A program made the position numbers and the translations under genes. This document shows, in pieces, positions 1 to 41,247 of a DNA stretch of 41,247 bases (its first letter is position 1; every line of letters starts with the position of its first letter). Below the pieces are notes generated by a model, which saw only the letters and a list, made by a program, of their open reading frames with translations, was not told the DNA's origin and ran no database searches. This DNA comes from Caldisericaceae bacterium (lineage in GTDB: Bacteria > Caldisericota > Caldisericia > Caldisericales > Caldisericaceae): assembly GCA_027023025.1 (NCBI GenBank), contig JALVXB010000020.1, positions 1 to 41,247 of the forward strand, written 5' to 3'.

Positions 1-77
1 CCTTCTTCTTTTAAGTACTCTAACATTCCGATAATTTCTCCGATTTCTACATCCGGTAATGGTGCCACATCGTCCAT
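1..77 (-). CDS. AAA-associated C-terminal domain protein, partial (cut by window edge)
   Basis: The gene starts at an ATG (77-75) with AAGGG seven bases upstream and runs off the left edge after 25 codons. The visible N-terminus, with LPDVEIGEIIGMLEYLKEE, resembles the domain usually found fused to the C-terminus of archaeal-type nitrate/sulfonate ABC ATPases (PF09821, AAA_assoc_C). It lies 25 nt downstream of the ATPase gene on the same strand, so it is probably the same functional unit encoded separately. The assignment rests on a short stretch of sequence. Confidence 0.6.
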   Translation of the reverse strand, partial: MDDVAPLPDVEIGEIIGMLEYLKEE

Positions 78-102
78 AACTATCCCTTAAAGGTTCACCT
101 CC

Positions 103-867
103 CTAAATTTTGGCCATAACGACCATCGAGTATATTTTATCATAAAGCTTAGTAAATTCAACACTGTCTCGGTCACGCGGGCGCGCCATTGGTATGTGAA
201 TGTCACCAATCACTCTTCCTGGATGGGTTGATAAAACTATAATTCTATCTGAAAGATAAATTGCTTCTTCTATATTATGCGTAACCATTATTATTGATTT
301 AAGTGAAAGTTTACCGGAACTCCATAATCTGAGGATTTCCTCTCTTAAATTTTGGGCGGTAAAAGCATCAAGCGCAGAAAAGGGTTCGTCCATTAAAAGC
401 AGTTCAGGTTCCATTACGAGAGCGCGTGCTATACCTACTCTTTGTTTCATTCCACCCGACAATTCGCGTGGATAGGCTTCCTCAAAACCTTCTAGACCAA
501 CGAGGTCGATGTATTTAAAAGCTTTTCTTAATCGCTCTTTCAGGCTTACTCCTCGTGCCTCAAGTCCTAATGTAATATTTTCTGTAACATCCAGCCATGG
601 CAATAAACCAAAGGTTTGGAATACTATACTTACGTGTAAGTTAATTCCGTGTATCTCTTTGTTTCTAAATAAAATGCTTCCGCTACTTGGCTTTACAAGG
701 CCAGCTATAATCCTAAGCAAGGTGCTTTTTCCGCAGCCAGATGGGCCTACCAAGGATACAAATTCCCCTTCGTGGACAGAGAAGCTTATTTTGTCAAGAA
801 CTACGACATTTTTCTTTTTTAAAGGAAAAAGTTGAGTAACACCTTTCAACCTTAATAGTTCTTCCAC
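103..867 (-). CDS. ABC transporter ATP-binding protein, NitT/TauT (anion) family
   Basis: This is the ATPase subunit that would power uptake of an anion such as nitrate, sulfonate or bicarbonate through the permease encoded next to it. In 254 residues it has a Walker A GPSGCGKST (41-49), a Q-loop VFQTFG (about 82-87), the ABC signature LSGGMKQR (136-143), Walker B LLLMDEP (156-162) and a switch histidine in MVTHNIEEA. The start is a GTG overlapping the permease stop by one base, with GGAG in the permease 3' end as ribosome binding site, so the two are translationally coupled. The length is that of an ordinary SsuB/TauB ATPase, whereas relatives with fused permeases often carry an extra C-terminal domain, here apparently encoded at 1-77. 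The substrate cannot be read from the sequence. Confidence 0.93.
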   Translation of the reverse strand: MEELLRLKGVTQLFPLKKKNVVVLDKISFSVHEGEFVSLVGPSGCGKSTLLRIIAGLVKPSSGSILFRNKEIHGINLHVSIVFQTFGLLPWLDVTENITLGLEARGVSLKERLRKAFKYIDLVGLEGFEEAYPRELSGGMKQRVGIARALVMEPELLLMDEPFSALDAFTAQNLREEILRLWSSGKLSLKSIIMVTHNIEEAIYLSDRIIVLSTHPGRVIGDIHIPMARPRDRDSVEFTKLYDKIYSMVVMAKI

Positions 868-2567
868 TATGCCTCCATGTTAAATCTTTCTGCAATTTTA
901 TCATAAAGGGGCCTATAGACAAAATGGTTTATAAGAAACACTGTTAGAACCATAACAGTTAAAGCTACTATAAAAAGCCCCTGATTATTACTTGCAAGTG
1001 ATTTGTCCAGCAAGCTTCCTATCCCTTCTACAGAGTATACTTTTCCTTTCAAAACGATGTATTCTGCTATGATTAGAGCATTCCAGCCGCCTCCAAATGC
1101 CGTAATTGTTCCTGTCATTATCGAGGGTAAAGATGCAGGTAATAGCAGTCTCTTAAATTTTAAAGGCCCTTTTATTCCCATTGAGTCAACTACCTCTTTC
1201 ATGTCGTTTGGAATTGTTTTAAGTCCTCCGTATGCATTAAATAGTAGATACCACTGCATACCAGTTAATATAAGTATTATTGCCGTTATGTCTAACCCAT
1301 GTGGGAATTTTATAAAGTAGTACAATATGAGTGGAAATAACGAGACGGCAGGTATTGACGCAAGAATTTGTAGAATAGGAGAAAGTATCCGGGCACCTTT
1401 TTGATGGTAGAACATAAGTACTGCAACTGGAATCGTCCATGCAACAGATATAATATAAGCAATTAGTAATCTGACAAACGAAAAGAATGTTGCTTTTATT
1501 GAGATCAGAAAGTAACTCAAGTGTATCGTTTTGATGAAAGAGGGAAATACTATTGCTATTTTGTAAACGAGCAGCCCCGTAAGTAAAAGTGTTGCGAATA
1601 AGATTATTTTATTTATTGCATAAAGAACCTTATTTGGAAAAATCTTATGCATAATATTATAAAAAGATAGGACTCCACTCTCGTTCTTAACGATCTTATT
1701 TTTTAAAGAGCGCAATATTTTTCCTACAAATTCCCAGAATAAACTTACTACACCCCATACTTCTGTTTCCTCTTCTTCGCCGGGATTCATACTATACCTA
1801 AATCTTCTTGACCATTGTGAAAGTGGCTTCCAAATAAATAAATCTAGTAGGAAGATCACTACAATTAGTGTAAGTATGCCAAGCAAGGTCAAAGAGATTT
1901 TTGATTCTGATGCTGACTCCATAATAAAACTCCCTATTCCAGGTAAACTATAAGATGCGCTTCCTACTGCGAAGATTTCGCACGCAACGAGGAAGTACCA
2001 CCCATTACTCCAGCTTACGATGCTATTATAAATAAGTTTTGGAATGGTTGCAGGGAGATACAATCTTACAAATGCGAGTTTACCGTACGGGTCAAAAAAA
2101 TGATATGCTTCTTTAATTTCCTTTGGGATGGTAGTAAGGCTTTCGTAAACACCAAAAGCCATATTCCATACTTGGGATGTGAAGATGAGAAATATCGAAG
2201 CTAATTCTACTCCTACAATTTTATTGGGTACAATTGCAATGAAGAAAAAAATTGCTGCAGGAAAGAATCCCAATACGGGCACTGATTGAAAAATATCGAG
2301 TATAGGAAGCATTATTGCAGCGCGTTTTTTACTCGTTGCTGCTGCAAAACCATACGCGATTGAAAATAAAAGTGCAAAAATGTAAGCTGCTCCCATTCTT
2401 ATTAAAGACCTAAGTGTGTAATATGGTAAGTTTCTTACGGTTAAGTTTGCTACTCTACTTACAGTGATAATTTCTCTTTTATAAAATACATAAGCAAATC
2501 CTATCAGGGCAAACAGTATAAATAACTCTATTATTATATTTTCGAAGTGTATACTTTCTTTATCCAT
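867..2567 (-). CDS. ABC transporter permease, two fused BPD_transp_1 domains (anion type)
   Basis: A 566-residue integral membrane protein made of two tandem permease domains, so one chain supplies both halves of the channel. Each half ends in an EAA-like loop that docks on the ATPase: EAYHFFDPYGKLAFVRLYLP in the first half and EVVDSMGIKGPLKFKRLLLP in the second. Each loop is followed by a Gly/Trp-rich segment (SNGWYF and GGGWNA). A soluble, charged linker around residues 265-300 separates the halves. The ATG overlaps the upstream TAA by one base (TAATG). Fused permeases of this kind occur in archaea and some thermophilic bacteria. No substrate-binding protein is encoded in the visible part of the operon. 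Confidence 0.9.
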   Translation of the reverse strand: MDKESIHFENIIIELFILFALIGFAYVFYKREIITVSRVANLTVRNLPYYTLRSLIRMGAAYIFALLFSIAYGFAAATSKKRAAIMLPILDIFQSVPVLGFFPAAIFFFIAIVPNKIVGVELASIFLIFTSQVWNMAFGVYESLTTIPKEIKEAYHFFDPYGKLAFVRLYLPATIPKLIYNSIVSWSNGWYFLVACEIFAVGSASYSLPGIGSFIMESASESKISLTLLGILTLIVVIFLLDLFIWKPLSQWSRRFRYSMNPGEEEETEVWGVVSLFWEFVGKILRSLKNKIVKNESGVLSFYNIMHKIFPNKVLYAINKIILFATLLLTGLLVYKIAIVFPSFIKTIHLSYFLISIKATFFSFVRLLIAYIISVAWTIPVAVLMFYHQKGARILSPILQILASIPAVSLFPLILYYFIKFPHGLDITAIILILTGMQWYLLFNAYGGLKTIPNDMKEVVDSMGIKGPLKFKRLLLPASLPSIMTGTITAFGGGWNALIIAEYIVLKGKVYSVEGIGSLLDKSLASNNQGLFIVALTVMVLTVFLINHFVYRPLYDKIAERFNMEA

Positions 2568-2884
2568 TAGAATGCAGGTAATTCTTTATAATTCTCGTTG
2601 TCTTCTTTTCTGATTATTTGGAATATCACCGTAGTTTCGGGATCCGGACATGCAACGAACGCTTTATCGGGATCCTTTTCCCACGGTAGTGTTCCTCCAT
2701 AACGAAGCGGTGTGATAAACGGCCATAAACTTACGAATGCCCATGCACAAAAGTTAATGGGTACAGGCTGGCCATTTTTGTCAATTTCAAATTCGTCTCC
2801 TACTTTCAAACCTGCAGCACACTTTCCATTGCCTCTTATTTCTACAACCTTAATTTTTATTTTGTATAACTTTTGTTTTTGCAT
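2567..2884 (-). CDS. TIGR04076 family small protein
   Basis: A 105-residue soluble protein matching my memory of TIGR04076: a VEIRGNGKCAAGLKVGDEFE segment with a conserved Cys, an FCAWAF core, a PFITPLRYGGTLPWEKDPD segment and a terminal VACPDPETTVIFQI. Its biochemical role is unknown. It is the first gene of the transporter operon, with one-base overlap to the permease. The ATG has no Shine-Dalgarno sequence before it, and a TAAAAT -10 box ends only 7 nt upstream, so translation may start on a leaderless mRNA. Confidence 0.8.
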   Translation of the reverse strand: MQKQKLYKIKIKVVEIRGNGKCAAGLKVGDEFEIDKNGQPVPINFCAWAFVSLWPFITPLRYGGTLPWEKDPDKAFVACPDPETTVIFQIIRKEDNENYKELPAF

Positions 2885-2891
2885 ATTAAAA

Positions 2892-2920
2892 ATTTTAACA
2901 GAAAAATTAGTTTATATCAA
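2892..2920 (-). promoter_or_regulatory. Promoter of the anion ABC operon (leaderless type)
   Basis: On the minus strand TTGATA (2920-2915) and TAAAAT (2897-2892) are separated by 17 nt. The expected start of transcription falls on or next to the ATG at 2884. Confidence 0.5.
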
Positions 2921-2938
2921 ATGAAATTCTGATATAAT
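2911..2938 (+). promoter_or_regulatory. Probable promoter of the PLD-like gene
   Basis: A perfect -10 TATAAT lies at 2933-2938. The -35 is weak (TTTATA, 2911-2916, 16-nt spacer). A good ribosome binding site AAAGGGGAG follows before the ATG at 2967. It overlaps the oppositely directed promoter at 2892-2920. Confidence 0.5.
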
Positions 2939-2966
2939 TTTTAAAAACAATTAAAGGGGAGATGAT

Positions 2967-3989
2967 ATGCATACAAAAACGAAAAAAGCATACTTTAATC
3001 TATTTTTAACTTTTTTACTTGTTGTTGCATTTATAATTTATGGACTTTTGTTTCCGCACATTACAGCGGTTTATGTACCTCATGAATATCCGAATGCTGC
3101 AAAGGATGCTGCATTATTTATCGAACCGCAGCAAAAAGATTATCCAATTACAGATGCGATAGACTCTGCTCGTAAGAGCATAGATCTCGAAGTATACCTA
3201 TTGTCTGATAAGTATGTGATAAATTCTCTTATCGATGCAGAAAAAAGAGGAGTAGATGTAAGAGTTATTTTGGAGGAGCATCCATACAAAGGTTATGGGG
3301 CGAATAAGTCTGTAAAAGATAAACTTTCTCACTATGGCATTGAAACAAAGTGGGCTAACAGGGCATACCAGCTTACCCATTCTAAATTTTTAGTGATTGA
3401 TCAGAAAACCGGATATATTTTAACGATGAATCTCACGAAAAGTTCGTTTACAAAAAATAGAGAATTCGGTATCATTACGGATTCTAAATACGATGTAGAG
3501 GGTTTAGAGGAAGTTTTTAACGCTGATTGGAATAGAAAGCCGTATACGGAAGGCAGTGACAATCTCGTTGTGAGCCCTGAAAATTCAAGGAGAAAAATAG
3601 AAGCCTTATTAAATTCTGCTGAAGATGAGATTTTTATATATGCTGAAGAAATGGAAGATCAGGAAGTCGAAAATTTACTTATAAAGAAGGCACAAGAGGG
3701 TGTTAAAGTTGAAGTTATCTTGGCTTCTCCCTCAGTAATTGGAAGTAATGCAGATACTGGAAAGTATCTCAAACTAAACGGGGTAGAGGTAAGATACCTG
3801 GATTCTCCTTTTTTACATGCGAAAGTAGCTATAGTTGATAGAAAAGTAGCATATGTGGGGTCTGTGAATTTCTCGACCCCATCTTTTGATAAGAATAGGG
3901 AAATTGGAATTTTGGTATCAAATCAAGATGTATTAAATAAACTCGTAAATACTTTCTTAAACGACTTTAGTAATGCAGTGGAAAATTAG
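2967..3989 (+). CDS. Membrane-anchored phospholipase D-like protein
   Basis: A 340-residue protein with one N-terminal hydrophobic segment (about 9-30) that would anchor or export it, followed by two PLD catalytic repeats. The first HKD site is H138-K140-D145 (THSKFLVIDQ) and the second is H284-K286-D291 (LHAKVAIVDR), each followed by a small-residue N/S motif (TMNLT, SVNFS). Two complete HKD motifs make it catalytically competent. Enzymes of this shape hydrolyse or transfer phosphodiesters in phospholipids (cardiolipin synthase-like) or in nucleic acids. The membrane anchor favours a surface role, but the substrate is not determined. It is transcribed alone, and a new promoter starts 13 nt after its stop. 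Confidence 0.85.
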   Translation: MHTKTKKAYFNLFLTFLLVVAFIIYGLLFPHITAVYVPHEYPNAAKDAALFIEPQQKDYPITDAIDSARKSIDLEVYLLSDKYVINSLIDAEKRGVDVRVILEEHPYKGYGANKSVKDKLSHYGIETKWANRAYQLTHSKFLVIDQKTGYILTMNLTKSSFTKNREFGIITDSKYDVEGLEEVFNADWNRKPYTEGSDNLVVSPENSRRKIEALLNSAEDEIFIYAEEMEDQEVENLLIKKAQEGVKVEVILASPSVIGSNADTGKYLKLNGVEVRYLDSPFLHAKVAIVDRKVAYVGSVNFSTPSFDKNREIGILVSNQDVLNKLVNTFLNDFSNAVEN

Positions 3990-4001
3990 ATAAAAATGCT
4001 C

Positions 4002-4029
4002 TTGACACACGAATAAAATTATTTATAAT
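4002..4029 (+). promoter_or_regulatory. Strong consensus promoter with no CDS downstream
   Basis: Perfect TTGACA (4002-4007), 16-nt spacer, perfect TATAAT (4024-4029). The predicted start is near A4036. No reading frame follows on this strand before the next feature, so it most likely drives the small RNA candidate at 4036-4145. The block TTGACACACGAA is shared with the promoter at 35635. Confidence 0.75.
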
Positions 4030-4035
4030 CTTTAC

Positions 4036-4145
4036 AGGACTTGCGCAAAGTCCAATGAAAGTTTTAAAAACTTTCATTTCTTCCTCCTTTTTAAATGATC
4101 AAGGACAATGCCCCCCCATCCCCCAGGGGGCTCTCTTTATTTTGG
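4036..4145 (+). ncRNA. Candidate small regulatory RNA with anti-Shine-Dalgarno motif
   Basis: The predicted transcript of about 110 nt would hold, in order: a 5' hairpin GGACTT/AAGTCC (4037-4042 with 4048-4053, 5-nt loop); an AT-rich hairpin whose arms AATGAAAGTTTT and AAAACTTTCATT (4054-4065, 4067-4078) are perfectly complementary; an unpaired pyrimidine stretch with CCTCCTTT (4083-4090), which is identical to the 16S rRNA anti-Shine-Dalgarno core; and a GC hairpin GCCCCC/GGGGGC (4110-4115, 4126-4131) followed by TCTCTTTATTTT as terminator. A strong dedicated promoter precedes it. I recognise no known RNA family. The function, blocking ribosome binding sites by base pairing, is an inference. 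Confidence 0.5.
4110..4145 (+). terminator. GC-rich hairpin with imperfect T tract
   Basis: GCCCCC/GGGGGC with a C-rich loop, followed by TCTCTTTATTTT. It would end the candidate small RNA and any read-through from the PLD-like gene. Confidence 0.5.
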
Positions 4146-4380
4146 CGTGGTGTTTTTACTACCCGAGGAATGATGATAAAAATCTGGATTTTTATAAAGT
4201 GAAAATAAAGTAAAAGTCTCTTTCTTAATTTCTTATTGCGAATTTAACACTATGTGGTCACGATTTTATCTTTATATCTCGTAGAGAATGAAGAATAAAT
4301 AGTATTGTTGTATTGTTACTACAAAAAACAAAAATATATTAAGAACAGAATATATTCTTCGCTTTGTTTAATGTTTTATA
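4146..4380. other. AT-rich intergenic stretch without a gene
   Basis: No supported reading frame or RNA gene. The only structure seen is a perfect 9-bp inverted repeat ATAAAAATC/GATTTTTAT (4176-4195, 2-nt loop), which lacks a clear T tract beyond the stem on either strand. Confidence 0.5.
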
Positions 4381-4420
4381 TTATACAAATTGGGAGGCGG
4401 ATGCCTCCCAATTTGTATAA
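4381..4420 (-). terminator. 18-bp perfect terminator hairpin after argF
   Basis: TTATACAAATTGGGAGGC (4381-4398) and its exact complement (4403-4420) enclose a 4-nt loop. It lies 24 nt past the argF stop. The AT-rich outer stem supplies T residues at the 3' side on the minus strand, where transcription of the argF operon would end. Confidence 0.8.
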
Positions 4421-4443
4421 GGTCACAGTATCGTGATTTGCAT

Positions 4444-5376
4444 TTAAACTAACAAAGATAAAATTGCCTTTTGAATGTGCAATCTATTCTCAGCCTGATC
4501 CCACACTACGGAATGTGCACCGTCGATTACGCTATCTGTTATTTCTTCGCCTCTATGTGCTGGCAAACAATGCATAACTATTACATTGCTATTTGCTTTT
4601 GATACGATCTCGTCGTTTATTTGATAAGGCTTCATTACTTTAACTCTCTTGTCGTGTTCTGCTTCTTCGCCCATAGATGCCCAAACATCTGTGTAGATAA
4701 TATCTGCGTCTTTTGCTGCTTCCAATGGGTTATGTGTTACAGTAAGCGAACCACCTGATTCTTTTGCAAACTTACTGGAAAGATCTATTACCTTTTTATC
4801 GGGTTCGTAACCTTTTGGAGTTGCTACCGCTACATGCATGCCAAACTTTGACCCACCGAACATTAAGGAATGACATACATTATTTCCATCACCTAAGTAT
4901 GCAAGTTTTAGACCTTCAAGTCTTAACTTTTTCTCTTTTATAGTGAGAAGGTCCCCCATAATCTGGCACGGATGTGTAAAATCAGATAGTGCATTTATCA
5001 CTGGTATCGTCCCGTTGTCTCTTAACTCTTCCAGTGTCTTGTGTGAATAAACTCGCGCTACTACTGCGTGTAAGTATCTTGATAAAACGCGTGCCGTATC
5101 TGCTACGGTTTCACCTCTTTTTAGCTGCATATTGGACGAATTAAGCACTAATGCTTGTGCACCTAATTGGAATATACCAACGGCAAAGGAGATTCTCGTT
5201 CGAGTGGATGGTTTTTCAAATATTACTCCAATGGACTTTCCTTTTAGAAGAGGCTCGTCTTTGCCAGATAAGTGTTCTAATTTTAGTTTTTCGCCCTGTG
5301 CGATAATTTCCTCTAATTCTTCTCTGGAAAAGTCGCTAATTGTAAGAAAAGACTTTCCCTTGAGGTTAATTGCCAT
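4444..5376 (-). CDS. argF: Ornithine carbamoyltransferase
   Basis: Transfers the carbamoyl group of carbamoyl phosphate to ornithine, giving citrulline (arginine synthesis, or the reverse in arginine breakdown). In 310 residues, the usual length, it has the carbamoyl phosphate site STRTR (57-61) and HPCQ (135-138). It also has the ornithine-side SMG loop (234-236) and HCLPAHRGEEI (269-279), which separate it from aspartate carbamoyltransferase. The ATG overlaps the stop of the COG2403 gene by one base (TAATG), so the two are coupled. No other arginine gene lies in the window, so the direction of flux cannot be told. A strong hairpin terminator follows. Confidence 0.95.
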   Translation of the reverse strand: MAINLKGKSFLTISDFSREELEEIIAQGEKLKLEHLSGKDEPLLKGKSIGVIFEKPSTRTRISFAVGIFQLGAQALVLNSSNMQLKRGETVADTARVLSRYLHAVVARVYSHKTLEELRDNGTIPVINALSDFTHPCQIMGDLLTIKEKKLRLEGLKLAYLGDGNNVCHSLMFGGSKFGMHVAVATPKGYEPDKKVIDLSSKFAKESGGSLTVTHNPLEAAKDADIIYTDVWASMGEEAEHDKRVKVMKPYQINDEIVSKANSNVIVMHCLPAHRGEEITDSVIDGAHSVVWDQAENRLHIQKAILSLLV

Positions 5377-6698
5377 TATTTACCTCCAAATCTCTCTTTT
5401 ATGATGTCTTCTAAATCTGGTTTGCCGATTTCTTCTAATTCGTATTTAACTCTCACAGCTGGCTTGTTGAGTTTTATTACGCGGCGAAGGTCAATTGGTG
5501 TTCCAATAATTACAAGATCTGCAGGAATCTTATTGATTGTTTCCTCAAGTTCTTTAATCTGTTTTTCGCTGTATCCCATTGCAGGCAATACTTCTCTCGT
5601 TTGCTTATACTTTTCGTAGGTATCCTTTATGGAGCCTACTGCATAATTGTACGGAGAAACGATTTCTTTTGCTCCCCATTTTCTTGCAGCTACATAGCCA
5701 GCACCGTAATTCATTCCTCCGTGCGTAAGTGTGGGTCCATCTTCTACGACGACAACGCGTTTACCTTTTATCATTTCTCCGTTATCTACATATACGGGTG
5801 ATGCAGCATCCACTATAACGGCGTTGGGATTTAGTTCTCTTGCGGATTTTCTTATTTCTTCGATGTCTTCGAATTTTGCCGTATCTTCTTTGTTGATTAC
5901 GATTACATCAGCCATTCTGAAATTTGTTTCTCCTGGGTGGTATTTCGTTTCGTGCCCCGGCCTTAACGGATCTGTAACTACGATTTTTAGATCTGAATAA
6001 TAGAATGGAAGGTCGTTATTTCCACCGTCCCATATAATAATATCTGCTTCCTTTTCAGCTTCTCTTAATATTTTTTCGTAGTCAACGCCTGCATAAATTA
6101 CTGCTCCGAGGTCGATGTGGGGTTCGTATTCTTCCCTTTCTTCAATCGTGCAATGATATTTATCGAGGTCTTCGTAGGTTGCAAATCTTTCGGATATTTG
6201 TTCTGCAAGATCTCCGTAAGGCATCGGGTGTCTGATTGAAACAACTCTCTTTCCCATATCTCTCAGTATTTTTACTACTTTTCTTGTGGTCTGGCTTTTT
6301 CCGCATCCTGTCCTTACTGCACAGACGGATATTACTGGTACTTTTGATTTTAGCATGGTGTTATTTGGCCCCATAAGCCAGAAGTCTGCGCCTGCAGATA
6401 GTGCTTCAGATGCTTTGTGCATGACATACTCATGAGGTGTGTCACTGTATGCAAATACTACTCTGTCAACCTTGTATTTTTTGATTAAATTTTTTAATTC
6501 AGATTCTGGGTAGATTGGAATGCCATTTGGGTAAAGTTTTCCTGCAAGCACAGCTGGATATGTTCTTCCTTCAATGTTGGGAATCTGCGTTGCTGTAAAA
6601 GCAACAACCTCGTATTTCTCGTTGTCTCTAAAGAATACATTAAAGTTGTGGAAGTCGCGTCCTGCTGCTCCCATAATAATGACTTTCGTCTTTTCCAT
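5376..6698 (-). CDS. COG2403 GTPase, cyclic 2,3-diphosphoglycerate synthetase family
   Basis: A 440-residue cytosolic protein. The N-terminal part (about 1-115) begins with a Rossmann-like IIMGAAGRDFHNFN. A P-loop domain follows with AVRTGCGKSQT (127-137), a variant Walker A with Ala in place of the first Gly. Further landmarks are IRHPMPYGDL, IIWDGGNNDLPFY and VVVVEDGPTLTHGGMNYGAG. The archaeal family founder forms cyclic 2,3-diphosphoglycerate, a compatible solute of hyperthermophiles. Bacterial members often sit beside carbamoyltransferase or carbamate kinase genes, as here with argF, which leaves the true reaction open. It is the first gene of the operon, with AAGGAG before the ATG and a promoter at 6755-6782. 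Confidence 0.8.
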   Translation of the reverse strand: MEKTKVIIMGAAGRDFHNFNVFFRDNEKYEVVAFTATQIPNIEGRTYPAVLAGKLYPNGIPIYPESELKNLIKKYKVDRVVFAYSDTPHEYVMHKASEALSAGADFWLMGPNNTMLKSKVPVISVCAVRTGCGKSQTTRKVVKILRDMGKRVVSIRHPMPYGDLAEQISERFATYEDLDKYHCTIEEREEYEPHIDLGAVIYAGVDYEKILREAEKEADIIIWDGGNNDLPFYYSDLKIVVTDPLRPGHETKYHPGETNFRMADVIVINKEDTAKFEDIEEIRKSARELNPNAVIVDAASPVYVDNGEMIKGKRVVVVEDGPTLTHGGMNYGAGYVAARKWGAKEIVSPYNYAVGSIKDTYEKYKQTREVLPAMGYSEKQIKELEETINKIPADLVIIGTPIDLRRVIKLNKPAVRVKYELEEIGKPDLEDIIKERFGGK

Positions 6699-6754
6699 AA
6701 ACCCACTCTCCTTTCTTAGTTTATTTTTGATAAAATTTTATACAAACCACTATA

Positions 6755-6782
6755 AATATATCATTTTAAATTGGTATGTCAA
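6755..6782 (-). promoter_or_regulatory. Promoter of the COG2403-argF operon
   Basis: On the minus strand TTGACA (6782-6777), 16-nt spacer, TATATT (6760-6755). Its -35 box directly abuts the -35 box of the divergent nfeD promoter. Confidence 0.65.
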
Positions 6783-6810
6783 TTGACTAATGATAGTAAA
6801 CATCTATACT
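6783..6810 (+). promoter_or_regulatory. Promoter of the NfeD-like gene
   Basis: TTGACT (6783-6788), 16-nt spacer, TATACT (6805-6810), then a GGAGG ribosome binding site before the ATG at 6829. Confidence 0.65.
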
Positions 6811-6828
6811 TTTATGTGGAGGTGAAAT

Positions 6829-7272
6829 ATGACTATTACGACCTTTTGGGTATTAGTAATGATACTTGCTGCGCTGGGAGAGCTTCTCACTATGGCGTTT
6901 TTCTCTATATGGTTTACGGTAGGTGCTTTTATCGCTTTAATTTCTAAGTGGTTAGGTGTGCCATTTGTTGCTCAATTTTATGTATTTATTATAACATCTA
7001 CTATTTTTATTTTGATGTCAGAATTTTTGCTAAAAAAGAAGTTAAGAATTTTGAAGTCTTCTTATAAATCCAATATTGACGGTATTATTGGCGCTGAAGG
7101 TATTGTAACGAAGGATATAAACAATGTTATAGGAGGAGGGGAAGTTGAAGTAATGGGTAAGAGGTGGACGGCACTCAGTAGTGATGGTTCTGTGATTCCT
7201 GCTAGTGAGGTTGTAGTCGTCAAAAAGGTAGATGGGGTGAAGTTAATCGTCAAGCGGAAAGGTTCTCGGTGA
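6829..7272 (+). CDS. NfeD-like membrane protein
   Basis: A 147-residue protein with two or three N-terminal membrane segments (about 5-65), a short basic linker (KKKLRILKSSYKSN) and a C-terminal OB-fold-like beta domain with GAEGIVTKDI, GEVEVMGKRWTALSSDG and IPASEVVVVKKVDGVKL. This is the short, protease-free form of the NfeD family, whose members work with stomatin/SPFH proteins in membrane quality control or microdomains. No stomatin gene is visible nearby. It has its own promoter and ends convergently, overlapping the last 23 nt of the gene at 7250-7663. Confidence 0.85.
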   Translation: MTITTFWVLVMILAALGELLTMAFFSIWFTVGAFIALISKWLGVPFVAQFYVFIITSTIFILMSEFLLKKKLRILKSSYKSNIDGIIGAEGIVTKDINNVIGGGEVEVMGKRWTALSSDGSVIPASEVVVVKKVDGVKLIVKRKGSR

Positions 7273-7663
7273 CTTTTTCCTCTATTTTTTCTAAGTTAAA
7301 CGGTGGCGAAAACATTATAAGAATTAGAGCTATGAAGGGCCAAATTAAAGTTAATATTCCACTTAGAAGCATATTTTTTACGAAGTAGAATATAGAAATT
7401 CCTAAAATTATTCCCCACTTAAATTTGTTTAGTTTCCAGGCAAATTCAGAGGCCTTGATGCTAAAGAATTTATATCTGAAAGGAATCCAGAGTAAGTTTA
7501 TAACATATACTCCTATAATGACAGCCCACCATTGCTTTATAAAGTAGAATAATATTGGAACAAAAGATTCTGAAACAAATATAGGATAATTAGCCCACTC
7601 TGATGCTCTGGAAGTTATATAAATTTTATTTTCTTTTTTCTTATGCTTTTTTATATCCCACAT
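7250..7663 (-). CDS. Unknown small membrane protein
   Basis: A 137-residue protein I do not recognise. A basic N-terminus (KKHKKKENK) is followed by three or four hydrophobic segments (about 33-63, 84-100, 102-122) and an acidic/basic tail NLEKIEEKVTENL. The ATG is preceded by GGGGG. It lies 13 nt downstream of the Clp-fold serine protease gene on the same strand, which suggests co-expression with the protease and the metallo-hydrolase further upstream. Its 3' end overlaps the convergent nfeD gene by 23 nt. It may be a membrane partner or substrate of the protease; this is context inference only. Confidence 0.65.
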   Translation of the reverse strand: MWDIKKHKKKENKIYITSRASEWANYPIFVSESFVPILFYFIKQWWAVIIGVYVINLLWIPFRYKFFSIKASEFAWKLNKFKWGIILGISIFYFVKNMLLSGILTLIWPFIALILIMFSPPFNLEKIEEKVTENLSA

Positions 7664-7676
7664 CTATTTCCCCCGT

Positions 7677-9161
7677 TTAAAATTTTATATTGTATACAAG
7701 CAGGAATGCAAGTATTTGAAGTATGTATTTGCTTACTACCTCTGGCGGTGTGCGATCGATTTCTATTTCTATAGTATCATTAAGTTCTTTTACTGCCTCT
7801 ACTATTCTTCCTGCAATTACCTCAGAAACTTTTTTTGAGAATGCTCTTTCTTTTCTAATTCTATTGAATATAACTCTGTATAGAGCGTTCTCATCCTTAA
7901 AGTTTTTTAAGAATATTAACTCAAGCAGTTCAAGTGAAACCTGTGCTATATCTTTTTTCTCGTTTTCAGGGACTTTAGGTGGTAGGGAGGCAAGCGATTG
8001 TCCCAATACTTGCCTGATCGTTAGTGAAATTTTCTTTTGGTCAGTTACATTTTCTAATTGTTCTTTTACTGGCGTTACGAGAGAGTATGCTTTATACATT
8101 ATAAATGTGATGTACCCAAGATAAGAATCAATGTTTAATAGACTTTGCAATTGATTCATGGATATTATTCTGATTGCCTTTGTCTGTTTGCTCGTTGAAA
8201 GGATTTGCAGCATTTCTTTTGTTATGACATACATAATGTCGAATAGATCGTAGTTTTCGCCGAAACCAATATACAGATTAAGAAGCTTTGCGTCTTCGCG
8301 AGTAATTACCTGTCCGTGATTTTGGAAACCCCATACAAGCGTGTGTGCAGTTTGTGTAGCAAGAAGCATTTTTTCGTTTTCCGGTTTATCTCGGAACATA
8401 TACCTGTAAAGAAAATTATATGCATAAACCTCCCCAGTTGCAAGTGCTCTGTAGCACATATTAACAATCGTTGGGTTTATTTGAGATACTATGGGTGTAA
8501 TGTAATTTATTGCGGTATTGATTGCTATATCTACGGCATCCTCGCGTTTTATCGCTGTCCTTTGAATAATCTGGTCGGCAAGTTGCAGCGCTATGGGGAA
8601 AAATTCTGTCGAAACTTTAGAATAAAGTTGAAGAAATGGATAGTATCCTTCCAGCGCGGATATGTGCAGATTTTCTATTAATGGATGTTGCATCTGCATA
8701 TCAAGAGGTCCGAGCTCTGATTGAGCACCCATTATTATTTCGTCTGCACCAAGTGTCATAAGGGTCGCGGCACTTTTTGCGTATAAAGGAACTATTGCTT
8801 TTAATTTTTTACATCTGGAGCGAATAATGTTGACCATCTGATATGCGGGATGAGGATAGCCCCCTCCTGACAGAATAATCATGTCTATCCGCGTTTCCTC
8901 GGGAGGAGTAGGTATCTTATTTAACTGATCAATTAGGTCGAAAATATCTGCTCGGTCAATAGGTGCTGTTTCTCCATAAACAAAGAATAGAAGATAACGC
9001 GCCTCTTTTTCTTTTTTGGGGCTTTCAGGAGGTACGGGAGATTTTGTAGGAAGCGTTGAAGCTGTGCTTTCCTCTTCTCCTTTTATATTTTCTTCCTTTT
9101 TGCTATTCTCTTTATTTATTTCTTTATTTTTGGAATCCTCTCTTTGTTCTTTTTTCTCCAT
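7677..9161 (-). CDS. SDH-family Clp-fold serine protease with long C-terminal extension
   Basis: The core at about 55-230 resembles the SDH_sah/ClpP-fold serine proteases (PF01972). It shows an SGGG strand (98-101), the likely nucleophile Ser130 in YAKSAATLMTLGADEI and the following SELGPLDMQ (148-156). A 50-residue Lys/Glu/Pro-rich, low-complexity N-terminus precedes the core. About 260 residues with no family I can name follow it, making the protein (494 residues) longer than I expect for the family. A hydrophobic end (ILQILAFLLVYNI) may attach it to the membrane. GGGAGGAG precedes the ATG. It is the second gene of a three-gene run. Confidence 0.75.
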   Translation of the reverse strand: MEKKEQREDSKNKEINKENSKKEENIKGEEESTASTLPTKSPVPPESPKKEKEARYLLFFVYGETAPIDRADIFDLIDQLNKIPTPPEETRIDMIILSGGGYPHPAYQMVNIIRSRCKKLKAIVPLYAKSAATLMTLGADEIIMGAQSELGPLDMQMQHPLIENLHISALEGYYPFLQLYSKVSTEFFPIALQLADQIIQRTAIKREDAVDIAINTAINYITPIVSQINPTIVNMCYRALATGEVYAYNFLYRYMFRDKPENEKMLLATQTAHTLVWGFQNHGQVITREDAKLLNLYIGFGENYDLFDIMYVITKEMLQILSTSKQTKAIRIISMNQLQSLLNIDSYLGYITFIMYKAYSLVTPVKEQLENVTDQKKISLTIRQVLGQSLASLPPKVPENEKKDIAQVSLELLELIFLKNFKDENALYRVIFNRIRKERAFSKKVSEVIAGRIVEAVKELNDTIEIEIDRTPPEVVSKYILQILAFLLVYNIKF

Positions 9162-9190
9162 TTTCTCCTCCCTATAAAAGTTGAATTATA

Positions 9191-10492
9191 TTAAAAGTCG
9201 TATAAAATTCCCCTCTCTAATATTTTAACATTATTGGAAACAATTTCAAACCTTTCTGGTATTTGTGTATGTATCGGAAGTAAAATTTGAGGATTAATTT
9301 CTTTTGCCATCCATAGTAATTCTTGCTGCGGTGCATGCCCTGGAGAGTGGATCCTAAAATACGGTATGCTAAACATATTGAGCCAGTTAGAAAGTATTTT
9401 TGTATTTTCTGTATCAAGGCTTGCTAACGGTTCTCCTCCAGAATGCACATAGATTGCATTCTTTTGTGGCTTTATATCGAGCAATTCCGGAGTGCTTAGA
9501 AAGTCCAGAAGGAGAACGAATTTGTGCTGGTATGTACTTATTGAATTTGAATCTATAGTTTTTTCTCTAAAATCTTCAAAATTAAGCTCGGGATTGTCTG
9601 GTTTGTATATTAATGTATCTGGGTCTGATAGAATTTTTTCTGCGTTCTCGTCTCCAATCAGTTCATATCTTTTTAAAATTTTTGCATAAGGAAGAGTTAT
9701 AACGAATTTTCTGCCTTTCTCTTTTGCTATTTCGTAAAATGTTAAAATTCTGCTGATGTGTGGTTCGTAAGGATTACCGATTAGCAGACCTTGCGTTTGA
9801 TTTAAAACAGAAACAATTTCTTTTTTAAGTTCATTTTCTGTGGGAGATGCAATAAATCCCCATCCAAACCGTGTACCCTCAGTTATTAAGATGTATGGCT
9901 TGCTGTCATGTGCATACTTTACAAAGTTGAGAGATTTTTCTGGATAACGACCATGAAAGTAAATGTCTCCTGTATAGAAAATTGTTCCTTTCGGCGTATC
10001 TACTTCAGTTGCAAATGAGCCTGGAATGTCGTGGTCTGTGGGGATAGGCTTTATAATAAAATTCCCGATTTTTACTGGCTCTTCAAATATTTGTACATCC
10101 TTAACTTCTTTAATCAAGCCTCTGTCTATAAAATGATCTAATGCGGCTTTTGTATGTTTACTCATATACTTTGGGATTGAGTCATTGATGTAGTCAATTA
10201 ATCCGATGTGGTCGAGGTGTGCATGTGAGAAAAATACACCCTTTATGTTTATATCAATCTCATTTTCTACAGAAATTTCCTTTTTGTATAATCCCTTAAT
10301 TGGTGGTAATATGCTTGTTTTAATATAGTCGTTTGGGGATTTCCATTTCCTTTCCCCAAGATAATCATTAAAGTATGTATTATTTACTGAAAACCGCTTT
10401 CCGAAGTCTAAAATGATGCCTTCGCCGTTTTCTTCAATTAATATTTTGTTGCCTCCAATTTCTCTTACTCCGTCAAAAAATCCAATTCTCAT
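9191..10492 (-). CDS. RNase J-like MBL-fold metallo-hydrolase
   Basis: A 433-residue metallo-beta-lactamase-fold enzyme. The metal site HxHxDH is at 90-95 (SHAHLDH), with further ligands in PTDHDIPGS and TGDIYFHG. The C-terminal HSPGHAPQQELLWMA and LLPIHTQIPERF match the late histidine motifs of beta-CASP/RNase J-type nucleases, and the opening FDGVREIGGNKILIE is typical of that group. It most likely acts on RNA or DNA, but it lacks the length and C-terminal domain of canonical RNase J, so the substrate is uncertain. GGAGGTGAT precedes the ATG. It is first in the run with the Clp-fold protease (29-nt gap). Confidence 0.8.
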   Translation of the reverse strand: MRIGFFDGVREIGGNKILIEENGEGIILDFGKRFSVNNTYFNDYLGERKWKSPNDYIKTSILPPIKGLYKKEISVENEIDINIKGVFFSHAHLDHIGLIDYINDSIPKYMSKHTKAALDHFIDRGLIKEVKDVQIFEEPVKIGNFIIKPIPTDHDIPGSFATEVDTPKGTIFYTGDIYFHGRYPEKSLNFVKYAHDSKPYILITEGTRFGWGFIASPTENELKKEIVSVLNQTQGLLIGNPYEPHISRILTFYEIAKEKGRKFVITLPYAKILKRYELIGDENAEKILSDPDTLIYKPDNPELNFEDFREKTIDSNSISTYQHKFVLLLDFLSTPELLDIKPQKNAIYVHSGGEPLASLDTENTKILSNWLNMFSIPYFRIHSPGHAPQQELLWMAKEINPQILLPIHTQIPERFEIVSNNVKILERGILYDF

Positions 10493-10517
10493 TATATCAC
10501 CTCCTAAAAAGCCTTTT

Positions 10518-10545
10518 ATTATAGCATTATGGGAATATAAAACAA
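10518..10545 (-). promoter_or_regulatory. Promoter of the metallo-hydrolase operon
   Basis: On the minus strand TTGTTT (10545-10540), 16-nt spacer, perfect TATAAT (10523-10518), about 25 nt before the ATG. Confidence 0.6.
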
Positions 10546-10562
10546 TATTTGTGTGTCATTAG

Positions 10563-10602
10563 ATAGGAATATAAGGAGTATTATAGTATTCTTATTACCT
10601 AT
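10563..10602. repeat. Imperfect inverted repeat downstream of tRNA-Ala
   Basis: ATAGG at 10563 and CCTAT at 10602 bound two AT-rich arms with several mismatches around a TTATAG centre. It could be a weak terminator for the tRNA transcript or an operator upstream of the metallo-hydrolase promoter. Confidence 0.3.
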
Positions 10603-10670
10603 AGCCGGAAGGATATTATATGTGACTTAAAGATGAAAGAATTGGGAAAACCTTTAAACTTGATAAAATT

Positions 10671-10745
10671 TGGTGGAGATGAGGGGATTTGAACCCCTGA
10701 CCCCCTGCGTGCAAAGCAGGTGCTCTTCCGCTGAGCTACATCCCC
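10671..10745 (-). tRNA. tRNA-Ala (anticodon TGC)
   Basis: A 75-nt cloverleaf on the minus strand. The acceptor stem is GGGGATG/CATCTCC (one G-T pair), with D-arm GCTC/GAGC, anticodon stem CCTGC/GCAGG around TTTGCAC, T-arm AGGGG-TTCAAAT-CCCCT, discriminator A and an encoded CCA end. It follows tRNA-Ile after 9 nt and is probably co-transcribed with it. Confidence 0.97.
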
Positions 10746-10754
10746 GCACAAAGA

Positions 10755-10831
10755 TGGTGGGCCTCTCTGGACTCGAACCAGAGACCTCGTCCTTATCAGG
10801 GACGCGCTCTAACCTGCTGAGCTAGAAGCCC
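10755..10831 (-). tRNA. tRNA-Ile (anticodon GAT)
   Basis: A 77-nt cloverleaf on the minus strand. The acceptor stem is GGGCTTC/GAGGCCC, the anticodon loop TGATAAG lies between GTCCC and GGAC, the T-arm carries GGTTCGAGTCC, and the CCA end is encoded. The promoter at 10845-10872 lies just upstream. Ile-GAT followed by Ala-TGC is the pair normally found inside rRNA operons, but no rRNA is next to it here. Confidence 0.97.
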
Positions 10832-10844
10832 TACCACAATGCCT

Positions 10845-10872
10845 ATTGTATGGAAAATGGAAGTTTTGTCAA
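10845..10872 (-). promoter_or_regulatory. Promoter of the tRNA-Ile/tRNA-Ala pair
   Basis: On the minus strand TTGACA (10872-10867), 16-nt spacer, TACAAT (10850-10845). The predicted start lies about 7 nt before the mature tRNA-Ile 5' end. Confidence 0.75.
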
Positions 10873-10943
10873 GAGAATATAATAAAATTTGTGTGTTGTT
10901 TAATTGACATGCATTATAGTAGTAGTACATCTCAATTTTTCTA

Positions 10944-10964
10944 TAAAAATCTTTTGATTTTTTA
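10944..10964 (-). terminator. Weak AT-rich hairpin at the end of the long operon
   Basis: AAAAATC/GATTTTT with a 4-nt loop, starting at the stop codon of the TIGR03960 gene. It has little GC content and no long T tract, so termination here would be weak. Confidence 0.3.
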
Positions 10965-12806
10965 ACTCTTATTTTTCTCCAATACAGGGCATACAAAAAA
11001 GTCTGTTATACCGCATCCGTTGCAAATACCGTCTCTGCAGTCGTGGGTAGTTTTTCCTTTGCGGGCTTTGTCCAATTCAAACAATAGGTATCTTTTTGAA
11101 ACTCCACTTTGAAGGTGATCCCAGGGAAGTAGGGTATTTTTTGGGATTGCAGAGGCATAAAATTCCATTGAGAGATTGTTTTCCTTAAATGCTTTTTCCC
11201 ATAAACTCAAATTGAAAAATTCCGTCCATCCGTCCATCTTAGCGCCGTTCCTGTACGCTGATTCTATGACTTTGTTTAACCTTCTGTCCCCTCTTTCCAG
11301 TACGACTTCAAGATAGTTCATATCAAAATATCCAAAGTCTACTTTGTACTGCCTGCCTTTCAATTCAGACTTTATCATATTCATTTTTTTGTTAAGATTT
11401 TCTAGACTGTCAAATGCTTCCCATTGAAATACCGTGTTAGGCTGTGGCATAAAAGGGTTTATGCTAAGGTGGACTGAAAACGGTTTTTTGAAATTTCTGA
11501 ACTTATTTCCATATTTATAGATTCTTTTTACGAGGTCGGGAATCGCCATAACATCCTCTTCCGTTTCTGTTGGCAGTCCTATCATAAAGTAAAATTTCAT
11601 TGTGTGAAAACCAAGCGATACAGCTTTTTTAACTGTTGAAAAAATATTCTCTTCGTTAATCGTTTTATTGATTACATTTCTTAACCGCTCTGTTGCGGCT
11701 TCAATTGCAAATGTAATTGTGTGTACGCGTTGCGAAACGATCATTCTTCCTAATTTTCCCGGAAATTTGTCAACGCGTAGAGAAGGTACGGATATCGAAA
11801 CATGATACTTTTTACTAATTTCCTCTGCTACATCTATAATCTCGTCAAGATGAGAATAGTCACTGCTACTTAACGAGAGGAGCGTAATCTCTTCGTATCC
11901 TGTGTTTTTAAGAATTTCTTCCATTTCGTACTTCAACCTTTCTACCGTCTTCTCTCTTACAGGCCGATAAACCATTCCTGCCTGGCAAAACCTGCATCCG
12001 CGTGTGCACCCTCTGAATAATTCTACATTTGCTTTGTCCATTGCAACTCTTCCAAAAGGTACAATAGGTTTAAGTGGAAAGTAAGATTTATTTATATCAG
12101 GGACGATGTCTTTTATGACTTTATCCTGATTGCTCAGTGGGATAATTTTTTTAATTCTTCCACTTTCTTTGTATCTGACATCAAAGAGTTGAGGCACATA
12201 TAGTCCTTTTATGGAGGAAATATATTTTAAAAATTCATTCTTAACCTTCTTTGACTTAAAGTTATTTTTTTTAAAACTGTCCTTCCATTTCTTAAAGTCC
12301 TCTATAAGTTTAAACAGCTCATTTTCTCCTTCTCCAAGTGCAAAAAAGTCTATAAAATCAGTTATAGGCTCTGGATTATATGCAACTGTTCCTCCCATAA
12401 AGACAAGTGGGTATGCTCTTTCTTTTGAATGCAGTGGAATTTGAGAAAGCTCTAACATTGCGAGTATGTTAGTGTAGTCCAAAACTGTTTGAACGCTGAA
12501 TGCAATGAAATCAAAATCTTTCAGTGGAGTATGAGATTCCAGGCTAAACAGCGGGATCTTATTTTTCCTCAGGTGTTCTTCCATATCACTGAGTGGCATA
12601 AATGCCCTTTCTGCTACTACGCCATTAATATCATTCAACATATGGTATAAAATTTTGTATCCAAGCGAAGACATGCCGATGTCGTAAAGGTCTGGATAAG
12701 TAAAGGCAATTTTCACCTTGTTTTCGTGATCTTTGTGTATACTATTCAATTCGTTTCCAAAGTAAGAATATGGTTTTTGAAATTTTACTATTTCTGTTGT
12801 TTTCAT
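10962..12806 (-). CDS. TIGR03960-type B12-binding radical SAM protein
   Basis: A 614-residue protein. The N-terminal half (about 1-230) resembles a B12-binding Rossmann domain (FTYPDLYDIGMSSLGYKILY, FSLESHTPLKDFDFIAFSVQ, PLVFMGGTVAYNPEP). The radical SAM cluster site is C267-x3-C271-x2-C274 (CTRGCRFCQAG). A Cys-rich C-terminus (HDCRDGICNGCG, FVCPV) may hold another metal site. The family reaction is not established to my knowledge. The DUF2344 partner sometimes fused or adjacent is not seen. The start overlaps the rodA stop by 4 nt, and it is the last gene of the 21-gene minus-strand run, a position after rodA that I recall from clostridial relatives. Confidence 0.88.
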   Translation of the reverse strand: MKTTEIVKFQKPYSYFGNELNSIHKDHENKVKIAFTYPDLYDIGMSSLGYKILYHMLNDINGVVAERAFMPLSDMEEHLRKNKIPLFSLESHTPLKDFDFIAFSVQTVLDYTNILAMLELSQIPLHSKERAYPLVFMGGTVAYNPEPITDFIDFFALGEGENELFKLIEDFKKWKDSFKKNNFKSKKVKNEFLKYISSIKGLYVPQLFDVRYKESGRIKKIIPLSNQDKVIKDIVPDINKSYFPLKPIVPFGRVAMDKANVELFRGCTRGCRFCQAGMVYRPVREKTVERLKYEMEEILKNTGYEEITLLSLSSSDYSHLDEIIDVAEEISKKYHVSISVPSLRVDKFPGKLGRMIVSQRVHTITFAIEAATERLRNVINKTINEENIFSTVKKAVSLGFHTMKFYFMIGLPTETEEDVMAIPDLVKRIYKYGNKFRNFKKPFSVHLSINPFMPQPNTVFQWEAFDSLENLNKKMNMIKSELKGRQYKVDFGYFDMNYLEVVLERGDRRLNKVIESAYRNGAKMDGWTEFFNLSLWEKAFKENNLSMEFYASAIPKNTLLPWDHLQSGVSKRYLLFELDKARKGKTTHDCRDGICNGCGITDFFVCPVLEKNKS

Positions 12807-13867
12807 ATCGATATATTAATCTCCTCTCTGTAAATATAAACATTTATTACAAGGCCTATTGAAATAAAATTTGCAAGCATAGCACTACCTCCAAAACTTA
12901 CAAATGGCAGCGGTATTCCTGTTACCGGCATAATTCCTATACACATTCCAATATTAACGAAAATTTGTGTTATGAGTAATGCGAATACTCCTATGACGAT
13001 AGCTTTTCCAAATTGGTTTTCTGTTGAGTTATAGGTTTTTACAATAAATAGTAGCAGCACAGTATATGCAGTAAGCAGTATTAATACACCTATAAACCCG
13101 AATGCTTCTCCGATTGCTGAGAAGATAAAATCTGCATATTGAACTGGCACAAAGTGTAATTTTGTGAATGTACTGTTTCTTATTCCCTTTCCGAAAATTC
13201 CTCCAGAACCAATAGCAATTATTGATTGAATTACATTATACCCTGCTCCCATTGGATCGCGATAAGGATTTAAGAATACTTTAATTCGTTCAATCTGGTA
13301 AGGCTTTAGAAATCGTATTGCTATAGGTGTTGAAAGAACTGAGGCGAAGATCACAGATAATAAATATTTGATAGGAAAGAAAAATAAAACTATAAATAAA
13401 AATATGGAAGCCAATACTATATCGGTTCCCAGGTCTGGCTGTTTGAATATTAATATGAAGGGCGCCGAGAGTCCTAAAAGCAAGAATGCGAACTTTTTAA
13501 GATAAGAAATCTGCAGTTGAATAATGTAGGCAAAGAATATTATAAGAAATGGCTTCATAAATTCCGAAGGCTGTATTGTAATAAATGGACCTAATTTAAT
13601 CCATCGCTGTGCCCCGTACACTTCCTTACCGAATACTATTGCTGCAAGGAGTAGAAGTATACCAAATACATATATAGAAATCGCAAAATACTTTAATACT
13701 CTAAAGTCGAAGTACAAAAATAAGAATAGAATAATAAATCCTATAAGAGTATAAATTATTTGTCTTTTTACAAAGAAAAGATGCTGTCCGAGCATAGACA
13801 GCGATAAAATAGATATAACTGAAAGAGTAATTAATGACAAAAGTGCGGAAAGTGGTATCTTCTTCAC
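12803..13867 (-). CDS. rodA: RodA/FtsW-family peptidoglycan glycosyltransferase
   Basis: A 354-residue polytopic protein of the SEDS family, which polymerises glycan strands from lipid II during cell elongation together with the PBP2 encoded in the same run. Typical landmarks are GAQRWIKLGPFITIQPSEFMK, KQPDLGTDIV, the loop YRDPMGAGYNVIQSIIAIGSGGIFGKGI and the C-terminal GIMPVTGIPLPFVSFGGSAM. About ten hydrophobic segments fit the family. The start is a GTG inside the minE stop (GTGA overlap). Its place in an mre/mrdA/min cluster favours RodA rather than FtsW. Confidence 0.93.
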   Translation of the reverse strand: MKKIPLSALLSLITLSVISILSLSMLGQHLFFVKRQIIYTLIGFIILFLFLYFDFRVLKYFAISIYVFGILLLLAAIVFGKEVYGAQRWIKLGPFITIQPSEFMKPFLIIFFAYIIQLQISYLKKFAFLLLGLSAPFILIFKQPDLGTDIVLASIFLFIVLFFFPIKYLLSVIFASVLSTPIAIRFLKPYQIERIKVFLNPYRDPMGAGYNVIQSIIAIGSGGIFGKGIRNSTFTKLHFVPVQYADFIFSAIGEAFGFIGVLILLTAYTVLLLFIVKTYNSTENQFGKAIVIGVFALLITQIFVNIGMCIGIMPVTGIPLPFVSFGGSAMLANFISIGLVINVYIYREEINISI

Positions 13868-14112
13868 CTATGCGATTTTTTTACTCCTTTAACCGGAATA
13901 ATGGCTTCAAGTGTTGTTCTGCGGCTTTCTCTTCCAATTTTAATTTCGATTTCGTTCTGGTTTATTTCGAGATAAGAATTGATTACCTCAATAATTTTAC
14001 CTTTCATTTCGTTAAGTAAAGAAGGTGAAAGCAGTGCGCGATCCTGTACTAAAATAAGCTTAAGCCTTTCTTTTGCGATAGATCCTGTATCATTTCTTCT
14101 AAACCAGCTCAT
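13864..14112 (-). CDS. minE: MinE, topological specificity factor of septum placement
   Basis: An 82-residue protein with the family's order: an N-terminal membrane/MinD-binding region with SIAKERLKLILVQDRA and a C-terminal dimerisation region with NEIEIKIGRESRRTTLEAIIPV. MinE stimulates the MinD ATPase and drives MinCD oscillation or gradient formation, keeping division at mid-cell. It follows minD with a 2-nt gap and overlaps rodA by 4 nt. The length is close to that of E. coli MinE, with nothing missing. Confidence 0.95.
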   Translation of the reverse strand: MSWFRRNDTGSIAKERLKLILVQDRALLSPSLLNEMKGKIIEVINSYLEINQNEIEIKIGRESRRTTLEAIIPVKGVKKSHR

Positions 14113-14114
14113 AC

Positions 14115-14903
14115 TTACTCACCCCTCTTAAATATGCTAAATATTCCCCTTTTTTCTGGCACAAGATTGAGAAATGGTACATCTTCGCCTTCCATTCTTC
14201 TGGCTATGTTCTCAAATGCCTTAGTTGCAACATTATTTGTCGTTAAAACGAGGATTTCGCCTCTATTTTCGGAGTCAATCACAGCTTTATTTTCTGGAAC
14301 GACGCCTATGAGATCCAGGCCTAAAACATCAACTATGTCATTTTTGTCCAACATTTTTCTTTTTTTGACTAATGTAGAATCGTACCTATTGATTATAAGA
14401 GATATACCTTCTATACCTTTGTTTTCCAGTAGTCCTATAACTCTATCTGCATCTCTTACGGACGATACATCGGGCGTTACGACTATTAAGGCCTCTTCTG
14501 CGGGTGCAACTGCTGACTTAAAACCGTTTTCTATTCCTGCTGGTGAGTCGAGTAATACATAGTCGAAACTTTCTTTAATAATGGAAATAATTTCGTATAC
14601 TGTTTCTATGTTTACATCTTCCTTTGTGTGCATTTGAGATGCTGGAAGTAAAAAGAAGTTTGAAAGGTGTTTCTCTCTTACGAGAGCCTGATTTATCTTG
14701 CACCTGCCTTCTGCAATGTCCATAATGTTATATACGACACGGTTTTCAAGACCCATTACGACATCCAGGTTTCTAAGCCCAATATCCATATCTACTACGA
14801 CTACTTTTTTCCCAAGTTTTGCAAGTGAAGCACCTACATTTGCTGTAATAGTGGTTTTACCCACACCTCCCTTTCCAGATGTTACGACTATTACCCTCCC
14901 CAT
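14115..14903 (-). CDS. minD: MinD, septum-site ATPase
   Basis: A 262-residue membrane-associated ATPase that recruits MinC. The deviant Walker A GKGGVGKTT (10-18) carries the two lysines K11 and K16. VDMDIGLRNLD and LLDSPAGIENG give the switch regions. The C-terminus RGIFSIFKRGE is a short amphipathic helix of the membrane targeting type. minC lies 2 nt upstream and minE 2 nt downstream, so all three Min components are made together. Confidence 0.96.
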   Translation of the reverse strand: MGRVIVVTSGKGGVGKTTITANVGASLAKLGKKVVVVDMDIGLRNLDVVMGLENRVVYNIMDIAEGRCKINQALVREKHLSNFFLLPASQMHTKEDVNIETVYEIISIIKESFDYVLLDSPAGIENGFKSAVAPAEEALIVVTPDVSSVRDADRVIGLLENKGIEGISLIINRYDSTLVKKRKMLDKNDIVDVLGLDLIGVVPENKAVIDSENRGEILVLTTNNVATKAFENIARRMEGEDVPFLNLVPEKRGIFSIFKRGE

Positions 14904-14905
14904 TG

Positions 14906-15520
14906 TTACCTCCTTAACGATTTTTTCTCACCGAGAACTTTTATTACAATTTTTCCCTCTTCAACCTTTGCAATTCTTGGCTTTCTGTAAGTTTTTGCAT
15001 TGCTTTCGTTTCCAAATACGATTTTTCCTATCGTCATTCTTAGAGGTGTAAAGCCAAGAGAAACAATACTCTCTCCTGCACTAACGATGCCTCTTATTAC
15101 TCCGAATACATAAATATTACCACTTGCGTTAACTTCTCCGCCTTCGTTGATGTCACCCAAAATTACGATGTTGCCGTTGTGGGATATAATCTGGCCAGAG
15201 CGTATGGTATGAGGAATAATGATTGTTTCCTGAGAAGATGTTTCACCGTTATCTATTTTTTCTTTATGTGCAAAAGTTCCAATACCTTCGATAGTAAATG
15301 TGATTCCAAACCTTTTAAACAGCGACTCCATTTCTTTAATAGTTTCTTCATTCATGTCTATTCCGTTTGGCTTAACTTTTATGTTTGCTCCAGAGAAGAA
15401 AACTTTTCTTTCGCTAAGGGTTTTTTCAAGAAATGATAGAATTTCACTTTTAGAAAATGCCGGGTTTAAAATTACTGTTATCCCTTCCAGTGTTCCTTTA
15501 AAAATCGCAGGTTGTTCCAC
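14906..15520 (-). CDS. minC: MinC, septum formation inhibitor
   Basis: A 204-residue FtsZ antagonist. The N-terminal domain (about 1-100) has low similarity as usual. The C-terminal beta-helix domain is clear: IPHTIRSGQIISHNGNIVIL, DINEGGEVNASGNIYVFG and the MinD-binding RGIVSAG region. The start is a GTG sharing one base with the stop of the PBP2 gene, with GGAGG in the 3' end of that gene serving as ribosome binding site. Confidence 0.93.
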   Translation of the reverse strand: MEQPAIFKGTLEGITVILNPAFSKSEILSFLEKTLSERKVFFSGANIKVKPNGIDMNEETIKEMESLFKRFGITFTIEGIGTFAHKEKIDNGETSSQETIIIPHTIRSGQIISHNGNIVILGDINEGGEVNASGNIYVFGVIRGIVSAGESIVSLGFTPLRMTIGKIVFGNESNAKTYRKPRIAKVEEGKIVIKVLGEKKSLRR

Positions 15521-17262
15521 TATTTACCTCCTTTATCTGTGTTAAAATATACATCAAATAGTTTTCCCATTAGTGGTGCAAGTGAATGACTCGAAGGAAA
15601 AGCAGAGTGGTCAAAAAAGAATAATCCTACTATTTGTGGTTTTTCCCTCGTCGAAAAGGCAATAAGCCAGTGATCTACTGCATTTTTACCTATTTCGGCA
15701 GTTCCGGTTTTTGCACACACACTTCTCCCTCCTACTTTCATAACTTTCATATCGTACCGATTTGCAAGCATTTCCATTCCATCCTTTACCGTATTCATTA
15801 TGTTTTCTGGAACATCTACTTTTAAGCGTTCTTTTTTATCATAACTTTTAATTATTTTACCAGAAGTTGAAACAATTTTCAAAAGTAAATGTGGAACATA
15901 CTCAGTCCCGTTTTCTGCAATTCCAGCATAGACTTCTGCCATTTGCATTGGAGTAACGAGTAAATACCCCTGTCCTATTGATAAATTTGCCGTATCTCCT
16001 ATGTACCAATCTTCGCCCAATGCTTCTTTCTTCCACTGAGGCGTAGGAAGTAAGCCGTTACTTTCATCTGGTAGATCTATTCCTGTTTTTTCACCAAGGC
16101 CGAATGCTTTTGCAAATTTATCTATTTCTGCAATACCGGTTTTAGTGCCTATGGTGTAAAAAAATACATCGCTTGAATTTGCGAGAGCTTGCATTGGATT
16201 TTGATATCCAAATGCAGCCGGGTAAATCCAATCTCTAAAAGTTACATTTCCTATGCGAATAGAATTTCTACAATATATTACCGTATTTCGAGTAATAGTT
16301 CCTTTTGTTAATGCCGCCATAAGTGTTATTGGCTTAAAGGTTGAACCCGGAGGATACTGTCCCTGAACTGCTCGGTTAAAGAATGCATATTCGGAGAAAA
16401 GTTTTTTATATTCTTCTTCGCTTATTCCATTTATAAGTTTGTTTGGATCAAAAGATGGATGTGATACCATAGCAAGGATGTCTCCGTTGTTTGGGTTAAT
16501 TGCTATTGCTGCCCCTTTTCTGTTTCCTACGAGTTTTTCGAGTTTTTTCTGAATGTTTAAGTCTATCGTTAGGTATATATCGTCTCCAGGCAGGGGTTTT
16601 TCTTCAGAGATTACTTTTATTATCCTTCCGGATGCGTCCACTTGAACTTCTTCTTTGCCTTTTTTGCCGCGCAAGAATTTTTCGTACTCCTTTTCGATGC
16701 CTTGCTTGCCTATAATGTCGTTGTAGCTATAAAATGAATCTTTCCCGATCTCTTCTTTTGTAACCATGCCGACGAATCCAATGAAGTTTTCTCCTATCTC
16801 GCCCTGGGGATAATATCTTTTAGTTCCTAGTTCTACGCTAATACCGGGAAGCTCAAAACTGTGTTCCTTAATTGTAATGACCTGTTCCATGGTTAGTCCA
16901 GTTTTTATTATTATTTTGTTAAAGGAAGGAATGCCTGAAGTTTCTATTCTCTTTTTGATGTCTTTTGCGCTCATTCCTATGATTTTTCCAACGAAGGACA
17001 TTTCTGAATCAAAGTTTTTGATATATTCGGGAGTTACGGCTAGTTCGTATGAGGGTACATCTTCTGCAAGCACATTCCCGTTTCGATCAAGGATTCTTCC
17101 CCTGATTGTTGGTATCGTTATTATTCTAATACTTTTATTTTGAGATAATTCCTTGTAATAGTTGTATTTTATGACCTGTAAGTAAAGTGTGCGTGTAGCC
17201 AGAGTGAAGATTGTAAAAATAATTATTGTATACAGTACTATTGTTTTTGTTTTATCATTCAT
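15520..17262 (-). CDS. mrdA: Penicillin-binding protein 2 (peptidoglycan transpeptidase)
   Basis: A 580-residue class B PBP that cross-links peptidoglycan during elongation, partner of RodA. It has one N-terminal membrane segment (about 8-30), a dimerisation/pedestal region with RGRILDRNGNVLAEDVPSYE, and the transpeptidase domain with the nucleophile in S307-TFK, the SSD motif (363-365) and KTG (518-520). It overlaps mreD by 8 nt and minC by one. The order mreB-mreC-mreD-mrdA-minCDE-rodA is the classical elongation cluster of many Gram-positive-type bacteria. Confidence 0.95.
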   Translation of the reverse strand: MNDKTKTIVLYTIIIFTIFTLATRTLYLQVIKYNYYKELSQNKSIRIITIPTIRGRILDRNGNVLAEDVPSYELAVTPEYIKNFDSEMSFVGKIIGMSAKDIKKRIETSGIPSFNKIIIKTGLTMEQVITIKEHSFELPGISVELGTKRYYPQGEIGENFIGFVGMVTKEEIGKDSFYSYNDIIGKQGIEKEYEKFLRGKKGKEEVQVDASGRIIKVISEEKPLPGDDIYLTIDLNIQKKLEKLVGNRKGAAIAINPNNGDILAMVSHPSFDPNKLINGISEEEYKKLFSEYAFFNRAVQGQYPPGSTFKPITLMAALTKGTITRNTVIYCRNSIRIGNVTFRDWIYPAAFGYQNPMQALANSSDVFFYTIGTKTGIAEIDKFAKAFGLGEKTGIDLPDESNGLLPTPQWKKEALGEDWYIGDTANLSIGQGYLLVTPMQMAEVYAGIAENGTEYVPHLLLKIVSTSGKIIKSYDKKERLKVDVPENIMNTVKDGMEMLANRYDMKVMKVGGRSVCAKTGTAEIGKNAVDHWLIAFSTREKPQIVGLFFFDHSAFPSSHSLAPLMGKLFDVYFNTDKGGK

Positions 17263-17695
17263 TTATTGCTCCTGCGTTTCTAAACATTTTAGAAAATAAT
17301 GGATAGGTTATTATTGCTATAATTATTGAAACAATGGAAAATATCGTGCCTTTTTGAAGCGAGATTCTTGCAACTAAGGCGAACTCACTGATCGTACAAA
17401 TGATAATGTAAAGTAAAAATTTGTTAACTGAATAAAATTGCTTAATAATGTAGGAAATAGTTAGCATGAGTAAGGCAATAAACAGATAAAATCCAATAAA
17501 ACTGCTGAAAATTGTGTCAAATATGACCGTAAAAGCAATTATAAAGTAAATACTTTGTTTTTCACTCAGGAACACGATTAAGAACGATATGAATACTGGA
17601 GTAAGATATGCATTAATTAAATTTGACGATGTGATGTCTATAATCAGGAATACAATAAACAACACTAATGAGTAAATTATGTGCCTTAATTTCAT
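17255..17695 (-). CDS. mreD: MreD, rod shape-determining membrane protein
   Basis: A 146-residue, almost wholly hydrophobic protein with five or so membrane segments, the size and character of MreD. Sequence motifs are weak, as usual for this family, so the call depends strongly on its place between mreC (4-nt overlap) and the PBP2 gene (8-nt overlap). It helps connect cytoplasmic MreB filaments to the periplasmic wall synthesis complex. Confidence 0.85.
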   Translation of the reverse strand: MKLRHIIYSLVLFIVFLIIDITSSNLINAYLTPVFISFLIVFLSEKQSIYFIIAFTVIFDTIFSSFIGFYLFIALLMLTISYIIKQFYSVNKFLLYIIICTISEFALVARISLQKGTIFSIVSIIIAIITYPLFSKMFRNAGAINE

Positions 17696-18507
17696 TTCCT
17701 AATGACGAATACTTGCATTACATTACTTAGATCTATAACTGGTTTAATGTGGACAATTGTACTGTACGGACCTATTTTTTGTACCTTATCTATTTCTCCA
17801 ACGATTACTCCTTCCGGGTAAATGTCACTGATAGATGTCGTTTCCAGAAGGTCTCCTACCTGTACTTTGGGATTTGTCAATTTAAAGTTTATAATGAGTC
17901 CATCTCTTGCTCCTTGTGCGATTCCTATGTCTCCGCTTCTTATGTCTTTTACCGATACAAAAAAACGGGGATCTTCACAGGTTAGCACTTTAGAAGTATT
18001 CTTTGATGAGTCAAAAACTATTCCGATTAGGTTCATAGTGCTATCGTCTGTATTAACATCAATTACGGGCTCATCTTTTTTGATTTCTTGACTTGTTCCT
18101 TTATCTATTATCAGAAATTTATATGGACCACTTGATAACCCTATAACATTTGCCACATTGAAATTTAATCTCTCTTTTTTCTCTATTTTAAGAGCAGCTT
18201 TTAACCGTTGGTTTTCCGTGATTAAAGTGCTTAAAATTTTAATGCGCTCTTTTAGTATGGCGTTTTGATGTTTAAGATCTTCATTTTCTTTCTTTAGCTG
18301 CTCACTATTTTTAATTGCAACGAATGTATTTTTGGTAGAGTATGAAATGCGTAACATCTCTGAAATAACTGAGGAAAAGGGTTTAATAATAGTAATATCG
18401 GTAATACTGTAAAGACTTATGCCTCTACTCTCTAATCCTGCAATAAAGATGACGAAAAGCAAAATTATAAGAACAAACAATACTTTTACAGGGTTATTTT
18501 GCTTCAC
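17692..18507 (-). CDS. mreC: MreC, rod shape-determining protein
   Basis: A 271-residue protein with one N-terminal membrane anchor (about 8-27), a coiled coil (about 60-105, rich in NEDLKHQNAILKERIK-like heptads) and a C-terminal beta domain with NVIGLSSGPYKFLIIDKGTS, GIVFDSSKNTSKVLTCEDP and YPEGVIVGEI. It forms the scaffold that activates PBP2/RodA. mreB lies 12 nt upstream, the widest gap in this whole run. Confidence 0.93.
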   Translation of the reverse strand: MKQNNPVKVLFVLIILLFVIFIAGLESRGISLYSITDITIIKPFSSVISEMLRISYSTKNTFVAIKNSEQLKKENEDLKHQNAILKERIKILSTLITENQRLKAALKIEKKERLNFNVANVIGLSSGPYKFLIIDKGTSQEIKKDEPVIDVNTDDSTMNLIGIVFDSSKNTSKVLTCEDPRFFVSVKDIRSGDIGIAQGARDGLIINFKLTNPKVQVGDLLETTSISDIYPEGVIVGEIDKVQKIGPYSTIVHIKPVIDLSNVMQVFVIRK

Positions 18508-18519
18508 ATTCTTATGCTT

Positions 18520-19524
18520 TTAAGAAAATAATGTATCTTTGAATAAATTAATTTGTTCCAAAACTTTTCCCGCACCAAGTGCAACGGCCGATAAAGGATC
18601 GTCTGCAACATTTACAAGGATGCCTGTTCTTTGGGATATAAACTTATCTAAATTTTTGAGCAGCGAGCCTCCACCCGAAAGCATTATTCCTCTGTCGATA
18701 ATATCTGCGGATAATTCGGGTGGGGTAATTTCAAGAGTCGACTTAATCGTATTAAGTATTTCTTGCACGACTGGCTGAAGTGCTTTCCTTATTTCTTCAG
18801 AAGACACGGTAATAGACTTTGGCAATCCATCAATAAGATCTCTCCCACGAACTTCCATTTTTTCTTCCTTTTGAAGTGGATAAGCATTTCCTAATTTAAT
18901 TTTTATCTGCTCTGCGGTAGATTCTCCTACTAATAAACTGTAGTTTCTTCTTAGATAGTTAATTATTGCTTCAGTCATCTCATCCCCAGCTATACGAATA
19001 GACTTTGATACGACTATTCCTCTCAGGGAAATTACTGCGACTTCTGTCGTTCCGCCACCAATGTCTACTATCATAGAACCTCTTGCTTCGTCTATCGGTA
19101 GACCAGTTCCTACTGCGGCTGCCATTGGTTCGTCAATAACGAGTGCCTGCTTAGCCCCAGCAAGTATAGCTGCCTCTATCACGGCTTTTTTCTCTACTTG
19201 TGTTATGCCCGATGGTACACCAATTAAAACTCTCGGCCTGAAAATACCGCGTTTGGCCCCAGCTTTGGATAAAAAGTAGTCCAACATTTTTTCCGCAACA
19301 TCAAAATCTGCTATTACTCCGTCACGCAAGGGTCTTATTACTTTGATTTCGAACGGAGTTTTTCCTGACATGTACTTAGCGTCTTTACCTACAGAGATAA
19401 TTTTTCCTCGCGTATTAATTGCTATTACTGTAGGTTCTCTTAGTACAATACCCTTATTTTTAATGTATACGACAGTATTTGCCGTTCCTAAATCTATTGC
19501 TACATCTTTACTTAATAATCCCAT
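18520..19524 (-). CDS. mreB: MreB, actin-like rod shape-determining protein
   Basis: A 334-residue ATP-binding actin homologue that polymerises under the membrane and positions wall synthesis. Phosphate 1 loop DLGTANTVVYIK, the DEPMAAAVGTGLP segment, phosphate 2 loop VDIGGGTTEVAVISL and the adenosine motif IMLSGGGSLLKNLDKF are all intact. The start (MGLLSKDVAIDLGTAN) is the usual one. The gene overlaps maf by 17 nt. Confidence 0.97.
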   Translation of the reverse strand: MGLLSKDVAIDLGTANTVVYIKNKGIVLREPTVIAINTRGKIISVGKDAKYMSGKTPFEIKVIRPLRDGVIADFDVAEKMLDYFLSKAGAKRGIFRPRVLIGVPSGITQVEKKAVIEAAILAGAKQALVIDEPMAAAVGTGLPIDEARGSMIVDIGGGTTEVAVISLRGIVVSKSIRIAGDEMTEAIINYLRRNYSLLVGESTAEQIKIKLGNAYPLQKEEKMEVRGRDLIDGLPKSITVSSEEIRKALQPVVQEILNTIKSTLEITPPELSADIIDRGIMLSGGGSLLKNLDKFISQRTGILVNVADDPLSAVALGAGKVLEQINLFKDTLFS

Positions 19525-20104
19525 AACCCACCTCTTTTATTTGATTTATCATTTCTCTTAAGAATTTTACAGGTATACCAATTACATTGTCAATATATCC
19601 CTCAATTTTAATAATAAAGTCAGAAGCTAATCCCTGCACAGCATATCCGCCAGCCTTGTCATTCCCTTCTCCAGTATTAGCATATAACTCAATTTCTTTA
19701 TTAGTAATTTTTCTAAATGTTACAAAAGTCTTACTAATATTAGTTATGAAATTTCCTTTATAGATAACAGTAATACCACTTGTTACAGTATGGGTTTTTC
19801 CATTTAATTTGCGTAGCATTTCTTTTACTTTTTCGTTATTTCCAGGCTTACCAAGGATTTCTTCTCCTATTGCAACTACTGTATCTATCCCTATAACTAT
19901 ACAATTTTTATGCTCTTTTGCAATATTGAACGCTTTCCCGTACGAGTTATAAATTACAGTCTTTTCTACCGACGAAAGTGTCTTTTCTTTAAATTCAGAC
20001 TTTATACTGATAAACTTAAAACCCCACTTTCTAAGAAATTCTATTCTCCTTGGTGAGGATGAAGCAAGTATAATTTGCTGTTTATTTAATTTTTCCATTG
20101 TCAT
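19508..20104 (-). CDS. maf: Maf-like nucleotide pyrophosphatase
   Basis: A 198-residue house-cleaning enzyme that hydrolyses non-canonical (d)NTPs, historically called a septum formation inhibitor. Family landmarks are ILASSSPRRIEFLRKWGF (N-terminus), VIGIDTVVAIGEEILGKPG, the MLRKLNGKTHTVTSGI helix and EGNDKAGGYAVQGLASDFI. Either of two in-frame ATGs (20104 or 20098) could be used; AAGG lies at the better distance from the first. Maf next to mreB is a common arrangement. Confidence 0.93.
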   Translation of the reverse strand: MTMEKLNKQQIILASSSPRRIEFLRKWGFKFISIKSEFKEKTLSSVEKTVIYNSYGKAFNIAKEHKNCIVIGIDTVVAIGEEILGKPGNNEKVKEMLRKLNGKTHTVTSGITVIYKGNFITNISKTFVTFRKITNKEIELYANTGEGNDKAGGYAVQGLASDFIIKIEGYIDNVIGIPVKFLREMINQIKEVGYGIIK

Positions 20105-20111
20105 AATTGCC

Positions 20112-20357
20112 TTAAAGTATTAGAAACAAATAAACAAATATAATGACCCCAATTAATGTCCCTACATTCACATAGAAGTTAAATCCTAATGTGAGGTCTC
20201 CTATTACAAAGTGAAGAGTAAATGGAGAAAACCCAAACTTCAAGTAGTATCCGAAGATTGGAAACACATTTTCCAATGCAATCCCCAGTACGGTACCCAA
20301 CACTGCACCAATGAAAATATACAAAATCATTATCCAAAATCTTTTTCTATCGTTCAT
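20112..20357 (-). CDS. DUF4321-like small membrane protein
   Basis: An 81-residue protein with two hydrophobic segments (about 8-32 and 58-79) and a central PFTLHFVIGDLTLGFNFYVN stretch that resembles DUF4321, a small family often found beside maf in Firmicutes-type genomes. No function is known. It is packed between the Gx transporter gene and maf (7-nt gap). Confidence 0.7.
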   Translation of the reverse strand: MNDRKRFWIMILYIFIGAVLGTVLGIALENVFPIFGYYLKFGFSPFTLHFVIGDLTLGFNFYVNVGTLIGVIIFVYLFLIL

Positions 20358-20879
20358 TTATATTTGCCCCTTGTATTTTTGTAGTTTATTATAAACGAGG
20401 TTTGAAATTATACCAATAATCCATCCACTTATGCCTCCTATCAGGAGTAAAATTGGTAGATATGCCCAGAAAGCGTAATTTTTTGTTATGTACAAAACTA
20501 CAACAAACTGGACTAAGTTATTTGTTATACCTCCTACTGTACTTAAACCCGTAATGCTGAATTTATCTTTGCAGACTTTATATAGAAAGGCCATAACAAG
20601 TGCACCGGAAATACCTCCGAAGAAACTCGTAAAAAATGGTATTGGATGTAGCGTGCCTTTAATTATTGCTCCAAGTATTATGCGGAAAAACGACACCAGA
20701 ATTGAATCTAATGACCCAAATGTGTAGAGAGTAACAACCGTTGATATATTGGCGAGGCCTAACTTTGGTCCTGGAATAAAACTAAAAAGAGGAGGCTCAA
20801 TCCAGTTTAGTACTATAGCAAGAGCAATAAATACAGAAAGATAAGTTATTTTTTTAAGTTCAATATGTGACTGTATCAA
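20358..20879 (-). CDS. Gx transporter family membrane protein
   Basis: A 173-residue protein with five or six membrane segments and the family's start LSVFIALAIVLNWIEP, then PGPKLGLANISTVVTLY and FFGGISGALVMAF. It belongs to the Gx_transp/heptaprenyl diphosphate synthase component I-like family (PF07456). Despite the old name it is a membrane protein found with ApbE and NusG-II proteins in flavin-based redox loci. It overlaps the NusG-II gene by 20 nt. Confidence 0.82.
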   Translation of the reverse strand: MIQSHIELKKITYLSVFIALAIVLNWIEPPLFSFIPGPKLGLANISTVVTLYTFGSLDSILVSFFRIILGAIIKGTLHPIPFFTSFFGGISGALVMAFLYKVCKDKFSITGLSTVGGITNNLVQFVVVLYITKNYAFWAYLPILLLIGGISGWIIGIISNLVYNKLQKYKGQI

Positions 20880-21225
20880 CTTTTTCTCCGTTTTTACTAA
20901 TTATTGTAATTGAAATTCTATTGGGTAAACAAATAATACTTTCCCCTGTATTACCAATCCAACCTTCTTTTTCACATAGTTTTTCCTTGCAAGTAGAATC
21001 TACTACTCTAACTTTGCCATTTTTTACTTCTACAAAAAGGTGACCTTCTCTACTTTTTACTTCGAAAAAGGCATTTTTATTTATTGGCAATTCTTTAACA
21101 ATTTTTCCGTCGCTTCTTATTACGATTACTCTGGTAGAGTGATTTTTAAAAATTCCGTATTCTATAAATAGAATAAATACGAGTGCTAAAATACTGTAAA
21201 GTACAAATTTATCACCTTGCTTCAT
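20860..21225 (-). CDS. NusG domain II-containing membrane-anchored protein
   Basis: A 121-residue protein with an N-terminal membrane segment (about 8-25), then an extracytoplasmic beta domain with three conserved cysteines in the pattern C-x4-C ... C-L-P-N-R (STCKEKLCEKEGW, ESIICLPNRI), as in NusG_II (PF07009) proteins outside of transcription factors. The Cys set may bind a cofactor or form a disulfide; this is not established. It sits between apbE (14-nt overlap) and the Gx transporter gene. Confidence 0.82.
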   Translation of the reverse strand: MKQGDKFVLYSILALVFILFIEYGIFKNHSTRVIVIRSDGKIVKELPINKNAFFEVKSREGHLFVEVKNGKVRVVDSTCKEKLCEKEGWIGNTGESIICLPNRISITIISKNGEKVDTVTY

Positions 21226-22220
21226 TGTAAATTGTAACTGAATTTTTAAGATTATTTGAGATAAAAGGCATCATTTTATTGTCAAACCCTACTACTCCTA
21301 CGCCAAATTTTGTCGTATTCTGCAGGGCAAATTCTCTTCCTTTTACGAAAAAAGCAGTTGACAATGCATCTCCCAGGTATCCTTTAGTGGAAACTACTGT
21401 TATGGATATTATTTTTCTTGCAGGCTTGCCTGTTTTTGGATCCATAATATGGCAGTATCTCACTCCGTTTTTTATAAAGTAGCGTTCGTAATCTCCAGAG
21501 GTAGAAATGAATTTTGTTCCTTTTACTCTAATAATTCCCCGTATCCCACTACCTCGGGGATTCTTTATGCCTATACGCCATACGGAACCATTTGGAGGAT
21601 TCTTGTATGTAAGCACATTCCCTCCCATATTTATTATGGCACTCGTTATGTCGAATTTATCCAATGTCTCTTTAATTTTATCCAATGTATATCCTTTTGC
21701 TATACCTCCCAGGTCAATTCCTTCGCCTTTATGTTTTAGAAAGACTGTGTTGTCTGCTTTGTTAATTACTATGTCTTGGTAAGAAATTAACTTTAATACT
21801 GCTTTAATTTCTTCTTCTGAGGGAACTCTATAGTTTTTGTTTTTGAATCCCCATATAACTAATAACGGCCTGATTGTAGGGTCGAAAGCCCCGTCTGTTT
21901 GTTTTGCAATTTGTATTGCTTTTTCCAGCATATCAATCGTAGTTTTGGATACTTTTACAGGATGAATACCTGCATTTTCGTTAATCTTGTATACATCTGA
22001 CTGCGGCGAAAAGTCATCTATAATACTATTTATTGTGTTAATGATGCTAACTGATTTTTGTAGCGCTGCTTTTTTATCTTTTCCGTAAATCTCAAGATCG
22101 CATATAGTATTCATACTGTAAATTTCGGAATAAGCTGGTTTCTCCAGAGGTTTACCTTTTGTAAATACAAATATTAGGATTACTGCTATAAAAATATAAG
22201 CAATAATATTTACTATTTTT

Positions 22221-22231
<11 letters not shown>
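21212..22231 (-). CDS. apbE: FAD:protein FMN transferase
   Basis: A 339-residue enzyme that attaches FMN covalently to Thr/Ser of extracytoplasmic flavoproteins (Rnf/Nqr subunits and FMN-bind proteins). An N-terminal membrane anchor (about 7-25) exports it. Landmarks are MNTICDLEIYG, the FAD site GEGIDLGGIAKGYTLDKI and HIMDPKTGKPARK, and the metal-binding region near GYLGDALSTAFFV. It overlaps the radical SAM gene upstream by 11 nt and the NusG-II gene downstream by 14 nt. No obvious FMN acceptor protein is encoded in the window. Confidence 0.93.
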
Positions 22232-25455
<3,224 letters not shown>

Positions 25456-25472
<17 letters not shown>

Positions 25473-26259
25473 AGTGCCTCCCATTTATAAAGTTTTTACT
25501 TCTATTGAACAATCTTACGAAATTTTCCTCTACGATTTTTTCTAACTCTTCTAATTTGATACCTCTAATTTCAGAAAATGTTTTGTATACATACTCTACA
25601 TACAAAGGTGTATTTCTTTTTCCTCTTTTTGGAACGGGGGCAAGATAGGGTGAGTCTGTTTCGAAAAGAACACGGTCAAGCGGCACTATCTTTGCGACTT
25701 CTTTGAGTTTCTCCTTGCTTTTGAATGTAAGCATTCCTGAAAATGAAATAAACATGCCACTATCTAATATTTTTTTAGCTTCTTCTATACCATAATCAAA
25801 AGAGTGGAACACACCGTTAAAATAACCCGTTTCTTTTATGATGTTAAATGTGTCTTTGAATGCATCTCTTGAGTGTATAATAATTGGTACTCCGAGTTCT
25901 TTTGCAATGAGGATTTGATCCTTAAAATACTTCTTTTGATCACCAAAATCGGAAATGTCTCTAAAGTAATCAAGCCCTATCTCGCCTATCGCTACTACTC
26001 TTTTGTTTTTGGCAAGTGAGCAAATATTCTCTACTGCATTGTTTGATACAAAGTCCTTTATATCGTATGGGTGTATTCCTACTGTGGCAAATAAAAATTC
26101 GTACCGTGCGGTTAACCGCACGGCTTCCTCAGAACTTTTAAGGTTGTATCCTATGTTATTAACGATTTTTACACTGCTTTCGCTTATTTTTTTAAGTTCT
26201 TTTTCTAATTCTTCACCAAATTCCTCTTTTAATAGATGTGCATGACTATCGATAAGCAT
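25456..26259 (-). CDS. tatD: TatD family metal-dependent DNase/hydrolase
   Basis: A 267-residue TIM-barrel hydrolase. The metal-binding DSHAHL (4-9) opens the protein, followed by TVGIHPYDI, AIGEIGLDYFRD, IIHSRDA, GVFHSFDYG and FETDSPYLAP, all the usual TatD landmarks. Family members act as 3'-5' exonucleases on DNA. It overlaps the metG stop by one base. metG-tatD adjacency is common in bacteria. Confidence 0.93.
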
Positions 26260-28148
26260 TAGCTAATTTTTGAGCCTTCCTTAACGTCTCTGTCAAGAGT
26301 AAGTAAAGAAAATTCGTTTTCGTTTGTTGCAGCAAGTAACATACCTTGTGAAGTGATGCCCATCAACTTTCGTGGCTTTAGATTTTTAATTACTATTATT
26401 TTTTTTCCAACGAGTTCGTCCGGATTGTAGTGCAATGCAATACCACCGACTATTGTCCTTTCTTCGTCTCCCAAAGAGATTGTTAGCTTGATAAGCTTCC
26501 TCGACTTGGGTACGCGCTCTGCTGCAATAATTTTTGCGACGCGTAAGTCAAGCCTTGCAAAGTCGTCATATTCAATCATTTCTTTTTCCTCTTCTTTTTC
26601 TTCTTTTTTGGTTGTAAGATTGATTTTTTCCTTTTCAATGCGCGGGAAAATAGGAGGAAGTTTATCTACTTTATGGCCTTTTCCCAAAGTTCCCCAGTTT
26701 GAATTTAGTTCTGCTGTGCCAAGAGATTTTAATATAGTATCTGCTACAAAAGGCATTATGGGCGATAGCAATACAGTAACAACTTTGATACCCTCAAGAA
26801 GCGTATATATGACATTTGCGAGATTTTTTCTGTCAGTTTTTAATGTCCACGGTTTTTTTACCTGGATATAATTATTTAGATACCCCACGATATTCCATAG
26901 GTATTCTAAACCATAGGAAAGCGCATAGTTGTCCATTTCATCAAAGTATTTATTCTTTTCATTTTCTATAAATCCTTTTGCTTCAGGGTCTATTTCCCCA
27001 TTAGGAATTTCGCCGTTAAAGTACTTATATAACATTGAAACTGTTCTGTTCAATAAATTTCCAAAGTCATTTGCAAGATCTGAATTGTATCGGGATAAGT
27101 ATGTTTCCATTTTAAAGTTTCCGTCTTGCCCAAATGTTACTTCTCTCGTCAAATAATATCTTAATACATCTATAGATGCCTTTTCGCTAATTTTGGCTAG
27201 TTTTGAAAAGTTTTTTGCAAATTCTGACGGATTTACCACATTACCTGTGGACTTTGACATTTTCTGGCCCTCCAGATTCCAAAATCCGTGAGCAAAAATT
27301 GCTTTTGGAAGTGGTAGTCCGTAGCTCATTAACATTGCAGGCCAGACTATGCCGTGGAACCTCGTTATGTCTTTTCCTATAAGGTGCAAGTCTGCAGGCC
27401 AGTATTTATTAAACATTGCTTCGTCGTGTAGAAATCCCACTGCCGTTAGATAGTTAAGTAGAGCATCAAACCACACATAGATCGTGTGTTTTTCGTCGAA
27501 AGGCACAGGTACTCCGAATTTAAATGATTTTCTTGACACAGAAACATCCTGCAATCCTGATTCTATTACATTTTTAACCTCATTGTATCGGTGCGGAGGC
27601 TGCATGAAATTTTTGTGTTCTTCGTAATACTTTGAAAGTTTTTGCTGATACTTACTCAACTTAAAGAAGTAATTGTCTTCTTTAATTTTCTGGACTGGAC
27701 CACCGCATATAGGACACTTTCCGTCTACGAGTTCTGAATCTTTTAAGAAGGTTGCATCTCTTACACAGTACCAGCCCTCGTATGTTCCAAGATATATGTC
27801 GCCTTTTTCGTATAGTTTTTGGAAGAAGTGTTTTACTACTTCTATGTGATCTTTGTCGCTCGTTCTAATAAACCTACTATAAGAGATACCGAAGTCGTCA
27901 AATATGCCTCTCCACACAGAACTTGCCCTATCCACGAATTCTTGTGGATCTATACCCTCTTTCCTTGCACGCTCTTCGATTTTTTGTGCATGTTCGTCAG
28001 TACCTGTAGAAAAGAATACATCGAATCCACGCAAACGCTTATAGCGTGCAATTACATCAGCTGCAATTGCTTCGGATACAGAGCCAATATGTGGTTTATC
28101 GTTTAGATAGTAAATAGCAGTAGTAATGTAGAATTTTTCCATCTTCAT
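26259..28148 (-). CDS. metG: Methionyl-tRNA synthetase with C-terminal tRNA-binding domain
   Basis: A 629-residue enzyme that charges tRNA-Met. The HIGH-type site is HIGS (20-23) and the KMSKS loop is intact (296-300). The zinc knuckle has C128, D131, C145 and C148, with Asp where many bacterial enzymes have Cys. A charged linker (about 520-535, KKEEKEEEKE) leads to a C-terminal OB-fold tRNA-binding domain with DLRVAKIIAAERVPKSRKLI and GMLLAATNE. ATG 28148 directly follows the previous stop; ATG 28142 has a better distance to AGGAG and may be the true start. Confidence 0.96.
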   Translation of the reverse strand: MKMEKFYITTAIYYLNDKPHIGSVSEAIAADVIARYKRLRGFDVFFSTGTDEHAQKIEERARKEGIDPQEFVDRASSVWRGIFDDFGISYSRFIRTSDKDHIEVVKHFFQKLYEKGDIYLGTYEGWYCVRDATFLKDSELVDGKCPICGGPVQKIKEDNYFFKLSKYQQKLSKYYEEHKNFMQPPHRYNEVKNVIESGLQDVSVSRKSFKFGVPVPFDEKHTIYVWFDALLNYLTAVGFLHDEAMFNKYWPADLHLIGKDITRFHGIVWPAMLMSYGLPLPKAIFAHGFWNLEGQKMSKSTGNVVNPSEFAKNFSKLAKISEKASIDVLRYYLTREVTFGQDGNFKMETYLSRYNSDLANDFGNLLNRTVSMLYKYFNGEIPNGEIDPEAKGFIENEKNKYFDEMDNYALSYGLEYLWNIVGYLNNYIQVKKPWTLKTDRKNLANVIYTLLEGIKVVTVLLSPIMPFVADTILKSLGTAELNSNWGTLGKGHKVDKLPPIFPRIEKEKINLTTKKEEKEEEKEMIEYDDFARLDLRVAKIIAAERVPKSRKLIKLTISLGDEERTIVGGIALHYNPDELVGKKIIVIKNLKPRKLMGITSQGMLLAATNENEFSLLTLDRDVKEGSKIS

Positions 28149-28496
28149 TTACTCCTTTAAATTGTTTAGGTTTTGTATAGTATTTGAAATTGCAAATTTC
28201 ACTAACCCTAAATTTCCACTTGCCGTCATAAACACACACAATATATTGCCATTCTCAAGTTTGGATATGATCACTCTTCCCGTAGAGCCGTTCACGATGG
28301 TATCGGTAAGTTTTCCCATCCCGGTATTAGATAACAGTTCGTCAAGGTAGCCAGCAAAAGCACTGGTTAATCCGGCGATTACTATAGGGGATGCGTCTAA
28401 ACTGGAACTACTATAAAGTAAATTCCCGTCTTTGTCAGTCAATACAACGGAAAGGATTCCCGGAGTTTTTTTGAGTTTTTCTAAAATTTCGTTCAT
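28149..28496 (-). CDS. Roadblock/LC7 domain protein (second of a tandem pair)
   Basis: A 115-residue single-domain protein, from MNEILEKLKKTPGILSVVLT to the end. Roadblock/LC7 features are the opening amphipathic helix, the VVLTDKDGNLLYSS strand pair, a central helix (ITSAF-type, GLTSAFAGYLDELL) and ILCVFMTASGNLGLVKF. I chose this ATG because it gives a 4-base ATGA overlap with the first Roadblock gene. An upstream ATG would create a 58-nt overlap and an unlikely N-terminal tail. Such proteins regulate small Ras-like GTPases (MglA type), but none lies nearby. Confidence 0.82.
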   Translation of the reverse strand: MNEILEKLKKTPGILSVVLTDKDGNLLYSSSSLDASPIVIAGLTSAFAGYLDELLSNTGMGKLTDTIVNGSTGRVIISKLENGNILCVFMTASGNLGLVKFAISNTIQNLNNLKE

Positions 28497-28858
28497 TGTT
28501 CTATCATCTGCCTTAATTTTGGAATAATTCTTCTCGTTTCTAATTTGCACCTGCCAATATTTACAGGCGCATGCATAATAATTGCAAGGAAGTATTCCTC
28601 GTTTATTTTTGAAACAAACGCACCAAATTTATCTGTATCAATAAAAAAATCTAATAAGACTCCCATTTTAAGAGAATTAATTGTGCTTTGAATGGTATTA
28701 TAAATCCCTGCCATTTCTGCACTACTTTCTGACTTTTCAAAGTTTTCGTTTGTTCGTACCGAAACGGGCAATCCGTCTTTCCCAATAATACCAATGAATA
28801 CTGTACCTTCAATTGTTTTCGACAAACTTTTAAGTATTTCTTCGTATTCTTCGCTCAT
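28493..28858 (-). CDS. Roadblock/LC7 domain protein (first of a tandem pair)
   Basis: A 121-residue protein with the same fold signs: N-terminal helix EEYEEILKSLSKTIEG, strand pair VFIGIIGKDGLPVSV, helix SSAEMAGIYNTIQSTINSL, then FLAIIMHAPVNIGRCKLETR. GGAGG precedes the ATG, and the promoter at 28880-28907 makes it the first gene of the long minus-strand run. The two Roadblock proteins are divergent and could form a heterodimer. Their GTPase or sensory partner is not visible in the window. Confidence 0.82.
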   Translation of the reverse strand: MSEEYEEILKSLSKTIEGTVFIGIIGKDGLPVSVRTNENFEKSESSAEMAGIYNTIQSTINSLKMGVLLDFFIDTDKFGAFVSKINEEYFLAIIMHAPVNIGRCKLETRRIIPKLRQMIEQ

Positions 28859-28879
28859 ACAAGCCTCCTTTCGATGTCT

Positions 28880-28907
28880 ATTATATCCAACATTTATTTA
28901 TAATCAA
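28880..28907 (-). promoter_or_regulatory. Promoter of the 21-gene minus-strand run
   Basis: On the minus strand TTGATT (28907-28902), 16-nt spacer, perfect TATAAT (28885-28880), then AAAGGAGG before the ATG at 28858. It is the only good promoter I see ahead of the run that ends at 10962. Confidence 0.65.
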
Positions 28908-28910
28908 CAT

Positions 28911-28939
28911 TTTATAAATCTAAAGCAATGCATTATAAT
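28911..28939 (+). promoter_or_regulatory. Probable promoter of rsfS
   Basis: A perfect TATAAT lies at 28934-28939 with a weak TTTATA 17 nt upstream (28911-28916). It is divergent from the promoter at 28880-28907. Confidence 0.45.
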
Positions 28940-28971
28940 AAAACAAAAATAATTTAACGATAGGAGGTAAT

Positions 28972-29325
28972 TTGAAAGGAAAGAGATTAGCAAACTTTAT
29001 TGTAAATTTGATTGAAGACAAAAAAGGAAAGGATATTAAACTGCTTGATGTAAGAAAATTAACTACCTTAACAGACTACTTTATTATTTGTACTGCAGAT
29101 GTGCCAGAACATGGAAAGGCAATTGCTGAGGAGATTCGACTGAAATTAAAGAAAAAAGGCAATTTTTTAATTAATGAGGAAGGTAAAGAGTTTGGCGAGT
29201 GGATTGCTATGGACTATGGAGAAGTAATAGTACACATAATGATAGAAGAAAAGAGAACATTTTATGATCTTGAAAAAATTTGGGAGGAAATAGGTCCTAA
29301 AATAGAAGAGAATCGTCATACTTAA
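28972..29325 (+). CDS. rsfS: Ribosomal silencing factor RsfS
   Basis: A 117-residue protein that binds ribosomal protein uL14 and blocks subunit joining when nutrients are short. Landmarks are KGKDIKLLDVRKLTTLTDYFIICTA, the GEWIAMDYGEVIVHIM strand and the C-terminal YDLEKIWEE. The start is a TTG (28972) with GGAGG seven bases before it; no ATG in frame fits the N-terminal KGKRLANFIVNLIED. A new promoter for trxB starts just after its stop. Confidence 0.95.
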   Translation: MKGKRLANFIVNLIEDKKGKDIKLLDVRKLTTLTDYFIICTADVPEHGKAIAEEIRLKLKKKGNFLINEEGKEFGEWIAMDYGEVIVHIMIEEKRTFYDLEKIWEEIGPKIEENRHT

Positions 29326-29328
29326 GAC

Positions 29329-29356
29329 TTGACAGAGCGTTCAAATAAACTATACT
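29329..29356 (+). promoter_or_regulatory. Promoter of the trxB-PDO operon
   Basis: Perfect TTGACA (29329-29334), 16-nt spacer, TATACT (29351-29356). A leader of about 40 nt ends in TAGGAGG before the ATG at 29403. Confidence 0.7.
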
Positions 29357-29402
29357 ACTCCTGTAATAATTTTATTGAATTAAAACTGGTTTAGGAGGTT
29401 AT

Positions 29403-30398
29403 ATGGACGATTTTTTTGTTGCTGGTTTATCAACTCAAGACACCGAGTCAAAAGATGTTAAAAACGAGTACGACATTATTATAATAGGTGCAGGGCCTGG
29501 AGGTCTTACGGCTGCAATTTATGCGGGGAGGAGCCGGCTTGATACGGCAGTAATCGAAAAGTTAGCACCCGGAGGCCAGATTGCCGTGAGTGACAGAGTG
29601 GATAATTATCCTGGTTTTCCCGACGGTATTTCTGGAGAAGAACTTACTAAACGAATGGAAAAACAGGCAGAAAAATTTGGTGCAGAATTTATAAGTGACG
29701 AAGTGCGTTCCGTTAACGAAAGTAAAACTGCGAACTACTTTTTCGTAGAAACTGCAAGCCACGGCACTATTAAGGCAAAATCTGTAATTATTGCTACTGG
29801 AGCAGACCCTGTTAAACTCCCTGTCCCTGAAGAAGAAAAATTCAGAGGTAGAGGAATTTCGTACTGTGCCACTTGTGATGCTGCATTTTTTAAAGATAAG
29901 GTCGTGGCGGTAGTTGGCGGCGGAGATACCGCTATTGCTGATGCAATATACTTAACAAAATTTGCAAAAGAAGTAATAGTGGTTCATAGAAGAGACCAAC
30001 TCAGAGCCGTAAAAGCATTGCAGGAAGAAGCTTTTTCTAATCCAAAAATTAAGTTCCAGTGGGACTCTATTGCTATCCATGTTCTGGGGGATAATAAAGT
30101 AGAAGGGTTAGAAGTGGAAAATGTTAAAACGAAAGAACACACTGTTCTGAAAGTTGACGGTATTTTTGTTGCTATAGGAACTGTACCTAATAGTAATTTT
30201 GTAAAGGGATTAGTTGAAACTACAGATAGAGGTTTTATAGTTACCGACAAAAACCGTCAAACGAGCAAGCCTGGGATTTTTGCAGTTGGAGATGTTAGGG
30301 ATACACCACTGAGGCAGGTTGTTACTGCGGCAGGAGATGGAGCTATTGCTGAGTTTTCTGCCGAACAATATATAAAATCTAAAGAAAGAGGTGTTTAA
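29403..30398 (+). CDS. trxB: Thioredoxin reductase
   Basis: A 331-residue flavoenzyme that reduces a thioredoxin-like partner with NAD(P)H. The FAD site is GAGPGG (29-34), the redox pair is C155-A-T-C158, the nucleotide site is VVGGGDTAIADAIYLT and the closing motif is GIFAVGDVRDTPLRQVVTAAG. About 22 extra residues (MDDFFVAGLSTQDTESKDVK) precede the FAD domain, more than usual; GGAGG and the promoter position support this start. The next gene, 2 nt downstream, encodes the likely electron acceptor. Confidence 0.94.
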   Translation: MDDFFVAGLSTQDTESKDVKNEYDIIIIGAGPGGLTAAIYAGRSRLDTAVIEKLAPGGQIAVSDRVDNYPGFPDGISGEELTKRMEKQAEKFGAEFISDEVRSVNESKTANYFFVETASHGTIKAKSVIIATGADPVKLPVPEEEKFRGRGISYCATCDAAFFKDKVVAVVGGGDTAIADAIYLTKFAKEVIVVHRRDQLRAVKALQEEAFSNPKIKFQWDSIAIHVLGDNKVEGLEVENVKTKEHTVLKVDGIFVAIGTVPNSNFVKGLVETTDRGFIVTDKNRQTSKPGIFAVGDVRDTPLRQVVTAAGDGAIAEFSAEQYIKSKERGV

Positions 30399-30400
30399 TT

Positions 30401-31084
30401 ATGGAAAAACTTTTAAAGGAAAATGACGAAAAGTACATTAAGGATCTTTTTGAGAAAAGGCTAAAGGATCCTGTAGAATTGGTGCTTTTTCTGGAAAGTG
30501 AAAATGGAGAAAAAGTAAATAAATTTAGCGCACAGTATCTTCCCTATACCGAAGAGATTCTTAAAGAACTTGTTGCTTTATCTGATAAGGTTAAACTTAC
30601 GGTCTATAAGGATAATCCTGAAAAAGAAAAGGAGTATGGCGTAACACATATTTCAGCGCTTTTCGTTGAGGGAAAAAATACAGATAAGAATGTAATTTAC
30701 TATGGGATACCATCAGGCCACGAATTTTCGTCTTTGCTGGAAGACATTATCGATGTGTCCAATGGGAAAACAGAGCTTTCTACTCAAACAAAGTTAGAAC
30801 TTCAGAAAATTACTTCATCCACTGAGATTCTCGTATTCGTTACGCCAACCTGTCCGTACTGCCCTCGAGCTGTAAGAACTGCACATCAAATGGCAATGGA
30901 AAATCACAATATTAAAGGAATAATGATTGAAGCAAACGAGTTTCCTGAATGGTCAAAGAAGTATAATGTCTATGCGGTGCCAAAAGTAGTAATTAACGAT
31001 AAAGAACAGTTTGAAGGCGCTTTGCCTGAAGATGAATACCTTAAACATGTAATTAAGGGTGCCGTTAACATTATTCTTGAGTAG
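30401..31084 (+). CDS. Protein disulfide oxidoreductase-like tandem thioredoxin-fold protein
   Basis: A 227-residue protein of two thioredoxin folds, as in the PDO/glutaredoxin-like proteins of thermophiles. The C-terminal unit has the active site C151-P-Y-C154 and a cis-Pro segment (AVPKVVIND). The N-terminal unit (about 1-125) contains no cysteine at all: its expected site reads SENG after VLFLE, so only one half can do dithiol chemistry. It is co-transcribed with trxB and is presumably reduced by it. A hairpin terminator follows. Confidence 0.85.
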   Translation: MEKLLKENDEKYIKDLFEKRLKDPVELVLFLESENGEKVNKFSAQYLPYTEEILKELVALSDKVKLTVYKDNPEKEKEYGVTHISALFVEGKNTDKNVIYYGIPSGHEFSSLLEDIIDVSNGKTELSTQTKLELQKITSSTEILVFVTPTCPYCPRAVRTAHQMAMENHNIKGIMIEANEFPEWSKKYNVYAVPKVVINDKEQFEGALPEDEYLKHVIKGAVNIILE

Positions 31085-31108
31085 TTTTGAGAATGATTTA
31101 GAAAGTTT

Positions 31109-31140
31109 AGCCCCCACTTCAAAGTGGGGGGCTTTAAGTT
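31109..31140. terminator. Bidirectional terminator between convergent genes
   Basis: CCCCCACT and AGTGGGGG enclose TCAA (31111-31130), with outer AG/CT pairing and a T-rich tail on the plus strand. It lies between the PDO-like gene and the 3' end of the aminotransferase gene, so it can serve both. Confidence 0.75.
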
Positions 31141-32351
31141 TACTGGATTTTTGCTTTTATAATTTTTGCAAGTCTTTTTACACCTTCCTCTATTTCTTCT
31201 TTTGAAGGAAGAGTAAAGTTCAGTCTTATGTGATGTTTATCTTCGCCATTTGGATAGAATGCACTTCCGACGACATAAGCAACTTTTTCTTTAATAGCTT
31301 CTTTAAAGAGCTTGTCTGTATCTATGTATTCTGGAACCGTTACCCAAACAAACATTCCGCCTTCCGGTTTTGTCCAACTTGTTTCTTCAGGAAAGTGCTT
31401 TTCAAGTGCTTTAAGCATAGTGTCTTTCTTTTCTTTATAAGTTTTTCTTACGAGATCTAAATAGTTTCTCATGTACCCTTTTCTTATAAATTCTTCCGCA
31501 ATATACTGAGTAGAAGATGGAGAACATAGGTCTGACGCTTGCTTTGCAAGGACGAGTTTTTGAATTACTGATTTATCTGCAATTATCCAACCAAGTCTGA
31601 GTCCTGGAGCGAGAATTTTAGAGAAAGTTCTCAAAGCAATTACATTACCAATGTTGTCCATTTCTACGAGTGATGGGAGTTTTTTCCCCTCAAAGCGGAT
31701 TTCTCCGTAAGGGTCATCTTCTATGATAGGAATGTTATACTCGTGGCTAATCCTCAGTATTTCTTTTCTTCGTTCCAGGCTTAAAGTTACTCCAGCAGGA
31801 TTTTGAAAGTTAGGGATCGTGTAAATAAATTTGATATTAATTCCTTTGCTTTGAGTTTCCTTAACTTTTTGTTCAAGTATGTTTGTCTTAATACCTTCGT
31901 CATCCATAGGGATTGTTATAAATTTTGCCTGAAATGCGTTAAAGGCTTGCAGTCCTCCTACATAAGAAGGGGCTTCTACGATTATGGTATCGTTAGGATT
32001 GATAAAGATTTTAGAAACAAGATCCAGGCCCTGTTGGGAAGCCGTAGTTACTATTAAGTTTTCCAATTTTAAATTTTTAATGCCTTCACTCTTTCCTTCT
32101 TCAACGAGAGTTTCTCTTAACGATGGAATGCCCTCTGTTGCCCCATATTGAAGTGCTTTTCCACCGTGATTAAGGAATACATCTTTGGAAATTTCTGCGA
32201 TTGTTTCTTTAGGAAAAAGTTTCGGATCTGGCATACCGCCTGCCAATGAAATAATGTCTGGGCTGTCTACTAATTTGAGAAGTTCTCTGATTGCGGAAGC
32301 CTTCATTGTAAGGCTTCTTTCAGAAAATTTTTTTTGCCAATCTATTGACAT
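31140..32351 (-). CDS. PLP-dependent aminotransferase, class I (LysN/2-aminoadipate type)
   Basis: A 403-residue enzyme with PLP-site landmarks IISLAGGMPDPKLFP, GATEGIPSLRETL, TTASQQGLDLVSKIF, IYTIPNFQNPAGVTL, IIEDDPYGEIRF and RTFSKILAPGLRLGWI (the catalytic lysine is in FSK). The carboxylate-binding Arg is in KHHIRLNF. This subgroup includes 2-aminoadipate, aromatic and branched-chain transaminases with broad specificity, so the substrate is not fixed. AAGGAGG precedes the ATG. It is transcribed alone. Confidence 0.9.
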   Translation of the reverse strand: MSIDWQKKFSERSLTMKASAIRELLKLVDSPDIISLAGGMPDPKLFPKETIAEISKDVFLNHGGKALQYGATEGIPSLRETLVEEGKSEGIKNLKLENLIVTTASQQGLDLVSKIFINPNDTIIVEAPSYVGGLQAFNAFQAKFITIPMDDEGIKTNILEQKVKETQSKGINIKFIYTIPNFQNPAGVTLSLERRKEILRISHEYNIPIIEDDPYGEIRFEGKKLPSLVEMDNIGNVIALRTFSKILAPGLRLGWIIADKSVIQKLVLAKQASDLCSPSSTQYIAEEFIRKGYMRNYLDLVRKTYKEKKDTMLKALEKHFPEETSWTKPEGGMFVWVTVPEYIDTDKLFKEAIKEKVAYVVGSAFYPNGEDKHHIRLNFTLPSKEEIEEGVKRLAKIIKAKIQ

Positions 32352-32381
32352 TTTTACCTCCTTTCTAATTCATCCGATATT

Positions 32382-32410
32382 ATTATATAATTTTGTATTT
32401 AAAAAAGCAA
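32382..32410 (-). promoter_or_regulatory. Promoter of the aminotransferase gene
   Basis: On the minus strand TTGCTT (32410-32405), 17-nt spacer, perfect TATAAT (32387-32382). Confidence 0.5.
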
Positions 32411-32418
32411 ACGAATGC

Positions 32419-32424
32419 TATAAT
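32419..32424 (+). promoter_or_regulatory. -10 box of the rtcB operon
   Basis: A perfect TATAAT ends 12 nt before the rtcB ATG. No good -35 is seen. The 5' leader would be only about 6 nt and there is no Shine-Dalgarno sequence. Confidence 0.45.
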
Positions 32425-32436
32425 AATTCAAAAACC

Positions 32437-33861
32437 ATGAAGTTATTAAAGTATAAGTATGTTGTTCAGCCAACCGGGAAAATGAGAGTTCCCTCTGTCG
32501 TATTTACTACAGAGCGGCTGTTGCCACATCTGGTTAAAGACGAGTCTCTGGAGCAACTAAAGAATGTAGCCTCTTTGCCTGGTATAGAAAAATATGCATT
32601 GGGAATGCCTGACATACACGAAGGTTATGGGTTTCCCATAGGTGGTGTGGCTGCATTTGATGTCCATGAAGGCGTGATATCTCCAGGTGGCGTGGGGTTT
32701 GACATTAATTGTGGTGTGAGAGTAATTTTGACAAATATTGAAAAGTCTGAAATAGATCTCCGTTTACGAAAAATTGGAGAAATTCTTTTTAATACAATAC
32801 CATCTGGATTGGGCTCGACTGGAATAGAAAAATTTAGCAAAAAGGAAATGAGGTCAATTCTACGCAGGGGTGTTTATTGGGCTATTGAGAATGGTTTTGG
32901 ATACGAGAAAGATTTCGAAGTTATCGAGGAAAACGGGATGATGAAGGATGCTGATCCCTCACTCGTTAGCAGTGAGGCAATGAAGAGAGGCAGTACTGAA
33001 CTTGGCACATTAGGTGCTGGGAATCACTTTTTAGAGATAGATTATATTGACAAAATATTTAATAATGAGATTGCAAAGGCGTTTGGGTTATTTAAAGGCC
33101 AGGTTGTAATATGGATACATACTGGTTCAAGAGGGTTGGGCCATCAGGTTGCAAAGGAATTTATAAAACTGTTGCGGAATAAAATGTATCATTATGGGAT
33201 ACCACTTTTGGATAACGAACTTGTTTCTGTGCCTATACTCTCCGATGAAGGTGGACAGTACTTAAGGGCAATGGCAGCTGCTGCGAATTTTGCCTGGGTT
33301 AATCGTCAGCTAATCACGCACTATGTTCGTCTTGCTTTTTCTAAAGTTTTTGGCGTAAGTTCCGTTAAACTTGGAATGAATGTATTATACGATGTAGCAC
33401 ATAACATTGCAAAATTTGAAAAATACAATATAAATGGCCAAGAGAAACTTTTGCTCGTACACAGAAAAGGAGCAACGCGGGCTTTTCCTAAGGGTCACCC
33501 TGATGTACCACTTCGATATAGAGATGTAGGACAACCTGTTTTACTTCCTGGAGATATGCGTACTGGTTCGTATATTCTTGCGGGTGATGTAAATTCTTTA
33601 GATTTGACATTTGGAAGTGTTGCGCACGGGGCAGGCAGAATTTTAAGCAGACATAAAGCATTAAAAGAGATTACATTTGAGAAAGTGAGGTACGAAATGA
33701 ATCGAAGTAACATTATTTTAATGTCTAAGAACAAACGAATTGTACGAGAAGAGGCACCTGAAGCGTACAAAGATGTTAATGAGGTGATTATACCCATCGA
33801 AGGAAATAGCCTTGCTAAAAGAGTAGCATATTCAAGGCCACTGTTGGTAATAAAAGGGTAG
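32437..33861 (+). CDS. rtcB: RNA-splicing ligase RtcB
   Basis: A 474-residue GTP- and Mn-dependent ligase joining RNA 3'-phosphate (or 2',3'-cyclic phosphate) to 5'-OH ends. Conserved parts are GMPDIHEGYGFPIGG, the metal ligands D89 and C92 in GGVGFDINCGVR, GAGNHFLEI, HTGSRGLGHQ, HRKGATRAFP and the guanylylated His in SVAHGAGR. The frame stays open upstream to 32185, but there it is antisense to the aminotransferase gene and the family begins at MKLLKYKYVV, so I set the start at 32437. nfo follows after 2 nt. No archease gene is near. Confidence 0.95.
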   Translation: MKLLKYKYVVQPTGKMRVPSVVFTTERLLPHLVKDESLEQLKNVASLPGIEKYALGMPDIHEGYGFPIGGVAAFDVHEGVISPGGVGFDINCGVRVILTNIEKSEIDLRLRKIGEILFNTIPSGLGSTGIEKFSKKEMRSILRRGVYWAIENGFGYEKDFEVIEENGMMKDADPSLVSSEAMKRGSTELGTLGAGNHFLEIDYIDKIFNNEIAKAFGLFKGQVVIWIHTGSRGLGHQVAKEFIKLLRNKMYHYGIPLLDNELVSVPILSDEGGQYLRAMAAAANFAWVNRQLITHYVRLAFSKVFGVSSVKLGMNVLYDVAHNIAKFEKYNINGQEKLLLVHRKGATRAFPKGHPDVPLRYRDVGQPVLLPGDMRTGSYILAGDVNSLDLTFGSVAHGAGRILSRHKALKEITFEKVRYEMNRSNIILMSKNKRIVREEAPEAYKDVNEVIIPIEGNSLAKRVAYSRPLLVIKG

Positions 33862-33863
33862 AC

Positions 33864-34703
33864 ATGCTTTTAGGTGCGCATGTATCTATTGCAGGAAGTT
33901 TGGCGAAAGCTCCAGTCCGAGCGTACGAGATAGGAGGGGAAACTTTTCAGATTTTCACGAAGAACCAAATGCAGTGGTGTATTCCTACTTTGACAGAGAA
34001 AACAGCTGAAAAATTTAAAAGTAATGTTAAAAGTTTTAACCTTTATTTTGGAACTGTTCATGCATCCTATCTCGTTAATGTGGCAAGTTCTAATCCTATG
34101 ACGAGGATGCGTTCTATAAATAATTTAGTAGTAGACCTCGAAAGAACCGAACTTCTGAATATGCCTTATCTCGTTTTTCATCCTGGTGCTCATAAAGATG
34201 CTGGGGAGAGGAAGGGGATAAAACTTATTGCAGAGGCTATTGACCAAATTTTTGATATAACTTCTGCAAAGAAAACTATGCTTTTGCTTGAAACTACTGC
34301 AGGTTCTGGTACAAATATTGGTTATAAATTAGAACAATTATCAGAAATAATCGCTCGCTCAAAGTTTAGCGAGCGAATAGGGGTTTGTGTTGATACTTGC
34401 CACATTTTTGCAGCAGGATACGACATACGCACAGAGTCAGGAATAGTTAATTTTATGGATTTAGCAGATAAATCTTTTGGTTTGGATAAAATAAAAGCGT
34501 TTCACTTGAATGACTCTTTAGGAAAACTGGGTTCGAGGATTGACAGACACGCAGAAATAGGAAAAGGAAACATTGGTACCAGAGCATTTGAAGTATTAGT
34601 AAACTTGAAGGAGTTCAAGAATACGCCGGGTATCCTTGAAACACCTGGTGGTCCTGAGCGATACAAAGTAAATCTAAAATTATTAAAAACTTTTAGGAGG
34701 TAA
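33864..34703 (+). CDS. nfo: Endonuclease IV (AP endonuclease)
   Basis: A 279-residue zinc enzyme that cuts DNA at abasic sites. Zinc-ligand and family motifs are GAHVSIAGSL (N-terminus), VFHPGAHKDA, LLETTAGSGTNIGY, GVCVDTCHIFAAGYDIR and FHLNDSLGKLGSRIDRHAEIG. The size is typical. It is the middle gene of the rtcB-nfo-yggS run (gaps of 2 and 4 nt), pairing an RNA repair ligase with a DNA repair nuclease. Confidence 0.95.
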   Translation: MLLGAHVSIAGSLAKAPVRAYEIGGETFQIFTKNQMQWCIPTLTEKTAEKFKSNVKSFNLYFGTVHASYLVNVASSNPMTRMRSINNLVVDLERTELLNMPYLVFHPGAHKDAGERKGIKLIAEAIDQIFDITSAKKTMLLLETTAGSGTNIGYKLEQLSEIIARSKFSERIGVCVDTCHIFAAGYDIRTESGIVNFMDLADKSFGLDKIKAFHLNDSLGKLGSRIDRHAEIGKGNIGTRAFEVLVNLKEFKNTPGILETPGGPERYKVNLKLLKTFRR

Positions 34704-34707
34704 ATTT

Positions 34708-35370
34708 ATGGGAATATACGAAAATGCAAAGAGAATTCTCTCAGAATTGCCTGAGGGAGTAGAACTCGTTACAGCAGCTAAAACGAGAACTGCAGACGAG
34801 ATAAAAGAGGCAATCCGTGCAGGCGTAAAGATTATTGGAGAAAATTATCTTCAAGAGGCCGAGCGAGTTTTTCCGCAGATTGGACGAGTCGTGAAGTGGC
34901 ACTTTATAGGTGCTATTCAAAAAAGAAAGGTGAAAAAGATCGTTGAACTGTTTGATGTAATTGAAACTTTAGGAAGCGAAGAAATTGCTTTTGAAATTGA
35001 GAAACGCGCTACACAGCAAAACAAAGACATACCTGTTTTAATAGAAATTAACAGTGGAAAAGAGCCGCAGAAATCTGGTATATTCCCGGAAGACACCGTC
35101 AATTTCGTAGAAAAGATCCACAATCTTACCCACCTACACATTGTAGGGCTTATGACTATGGGCCCATTAGTTGAAGATCCTGAGGATTTGCGTCCTTACT
35201 TTAGACTCACGAGAGAATTATTTGAAACAGTTAGAGAAAAGAACATTCCAAATGTTAAGATGAGATATCTTTCTATGGGGATGTCTGCTTCGTATAAGAT
35301 AGCTATTGAAGAAGGAGCAAATATAGTAAGAATAGGCACACTTATTTTTGGACCTCGTAAGTATAAATAG
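34708..35370 (+). CDS. yggS: YggS/PLPBP-family pyridoxal phosphate homeostasis protein
   Basis: A 220-residue PLP-binding TIM-barrel protein. The PLP lysine is in ELVTAAKTRTADEI. Other landmarks are IGENYLQEA, WHFIGAIQKRKVKKIVE, IEINSGKEPQKSGIFPED, GLMTMGPL and LSMGMSASYKIAIEEGANIVRIGTLIFG. It buffers free PLP and has no enzymatic activity of its own as far as known. Gene context usually places it near division genes; here it ends a repair operon instead. AGGAGG precedes the ATG. Confidence 0.94.
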   Translation: MGIYENAKRILSELPEGVELVTAAKTRTADEIKEAIRAGVKIIGENYLQEAERVFPQIGRVVKWHFIGAIQKRKVKKIVELFDVIETLGSEEIAFEIEKRATQQNKDIPVLIEINSGKEPQKSGIFPEDTVNFVEKIHNLTHLHIVGLMTMGPLVEDPEDLRPYFRLTRELFETVREKNIPNVKMRYLSMGMSASYKIAIEEGANIVRIGTLIFGPRKYK

Positions 35371-35634
35371 TTAGTATTATAATTTTGTAATATCTTTCTG
35401 ACGCTGATCGAGTTTCTGTAGCTTGTCTTTGTTATTGTGCGCCAGTTTCTGACTTATTACTTAAATTAATTGTGTTCGAAATGGCACTTGTTTCAATTAT
35501 ACCGCAATACAAATTGTTGTTTTAATGTGTGTCTATTGGCGTAGGTGTGTATTAATTTTGTCAATTTTTGCTTTATCTTAATTAAACTTTAATGAATTCT
35601 AATAAATGATATCAGATTTTTTTCTAAAAATCTA
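35371..35634. other. AT-rich intergenic region without a gene
   Basis: No supported reading frame, tRNA or recognised riboswitch. A perfect 8-bp inverted repeat AGATTTTT/AAAAATCT (35614-35633) lies immediately before the -35 box at 35635 and could be an operator or AT-rich upstream element. Confidence 0.45.
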
Positions 35635-35662
35635 TTGACACACGAAATTATTCTACTATAAT
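35635..35662 (+). promoter_or_regulatory. Promoter of the amino acid ABC operon
   Basis: Perfect TTGACA (35635-35640), 16-nt spacer, perfect TATAAT (35657-35662). It shares TTGACACACGAA and an AAAAAT a few bases upstream with the promoter at 4002. Confidence 0.78.
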
Positions 35663-35690
35663 ATCAAAATTTTTTATAAGGAGGTTGACT

Positions 35691-36470
35691 ATGAGGAAAG
35701 TGGTCACAACTATTTTGACTGTCGCAATTATTGCGGCACTGGTGTTTACTGGGTGTACTTCCCAGGGAAGCAATCTAAGTAGGATTAAGAAGGCTGGTGT
35801 GCTGAAGGTTGGTGCTGACACGACTTATCCGCCATTTGAGTGGATTAACACGCAAACAGGTAAACCACAGGGTTTTGATGTTGATTTAGCGAACTTGATT
35901 GCAAAGAAGCTTGGTGTAAAGGCAGAAATTATTTCTACTGCATGGGATGGGATTATTCCTGCCCTTAAGGCAGGAAAGTTCGATGTGATTATTTCAGCTA
36001 TGACTATTACAGATGAGCGAAAAAAGGAAATTGATTTTTCAGACCCGTACTACGATTCAGGACAGATTATTGCAGTAAGAAAAGATAATACTACGATTCA
36101 CGGCCCAGAAGATCTTTCTGGCAAGGTAGTTGGTGTTCAAACAGGCACGACGGGTGAAATCGCTGCTAAAAAGATTAAAGGTGCGATTATTAAAGAATAT
36201 CCTGACATTCAATACGCGTTTACAGATCTTGAGAAAGGAAGAATTGATGCAGTAATAAATGATTTTCCTGTTTCCGCTTATTATGCAAAAGGTCATCCTG
36301 ATGTAAAACTCGTTGGAAAATTGTTTACAAAAGAGCAATACGGCATTGCTCTTAGGAAAGACGAAACTGATTTAAAAGAAGCGATAAATAAAATATTAAA
36401 AGAGATAAAATCCGACGGCGAATACGACCAGATCTTCGAAAAATGGTTTGGTAAGAAGCCGGAGGATTAG
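35691..36470 (+). CDS. Polar amino acid ABC transporter substrate-binding lipoprotein
   Basis: A 259-residue secreted lipoprotein. A signal peptide ends in the lipobox VFTGC, with the lipidated Cys at residue 22. The mature part has the family-3 solute-binding opening GVLKVGADTTYPPFEW, then GKPQGFDVDLANLIAKKLG and SAMTITDERKKEIDFSDPY, where the Arg contacts the ligand carboxylate. I choose ATG 35691, six bases after AAGGAGG, over the TTG at 35685. The ligand (Arg, Lys, Glu/Asp or similar) is not determined. It is the first gene of a transporter operon. Confidence 0.92.
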   Translation: MRKVVTTILTVAIIAALVFTGCTSQGSNLSRIKKAGVLKVGADTTYPPFEWINTQTGKPQGFDVDLANLIAKKLGVKAEIISTAWDGIIPALKAGKFDVIISAMTITDERKKEIDFSDPYYDSGQIIAVRKDNTTIHGPEDLSGKVVGVQTGTTGEIAAKKIKGAIIKEYPDIQYAFTDLEKGRIDAVINDFPVSAYYAKGHPDVKLVGKLFTKEQYGIALRKDETDLKEAINKILKEIKSDGEYDQIFEKWFGKKPED

Positions 36471-36472
36471 TC

Positions 36473-37126
36473 ATGCATCTCTGGCATAACTTTTCAGCTA
36501 TCTGGCGGAGCGTCCCCTTCCTTTTGAAGGGGCTCCCCATTACCTTATCTCTTACAGGACTCTCAGGACTTATTGGTATTGGAATAGGATTGGCTCTGGC
36601 TTTAATGAAAATTTCAAAAAACAAACTTTTTAGATGGTTTGCTCTGATTTACATTGATCTGTTTCGCGGGACTCCTTTACTTCTTCAAATAATGATTGTT
36701 TATTATGCGCTACCTTTAAATATAGACGCTTTTTCTGCTGCTATTATTGCTCTTTCCTTAAATGCCGCCGCTTATCTTGCAGAAATATTCCGTGCTGGAA
36801 TTGAATCTATTTCGAAAGGACAAATGGAAGCAGCACTTTCTGTTGGGATGAACTACTCACAGGCTATGAGATACATCATTATTCCTCAGACAATCAGAAG
36901 AATTATTCCCCCGACTACGAACGAAATTGTTGCGCTACTAAAGGATACTTCTCTCGTTATGGTTATAGGCCTCGCGGAGATTGTGTATAAAGCAAAACAG
37001 ATAGGTTCTGCTACTGCTAACTTTCTTACTCCACTTATGTTTGCTGCCATCCTGTATTTGATTTTTACTATTCCACTCACTCGTTATGCAGAAAAACTGG
37101 AGAGGAGGTTCAGCCGAGGTGATTAG
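36473..37126 (+). CDS. Polar amino acid ABC transporter permease
   Basis: A 217-residue permease of the His/Glu/Gln/Arg family with five or so membrane segments. [16 protein letters not shown] and [17 protein letters not shown] near the N-terminus are typical. The ATPase-docking EAA loop reads [20 protein letters not shown], and [17 protein letters not shown] is the conserved late segment. It starts 2 nt after the binding protein gene (GGAGG before ATG) and overlaps the ATPase gene by 8 nt. Confidence 0.93.
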
Positions 37127-37844
37127 AACAGTTAATTTAACGAAAAAATTTGGCAACCTGTTAGTTTTTGAAGATGTCAACTTTAAAATTGAAAAAGGTG
37201 AGAGAGTCGTTATTATTGGGCCTTCTGGTGCGGGGAAAAGTACATTTATCCGCTGCTTGAATTTTTTAGAATTTCCTACGAGCGGGGATGTGTACTTTGA
37301 GGGGAAGAGAATAGATAAAAATTCAAACCTACCCGCAATAAGACAGAGGATAGGTATGGTTTTTCAGCATTTTAATTTGTTTCCTCATCTTACTGCTCTT
37401 CAGAATGTTACTATAGCTCCCATAAAAGTTAAAAAAATGAGTGAAAAAGAAGCAAATGAGATTGCAATGTACTATCTCTCAAAAGTAGGGCTTGCGGATC
37501 GTATAAATCATTACCCCTCTCAGCTTTCTGGTGGTGAAAAACAGCGTATTGCAATAGCCCGTGCGCTTGCAATGAAACCTGACTTAATGCTTTTTGACGA
37601 GCCTACATCTGCACTGGATGTAGAAATGGTAAAAGAGGTACTTGATACGATTGAGAAGCTTGCATTTGAGGGAATGACTATGATCGTTGTAACTCACGAA
37701 ATTTCTTTTGCAAAGGAAGTTGCAGATCGTTTGATTTTTATGGCAGATCACCACATAGTTGAGGAAAATACTCCATCCGAATTTTTTGCGCATCCCAGGA
37801 CGGAACGCGCCAAAAAATTCCTCAACAAAATTGTTAATATATAA
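37119..37844 (+). CDS. Polar amino acid ABC transporter ATP-binding protein
   Basis: A 241-residue ATPase with Walker [10 protein letters not shown] (34-42), Q-loop [12 protein letters not shown], signature LSGGEKQR, Walker [13 protein letters not shown] and switch His in [15 protein letters not shown], the GlnQ/ArtP type. I set the start at a GTG (37119) because AGGAGG lies ten bases before it and the product then begins [11 protein letters not shown], as in relatives. A longer frame from 37086 adds 11 unlikely residues. This completes the binding protein/permease/ATPase set. Confidence 0.93.
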
Positions 37845-37862
37845 GCAAGGAGGCAGGTGCAA

Positions 37863-38795
37863 ATGGAAATTAAGGATTACAAAGAAAAGTTTTCTTCTCC
37901 ATTTATAAAAGATGCAATGAAGATTCACAGTGATGTAAGAAAGTTTATGGCAGATTTTTTAAAAGAACAACGGGATTTTGTAGAAATTCCACCTGTAATA
38001 ATTTCTGCCATTACTGATCCATTAAATCATCCAACAACTAAGTCACAAATAGAAGTATATGGATATAAATACGAGCTTACAAAAAGTATGATTTTCCATA
38101 AACAGATTGCAATGCATGTATTGGATAAAATTTTTGCTTTCTCACCCAATATCAGGCTTGAGCCTACAGAAAGAAAAAATACAGGCAGGCATTTAATTGA
38201 ATTTACTCAGATCGATGTAGAGCAAAAAAATGCATCTCGAGAGGATGTGATGGATCTTGCTGAGGACCTCGTGATTTATACTATTGAGAAAGTACTTGAA
38301 AAAGATAGCGACATACTTGGTAAGTATGGCAGAAAGTTAAAAGTGCCTAATAAGCCCTTCAAGAAAATTACATACAAAGAGGCAGAAACTAAATATGGAC
38401 CCGATTTCGAGACAAAGCTTTCTAAAGATGCTGACGAGCCTTTCTGGCTAATTGATATCCCTATAATGGAAAGAGAGTTTTACGATAGAGAGGATCCTAC
38501 ACGACCAGGTGTGTTATTGGATATGGATTTAATTTATCCTGAAGGGTTCGGAGAAGCATCCTCGGGTGGAGAAAGAGAATATGAATTGGAGCAAATTTAC
38601 AGAAGAATTGCTAAAAAAGGCCAGACTCCTGAGCAATTTAAGTGGTATATTGAATTTACAAAAGCCTATGGACTTATTCCTTCTGCTGGTTTTGGAATCG
38701 GTATTGAAAGGTTTGTCCGCTTTGTACTTGGTGCAAAAGATGTGAAGGATGTAGCATTATTTCCAAAAGCACCCGGAGAATTTTATCCGATCTAA
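37863..38795 (+). CDS. Archaeal-type asparagine synthetase (class II synthetase-like)
   Basis: A 310-residue class II aminoacyl-tRNA synthetase catalytic core close to AsnRS but without the N-terminal anticodon-binding domain. Motif 2 is around FTQIDVE and motif 3 is GFGIGIERFVRFVLG. This matches the archaeal asparagine synthetase related to AsnRS, which amidates aspartate using ATP and ammonia. An AsnRS paralogue of unknown use is the alternative. The ATG at 37863 lies nine bases after AAGGAGG; a GTG at 37857 is too close. Only 18 nt separate it from the amino acid transporter ATPase, so co-expression is likely. Confidence 0.85.
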   Translation: MEIKDYKEKFSSPFIKDAMKIHSDVRKFMADFLKEQRDFVEIPPVIISAITDPLNHPTTKSQIEVYGYKYELTKSMIFHKQIAMHVLDKIFAFSPNIRLEPTERKNTGRHLIEFTQIDVEQKNASREDVMDLAEDLVIYTIEKVLEKDSDILGKYGRKLKVPNKPFKKITYKEAETKYGPDFETKLSKDADEPFWLIDIPIMEREFYDREDPTRPGVLLDMDLIYPEGFGEASSGGEREYELEQIYRRIAKKGQTPEQFKWYIEFTKAYGLIPSAGFGIGIERFVRFVLGAKDVKDVALFPKAPGEFYPI

Positions 38796-38815
38796 AAGTT
38801 TATTTTATTTGGATT

Positions 38816-39409
38816 TTATTGTTGCTTTTGTGTAGAGGAGAAAATCTCCTCTACACTTTTATCTGGTGCAAATAATTCAAATACGAATATAGCCATTCCA
38901 ATCATTATTATGATGTCTCCTATGCTATAAACTGTTTTGAATTTTCCAAACATTGAAAGTAATATTCTATCACCTAACAGGTTTAGCCTTGTTTTGTTTG
39001 TCATTACAGTAGCATTGTAAAAATGTCCATACTTTGTTAACAGTTTTATTTTTTCCATTTGTCCAGACAATGCTAACTGTTTTATGCTTTGAGGCATGTA
39101 TCCTTTATTTGCAAGTATTACTATTATATTTAAAATAAATCCTACTGTTGTGACTTTTATGCCGTAATATTCCTTAAAGTTTGCCAGGAGAAATATGAGT
39201 AGCACTATCAAGGAGAGAATATAAAGAGTAGGAGTAAGATAATTTAATTTACTTTGTGCGAATTTCTCGTTAAAAATAGCAATTTGTATCGCAAACCCCA
39301 ATAAAATCAACCAATAAAGTTTGATGTTTTTATGCTCTATATTTTTTATGTTTTTGTATTTGATTATCGCCAGTAAAAAAGCAGCTAATATTAATAATAG
39401 GAGCAGCAT
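38816..39409 (-). CDS. DUF5317-like membrane protein
   Basis: A 197-residue protein with five or six membrane segments and the family pattern of ILANKGYMPQSIKQL in a loop and a late SIGDIIIMIGMAIFVFELF. This agrees with DUF5317, a membrane family of unknown function. It abuts the HD-GYP gene (39410) on the same strand, which suggests a functional link to that signalling protein. Its last codons overlap the plus-strand terminator hairpin of the asparagine synthetase gene. Confidence 0.7.
   Translation of the reverse strand: MLLLLLILAAFLLAIIKYKNIKNIEHKNIKLYWLILLGFAIQIAIFNEKFAQSKLNYLTPTLYILSLIVLLIFLLANFKEYYGIKVTTVGFILNIIVILANKGYMPQSIKQLALSGQMEKIKLLTKYGHFYNATVMTNKTRLNLLGDRILLSMFGKFKTVYSIGDIIIMIGMAIFVFELFAPDKSVEEIFSSTQKQQ
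38830..38860 (+). terminator. Terminator of the amino acid ABC/asparagine synthetase operon
   Basis: A perfect 12-bp stem GTGTAGAGGAGA/TCTCCTCTACAC with an AAA loop, followed by TTTT. It is located inside the 3' coding end of the convergent DUF5317 gene. Confidence 0.75.
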
Positions 39410-40840
39410 TTATTTCTCTGTTTTATTCTTTGTTTTAGGAGTATGTATAATTGCGTCTTTTGGAAAATACTTCTCCCATTCTTCAGAGTTTTTAGTTATA
39501 GATTTATCTTTTAACATTTCGTTTACCATATCATAAAAAGCGTCAGCTGCATAAGGATCGAATTGTTGCTCTCCTTTTTCCTTTTCCTTTTTTTTCTTTT
39601 CCTTGTCTGTATGGATTTCTTCAAGAGCATCCTCTATGCTCTTTTGTTGTTTATATGGCCTTTTGCTTATCATCGCGTCGAATGAGTCAGCAACACATAT
39701 AATTCTTGAGCCAAGAGGAATTTCCTCTTCTTTTAGGCCATCAGGATATCCACTACCATCCCATTTTTCATGATGATGGAGTATTATCTCGGGTCCATCT
39801 CCAAATGTCCGCAAATTTTCAACTATTTCTTTGCCTTTTTCAGGGTGTGATCTGATTTGGTTCCATTCGTCATCGGTAAGATCTCCCTTCTTTTCCAATA
39901 TTTTGTCTGATATTGCGATCTTTCCTATGTCGTGCAGCCTTGCTGATTTTACGATGATATCCTTTTCGTCTTCAGATATTTTTGAACTATATGCTACTTC
40001 GCAGAGTTTTTCTACGAGATTGGCGACTCTTTCAGAATGTCTTCTGGTGTCCGGGGTTTTGTCGTCTTCGATTTTTGCTAAAACATACAGTGTTTTCTCT
40101 GTTTGTTGTATTATTTCTATTTTTTCCTTAGATGCAAAATAAATTGCTACAAACAGAGGAATTAAAAGTACAGATATCCAGAAATTTGTTAAGTATAGAT
40201 ATATCAGGAGATAGCCTAAAGGAAAAAGAGTCAAGAGGTCTAATTGTGCAGCTTTGATGTTTTTCCACCAGTATTTCCAAAAAGGCTCGTTGTTTATGTA
40301 GGACAACAATCCGAATAAAATAAATGATTCTATTAAAATATATGTTATGCCTGCTATTGATAGTACGAGTATGTTGTGCATACTAATAAAGGATAGATTT
40401 AAATTGTAAAATTTATGAAAAATGACACTAGTTGTGCCAATTACAATGGATAAATATGCTGTATTAAATAATACTTTAATCCACTTTCTACTAAATTCTT
40501 TTCCTCTTACGAAAAGTTCTGCTGCTATATTCGTTATAATTGTGAATATGATTGCATATGAAGGAGTAAATATAAAAGCTACAGCCAAATTTAACGATAG
40601 TGAAAGTGTAACCTCTGCTCTATTCTCCTTCTGTGGGAAATAATCAATTGGGTATTTATCTGCTATTATGATGCTTAACGAAAGAAATACAAAGTATATT
40701 ACCCTACTCTTCTTGCTTAGAGTATCCGTAAATAAGTGTAATTTTGAAAGTAGTAATAGAAATATTAATGTGCTTACAACTACTACGAAAATGTACTTGT
40801 AAACCCACCATCCTTTTTTATTACTCTCGTTATTTAACAT
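39410..40840 (-). CDS. Membrane-bound HD-GYP cyclic-di-GMP phosphodiesterase-like protein
   Basis: A 476-residue protein. The N-terminal half (about 12-235) holds seven or eight membrane segments of a type I cannot name, perhaps a MASE-like sensor. The C-terminal HD-GYP domain has H268, the HD pair H303-D304 (RLHDIGKI) and HHHEKWDGSGYP (355-366), so the metal site is intact. It would hydrolyse cyclic di-GMP or a related nucleotide. A Lys/Glu-rich tail follows. No GGDEF gene is in the window. The ATG lacks a ribosome binding site and may be leaderless. Confidence 0.88.
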   Translation of the reverse strand: MLNNESNKKGWWVYKYIFVVVVSTLIFLLLLSKLHLFTDTLSKKSRVIYFVFLSLSIIIADKYPIDYFPQKENRAEVTLSLSLNLAVAFIFTPSYAIIFTIITNIAAELFVRGKEFSRKWIKVLFNTAYLSIVIGTTSVIFHKFYNLNLSFISMHNILVLSIAGITYILIESFILFGLLSYINNEPFWKYWWKNIKAAQLDLLTLFPLGYLLIYLYLTNFWISVLLIPLFVAIYFASKEKIEIIQQTEKTLYVLAKIEDDKTPDTRRHSERVANLVEKLCEVAYSSKISEDEKDIIVKSARLHDIGKIAISDKILEKKGDLTDDEWNQIRSHPEKGKEIVENLRTFGDGPEIILHHHEKWDGSGYPDGLKEEEIPLGSRIICVADSFDAMISKRPYKQQKSIEDALEEIHTDKEKKKKEKEKGEQQFDPYAADAFYDMVNEMLKDKSITKNSEEWEKYFPKDAIIHTPKTKNKTEK

Positions 40841-40845
40841 GATAT

Positions 40846-40874
40846 ATTTTAGTAAATACCATTAACTATTGCAA
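40846..40874 (-). promoter_or_regulatory. Promoter of the HD-GYP operon (leaderless type)
   Basis: On the minus strand TTGCAA (40874-40869), 17-nt spacer, TAAAAT (40851-40846). The -10 ends 5 nt before the ATG at 40840, so the transcript would start on or next to the start codon. Confidence 0.45.
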
Positions 40875-40880
40875 TAGTTA
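40863..40880. promoter_or_regulatory. 18-bp perfect palindrome, candidate operator
   Basis: TAACTATTGCAATAGTTA is self-complementary over its full length and contains the putative -35 box of the HD-GYP gene, as expected of a repressor site. Confidence 0.5.
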
Positions 40881-40978
40881 TACCCTATTCAGAATTTTAT
40901 AAATATTAATTAAATCCCAAATTTCTATAATAACATTTCTATGATGATATAATATATTACTTTATACCATATAAATCA

Positions 40979-41024
40979 CAGGATATATCACACCATGCTG
41001 TGCGAAACAATACAAGATATCCTG
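40979..41024 (-). other. Nested inverted repeats downstream of the 28-residue peptide gene
   Basis: CAGGATAT (40979-40986) pairs with ATATCCTG (41017-41024). Inside, CACA (40989-40992) pairs with TGTG (40999-41002). It follows the stop of the small peptide gene and may be a 3' structure or weak terminator. Confidence 0.35.
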
Positions 41025-41031
41025 AATTAGT

Positions 41032-41118
41032 TTAGTGCCATTTAAAATCAGCTGCGAGGGTAAGTACCAAAAGACTTATCCCAAGTAAGAATGCTAATAC
41101 TTTGCTACCCCACTTCAT
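41032..41118 (-). CDS. 28-residue hydrophobic small protein
   Basis: On the minus strand AGGAGG lies nine bases before an ATG that opens a 28-codon frame ending in TAA. The product begins MKWGSKV, has a hydrophobic helix (LAFLLGISLLVLTLA) and ends ADFKWH, so it looks like a single-pass membrane peptide with a basic, Trp-containing start. I do not recognise a family. The strong ribosome binding site and the well-formed membrane helix make a chance frame unlikely. Confidence 0.55.
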   Translation of the reverse strand: MKWGSKVLAFLLGISLLVLTLAADFKWH

Positions 41119-41133
41119 CACATTTTACCTCCT

Positions 41134-41247
41134 CGTATAATATATTTGCAGAATAGATAGTAAAGTATTTATCTGTTCTATGCATTGAAGTTTGTTATTC
41201 TCTCTTCGGGGAAAGGTTGAAGAAAGCTGTTGCCTCCTTGGGAAAGG
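41134..41247. other. Right edge, unresolved
   Basis: All three minus-strand frames are open from the window edge, ending at 41125, 41178 and 41195 respectively. A plus-strand frame is also open to the edge. A gene probably extends across the edge, but I cannot decide which frame is real from so short a piece. Confidence 0.3.

Follow-up and report, generated by a model that had tools for sequence, protein, structure and literature searches.

The small RNA LhrC of Listeria (RF00616) carries CU-rich motifs that are anti-Shine-Dalgarno (anti-SD). The csRNAs of streptococci, which are CiaR-dependent and 87-151 nt long in pneumococcus, have two stem-loops, the second of which is the terminator, and between them an unpaired stretch that is both anti-SD and anti-AUG (CAU) (PMC3091779, PMC4507080). 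They repress comC by pairing with its SD and start codon (PMC3091779, PMC4507080). In alpha-r14/NfeR1 of rhizobia (RF02344) an unpaired anti-SD motif is ultraconserved, the stems diverge, and the seed blocks the SD of the target (PMC10746234). RoxS/RsaE (RF01820) and FsrA of Bacillales are free-standing RNAs that bind their target mRNAs through C-rich regions (PMC8216469). The Caldisericaceae are a little-studied family of thermophiles, and the literature searched yielded no regulatory small RNA from Caldisericota.

The window, the whole stretch of DNA that was analysed, comprises the 41,247 nt of JALVXB010000020.1 (GCA_027023025.1) from a Caldisericaceae bacterium; all coordinates are window positions. 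It contains a free-standing small-RNA gene at 4002-4143 on the plus strand that is conserved across at least five genera. This gene and its homologues are referred to as family A. Its product is probably a trans-acting anti-SD regulatory RNA of about 108 nt, with its own sigma-70-type promoter and intrinsic terminator, that blocks 30S binding. The features of the locus are as follows.

2967-3989, plus strand: upstream neighbour, a PLD-family protein gene (PF13091, 1.3e-51).
4002-4029, plus strand: sigma-70-type promoter TTGACA-N16-TATAAT, exact, with the 16-nt spacing and every letter kept in 9/9 homologues.
4035-4143, plus strand: predicted small RNA transcript, about 108 nt, start at 4035-4037 (covariance model match 4034-4143, 97.7 bits).
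4037-4053, plus strand: hairpin 1, GGACTT-GCGCA-AAGTCC, with compensatory changes in 5/6 pairs and 100% of alignment cells paired.
4056-4076, plus strand: hairpin 2, TGAAAGT-loop-ACTTTCA, near-invariant, with 96.8% of cells paired; the anti-TIR block starts with its 3' arm.
4070-4094, plus strand: anti-TIR block ACTTTCATTTCTTCCTCCTTTTTAA, of which distant genera share 25/26 to 26/26 bases.
4095-4109, plus strand: variable single-stranded linker, with 5/21 and 5/17 bases shared with the distant homologues L009 and L011.
4110-4143, plus strand: intrinsic terminator GCCCCC-CCATCCCCCA-GGGGGC followed by TCTCTTTATTTT, with a C-rich loop and 2/6 pairs compensatory; terminator-like on the plus strand.
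4444-5376, minus strand: convergent neighbour, an ornithine/aspartate carbamoyltransferase gene (PF00185/PF02729).

The promoter reported at 4002-4029 in the first-pass annotation proved exact on re-checking: TTGACA occupies 4002-4007 and TATAAT 4024-4029, with a spacer of 16 nt. The first 20 kb of the window contain 78 promoter-like sites, of which this is the sole 12/12 match. Four perfect TTGACA-N16-TATAAT sequences, this one included, occur in a 319-kb sample of the host genome, which is made up of the window and 15 further stretches (278 kb) and covers only part of the genome. The other three precede a lipoprotein-like gene, a groES-like gene and another gene, the names being read from sequence. 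Such a perfect promoter lies in the window at 35635-35662 on the plus strand, directly 5' of an SD and a lipoprotein-like gene, and has TTGACACACGAA in common with the family A promoter.

A DNA search of 61 genomes (the host and relatives) found family A homologues in several genera. With the covariance model, the kind of search that the first-pass annotation had proposed, 9/18 Caldisericaceae genomes match, representing 5/9 genera, with one copy per genome. The model found no family A in the remaining 9/18 genomes of the family, so the clade can do without the RNA; 36 further genomes of the phylum, searched with stricter filters, gave no match either. Absence elsewhere is soft, because most genomes with homologues are fragmented drafts and several are less than 95% complete. 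In the distant homologues the match did not reach beyond hairpin 2 and the CCTCC block. Around this seed, 9/9 loci have TTGACA-N16-TATAAT at the right distance and a GC terminator; the promoter lay outside the seed, and its retention is therefore independent confirmation of a plus-strand gene. The promoter, hairpin 1, the block and the terminator are thus kept across five genera, and the conservation in relatives on which the earlier claim had been staked is present.

The predicted transcript (4036-4142) folds with -31.5 kcal/mol (z = -3.84), and 0/200 shuffled sequences folded equally well. As had been described, two hairpins are followed by a GC hairpin (4110-4131) with a T-rich tail (4132-4143). 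Hairpin 1 shares only 6/17 bases with L009 and 4/17 with L011, and its pairing is nonetheless 100%. Over the whole family A alignment, which was registered by hand, N-padded and fitted to the stems by eye so that the pair counts lean that way, 98.8% of cells pair and 7 pairs show double changes (24 cells). When the partners were slid by 1-3 columns as a control, only 0-1 compensatory pairs were found. A MAFFT alignment misregistered hairpin 1 and the terminator, and RNAalifold on that alignment gave little covariation. Hairpin 2 has no compensatory pairs in the family A alignment because it is nearly invariant, and its conservation may come from constraint on the sequence instead of the structure. 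The window's match to itself on the minus strand (4054-4078) is the palindrome of this hairpin. In the terminator loop (4116-4125), TCCCCC is kept in 9/9 family A members. This C-rich loop may serve as a second G-binding site.

The most conserved element is a 26-nt block, ACTTTCATTT(T)CTTCCTCCTTTTTAA, invariant but for one T (25/26 when the window is compared with L009 or L011), next to a linker that is about 25-30% identical. The anti-AUG CAT (4075-4077) and the anti-SD CTTCCTCC (4080-4087) both lie inside it. Its antisense, TTAAAAAGGAGGAAGAAATGAAAGT, reads as an A-rich leader, GGAGG (the SD), a spacer of 5-6 nt, AUG and AAA. The host 16S rRNA ends in GGATCACCTCCTTTCTAGGG, and CCTCCTTT at 4083-4090 is therefore the anti-SD core of the host itself, as had been claimed from the sequence of the window. 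The accompanying claim that this pyrimidine stretch is unpaired holds in part: it is unpaired with a mean probability of 0.64-0.90, and weak pairing with an AAGGA further downstream lowers access to the anti-SD. The CAT, at the edge of hairpin 2, is mostly paired in the predicted fold.

Taken alone, CCTCCTTT is uninformative: ordinary SDs yield it in antisense, and the two strands of the 319 kb contain about 35 copies. The flanks carry further information. Sampled start regions of the host genome are A-rich, G-rich at -12 to -6, and have ATG followed by A-rich codons, and so resemble the antisense of the block. When CCTCC was fixed and the flanks were shuffled, predicted pairing with 280 start regions, by simple duplex energies that leave out accessibility at growth temperature and for about a fifth of the genome, was weaker in 147/150 (mean) and 146/150 (best 14) cases. 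The first duplex test took in three genes chosen for matching; in a rerun without them the effect was smaller and persisted. Because shuffled flanks pair worse, the flanks also seem to be tuned to start regions.

From these sequence features we infer transcription of the RNA, repression and a list of targets. The strong sigma-70-type promoter would give a transcript ended by the intrinsic terminator, hairpin 1 would shield the RNA 5' end, and the C/U-rich CUUCCUCCUUUUU would be the seed that pairs with GGAGG-type SDs. On mRNA start regions like AAAAAGGAGGAAGAAAUGAAAG, the duplex would extend through the spacer and AUG, opening the A/U-rich hairpin 2, and would block 30S binding, probably without Hfq. 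In this way the RNA probably switches off the translation of some genes. The general traits of trans-encoded anti-SD RNAs, namely an own promoter and terminator, no conserved frame, a partly single-stranded seed and diverged stems, are all seen in the family A sequences. Hfq scores above the Pfam cut-off in 0/18 Caldisericaceae genomes, the one sub-threshold match being in G008 (L199; 20.2 bits vs 27). These missing matches would fit pairing that needs no chaperone, like that of Gram-positive anti-SD RNAs.

A whole-genome search for the antisense pattern (up to 3 mismatches) returned 0 mismatches at family A's own locus only. Beyond it, the best matches have 2-3 mismatches and lie at different genes in each genus, and no target recurs across genera in this search. 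A few host start sites lie at 3 mismatches of 22; they belong to genes for a 458-aa secreted protein at G000:C40:17065, a DUF4870-like membrane protein on C26 and a PepT-like peptidase on C25 (names read from sequence), which also score among the best host candidates. The matches behave as ordinary, generic start sites, genus by genus, and G014 (genus g6, 80% complete, family A not found) likewise has antisense-matching start sites. The non-recurrence could mean that the targets are many and weak, or that the effect is general. For the protein encoded at 7677-9161 on the minus strand, the start region of the G010 relative (L145), AAAAAGGAGGAAGCAATGAAA, is one mismatch from the family A antisense, and its own start region in the window is GGGAGGAGAAAATG.

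A second RNA, family B, is unrelated to family A and was found through a search for a perfect promoter plus CCTCC, which in the host genome returned only family A, family B and one tRNA-like gene. Family B occurs in 11 genomes from 8 genera of Caldisericaceae and not in genus g6, where family A occurs. The loci concerned are these.

L111, L113, L117 and L124-L134: family B members; the host copy is L131 (G000:C17:9771-9837).
31140-32351, minus strand: aminotransferase gene (PF00155), predicted target of family B and not of family A, with the SD leader 32352-32385, GGATGAATTAGAAAGGAGGTA.

Family B has a strong sigma-70-type promoter of its own, a 5' hairpin that varies by genus in its stem sequence and yet folds in most members, an unpaired anti-SD core, CCTACCTCCTTTCTTATTCATGCC, and a terminator. 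It resembles family A in the promoter type, the 5' hairpin, the unpaired anti-SD and the C-rich terminator loop. It differs in that its core pairs upstream of the SD and not through the AUG, in its distribution, and in having a clear predicted target. The aminotransferase leader shows 21-22 nt of perfect complementarity to family B, SD included, in two genomes (L135, L136). Independently, the host gene ranks first when 283 sampled start regions are scored against the family B core (-29.2 kcal/mol). Carriers of family B give predicted energies of -18 to -36 kcal/mol, and five genomes of one genus without it give -13 to -18 kcal/mol; these five are one lineage and therefore count as one event. 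In the G001 draft, where family B was not found, the value with the consensus core is -31.1 kcal/mol. By sequence complementarity the leader is a convincing predicted target, and the pair is the clearest sign, as a prediction, of the use of anti-SD RNAs in Caldisericaceae.

Both families might together form an Hfq-independent layer of translation control, in which A would be near-generic and damp strongly translated mRNAs with A-rich leaders as a group and B would be dedicated to an amino-acid gene. We regard this joint reading as speculative and rather doubtful. Less likely again is that the family A RNA mimics the 16S tail and acts on the translation machinery as a whole, as a decoy that captures initiating mRNAs or an initiation factor, and not on chosen mRNAs. 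CCTCCTTT is common to the RNA and the host 16S tail, the block complements a generic start region while no single target recurs across genera, and many simultaneous targets would impose invariance on the block. However, conservation spans the anti-spacer and the anti-AUG beyond the 16S-like octamer, neither of which a plain decoy needs, and the sibling family B RNA has a specific predicted target.

The locus is very unlikely to be a mere terminator or 3' UTR of the upstream gene, with no separate function. Where flanking sequence was covered, a same-strand gene does lie close upstream, and the L005 promoter overlaps the stop region. The upstream gene varies, however, being of the PLD family in L003-L006 and an oppF-type ABC ATPase in the g6 loci, while the promoter, hairpin 1 and block are constant, and a terminator needs neither an invariant 26-nt block nor a perfect promoter. 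The family A gene is free-standing in two distinct neighbourhoods, with convergent genes on either side; in the window, the downstream carbamoyltransferase is 78-86% identical to the closest named records ('Caldisericaceae bacterium', 'Caldiserica bacterium'). The RNA terminator may in addition double as the end of the upstream PLD-family mRNA.

Function on the minus strand, where a small conserved protein would use TTAAAAAGGAGGAAGAAATGAAAG as its true ribosome-binding site and start codon, is more improbable still. The invariant block does read there as a perfect SD-spacer-ATG-AAA in 9/9 homologues. The frame is not conserved, however: its length is 36 aa for the window, 4 aa (MKVF) for a 97% identical sister species, and 25, 17-26, 29 or 142 aa elsewhere, with similarity ending after MKVF. 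The exact promoter, the T-tailed terminator and the covarying hairpin 1 all indicate the plus strand. The non-conserved frame lengths refute a minus-strand coding gene. On the plus strand, the first-pass annotation had seen no reading frame; a 52-aa ORF (4055-4213) does overlap the RNA, yet its frame is shifted in the sister species, and it was rejected as a gene. We give as little credence to the block being a protein binding site and the RNA a protein sponge: the strong sequence constraint and the nearly invariant hairpin 2 would agree with it, but it would then be a coincidence that the block is the exact antisense of a start region whose SD and AUG are correctly spaced, and the flank shuffles, of which 3/150 (mean) and 4/150 (best 14) did no worse, speak for a fit to start regions.

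Family A, read as an anti-SD regulatory RNA, is a new RNA family of a known small-RNA type, because the models of the described families score far below threshold on it and csRNA traits are missing. The bit scores are 14.8 vs 58.8 for alpha-r14 (RF02344), 12.5 vs 79 for RsaE/RoxS (RF01820), 16.7 vs 110 for LhrC (RF00616) and 25.9 vs 90 for PrrF (RF00444); searches of Rfam at the gathering threshold and at E <= 10 gave tRNAs and sub-threshold noise only, and no family fits. It is a precise, small and testable family, to which family B adds a concrete, predicted RNA-target pair. Whereas alpha-r14 has three hairpins, each with CCUCCUCCC, family A has one CUUCCUCCUUUUU stretch (CCUCC in the linker) plus the anti-AUG; RoxS/RsaE and FsrA are C-rich, and family A has CCUCC with the anti-AUG. 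By analogy family A would work like the csRNAs, which are closest to it in design, yet it is no member of them. In family A the anti-SD and anti-AUG letters likewise lie between a 5' stem and a terminator, but the CAT is mostly paired in the predicted fold, where the csRNA stretch is unpaired. Family A lacks a CiaR-box, with no TTTAAG repeat in 3960-4030 and a plain TTGACA-N16-TATAAT, and is present in one copy per genome (9 genomes), in contrast to the several copies of csRNAs. Its extra hairpin 2 holds the anti-AUG part, it belongs to another phylum, and there is no sequence match. That a csRNA-like design occurs in a distant phylum of thermophiles with no detectable Hfq suggests that it was invented convergently.
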